Part shown: positions 1-10,150 of the stretch, in pieces | How the letters are laid out: the number at the start of each line of letters is the position of its first letter | Numbering within the stretch: position 1 is the first letter of the stretch | Origin: Candidatus Saccharimonadota bacterium | GTDB taxonomy: Bacteria > Patescibacteriota > Saccharimonadia > Saccharimonadales > Saccharimonadaceae | Direction of reading: 5' to 3' | Assembly: GCA_017515125.1 (NCBI GenBank) | Contig: JAFWHP010000054.1 | Span: forward strand, 1 to 10,150 | DNA: 10,150 nt | Notes under the pieces: model-generated | Told to the model about the DNA's origin: nothing | The model's database searches: none | Seen by the model: the letters and a program-made list of their open reading frames with translations, nothing else | Program-made: the position numbers and the translations under genes

Positions 1-135
1 CTTTCCGAAACAATATGAAACTCGCCCGATAAAAATCACAACAGTCGCGAACCGAGAGCCCGGACAGTACCGGGTCGAGGTTCAGCCCGACCTGTTGTAA
101 TTTTTATGCGGCGAGAGTTTCACTGTTTCGGAAAG
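1..135. repeat. 135-nt long imperfect hairpin (inverted repeat)
   Basis: The whole stretch folds on itself. CTTTCCGAAACA (1-12) pairs with TGTTTCGGAAAG (124-135), TGAAACTC (16-23) with GAGTTTCA (115-122), GCC (24-26) with GGC (110-112), ATAAAAAT (29-36) with ATTTTTAT (100-107), ACAACAG (38-44) with CTGTTGT (92-98), GAACC (49-53) with GGTTC (79-83), and CCCGG (59-63) with CCGGG (70-74) around a 6-nt loop. That is about 48 pairs broken only by small bulges. No frame through it is convincing and no promoter is visible. It could be a palindromic mobile repeat, a structured RNA or a transcription barrier between genes. The element starts exactly at the window edge, so more could lie to the left. 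Confidence 0.8.
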
Positions 136-190
136 TTATAGGCTAGAGCTAAGTTTACAAGAACCATTAACCCGCTCTCCCACCCGATTG

Positions 191-216
191 TGACGACTTC
201 CGAATCTCTCCATCCG
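191..216 (-). repeat. Partial inverted copy of the 57-bp repeat
   Basis: Positions 191-216 match the reverse complement of 313-338, inside the first tandem unit, with three mismatches: TGACGACTTCCG, two changed bases, TCTCTCC, one changed base, TCCG. The same arm could equally pair with the second unit at 370-395. A transcript across the region could therefore form either of two mutually exclusive long hairpins. Confidence 0.7.
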
Positions 217-300
217 GAGGAATAAAGCGAACCTGAGCGGGTGCTGACGAGGTGAATTTTGGTAAAATTCGCCGAAGGAAGCCCCGCCCGGCGTGTAGAG

Positions 301-414
301 ACTTTCGTCCGACGGAGGGAGAGAGGCGGAAGTCGTCAGTTCAAACGAAGGGAACGTACTTTCGTCCGACGGAGGGAGAGAGGCGGAAGTCGTCAGTCCA
401 AACGAAAGAAGCGT
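301..414 (+). repeat. 57-bp direct tandem repeat, two units
   Basis: Units at 301-357 and 358-414 both begin ACTTTCGTCCGACGGAGGGA. They are identical over the first 40 bases and then differ at only a few positions. The period of 57 is divisible by three, so each frame keeps the same 19-codon repeat; the minus strand reads a Ser/Thr/Pro-rich unit (TTSASLPPSDES). Each unit contains the near palindrome TCCGACGGA. A recent duplication of a repetitive element is the simplest reading. Confidence 0.9.
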
Positions 415-488
415 TGTAGAAAACAGTTTGGCATGAGTGAACACGACGAAGAAAGACGCTGGTTTGGGGTTCTTATCCAAATAGAACT

Positions 489-2384
489 CTAATTATCACG
501 ATTTTCGCGCTTACGTTTAATTGGGTCAAGCTGTCGTTTCCGAAGCCTCAAAGACTTTGGCGTAACCTCAAGCAATTCATCATCAAGCAGAAAATCCAGG
601 CATTGTTCTAGCGATAATTGCGTATAGGGCGTTAACTGAATAGCGCCGTCCGAAGCATGCGTTCGCATATTGGTAAGCTGCTTTTCTCGGCAAACATTGA
701 TATCGAGGTCGTCTTTTTTATTTGATAAGCCAACTATCATTCCCTGATACACTGGCACTTGTGGTGGTATGTATAATACTCCTCGCGCTTGTGCATTATC
801 GAGTGCATAGGCAGTCGAAACGCCAGCTTCAGAAGCGATCAGAGCGCCGTTTCTTTCTGGCCGATAATGGCCATCTACTGGTCGATAGCCGGAAGGAATC
901 GACGACATTATTACAGTACCTTTAGTGGCAGTTAGGAGATTGTTTCGAAGACCAATTAGGGCCGCCGTTGAAATTTCATATACGAATCGAGTTGCGCCAG
1001 AGGAAGTAATGTCTTGCGATTTTAGCTCGGCGCGACGAATTCCTAGTTCTTGCGATACCGCTCCGACAAATTCCGGTTCCACTTCGATAGTCAAAGATTC
1101 AATCGGTTCAGATTTTACGCCATCAATATCTTTGTAAACCACTTCCGGTCGCCCCGCTTCTAGTTCGTATCCCTCTCGGCGCATTGTTTCGATTAATACG
1201 CTAAGATGCAGTTCCCCCCGCCCCGATACTTTGTAACCCAAGCCATCAGGTTGGATTTTGAGCGCTATATTGGTTTCAAGCTCTCGCTCTAGCCTTTCCG
1301 CGATCTGTCTAGAAGTAGTAAACTCGCCTTCGCGACCTTTAAGTGGAGAAGTGTTTGGGCCGATATAGATAGAAAGTGTCGGCGCTTCGAGTTCGATCGA
1401 AGGTAAAGCTTCTGGATTGTCGCCGGTAGCAATCGTGTCTCCAATATTCGCTTCGCCAATGCCAGAAATTGCCACAATGTCTCCCGCAATCGCTTCTGGC
1501 ACCTCTTCCTTGCCTAGCCCACGATAGGAAAATAAACGGTCAATCTTCGCTGGTGTAACGGAAAGTTCGACAGGTTCGTCGACGAGCGTGTCGGAGTTAC
1601 GACGCGACCCCGACTCGGAGACGGACCTCGTTGAACTTTCCTGACGACGCAAAACCTTGACGCTTTGCCCCTTTTTGAGCTTGCCACGAAAGATTTTACC
1701 AATCGCATATTTGCCAAGATAATTATCCGCTGCTAGCGCTGCCACTAGGAGCTGCGCCGACTCAGCATCGGCATCTACTGATGGCGCTGGAATATCATTA
1801 ATAATCGATTCAAAAATCACATGCAAATCATTGTCTAATTCTGGCGTTTTACCGGCTCGACCCTCACGCGCAATTGCATAGTATACTGGGTAAAACAATT
1901 GCGATTCGTCCGTCGCAAGTTCTAAGAATAGCGACTCAACTTCAGACAAAACTTCTTCAATTCTCGCCGCGGGCTTATCTATTTTATTAATCACTACCAC
2001 GGGTTTTAAGCCTAAAGATAAAGCTTTCGATAATACAAACTTCGTTTGCGGCATCGGTCCCTCTTGCGCGTCGACAATTAGCAATACTCCGTCTGCCATA
2101 TTCAAGGTTCGCTCTACTTCGCCAGAAAAATCCGCATGCCCTGGAGTGTCAATGATATTGATTTTGTAACCATTATAATAGACGCAGGTTTGTTTCGCCG
2201 TAATTGTGATTCCTCGCTCGTGTTCCTGATCCATGGAATCCATAATCAGGGTTTGCGACATTTCCGCCTGATTGTCGCGAAAAGTATGCGACTGCTTCAA
2301 AAGTCCATCCACCAGAGTTGTTTTTCCGTGGTCAACGTGCGCGATAATTGCCACATTTCTTATCAAATCTTTATTCAAAGTCAT
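489..2384 (-). CDS. typA: Ribosome-associated translational GTPase TypA/BipA, with a palindromic insertion
   Basis: A GTPase of the elongation-factor family that binds the ribosome and aids 50S assembly and stress adaptation. Numbered from the start at 2384, the protein is 631 residues. The G motifs are AHVDHGKT (15-22), ERGITI (56-61), DTPGH (79-83) and NKID (133-136). The TypA-typical stretches SGRGELHLSVLIE and EVTPKSLRLRKR follow in the C-terminal half. The frame could begin at 2420, but those 12 extra codons overlap a good promoter whose start site falls at or next to the A of the ATG at 2384. That ATG gives the family N terminus MTLNKDLIRNVAIIAHVDH and implies a leaderless message. E. 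coli BipA is about 607 residues; the excess is explained by about 27 residues (249-275) encoded by a palindromic insertion in domain II. The family call is very secure. Confidence 0.97.
   Translation of the reverse strand: MTLNKDLIRNVAIIAHVDHGKTTLVDGLLKQSHTFRDNQAEMSQTLIMDSMDQEHERGITITAKQTCVYYNGYKINIIDTPGHADFSGEVERTLNMADGVLLIVDAQEGPMPQTKFVLSKALSLGLKPVVVINKIDKPAARIEEVLSEVESLFLELATDESQLFYPVYYAIAREGRAGKTPELDNDLHVIFESIINDIPAPSVDADAESAQLLVAALAADNYLGKYAIGKIFRGKLKKGQSVKVLRRQESSTRSVSESGSRRNSDTLVDEPVELSVTPAKIDRLFSYRGLGKEEVPEAIAGDIVAISGIGEANIGDTIATGDNPEALPSIELEAPTLSIYIGPNTSPLKGREGEFTTSRQIAERLERELETNIALKIQPDGLGYKVSGRGELHLSVLIETMRREGYELEAGRPEVVYKDIDGVKSEPIESLTIEVEPEFVGAVSQELGIRRAELKSQDITSSGATRFVYEISTAALIGLRNNLLTATKGTVIMSSIPSGYRPVDGHYRPERNGALIASEAGVSTAYALDNAQARGVLYIPPQVPVYQGMIVGLSNKKDDLDINVCREKQLTNMRTHASDGAIQLTPYTQLSLEQCLDFLLDDELLEVTPKSLRLRKRQLDPIKRKRENRDN
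1560..1641 (-). mobile_element. In-frame palindromic insertion within typA (RPE-like)
   Basis: GGAAAGTTC (1560-1568) is mirrored by GAACTTTCC (1633-1641). Pairing continues inward as GAC (1569-1571) with GTT (1630-1632), including one G-T pair, then AGGTTCGTC (1572-1580) with GACGGACCT (1620-1628). This gives about 21 pairs with a single bulged base. The stretch is clearly richer in GC than the surrounding gene. In typA it encodes a polar stretch, residues 249-275, exactly where other BipA proteins have only a short turn between the VKVL strand and the AKIDRL-like strand. In-frame palindromic inserts that add tens of residues are known as Rickettsia palindromic elements. The resemblance is architectural only; I see no sequence relation to those. 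Confidence 0.6.
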
Positions 2385-2391
2385 AAGGGAT

Positions 2392-2420
2392 ATTCTAACA
2401 TATGTTGACAAATTTTTCAA
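2392..2420 (-). promoter_or_regulatory. typA promoter (leaderless)
   Basis: Read on the minus strand: TTGAAA (2420-2415), a 17-bp spacer, then TAGAAT (2397-2392), preceded by TG in the extended -10 position. The expected start of transcription, about 7 nt after the -10, lies within a base or two of the ATG at 2384, leaving no room for a ribosome binding site. Confidence 0.7.
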
Positions 2421-2433
2421 GATGCGCTACAAT
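2405..2433 (+). promoter_or_regulatory. Divergent sigma-70-type promoter for the 68-aa protein gene
   Basis: TTGACA (2405-2410), a 17-bp spacer and TACAAT (2428-2433) form a near-consensus promoter. Transcription should start near 2440, where the structured leader begins. It is interleaved with the typA promoter on the other strand, whose -35 lies in this spacer, so the two polymerase sites should be mutually exclusive. Confidence 0.75.
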
Positions 2434-2439
2434 GAAGAA

Positions 2440-2510
2440 GGTTCCTTGTGGCGCTGATTAGGTTGGATCAGCGCCTTATGTTTTATAGTAGCGGAACCTT
2501 AATTTTATTT
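2440..2510 (+). promoter_or_regulatory. Structured 5' leader, possible attenuator
   Basis: The leader has two nested stems. GGTTCC (2440-2445) pairs with GGAACC (2493-2498). Inside it is a perfect 9-bp hairpin, GGCGCTGAT (2450-2458) with ATCAGCGCC (2467-2475), around an 8-nt loop. The outer stem is followed by the T-rich TTAATTTTATTT (2499-2510), so it could act as a terminator or attenuator. I recognise no known riboswitch class. The downstream ATG at 2517 has no Shine-Dalgarno sequence. Confidence 0.55.
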
Positions 2511-2516
2511 CTAGTT

Positions 2517-2723
2517 ATGGCAAATCGTCAAAATCGTCTGAATCCTAACCTCGCGTATAAACCCGCTCGTTGCTGGGTTGGCGATACGCATAAGATTATC
2601 TATCCCTCGCAGGAAGAAGCAGAGTTAGCTGCTAAAGTCGCCGCCTATGACCATCATCTCGACCGACCTCTCAAAGTCTACAAATGTCCCTACGCCGACC
2701 ACTACCACCTCAGCTCCGCTTAA
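2517..2723 (+). CDS. Small hypothetical protein with a probable Cys/His zinc site
   Basis: A 68-residue protein of unknown function. It reads MANRQNRLNPNLAYKPARCW at the start and ends YKCPYADHYHLSSA. C19, C57, H62 and H64 could bind one zinc ion. The middle (residues 30-45, PSQEEAELAAKVAAYD) should form a helix. The tail resembles the 'KCPYCGGWHLT'-style endings of small zinc-ribbon proteins common in phages and CPR genomes, though here the second Cys pair is replaced by His. The frame is open further upstream to 2448, but that part is the structured leader, so I take the ATG at 2517. No ribosome binding site precedes it. The gene is well separated from its neighbours and is probably monocistronic. 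The call as a real gene is fairly firm; the role is unknown. Confidence 0.7.
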   Translation: MANRQNRLNPNLAYKPARCWVGDTHKIIYPSQEEAELAAKVAAYDHHLDRPLKVYKCPYADHYHLSSA

Positions 2724-2991
2724 TTCTAAATTGAAAAGATGCACTTGATTCAGTTCGGTATCTTGTGCGTCTCTTAACCTAAGCTTATTCTACCGCACGC
2801 TCGAATTACAATCAATATCTTTGGCACATAGCATGTGTACAAATTAATTTTGATTTGGATGATATATAACAGTAGAGGAAGCACGCCAGACGATATTGAA
2901 TTACGTAGGTTGCCTTTATTTTTTTTGTTTGGTGTAGTAAAATTGAAAGAGCTGAGAAAGGTAAAAAGTCGGCATTAATCAGGTTATATTT
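2724..2991. other. Intergenic stretch upstream of the 603-aa gene
   Basis: A strongly AT-rich gap with no convincing gene. It contains a small palindrome (CACAT 2825-2829, ATGTG 2833-2837, flanked by TTTG and CAAA) that could be an operator. It also holds an 8-T run (2919-2926) that might terminate the upstream transcript or vary in length. AGGTTATATT (2981-2990) lies directly before the next start, and its TATATT is a possible -10. No clear -35 goes with it. Confidence 0.35.
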
Positions 2992-4803
2992 ATGGAAAAG
3001 ATAAATTACGAGCCAATGTACGAGTCTACCCAAAGTTTAGAATCTTGGGAATCGATTGAGCAGTCTGAGCAAGAACGTAAAAACCGTATAATACATAAAC
3101 TTGGCAAAATAGCCATAGATATCGTTCGTAGAATAACCAAGAAATCAGAAACTGAAGTCGCATATGAGACTCCCGTTCCTAAGCTAGCGAGACTAGACGG
3201 CGCTTGGTGGTATAAAAATGTATATCTTCCAGAACAAGATAGTAAAGCCAAAAAACAACAGTCTGATGACGCTGTAGATATATATGACGATGTGAGGGTT
3301 GACGAGAATAAGAATAGAGATAACGTTACCGATAATGTTGAAAAAGAAAATACCAACGACGACTATAGCGAAGATGAGCTTTTGGCAGACATGATAACGG
3401 CAAGAGAGTATTTTGATCAACGCGAATCGGAAAGGAATCAAAATCGGCATAACGAACGTGCCCAAGAACTATTTGAACGTGAATTAAACGGTAAACTGTC
3501 TACGGCAGAACAATTTATCGACGCGGTTAAGGCTCGTGAGCCGGGAATAAGAGGATATAGTTTATCGTATGATGGTGCAACTATTCCGGTAATTACATTG
3601 GAGGGTTTTCCCTACGCTATGCTGACGCATACGGTCGATTACCGTGGTAAGGATGCAGAAGGTAATAATCACAGTGGCAGAAAGACTGCTCAAGCAGTTT
3701 TAGATAATCCATCAATATGGGCAGAAGATTTAGATAAGGTACGAGCTCAATCTGAATATGGAGTAGCAGGTAAAGATAAAACTCGCGGAAACGTGTTGTG
3801 TGTATCTTACACTAATTCTGAGCATAATATGCAAACTTCGTTTCTCAAGGCCGGCGGGGATTTAACTTATGGTTTTAATAGAGTTGACCCAGATTCCGTG
3901 ATCCGGGTGACAAATAGTGATGGTAATACACCTAATATGATTGGTGAAGATCCAACTGAGATGCATAGAACTGGATATCTTAGAGAATTGGAAGAAACAC
4001 CCCACCTTGGTTATAATGAAGTTACCTTGAGAAGATACGATGCAAATGGGAAGCCAAAATTGCCAGATTATATAGTAACGAAAGATGGAGAGATAAGCGA
4101 AGCGGCGCTAAAACATGCAAAATATTTCAAAATACCGATTGTTGATATAAGGATGGATAATTATAGAAAAAAACAAGCAGTACGGGCGCGAGAAATACTT
4201 GATTCTATTGATTTTGCAGAACCATATCCGATGTTGAGGAAGAAGATTGATAAACTTTACGGGTTAGATAGTATTGGTACTGACTCAAACAGAAAACAGA
4301 AAATTGGGTCATTGACGAATTTGACTAGCAGAGCCGAAAAACGTGGCGGCGAATTAGGGAAAGATATTGCAAAAGCCGAGATAATTGATGCTAAGAGAGG
4401 GTTAGAATACGTTGAGGGGCAATTGCGGGAACAAATTCAGAAATTGCGAAATGCGTTTAATAATGGTGATTCAGTTAAGGCGATACCGGAAGGGTTTGAC
4501 GTATTTGGGGTAAGTATGACTGATGTACGGGAATTTAAAAATAAATCATACGATTCTCACTCAGGTTGTGGCGCTAAGGCTGATACAATTGATAGAGATC
4601 TTAGTCCAGAAGCCATGAGTCGGATTAATATTGTTTTTAAACTCAAAGATAGTCCTAGAAAAACTGATATTACAGTATATGACGGCGAGCATCCAATTGG
4701 CGGAGCTGAATATGCATACCAAGAGGCTGATAGTCGATACTATGAGGAACTAGCCCCAGTTGTAAGCGAATACTTAGATTTATTGATGCAGAATAATACA
4801 TGA
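2992..4803 (+). CDS. Large protein of unknown function with a YNEV/PDYIV/IPIV domain
   Basis: A 603-residue soluble protein with no signal peptide or membrane segment. Residues 1-70 are charged and helical. Residues 85-165 are very acidic and polar, likely disordered to coiled coil. A globular centre (185-392) carries SYTNSEHNMQTSF (272-284), LTYGFNRVDPDSVIRV (291-306), GYNEVTLRRYD (340-350), PDYIV (358-362) and AKYFKIPIVDI (376-386). From memory, the order YGF ... YNE-x-LxR ... PDYIV ... AKxFxIPIV resembles an uncharacterised domain of large proteins from gut Firmicutes; I cannot confirm this. A helical region (390-490) and a Gly/Tyr-rich C-terminal segment follow. The start at 2992 has only a weak AGG upstream. 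The ATG at 3016 is an alternative, preceded by a TAAATT that could serve a leaderless message. Codon use is AT-rich compared with typA and ung, suggesting an accessory gene. No function is assigned. Confidence 0.75.
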   Translation: MEKINYEPMYESTQSLESWESIEQSEQERKNRIIHKLGKIAIDIVRRITKKSETEVAYETPVPKLARLDGAWWYKNVYLPEQDSKAKKQQSDDAVDIYDDVRVDENKNRDNVTDNVEKENTNDDYSEDELLADMITAREYFDQRESERNQNRHNERAQELFERELNGKLSTAEQFIDAVKAREPGIRGYSLSYDGATIPVITLEGFPYAMLTHTVDYRGKDAEGNNHSGRKTAQAVLDNPSIWAEDLDKVRAQSEYGVAGKDKTRGNVLCVSYTNSEHNMQTSFLKAGGDLTYGFNRVDPDSVIRVTNSDGNTPNMIGEDPTEMHRTGYLRELEETPHLGYNEVTLRRYDANGKPKLPDYIVTKDGEISEAALKHAKYFKIPIVDIRMDNYRKKQAVRAREILDSIDFAEPYPMLRKKIDKLYGLDSIGTDSNRKQKIGSLTNLTSRAEKRGGELGKDIAKAEIIDAKRGLEYVEGQLREQIQKLRNAFNNGDSVKAIPEGFDVFGVSMTDVREFKNKSYDSHSGCGAKADTIDRDLSPEAMSRINIVFKLKDSPRKTDITVYDGEHPIGGAEYAYQEADSRYYEELAPVVSEYLDLLMQNNT

Positions 4804-4960
4804 ATCTTCTATTTTAAGCTATTTTTGATAAAAAGCAATGTGTATAGCCTTTTTGCATTTTTTCTTTAAACTTACTTTGATAACTGTCGCACGATTCCTT
4901 GCAATCCGCCTTGTTATCTTGTATCTAGACATTTGGGGTCAAGACAGTGCCAAGGCGGGC

Positions 4961-4989
4961 TTTACTATTTATAGAAAGTATGATATACT
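4961..4989 (+). promoter_or_regulatory. Promoter of the candidate small RNA
   Basis: TTTACT (4961-4966), a 17-bp spacer and TATACT (4984-4989), preceded by TG at 4981-4982 as an extended -10. Transcription should begin near 4996. No plus-strand gene follows for about 2.5 kb, so the promoter probably serves only the short RNA that ends at the terminator near 5088. Confidence 0.65.
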
Positions 4990-4995
4990 TAAATT

Positions 4996-5090
4996 AAGTA
5001 AGTCATCCGTTTCGGACGTAAGACTGAGGGCAAGCACACTCTATCCATGACTTAATAGACGCATTCGATCGTGGGTGCGTCGCTTTTTGT
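4996..5090 (+). ncRNA. Candidate orphan small RNA, about 95 nt
   Basis: A promoter, a foldable body and an intrinsic terminator lie within about 130 bp and enclose no reading frame. AAGTCAT (5000-5006) pairs with ATGACTT (5047-5053) to close a multi-branched region containing the hairpin TCCG-TTT-CGGA (5006-5016, T5006 competing with the outer stem). The terminator hairpin follows. The RNA runs convergently into the minus-strand gene ending at 5052, so its last 39 nt or so are antisense to the 3' end of that coding region. It does not match tRNA, 4.5S or any riboswitch I know. It could be a trans-acting regulator, an antisense regulator of the nuclease-like gene, or a product of terminator placement. 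Confidence 0.5.
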
Positions 5091-5555
5091 AAGATTATAA
5101 GCTGTTACTAGAGTGATTTCATTCTTCTTTATACTAACTTCAACAACTATAATATGATTTTTTGAAGTCTGTCGCATTATTTTGTATCTCTTCAAACCTC
5201 GTACTTGTTTATCAAATATTATCTCGTCCCGACGAGCAGTTTTAATTATAGTCGGAATTCCTGATATTTGCGAAAGTGTCAAAGGATCAGGATCATTGTG
5301 CCCTCTCTTTCCAAAGCCAGAACCAGTAAAGTGTCCAGAATTATCCATGTGTAGAATATAGCTTCTTTTAAGCAATATTTTGGCGCGAATACTAACTCCA
5401 AACAAAGAAGCGGTTTCTTTTTCAGGATAGCCAAGCAATGCAGATTTAGTTTGCCCATTAAGCACTTCAGCAAACTTTCGCGTCACGGAACTATGCCTAG
5501 CCATTCGGGTCAGGATAGTGTCAAGCCTGGCATATCGTTCGGCGGAGGCACCCAT
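5052..5555 (-). CDS. Small protein resembling PBECR-type nucleases, coupled to the cutinase-VWA gene
   Basis: 167 residues, no signal peptide. The C-terminal two thirds look like the phage-Barnase-EndoU-ColicinE5/D-RelE-like (PBECR) domains: ILHMDNSGHFTGSGFG (67-82), GHNDPD (85-90), a helix reading LTLSQISGIPTIIKTARRDE (92-111), a strand KRYKIM (122-127), IIVVEVS (135-141) and a final LVTAY (149-153). H69, H75, H86 and T151 are candidate catalytic residues. Such domains are RNases in polymorphic toxins and phage proteins. Its ATG shares one base with the stop of the upstream gene (TAATG), so translation is probably coupled and the two proteins are likely made together. No immunity gene is obvious after it; the next feature is a convergent small RNA that overlaps its 3' end. 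The family assignment is from pattern memory and moderate only. Confidence 0.7.
   Translation of the reverse strand: MGASAERYARLDTILTRMARHSSVTRKFAEVLNGQTKSALLGYPEKETASLFGVSIRAKILLKRSYILHMDNSGHFTGSGFGKRGHNDPDPLTLSQISGIPTIIKTARRDEIIFDKQVRGLKRYKIMRQTSKNHIIVVEVSIKKNEITLVTAYNLTKSDAPTIECVY
5058..5088 (+). terminator. Intrinsic terminator of the candidate small RNA
   Basis: GACGCA (5058-5063) pairs with TGCGTC (5076-5081) around a 12-nt loop and is followed by GCTTTTT, with the T run at 5084-5088. The hairpin lies inside the last codons of the minus-strand gene, which read through it without a U-tract on their side. Confidence 0.65.
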
Positions 5556-7348
5556 TAATTCTTTCCGGTATTCGGCGCCTTCGGTACATTTTTTGTGATA
5601 CTCTCCGTTTGGCTTTCGAGCGGCTCGATTTTTACAGTTGCCGCTACTCCGCGCATTTCTTCTCCGAACGGCACGAGCGCCACTACGTTCGTAATGCTCC
5701 TGTCTAATCCACCAATTGTGATTTCTCCATTCCCATTAATCGGCGTCGTCTTGCCGAGCAGATAGTCATTCAATATTACTAAAACATCTTTCGTATTCGC
5801 CATATTAACCTCAAACGTGATTCGCAAGGTATCTTCTGACAGATATTGAGTTCCGGTCAATCTTAATTCCGGCAGCTCAATTGGGTTGGTGTTTTCCTCC
5901 ACTTTTGGTAAGGAATCATATCTTTCGACAATATAATCCGTCAGCAATTCCAGCTCATCAAAATTCGACACCACTTTCCCATCCGTCGCCGTTGCCAGAG
6001 CAGTATAGTTCTTGGCGCTTTCGCTATTTGTGATGATGTAGAAGTTTACGGGGTCAATTTTTTTGCTTAAAGAAACCACCTCGTCAAAAGTCATCCCATC
6101 CCTATCTGGCGATAAGAAGTCTGCATCTGTTAGGACTACCAATGATTTCGTTGAACCCTGCTTCCATTTCAGGCTTTTCATGACATGAAATGATGCCGAA
6201 AGTAGTGATTCTGGCGCATCTCCGCCTCCTTCTGTATGAATCATGTTTAACCGTTCCCTTATTATAGCCAAATCGCAACTGTTAAAATCGCAATGCATTA
6301 CCGGCTCATAAGGGTCGTCTAGGTCACGATAATCGAAAAGCGCCACTCTTCCGCCTGCCTCCAGGGTTTTCTTTGCTAGCCTCAATGCCTCTGCCTTGTA
6401 CTGTTCGATCATCCCCGACATCGATCCAGACGAATCAATCAGTATCGCCGTATCATGCGGCGAGGATACCGTATTCTTTACGCCAAAAGCCTTGCAGATT
6501 TTGTCAAAGATTACTCTGGAGGCATCTTCGTATAATCCCTCAGAAACGTACGCAGTGTGATCGCTCGTACTGAAACGCGAGCTGCAGAAAATATCGCCTT
6601 TATTGCACCAAGTCCCTACTTTCCCCGCGTAGGATAGTGGCTGGTAAGGCCGATAGCTTCCCAGCAAACCCTCATAAGCATAACAATCCGGTACATACAT
6701 CCGGTATTCAGATAGATTTTCGTTCCGACATGCTGCCGGAATCGTACCAGTTTGCATGAAATTTTTTTCAGAATTACTGCCAAACGGTATCGCTCCCCAT
6801 GACTTGCCCTCAGGCAGATAAATTTTTGGGTCTCCAAAAGTAGCCGCATAGATGATTCTTTCCGCCGCAATATCTCTAAGTGCCTTTGATACGGTCATAG
6901 CCCCCTGGGAGTAGCCGCCTAGTATATATTTTGTGTTCTGGCAGATCCGGTCGCTAGTTAAATTTGCCAACTCTTGCACTCCAGCATCTACGCTCCGTCC
7001 GAATTCATATGTATCTCCCGCTCCGAAAAACGCTCCGACGGTCAAAGAAAATGCATCCATCCCAATTCCTACCGCCGGATAGTCTAGATCGACAAACTCA
7101 TAGTCTATATCTGTCGTTTTTAGTTTTGATTCAATCGAATCCTTAAAGGCTAAATAGTTTTTATCAACCCATCTTTCTCCACCCGATCCTCTCGCGAAGA
7201 CCACTCTCACATCTGGGCAATCAGCGGCCTGTGTCGGTTTTTGCCATAACAAGGCCCCCAAAACAGCCAAAAAGACTATCGCGAAAAAGCTTATTTTGCT
7301 CATCCACCGTCGCCCATCTTTCATTTCTGCCGAAATAAATCTTTGCAT
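5555..7348 (-). CDS. Secreted cutinase-like hydrolase fused to a von Willebrand A domain, ending in an APNTG motif
   Basis: A 597-residue exported protein. Residues 18-35 form a hydrophobic signal segment, with likely cleavage after PTQA. Residues 44-290 are an alpha/beta hydrolase of the cutinase family: nucleophile elbow GYSQGA (S147), Asp in CNKGDIFC (D252, between C248 and C255) and DHTAYV (H264) form the triad. Cutinases cleave esters of lipids or polyesters. Residues 298-475 are a VWA domain with a complete metal site: DSSGSM (305-310), TEGGGD (372-377) and LTDAD (406-410). A beta-rich region then leads to PKAPNTGKN at the C terminus, a sortase-like motif without the usual following membrane helix and charged tail. 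The frame opens at 7378, but AAGGGAG sits 8 nt before the ATG at 7348 and the earlier ATG overlaps the -10 box. The role is probably lipid or host-surface contact, an inference. Confidence 0.88.
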   Translation of the reverse strand: MQRFISAEMKDGRRWMSKISFFAIVFLAVLGALLWQKPTQAADCPDVRVVFARGSGGERWVDKNYLAFKDSIESKLKTTDIDYEFVDLDYPAVGIGMDAFSLTVGAFFGAGDTYEFGRSVDAGVQELANLTSDRICQNTKYILGGYSQGAMTVSKALRDIAAERIIYAATFGDPKIYLPEGKSWGAIPFGSNSEKNFMQTGTIPAACRNENLSEYRMYVPDCYAYEGLLGSYRPYQPLSYAGKVGTWCNKGDIFCSSRFSTSDHTAYVSEGLYEDASRVIFDKICKAFGVKNTVSSPHDTAILIDSSGSMSGMIEQYKAEALRLAKKTLEAGGRVALFDYRDLDDPYEPVMHCDFNSCDLAIIRERLNMIHTEGGGDAPESLLSASFHVMKSLKWKQGSTKSLVVLTDADFLSPDRDGMTFDEVVSLSKKIDPVNFYIITNSESAKNYTALATATDGKVVSNFDELELLTDYIVERYDSLPKVEENTNPIELPELRLTGTQYLSEDTLRITFEVNMANTKDVLVILNDYLLGKTTPINGNGEITIGGLDRSITNVVALVPFGEEMRGVAATVKIEPLESQTESITKNVPKAPNTGKN

Positions 7349-7377
7349 TTTCTCTCCCTTTAAATTTTCTGCCATCA

Positions 7378-7405
7378 TTTATACATACGGTGCCATAATT
7401 TGCAA
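7378..7405 (-). promoter_or_regulatory. Promoter of the cutinase-VWA / nuclease-like pair
   Basis: Minus-strand TTGCAA (7405-7400), a 16-bp spacer and TATAAA (7383-7378). Transcription would start near 7371, leaving a leader of some 20 nt with AAGGGAG (7360-7354) before the ATG at 7348. The alternative ATG at 7378-7376 lies inside or next to the -10 box and is not expected to be transcribed from here. Confidence 0.55.
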
Positions 7406-7566
7406 CCCCCTAAACGGAGAATTATTGCCATAACCGTTATGCTATCTGTTATTTCGTTGTTTTCGCTTCTGCTTACCACAACCATAGACGTTTTAGATTT
7501 ATTATTCCGCCCTGCTTATTCTTACCATAACCATTTACCAAAATATTCCTCTTGTCGAACGAAGCG
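7406..7566. other. Intergenic stretch between divergent genes, with a 13-bp palindrome
   Basis: CATAAC-C-GTTATG (7429-7441) is an exact palindrome around one base and a candidate operator. A hydrophobic frame beginning at the ATG 7439 is open into the deaminase gene. It overlaps that gene's promoter and start out of frame and has no well-placed ribosome binding site, so I do not call it. The words TTATTCTTA and CATAACCAT found here recur near the right end of the window. Confidence 0.3.
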
Positions 7567-7575
7567 TGTTATAAT
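7567..7575 (+). promoter_or_regulatory. Extended -10 promoter of the dCMP deaminase gene (leaderless)
   Basis: TGTTATAAT is an extended -10 element with TG at 7567-7568 and TATAAT at 7570-7575. No -35 is obvious. Six bases follow before the ATG at 7582, so the message should start at the A of the start codon. Confidence 0.7.
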
Positions 7576-7581
7576 AATGCT

Positions 7582-8127
7582 ATGGACAATCAAAGAGAAT
7601 GGGATAAATACTTTATGGCAATCGCCGAGACTGTAGCTACAAAATCTAAAGACCCCTCCTCAAAGATGGGCTGCGTAATCGTTGATCAGAATAAAAGAGT
7701 AGTTTCTCTTGGTTACAATGGTCTCATCCAGGGTGCTGATGAATCAAAAATGACGTTAAGCGAGCGACCCATGAAATATCATTTTGCCATTCACTCCGAG
7801 ATGAATGCAGTTATCTTTGCACGGCGCGACCTAACTGGTTGTACTGTTTATAATCGTGTCGCTACCTGCGATAATTGTTTGAAGTATTGCTTGCAGGCTG
7901 GGATTAAACGCTTTGTTTATCGAGATCTTCGTGTTCATTCACACTCTGTCGACCCTAAGCATTCCATGACGAATCCCGAGACGGACGAAGCTATTATTCG
8001 TCTTCTCGCTTCAATGCCGGATGTTGAAACATTAAATATTACGAACGGCAAAACTTATATCGAGGATATTCTCGATTCCTACGATAAATCCTCCCCTGAA
8101 TACGCCCGCCTCGCCAAGTGGCTGTAA
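7582..8127 (+). CDS. Deoxycytidylate (dCMP) deaminase family protein
   Basis: A 181-residue zinc enzyme of the cytidine/deoxycytidylate deaminase superfamily (ComEB type). It probably converts dCMP to dUMP, the precursor of dTMP. The catalytic H-x-E is HSE (71-73) with E73 as the proton shuttle; C96 and C99 in ATCDNC complete the zinc site. The family usually has Pro before the first Cys, and here it is Thr. The GYNG at 44-47 (SLGYNGLIQGADES) matches the nucleotide-binding loop of dCMP deaminases. The frame extends to a TTG at 7552, but the -10 box lies there and the ATG at 7582 coincides with the predicted transcription start; no Shine-Dalgarno sequence is present. With the thymidylate kinase and ung close by, a dTMP-supply and uracil-control role fits. 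Specificity for dCMP rather than another base or nucleoside is inferred from the family. Confidence 0.88.
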   Translation: MDNQREWDKYFMAIAETVATKSKDPSSKMGCVIVDQNKRVVSLGYNGLIQGADESKMTLSERPMKYHFAIHSEMNAVIFARRDLTGCTVYNRVATCDNCLKYCLQAGIKRFVYRDLRVHSHSVDPKHSMTNPETDEAIIRLLASMPDVETLNITNGKTYIEDILDSYDKSSPEYARLAKWL

Positions 8128-8233
8128 GCTAGTTACGCATGGTGTTTATTCGTCTCGGTTCTTCTTTAGAAGCATAAATACTTTCAGAGCTGCTCCAGAA
8201 CTGCAATTTTCCGCCCAAAGGTTTCGAGAAAGT

Positions 8234-8881
8234 TTACCACACTATCCCTTCTCGCCCATGCTTAACCAGATACTCATTACATTTCGAAAAATGTCGGCAT
8301 CCGAAAAATCCATGATATGCCGACAACGGCGACGGGTGCGCTGCCTCTAGCACTAAATGTCGGGAAGTATTAATTAGTGTCTTTTTGTTTCTCGCATCTC
8401 TGCCCCAAAGCATAAACACTAAATTCTCTCGTTCCCTGTTTAAATACTTAATCACTTCGGTTGTAAATATTTCCCATCCCTTCCCTCGGTGCGACCCAGC
8501 CCGGTGCGCTTCTACCGTTAGCACGGTATTTAAAAGTAGCACCCCTTGCTTTTGCCATGAAGCCAAACTTCCTCGCGTATTCGCGTGACGGCCAATGTCG
8601 CTATCGATCTCCTTATATATATTAATGAGCGACGGCGGTATCGGCTGACTCGCCGGCACCGAAAACGCCAATCCTTCCGCCGCACCCGGCGTATGATACG
8701 GATCTTGACCCAGTATAACTACTTTAACTGAATTTAAATCCGTCGTAAACGCCCGAAACACCAACTCTTTTCGCGGAAATATCGTCTTGGTTTCATATTC
8801 GGAATGTAAAAAGCCCGACAATTCCTTAAAATATGGTTTCTCGAATTCTGATTTTAGAAATGGTTTCCAACTCTCGTGCAT
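8234..8881 (-). CDS. ung: Uracil-DNA glycosylase, family 1
   Basis: A 215-residue monofunctional DNA glycosylase that removes uracil from DNA as the first step of base-excision repair. The water-activating loop GQDPYH (58-63, D60), the stretch LLLNTVLTVEAHRAGSH (115-131) and the DNA-intercalating loop HPSPLSAYHGFFG (from H182) are all intact. Length is normal for the family (about 220). It faces the deaminase gene convergently and shares a 60-bp divergent promoter region with the thymidylate kinase gene. The ATG at 8881 lies 7 nt after a TATAAT on its strand, so the message is probably leaderless; no Shine-Dalgarno sequence is present. Active against uracil arising from dUTP misincorporation or cytosine deamination, it complements the nucleotide genes around it. 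Confidence 0.97.
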   Translation of the reverse strand: MHESWKPFLKSEFEKPYFKELSGFLHSEYETKTIFPRKELVFRAFTTDLNSVKVVILGQDPYHTPGAAEGLAFSVPASQPIPPSLINIYKEIDSDIGRHANTRGSLASWQKQGVLLLNTVLTVEAHRAGSHRGKGWEIFTTEVIKYLNRERENLVFMLWGRDARNKKTLINTSRHLVLEAAHPSPLSAYHGFFGCRHFSKCNEYLVKHGREGIVW

Positions 8882-8888
8882 ACTATAT

Positions 8889-8894
8889 ATTATA
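8889..8894 (-). promoter_or_regulatory. -10 box of ung (leaderless)
   Basis: TATAAT on the minus strand, seven bases before the ATG at 8881, in a very AT-rich TATA-repeat stretch. The predicted start is the A of the start codon. No good -35 is present, and the alternating TA sequence makes the exact hexamer uncertain. Confidence 0.5.
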
Positions 8895-8911
8895 TATAAT
8901 ATCTAAAATTT

Positions 8912-8920
8912 TGCTATAAT
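8912..8920 (+). promoter_or_regulatory. Extended -10 promoter and ribosome binding site of the thymidylate kinase gene
   Basis: TGCTATAAT (TG at 8912-8913, TATAAT at 8915-8920) is identical to the element at 9587-9595. A ribosome binding site AGGAAGGA (8929-8936) stands about 6 nt before the ATG at 8942. Unlike the deaminase, ung and typA genes, this gene has a classical leader. Confidence 0.75.
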
Positions 8921-8941
8921 AGTATAAAAGGAAGGAATCAT

Positions 8942-9565
8942 ATGCATATAGTTATCGAAGGTCAAGACGGCACCGGGAAGGACACCCAAGCAAAATTGCT
9001 AAAAGACTATTATGAATCGCAAGGAGGAACTGTAGTCTCCTACGCAGAATCTGGCACCGCCAGCAAGAATCATTTTATATCAGAAATCGCGAAATTGAAT
9101 TACGGCTCCGATCAGAACCTCGACCACCGCACAAGAGTGCTACTATACCTGGTAAATCGTTACGAGCAATGGCGCAGTCTTGCCGAGCCAGCCTTGAAAA
9201 AAGGCGACATAGTAATCACTACGCGCAACTGGTTCTCGACCTTAATCTACGAAGGCTATGGTGCCGGAGTTAGTAGATCGCTTATCATTAAACTGCATAA
9301 ATTAGTCATGCCAGAACCATACTTTCATCCAGACAAAATTATTTTGCTTACATTAAACGAAGAGGAGCAGCAAAAACGTCTTGGCGCTCAGACCGACCAG
9401 AACTGGGACCGCAAAAAAGAAATTTGGAAATCAAAGGGCAATGTCTTCCAGCAGAAACTAAACCAAGCCTACCTTAAGGTGGCAAAAGAGTTTGATATTC
9501 GAACTATTGATGCTTCTGGGACCGTTGACGAAGTATTTGATCGTATTAAAGATTATTTGCAATAA
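8942..9565 (+). CDS. tmk: Thymidylate kinase (dTMP kinase) family protein
   Basis: A 207-residue P-loop kinase, expected to phosphorylate dTMP to dTDP. The Walker A loop is GQDGTGKDT (7-15), with Asp in place of the first Ser/Thr after the Lys and Thr one residue later. VLLYLVNRYEQW matches the family helix that follows. The motif usually reading DR(Y/W) is TRNWFSTLIYEGYG here, so the family Asp is Thr, while the Arg is kept. PDKIILLTLNEEEQQKRL is the strand and helix before the lid. Length is typical (about 205-215). The changes could mean altered substrate preference, so 'tmk-like' is the safe reading. The start is fixed by AGGAAGG 6 nt upstream. It ends just before another extended -10 promoter, so it is a single-gene unit. 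Confidence 0.88.
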   Translation: MHIVIEGQDGTGKDTQAKLLKDYYESQGGTVVSYAESGTASKNHFISEIAKLNYGSDQNLDHRTRVLLYLVNRYEQWRSLAEPALKKGDIVITTRNWFSTLIYEGYGAGVSRSLIIKLHKLVMPEPYFHPDKIILLTLNEEEQQKRLGAQTDQNWDRKKEIWKSKGNVFQQKLNQAYLKVAKEFDIRTIDASGTVDEVFDRIKDYLQ

Positions 9566-9586
9566 ATCAAAAATTTCATAAAAATG

Positions 9587-9595
9587 TGCTATAAT
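9587..9595 (+). promoter_or_regulatory. Extended -10 promoter of the structured RNA
   Basis: TGCTATAAT with TG at 9587-9588 and TATAAT at 9590-9595. Transcription should start near 9602, just before the long closing stem of the RNA. No -35 is clear. Confidence 0.7.
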
Positions 9596-9601
9596 GACTG
9601 T

Positions 9602-9750
9602 ATAGCGATTCACAGTTGCCGTAAAAGGTAGCACCTTATTTATGCAAAACCATTAAAACAGAAAAATGGCATCGTAATGGGCCTCACTGTTTTAGTGGTT
9701 TATGCTACCAAGCAGCTGTGGATCGCACCCCTTGCGGTGCCATTTTTATT
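9602..9750 (+). ncRNA. Structured RNA or leader, long-hairpin (6S-like) architecture
   Basis: GCGATTCACAG (9605-9615) pairs with CTGTGGATCGC (9716-9726). Inside, GGTAGCA (9627-9633) pairs with TGCTACC (9703-9709) and AAACCATTAAAACAG (9647-9661) with CTGTTTTAGTGGTTT (9687-9701), each with at most one G-U pair. An 11-nt by 6-nt internal loop and a 13-nt bulge separate the stems, a shape reminiscent of 6S RNA. A terminator hairpin follows at once. AAAAATGGCA (9662-9671) is also perfectly complementary to TGCCATTTTT (9738-9747), the 3' half of the terminator and its U-tract, so an antiterminated state is possible. It may be a stand-alone RNA or a regulatory leader for the downstream frame. I recognise no known riboswitch. 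Confidence 0.65.
9725..9747 (+). terminator. Intrinsic terminator of the structured RNA
   Basis: GCACC (9725-9729) and GGTGC (9736-9740) form a short GC-rich stem around a 6-nt loop, followed by CATTTTTATT. The stem shares two bases with the end of the closing stem at 9716-9726, so the two helices compete slightly. Confidence 0.6.
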
Positions 9751-9756
9751 GCAACC

Positions 9757-9793
9757 ATGACTCCGCAAATAGTTAATAATGAAAAGGAGTCAT
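9757..9793 (+). promoter_or_regulatory. Hairpin covering the ribosome binding site of the right-end frame
   Basis: ATGACTCC (9757-9764) is perfectly complementary to GGAGTCAT (9786-9793), which contains most of the Shine-Dalgarno AAGGAG (9784-9789) of the ATG at 9795. The loop is 21 nt and AT-rich. When formed, the hairpin would block translation of the frame that follows. Confidence 0.55.
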
Positions 9794-9794
9794 C

Positions 9795-10150
9795 ATGAAG
9801 TGCCACAGTACCAACACAAATCGCAGTAGCAATTACAATAATATAAGTAGTAACATTGATAAAGGTTATTGCAATCATAACCATTTCATTGGCGGCATAT
9901 TTCGTTATTTACGCAACCATAATCATAACAATGATTACCATAACCACTGCAAGCACAAGAATTATCCTAACCATGACAGCAATAATTCCCATAAGCCCCT
10001 TCATGGTATCAGTAGGCTTCTCACTTCACCTACTGATACCATGAATAGGTTTATTCTATGTTTATGCTTTATACTTACATTAAACTATATTATAAATATA
10101 CTAAACCCTCATTATTCTTATGCTGATACTAAGTATTCTATTACTTATGA
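9795..10150 (+). CDS. Partial His/Asn-rich protein with a membrane or signal segment, runs off the window
   Basis: The frame is open for 118 codons to the window edge, unusually long in such AT-rich DNA. It starts with ATG 5 nt after AAGGAG. Residues 1-81 are polar and dominated by Asn and His: ten His between 28 and 70 (for example NHNH, HNHNNDYHNHCKHK), with Cys 3, 26 and 52. Residues 84-103 are hydrophobic (RFILCLCFILTLNYIINIL), followed by NPHYSYADTKYS. An internal ATG at 10041 (M83) would begin a typical signal peptide cut after SYA, so the true protein could start there and the upstream part could be a regulatory leader. That ATG lies in the 3' arm of a perfect 16-bp hairpin. A metal-binding or leader-peptide role are both possible; I do not recognise the family. 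A second frame (from 9856) is also hydrophobic but has no binding site. Confidence 0.55.
   Translation, partial: MKCHSTNTNRSSNYNNISSNIDKGYCNHNHFIGGIFRYLRNHNHNNDYHNHCKHKNYPNHDSNNSHKPLHGISRLLTSPTDTMNRFILCLCFILTLNYIINILNPHYSYADTKYSITY
10001..10044. repeat. Perfect 16-bp inverted repeat with a 12-nt loop
   Basis: TCATGGTATCAGTAGG (10001-10016) is exactly mirrored by CCTACTGATACCATGA (10029-10044). It lies within the right-end frame and includes the internal ATG at 10041. No U-run follows closely, so a simple terminator is unlikely. In RNA it would hide that ATG; in DNA it could be a protein binding site. Confidence 0.8.

Follow-up and report, generated by a model that had tools for sequence, protein, structure and literature searches.

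A palindromic insert in the typA gene of a Saccharibacteria genome: a probable copy of dispersed protein-coding elements with site-specific arms

Introduction

Why should the gene of a translational GTPase carry, in frame, a long and nearly perfect DNA palindrome? The question is raised by typA (bipA) in a stretch of 10,150 nucleotides, here called the window, which is contig C32 of a Candidatus Saccharimonadota genome of 520,584 bases in 56 contigs (69% complete). According to the TypA protein, its nearest named relatives are Candidatus Saccharibacteria from the ruminant gut, including Ca. Nanosyncoccus alces, which bears out an initial annotation of the window, made from its letters only, in which the genome was called CPR-like.

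To our knowledge, most of the coding palindromes described in bacteria come from Rickettsia, and their mode of spread is unsolved. In the portion of the report considered here, the Rickettsia elements (RPE) are given as about 150 bp long and divided into ten families, with 44 integrations in R. conorii (PMC10969869). In-frame inverted repeats whose arms evolve in concert have also been described in protein genes of Nematomorpha mitochondria, and template switching was proposed for them by the authors in the part of that work used here (PMC6649704). Among the titles and first lines of abstracts listed from an open-licence library, no description of such elements in Saccharibacteria or CPR was found.

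The palindrome and the TypA protein

The features of the locus, in window coordinates, are the following.

489..2420, minus strand: typA/bipA, translational GTPase (NCBIfam TIGR01394, 765.1 bits, cut-off 757.3); ORF opening codon TTG at 2420, typA start ATG at 2384
1560..1641, minus strand: palindromic insert, in frame, residues 249-275 counted from the ATG, net 26 residues over empty relatives
1560..1580, plus strand: first outer arm, 21 nt, unlike the arms of the three other copies with the same core
1581..1619, plus strand: core, on the strand antisense to typA
1591..1604, plus strand: 14-nt core word, common to contig C43 of the same genome, leuS of genome G067 and polA of genome G095
1620..1641, plus strand: second outer arm, 22 nt, with one bulged base

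The element is 82 nt long, and on the plus strand positions 1560-1580 pair with 1620-1641 in a stem of 21 pairs, 19 of them Watson-Crick and 2 G-T, with one bulged base (read by eye from the fold). Also by eye, a tandem GA at 1581-1582 faces GA at 1618-1619, as in the R1 elements described below. The initial annotation had reported an in-frame palindrome of this length and number of terminal pairs in typA; both sequence and fold agree with that description, and the identity of the host gene is confirmed by a score above the curated cut-off for TypA. Folded with DNA energies, a 121-nt stretch around the element reaches -26.2 kcal/mol, whereas shuffled sequences average -20.31 (z -2.18; 6 of 200 shuffles fold equally well or better); with RNA energies the loop region gives z -3.03 (100 shuffles). 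Taken alone, the hairpin is improbable to a moderate degree, and the weight of the argument rests on comparative evidence.

In the protein, the stretch that holds the insert has 39 residues in the window and 13 in the empty relatives (typA loci L027-L032), a net gain of 26; the corresponding lengths of the typA loop stretch are 126 and 48 nt. The placement at residues 249-275 made previously is correct when counted from the ATG at 2384. The accompanying figure of about 27 added residues was right in that residues are added but not in the exact number. When TypA is aligned to a solved BipA structure (5a9v), the additional residues follow residue 247 and precede residue 248. An AlphaFold2 model, with a mean pLDDT of 76.4 and a numbering that begins one residue ahead of the ATG, gives residues 251-272 pLDDT values below 50 and places them between predicted strands at 242-248 and 275-281. 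The insert is thus modelled as a low-confidence coil, or unstructured loop, between two strands of TypA, and because of this position its cost to the protein may be low.

Empty and filled typA sites in the genus

The presence of a clean empty site in close relatives had been proposed as a check of the insertion, and such sites exist in the same genus. Thirty typA loci were aligned, that of the window being L003. Six of them (L027-L032) are empty, with 13 residues at the site, and the others carry inserts of many lengths. The empty site is also found in L027, the sister row of the window on the typA tree, where the support of the fork is just 86/76. By eye, a full-length hairpin is present in 11 of the 30 loops, with outer arms that differ, and a weak one in L008; other species have different palindromes at the same spot. 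The length of the loop varies across the genus, and the long loops of L016 and L025 have no palindrome.

The tree has 55 rows and was built with the loop excluded. Identical proteins and rows L124 and L171 were dropped, as were those whose loop was missed by the search expression (for instance L113, L115, L119, L123 and the majority of the distant rows), and L006 was added by hand. An insert was counted as palindromic at z <= -2.5 and energy <= -29 kcal/mol, which selects 13 rows, to which L006 was added; L118 was left uncounted, with z -3.81 but only 72 nt and -20.3 kcal/mol. To account for the 14 palindromic rows, the tree requires 8 gains or losses (7-9 in bootstrap trees), and its well-supported branches force at least 5 changes. 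Shuffled rows need 12.5 changes on average, and one of 500 shuffles was as low as the observed value. Palindromes have therefore repeatedly come or gone at this spot of typA.

The inserts of L015, L017 and L008 share, by eye, another core, roughly GACCATAAGC..GG.CGARCG.CC..CGAGCG. It resembles neither the core of R1 nor that of the window and appears to represent a further core family at the typA site.

The R1 family

When the typA insert of L009 (genome G006) was used as a DNA query, matches were found in 95 of 118 genomes of the genus. A covariance model, R1, was built from an alignment of 32 copies. In R1 elements, a long outer stem, interrupted by a tandem mismatch of GA opposite GA, leads to two inner hairpins, whose loops are AACG in most copies (by eye). 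The core, of about 75-80 nt, comprises the inner portion of the stem, GA/GA mismatch included, together with both hairpins, and is common to different sites. Thirty of the 39 pairs have changed on both sides, and the covariation score is 0.501, as compared with 0.167 for shuffled and at most 0.155 for slid alignments; this score is favoured because the structure came from the same alignment, and its controls leave relatedness in.

At E <= 1e-6, R1 is present in 58 of 60 genomes of the genus, with 0 to 27 matches per genome and 569 in all, up to 55 candidates per genome having been scored. In a draw of 158 genomes from the whole order, R1 was found in 11, of which 8 were the window's own genome or others of its genus and 3 belonged to one other genus of the family, where scores were weaker. 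Among genomes reached through named typA loci, 6 of 11 contain it. The highest number of matches, 36, comes from the sheep-duodenum MAG of L092; the MAG of L124 (isolate Th196P3bin64, which we take to be of termite source) has 8, Ca. N. alces 4, two other genomes 4 and 1, and the MAG of L110 has 3. In addition, a weak R1 match (26.7 bits) lies at the same typA position in L123:2250-2360, from a MAG labelled Candidatus Nomurabacteria; the genome of this MAG has no R1 match at E <= 1e-5.

The genome of the window has five R1 places, in ileS, in uvrB, in an nrdG ORF at a contig end, in a gene for a TIGR01177-like methyltransferase, and in one stretch without a long ORF (the names of the hosts being taken from clustering). 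An Rfam 15 scan of the window and five element loci matched no element to a known structured RNA. Its sole match elsewhere, a weak one to a microRNA model at 9996-10049 (26.3 bits, cut-off 90), was discarded.

Probable kinship of the window insert with R1

The core of the window insert contains a 14-nt word, TCGGAGTTACGACG, which occurs at four places in 3 of the 118 genomes of the genus:

Site 1: typA of the window
Site 2: contig C43 of the same genome, ORF of 435 aa with a glycosyltransferase domain
Site 3: leuS ORF of genome G067, above the curated cut-off
Site 4: polA ORF of genome G095, above the curated cut-off

Each of the four sites is palindromic and within an ORF, and their arms are unlike. 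A weak point is that four known places in 118 genomes have to be set against one match of the reversed word in the same genomes. A DNA similarity search of these 118 genomes with the whole insert gave matches in 3 of them: besides the insert itself, the window's genome yielded a weak match on C43, and each of two further genomes yielded one. A search of the host genome for further copies, which had been suggested together with the empty-site check, thus led to the same 14-nt core in the glycosyltransferase ORF and to the five places of the R1 model. The insertion is neither present in all relatives nor devoid of further copies, and the initial interpretation of the insert as an element of a dispersed repeat family is supported.

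With default filters, the R1 model reported nothing on the window insert at E up to 5 in a search of 83 sources. With the filters off and over 2420 bases, the insert scored 12.7 bits (E 0.019), the best of 11 rows. Because this score is weak, kinship with R1 falls short of proof. In its favour are the tandem GA at the edge of the core and the common sites, since the same positions of leuS (L200) and polA (L184 and L243) are occupied by R1 in other genomes (by eye). The window insert, a short and diverged copy, is therefore likely, though not proved, to belong to the R1 family as judged from sequence features.

Position in genes and reading frame

For a census of R1, 90 loci from the strongest matches in the genus and 5 loci of the window's genome were taken together. 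These 95 loci contain 118 matches, 109 of them distinct, which represent the strongest matches only. The core is spanned by an ORF of at least 150 aa in 99 of the 109 copies (71 sense, 28 antisense), and 10 copies have no such ORF. The initial annotation had suggested looking for copies inside and outside genes, and across the genus the strong copies are mostly within long ORFs. Nine of the 99 genic copies are 20 aa or less from an end of the sequenced ORF, and some of these may consequently fall outside the real gene. Since 1220 of 1488 random windows of the same loci (82%) are also covered by such ORFs, R1 is about as often genic as any other sequence.

The unusual feature of the genic copies is not their location in genes but the kept frame. 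Among the 97 copies with enough flank for the test, 79 have an ORF that extends 40 aa or more to each side, whereas exchanging the elements between sites gave a mean of 20.8 (sd 3.8, maximum 28, 30 rounds). Under a weaker criterion, by which the element had only to be spanned by some ORF of 150 aa or more, 99 of 109 copies compared with a swap mean of 71.2 (maximum 79); this criterion was replaced by the test on both sides. Depending on which frame of the element is read, a stop occurs in 56 to 87 of the 109 copies. The lengths bounded by the covariance model leave remainders of 0, 1 and 2 on division by three in 50, 22 and 37 of the 109 copies; as the ends of the model fall within the arms, these lengths are not all multiples of three.

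Of the 31 host clusters, 27 have a representative with an NCBIfam name, in several cases at a score below the curated cut-off. The host genes are ileS, obgE, argS, mnmA, queA, leuS, ychF, gatA, recX, gyrA, the TIGR01177-like methyltransferase, uvrB, nifS/iscS, rlmD, polA, dusB, nrdG, truB, a FemX-like transferase, der, tgt, miaA, fpg, gatB, tsaD, pheT, and a P-type ATPase. For ileS, obgE, argS, mnmA and leuS, in-frame empty orthologues exist alongside the filled ones.

Site-specific matching arms

Among the matches listed, cores of 65 nt can be 100% identical across sites and genomes and then switch abruptly to unlike arms; examples are the pairs L224 and L218, and L216 and L212. Arms and cores were compared in 105 of the 109 copies, and arms at the same site in 97, flank being the limiting factor. 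When the two arms of a copy are scored against each other, the result exceeds 99% of cross-pairs for 96 of 105 copies and falls short for 9. In 93 genic copies, the matched stretch has a median of 18 bp. Copies at the same site were compared in 48 pairs, and the difference affects both sides in 287 arm cells and a single side in 65. The own-arm, mismatch and same-site counts come from local alignments, which are biased to matches, and the same-site pairs are not independent.

The mismatches were also counted in the sense of the mRNA, in which pairing tolerates G.U but not A.C. The arm cells of the 93 genic copies comprise 1883 Watson-Crick pairs, 53 G.U, 48 A.C and 96 others; G.U and A.C number 35 and 27 in sense copies, and 18 and 21 in antisense copies. 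The near equality of G.U and A.C points to a process at the DNA level and not to selection on the mRNA. A hairpin kept for its role in RNA, for instance in the pausing, stability or processing of the mRNA, with arms held complementary by selection for pairing, is accordingly an unlikely explanation, even though the strong covariation (30 of 39 pairs changed on both sides, 0.501 against 0.167) and the occurrence of long, stable hairpins in transcribed genes fit it. Selection of this kind should spare G.U and remove A.C, and on these counts it was rejected as the main cause of arm matching. Moreover, relatedness remains in the covariation controls, and with 28 of 99 genic copies in antisense orientation the transcribed strand of the core varies.

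At some sites one of the arms can be compared with the native gene. In obgE, the right flank encodes the native LIADL (IIADL in the empty L212), and the left arm approximates its reverse complement (by eye); in ileS, the left flank appears to be native, again by eye. A counter-example to arm matching is offered by ychF, where L188 and L211 share the insertion and the left flank, and the right flank of L188 has been replaced, leaving arms that do not match; the L188 insert is a broken copy. The site-specific arms, as well as the existence of several different cores among the typA palindromes, go beyond the initial annotation. The combination of a core common between sites with outer arms that are site-specific and self-complementary looks new.

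Comparison with known systems

Like RPE, R1 elements are dispersed in one genome and lie in frame in unrelated genes. RPE, as far as the consulted part of the report describes them, are short palindromic repeats scattered over a small bacterial genome, and many of them lie in frame in unrelated conserved genes (PMC10969869). The elements of Saccharibacteria are found in another phylum, and they are likened to RPE by description and not by sequence. In addition, RPE palindromes are said to lose the identity of their arms over time in the portion of text available to us (PMC6649704), whereas the arms of the Saccharibacteria elements are site-specific and co-vary. In this respect they resemble the repeats of Nematomorpha, also in-frame inverted repeats with concerted arms; those repeats, in the part of the report considered, are described without a conserved core, while the Saccharibacteria elements have a core common to sites and genomes, are bacterial, and are far more numerous per clade. 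By analogy, the elements would work like RPE and behave in their arms more like the Nematomorpha palindromes, and they are filed as members of neither group.

MITEs are likewise short, dispersed and palindromic, without a gene of their own, and REP/RAYT repeats are short palindromes with a conserved central part. It could be supposed that the elements are ordinary repeats of one of these types, moved by a transposase that acts on their ends, the matching of the arms being secondary. We regard this as rather improbable, somewhat more so than an RNA role. Dispersed short palindromes with near-identical cores would be expected from it, and MITE-like intergenic repeats with common arms do exist in the same genome. 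However, MITEs have common terminal inverted repeats, and the ends of the elements differ between copies even when the cores are up to 100% identical; besides, they lie mostly within ORFs, which also separates them from REP/RAYT repeats. The Y1/RAYT-type domain PF01797, the only transposase domain searched for, occurs in 2 of 60 genomes of the genus, as against 58 of 60 for R1, and mobilisation by RAYT was rejected.

Mitochondrial byp elements are GC-rich hairpins inside protein genes. The elements of Saccharibacteria may appear analogous to them, in that GC-rich hairpins interrupt genes of conserved proteins, and the insert might then be left untranslated, through ribosome bypassing or through splicing or processing of the RNA, giving a protein of normal length. 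We consider this very improbable, because bypassing or splicing would make the frame and the avoidance of stops needless: whichever frame is read, over half of the copies contain a stop (56 to 87 of 109), and yet in 79 of 97 copies the ORF stays open for 40 aa or more to each side, where swaps give 20.8. Retention of frame and ORF distinguishes them from byp.

Ordinary divergence of a variable loop, palindromic by chance when long, has hardly any probability left, since genus-wide length variation, the unpalindromic long loops of L016 and L025 and the modest z of -2.18 of the window hairpin as DNA would suit it, but the same cores recur in unrelated genes, which contradicts it for the family, arm matching exceeds that of cross-pairs, and 14 typA inserts are palindromic by set criteria.

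A proposed origin of the insert

In our opinion, the typA insert is probably one copy of a population of dispersed protein-coding palindromic elements, similar in kind to those of Rickettsia but arisen separately, whose arms are made at the site. Cores are common to unrelated sites, most of the strong copies are retained in frame, their arms match and are site-specific, and palindromes have been present and absent recurrently. From these sequence comparisons we infer movement of the core, translation of the insert and a mechanism for the arms. The core would be copied or moved to new places, and selection would retain mainly those copies that are in frame in loops tolerant of added residues; the protein made by the cell would therefore be longer and have a floppy loop. 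The arms would arise and be maintained locally through a process acting on DNA. Fold-back or template-switch copying is the most likely candidate; by it, one host flank would be written in reverse complement beyond the other side of the core, and this would be repeated as the gene drifts. Such an element would behave as selfish or neutral DNA.

More tentatively, a mobile core might build its own terminal repeats from the host gene, its hairpin priming fold-back copying of the neighbouring sequence and so keeping the arms matched; we regard this version as somewhat less likely than not. If it were true, the target duplication gained by a mobile core would be inverted instead of direct, and we know of no bacterial repeats with such a mode of insertion and upkeep.

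The streamlined CPR genus holds a second, apparently separate and numerous, population of coding palindromes. Reduced genomes can thus hold many in-frame inserts, in genes for tRNA synthetases, GTPases and repair enzymes. With so many copies, and with filled and empty sites side by side, the insertion of the elements, the formation of their arms and their tolerance by the protein can be tested directly.

Other features of the window

Downstream of typA, positions 1-152 of the window form a large intergenic palindrome with 44-nt arms. Matches of 97-98%, arms included, are present in contigs C35, C8 and C24, with a partial one in C11, none of them in a long ORF; this is a MITE-like repeat, unlike the coding elements. 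A second repeat family lies at 167-395, with 37-nt arms, and has copies of 93-97% in C29, C1, C38 and C52 and a partial copy in C42; its arm at 302-338 is repeated at 359-395.

At 5052-5555, an ORF of 167 aa matches PBECR3, a phage-associated nuclease-like domain, with 35.2 bits (cut-off 30), and adjoins a cutinase/VWA protein at 5555-7378. A further inverted repeat, with 26-nt arms that are 88% complementary and a 12-nt loop, is located at 9991-10054, at the end of the contig. It lies within a reading frame that gave no match in a Pfam search and is rich in Asn and His.
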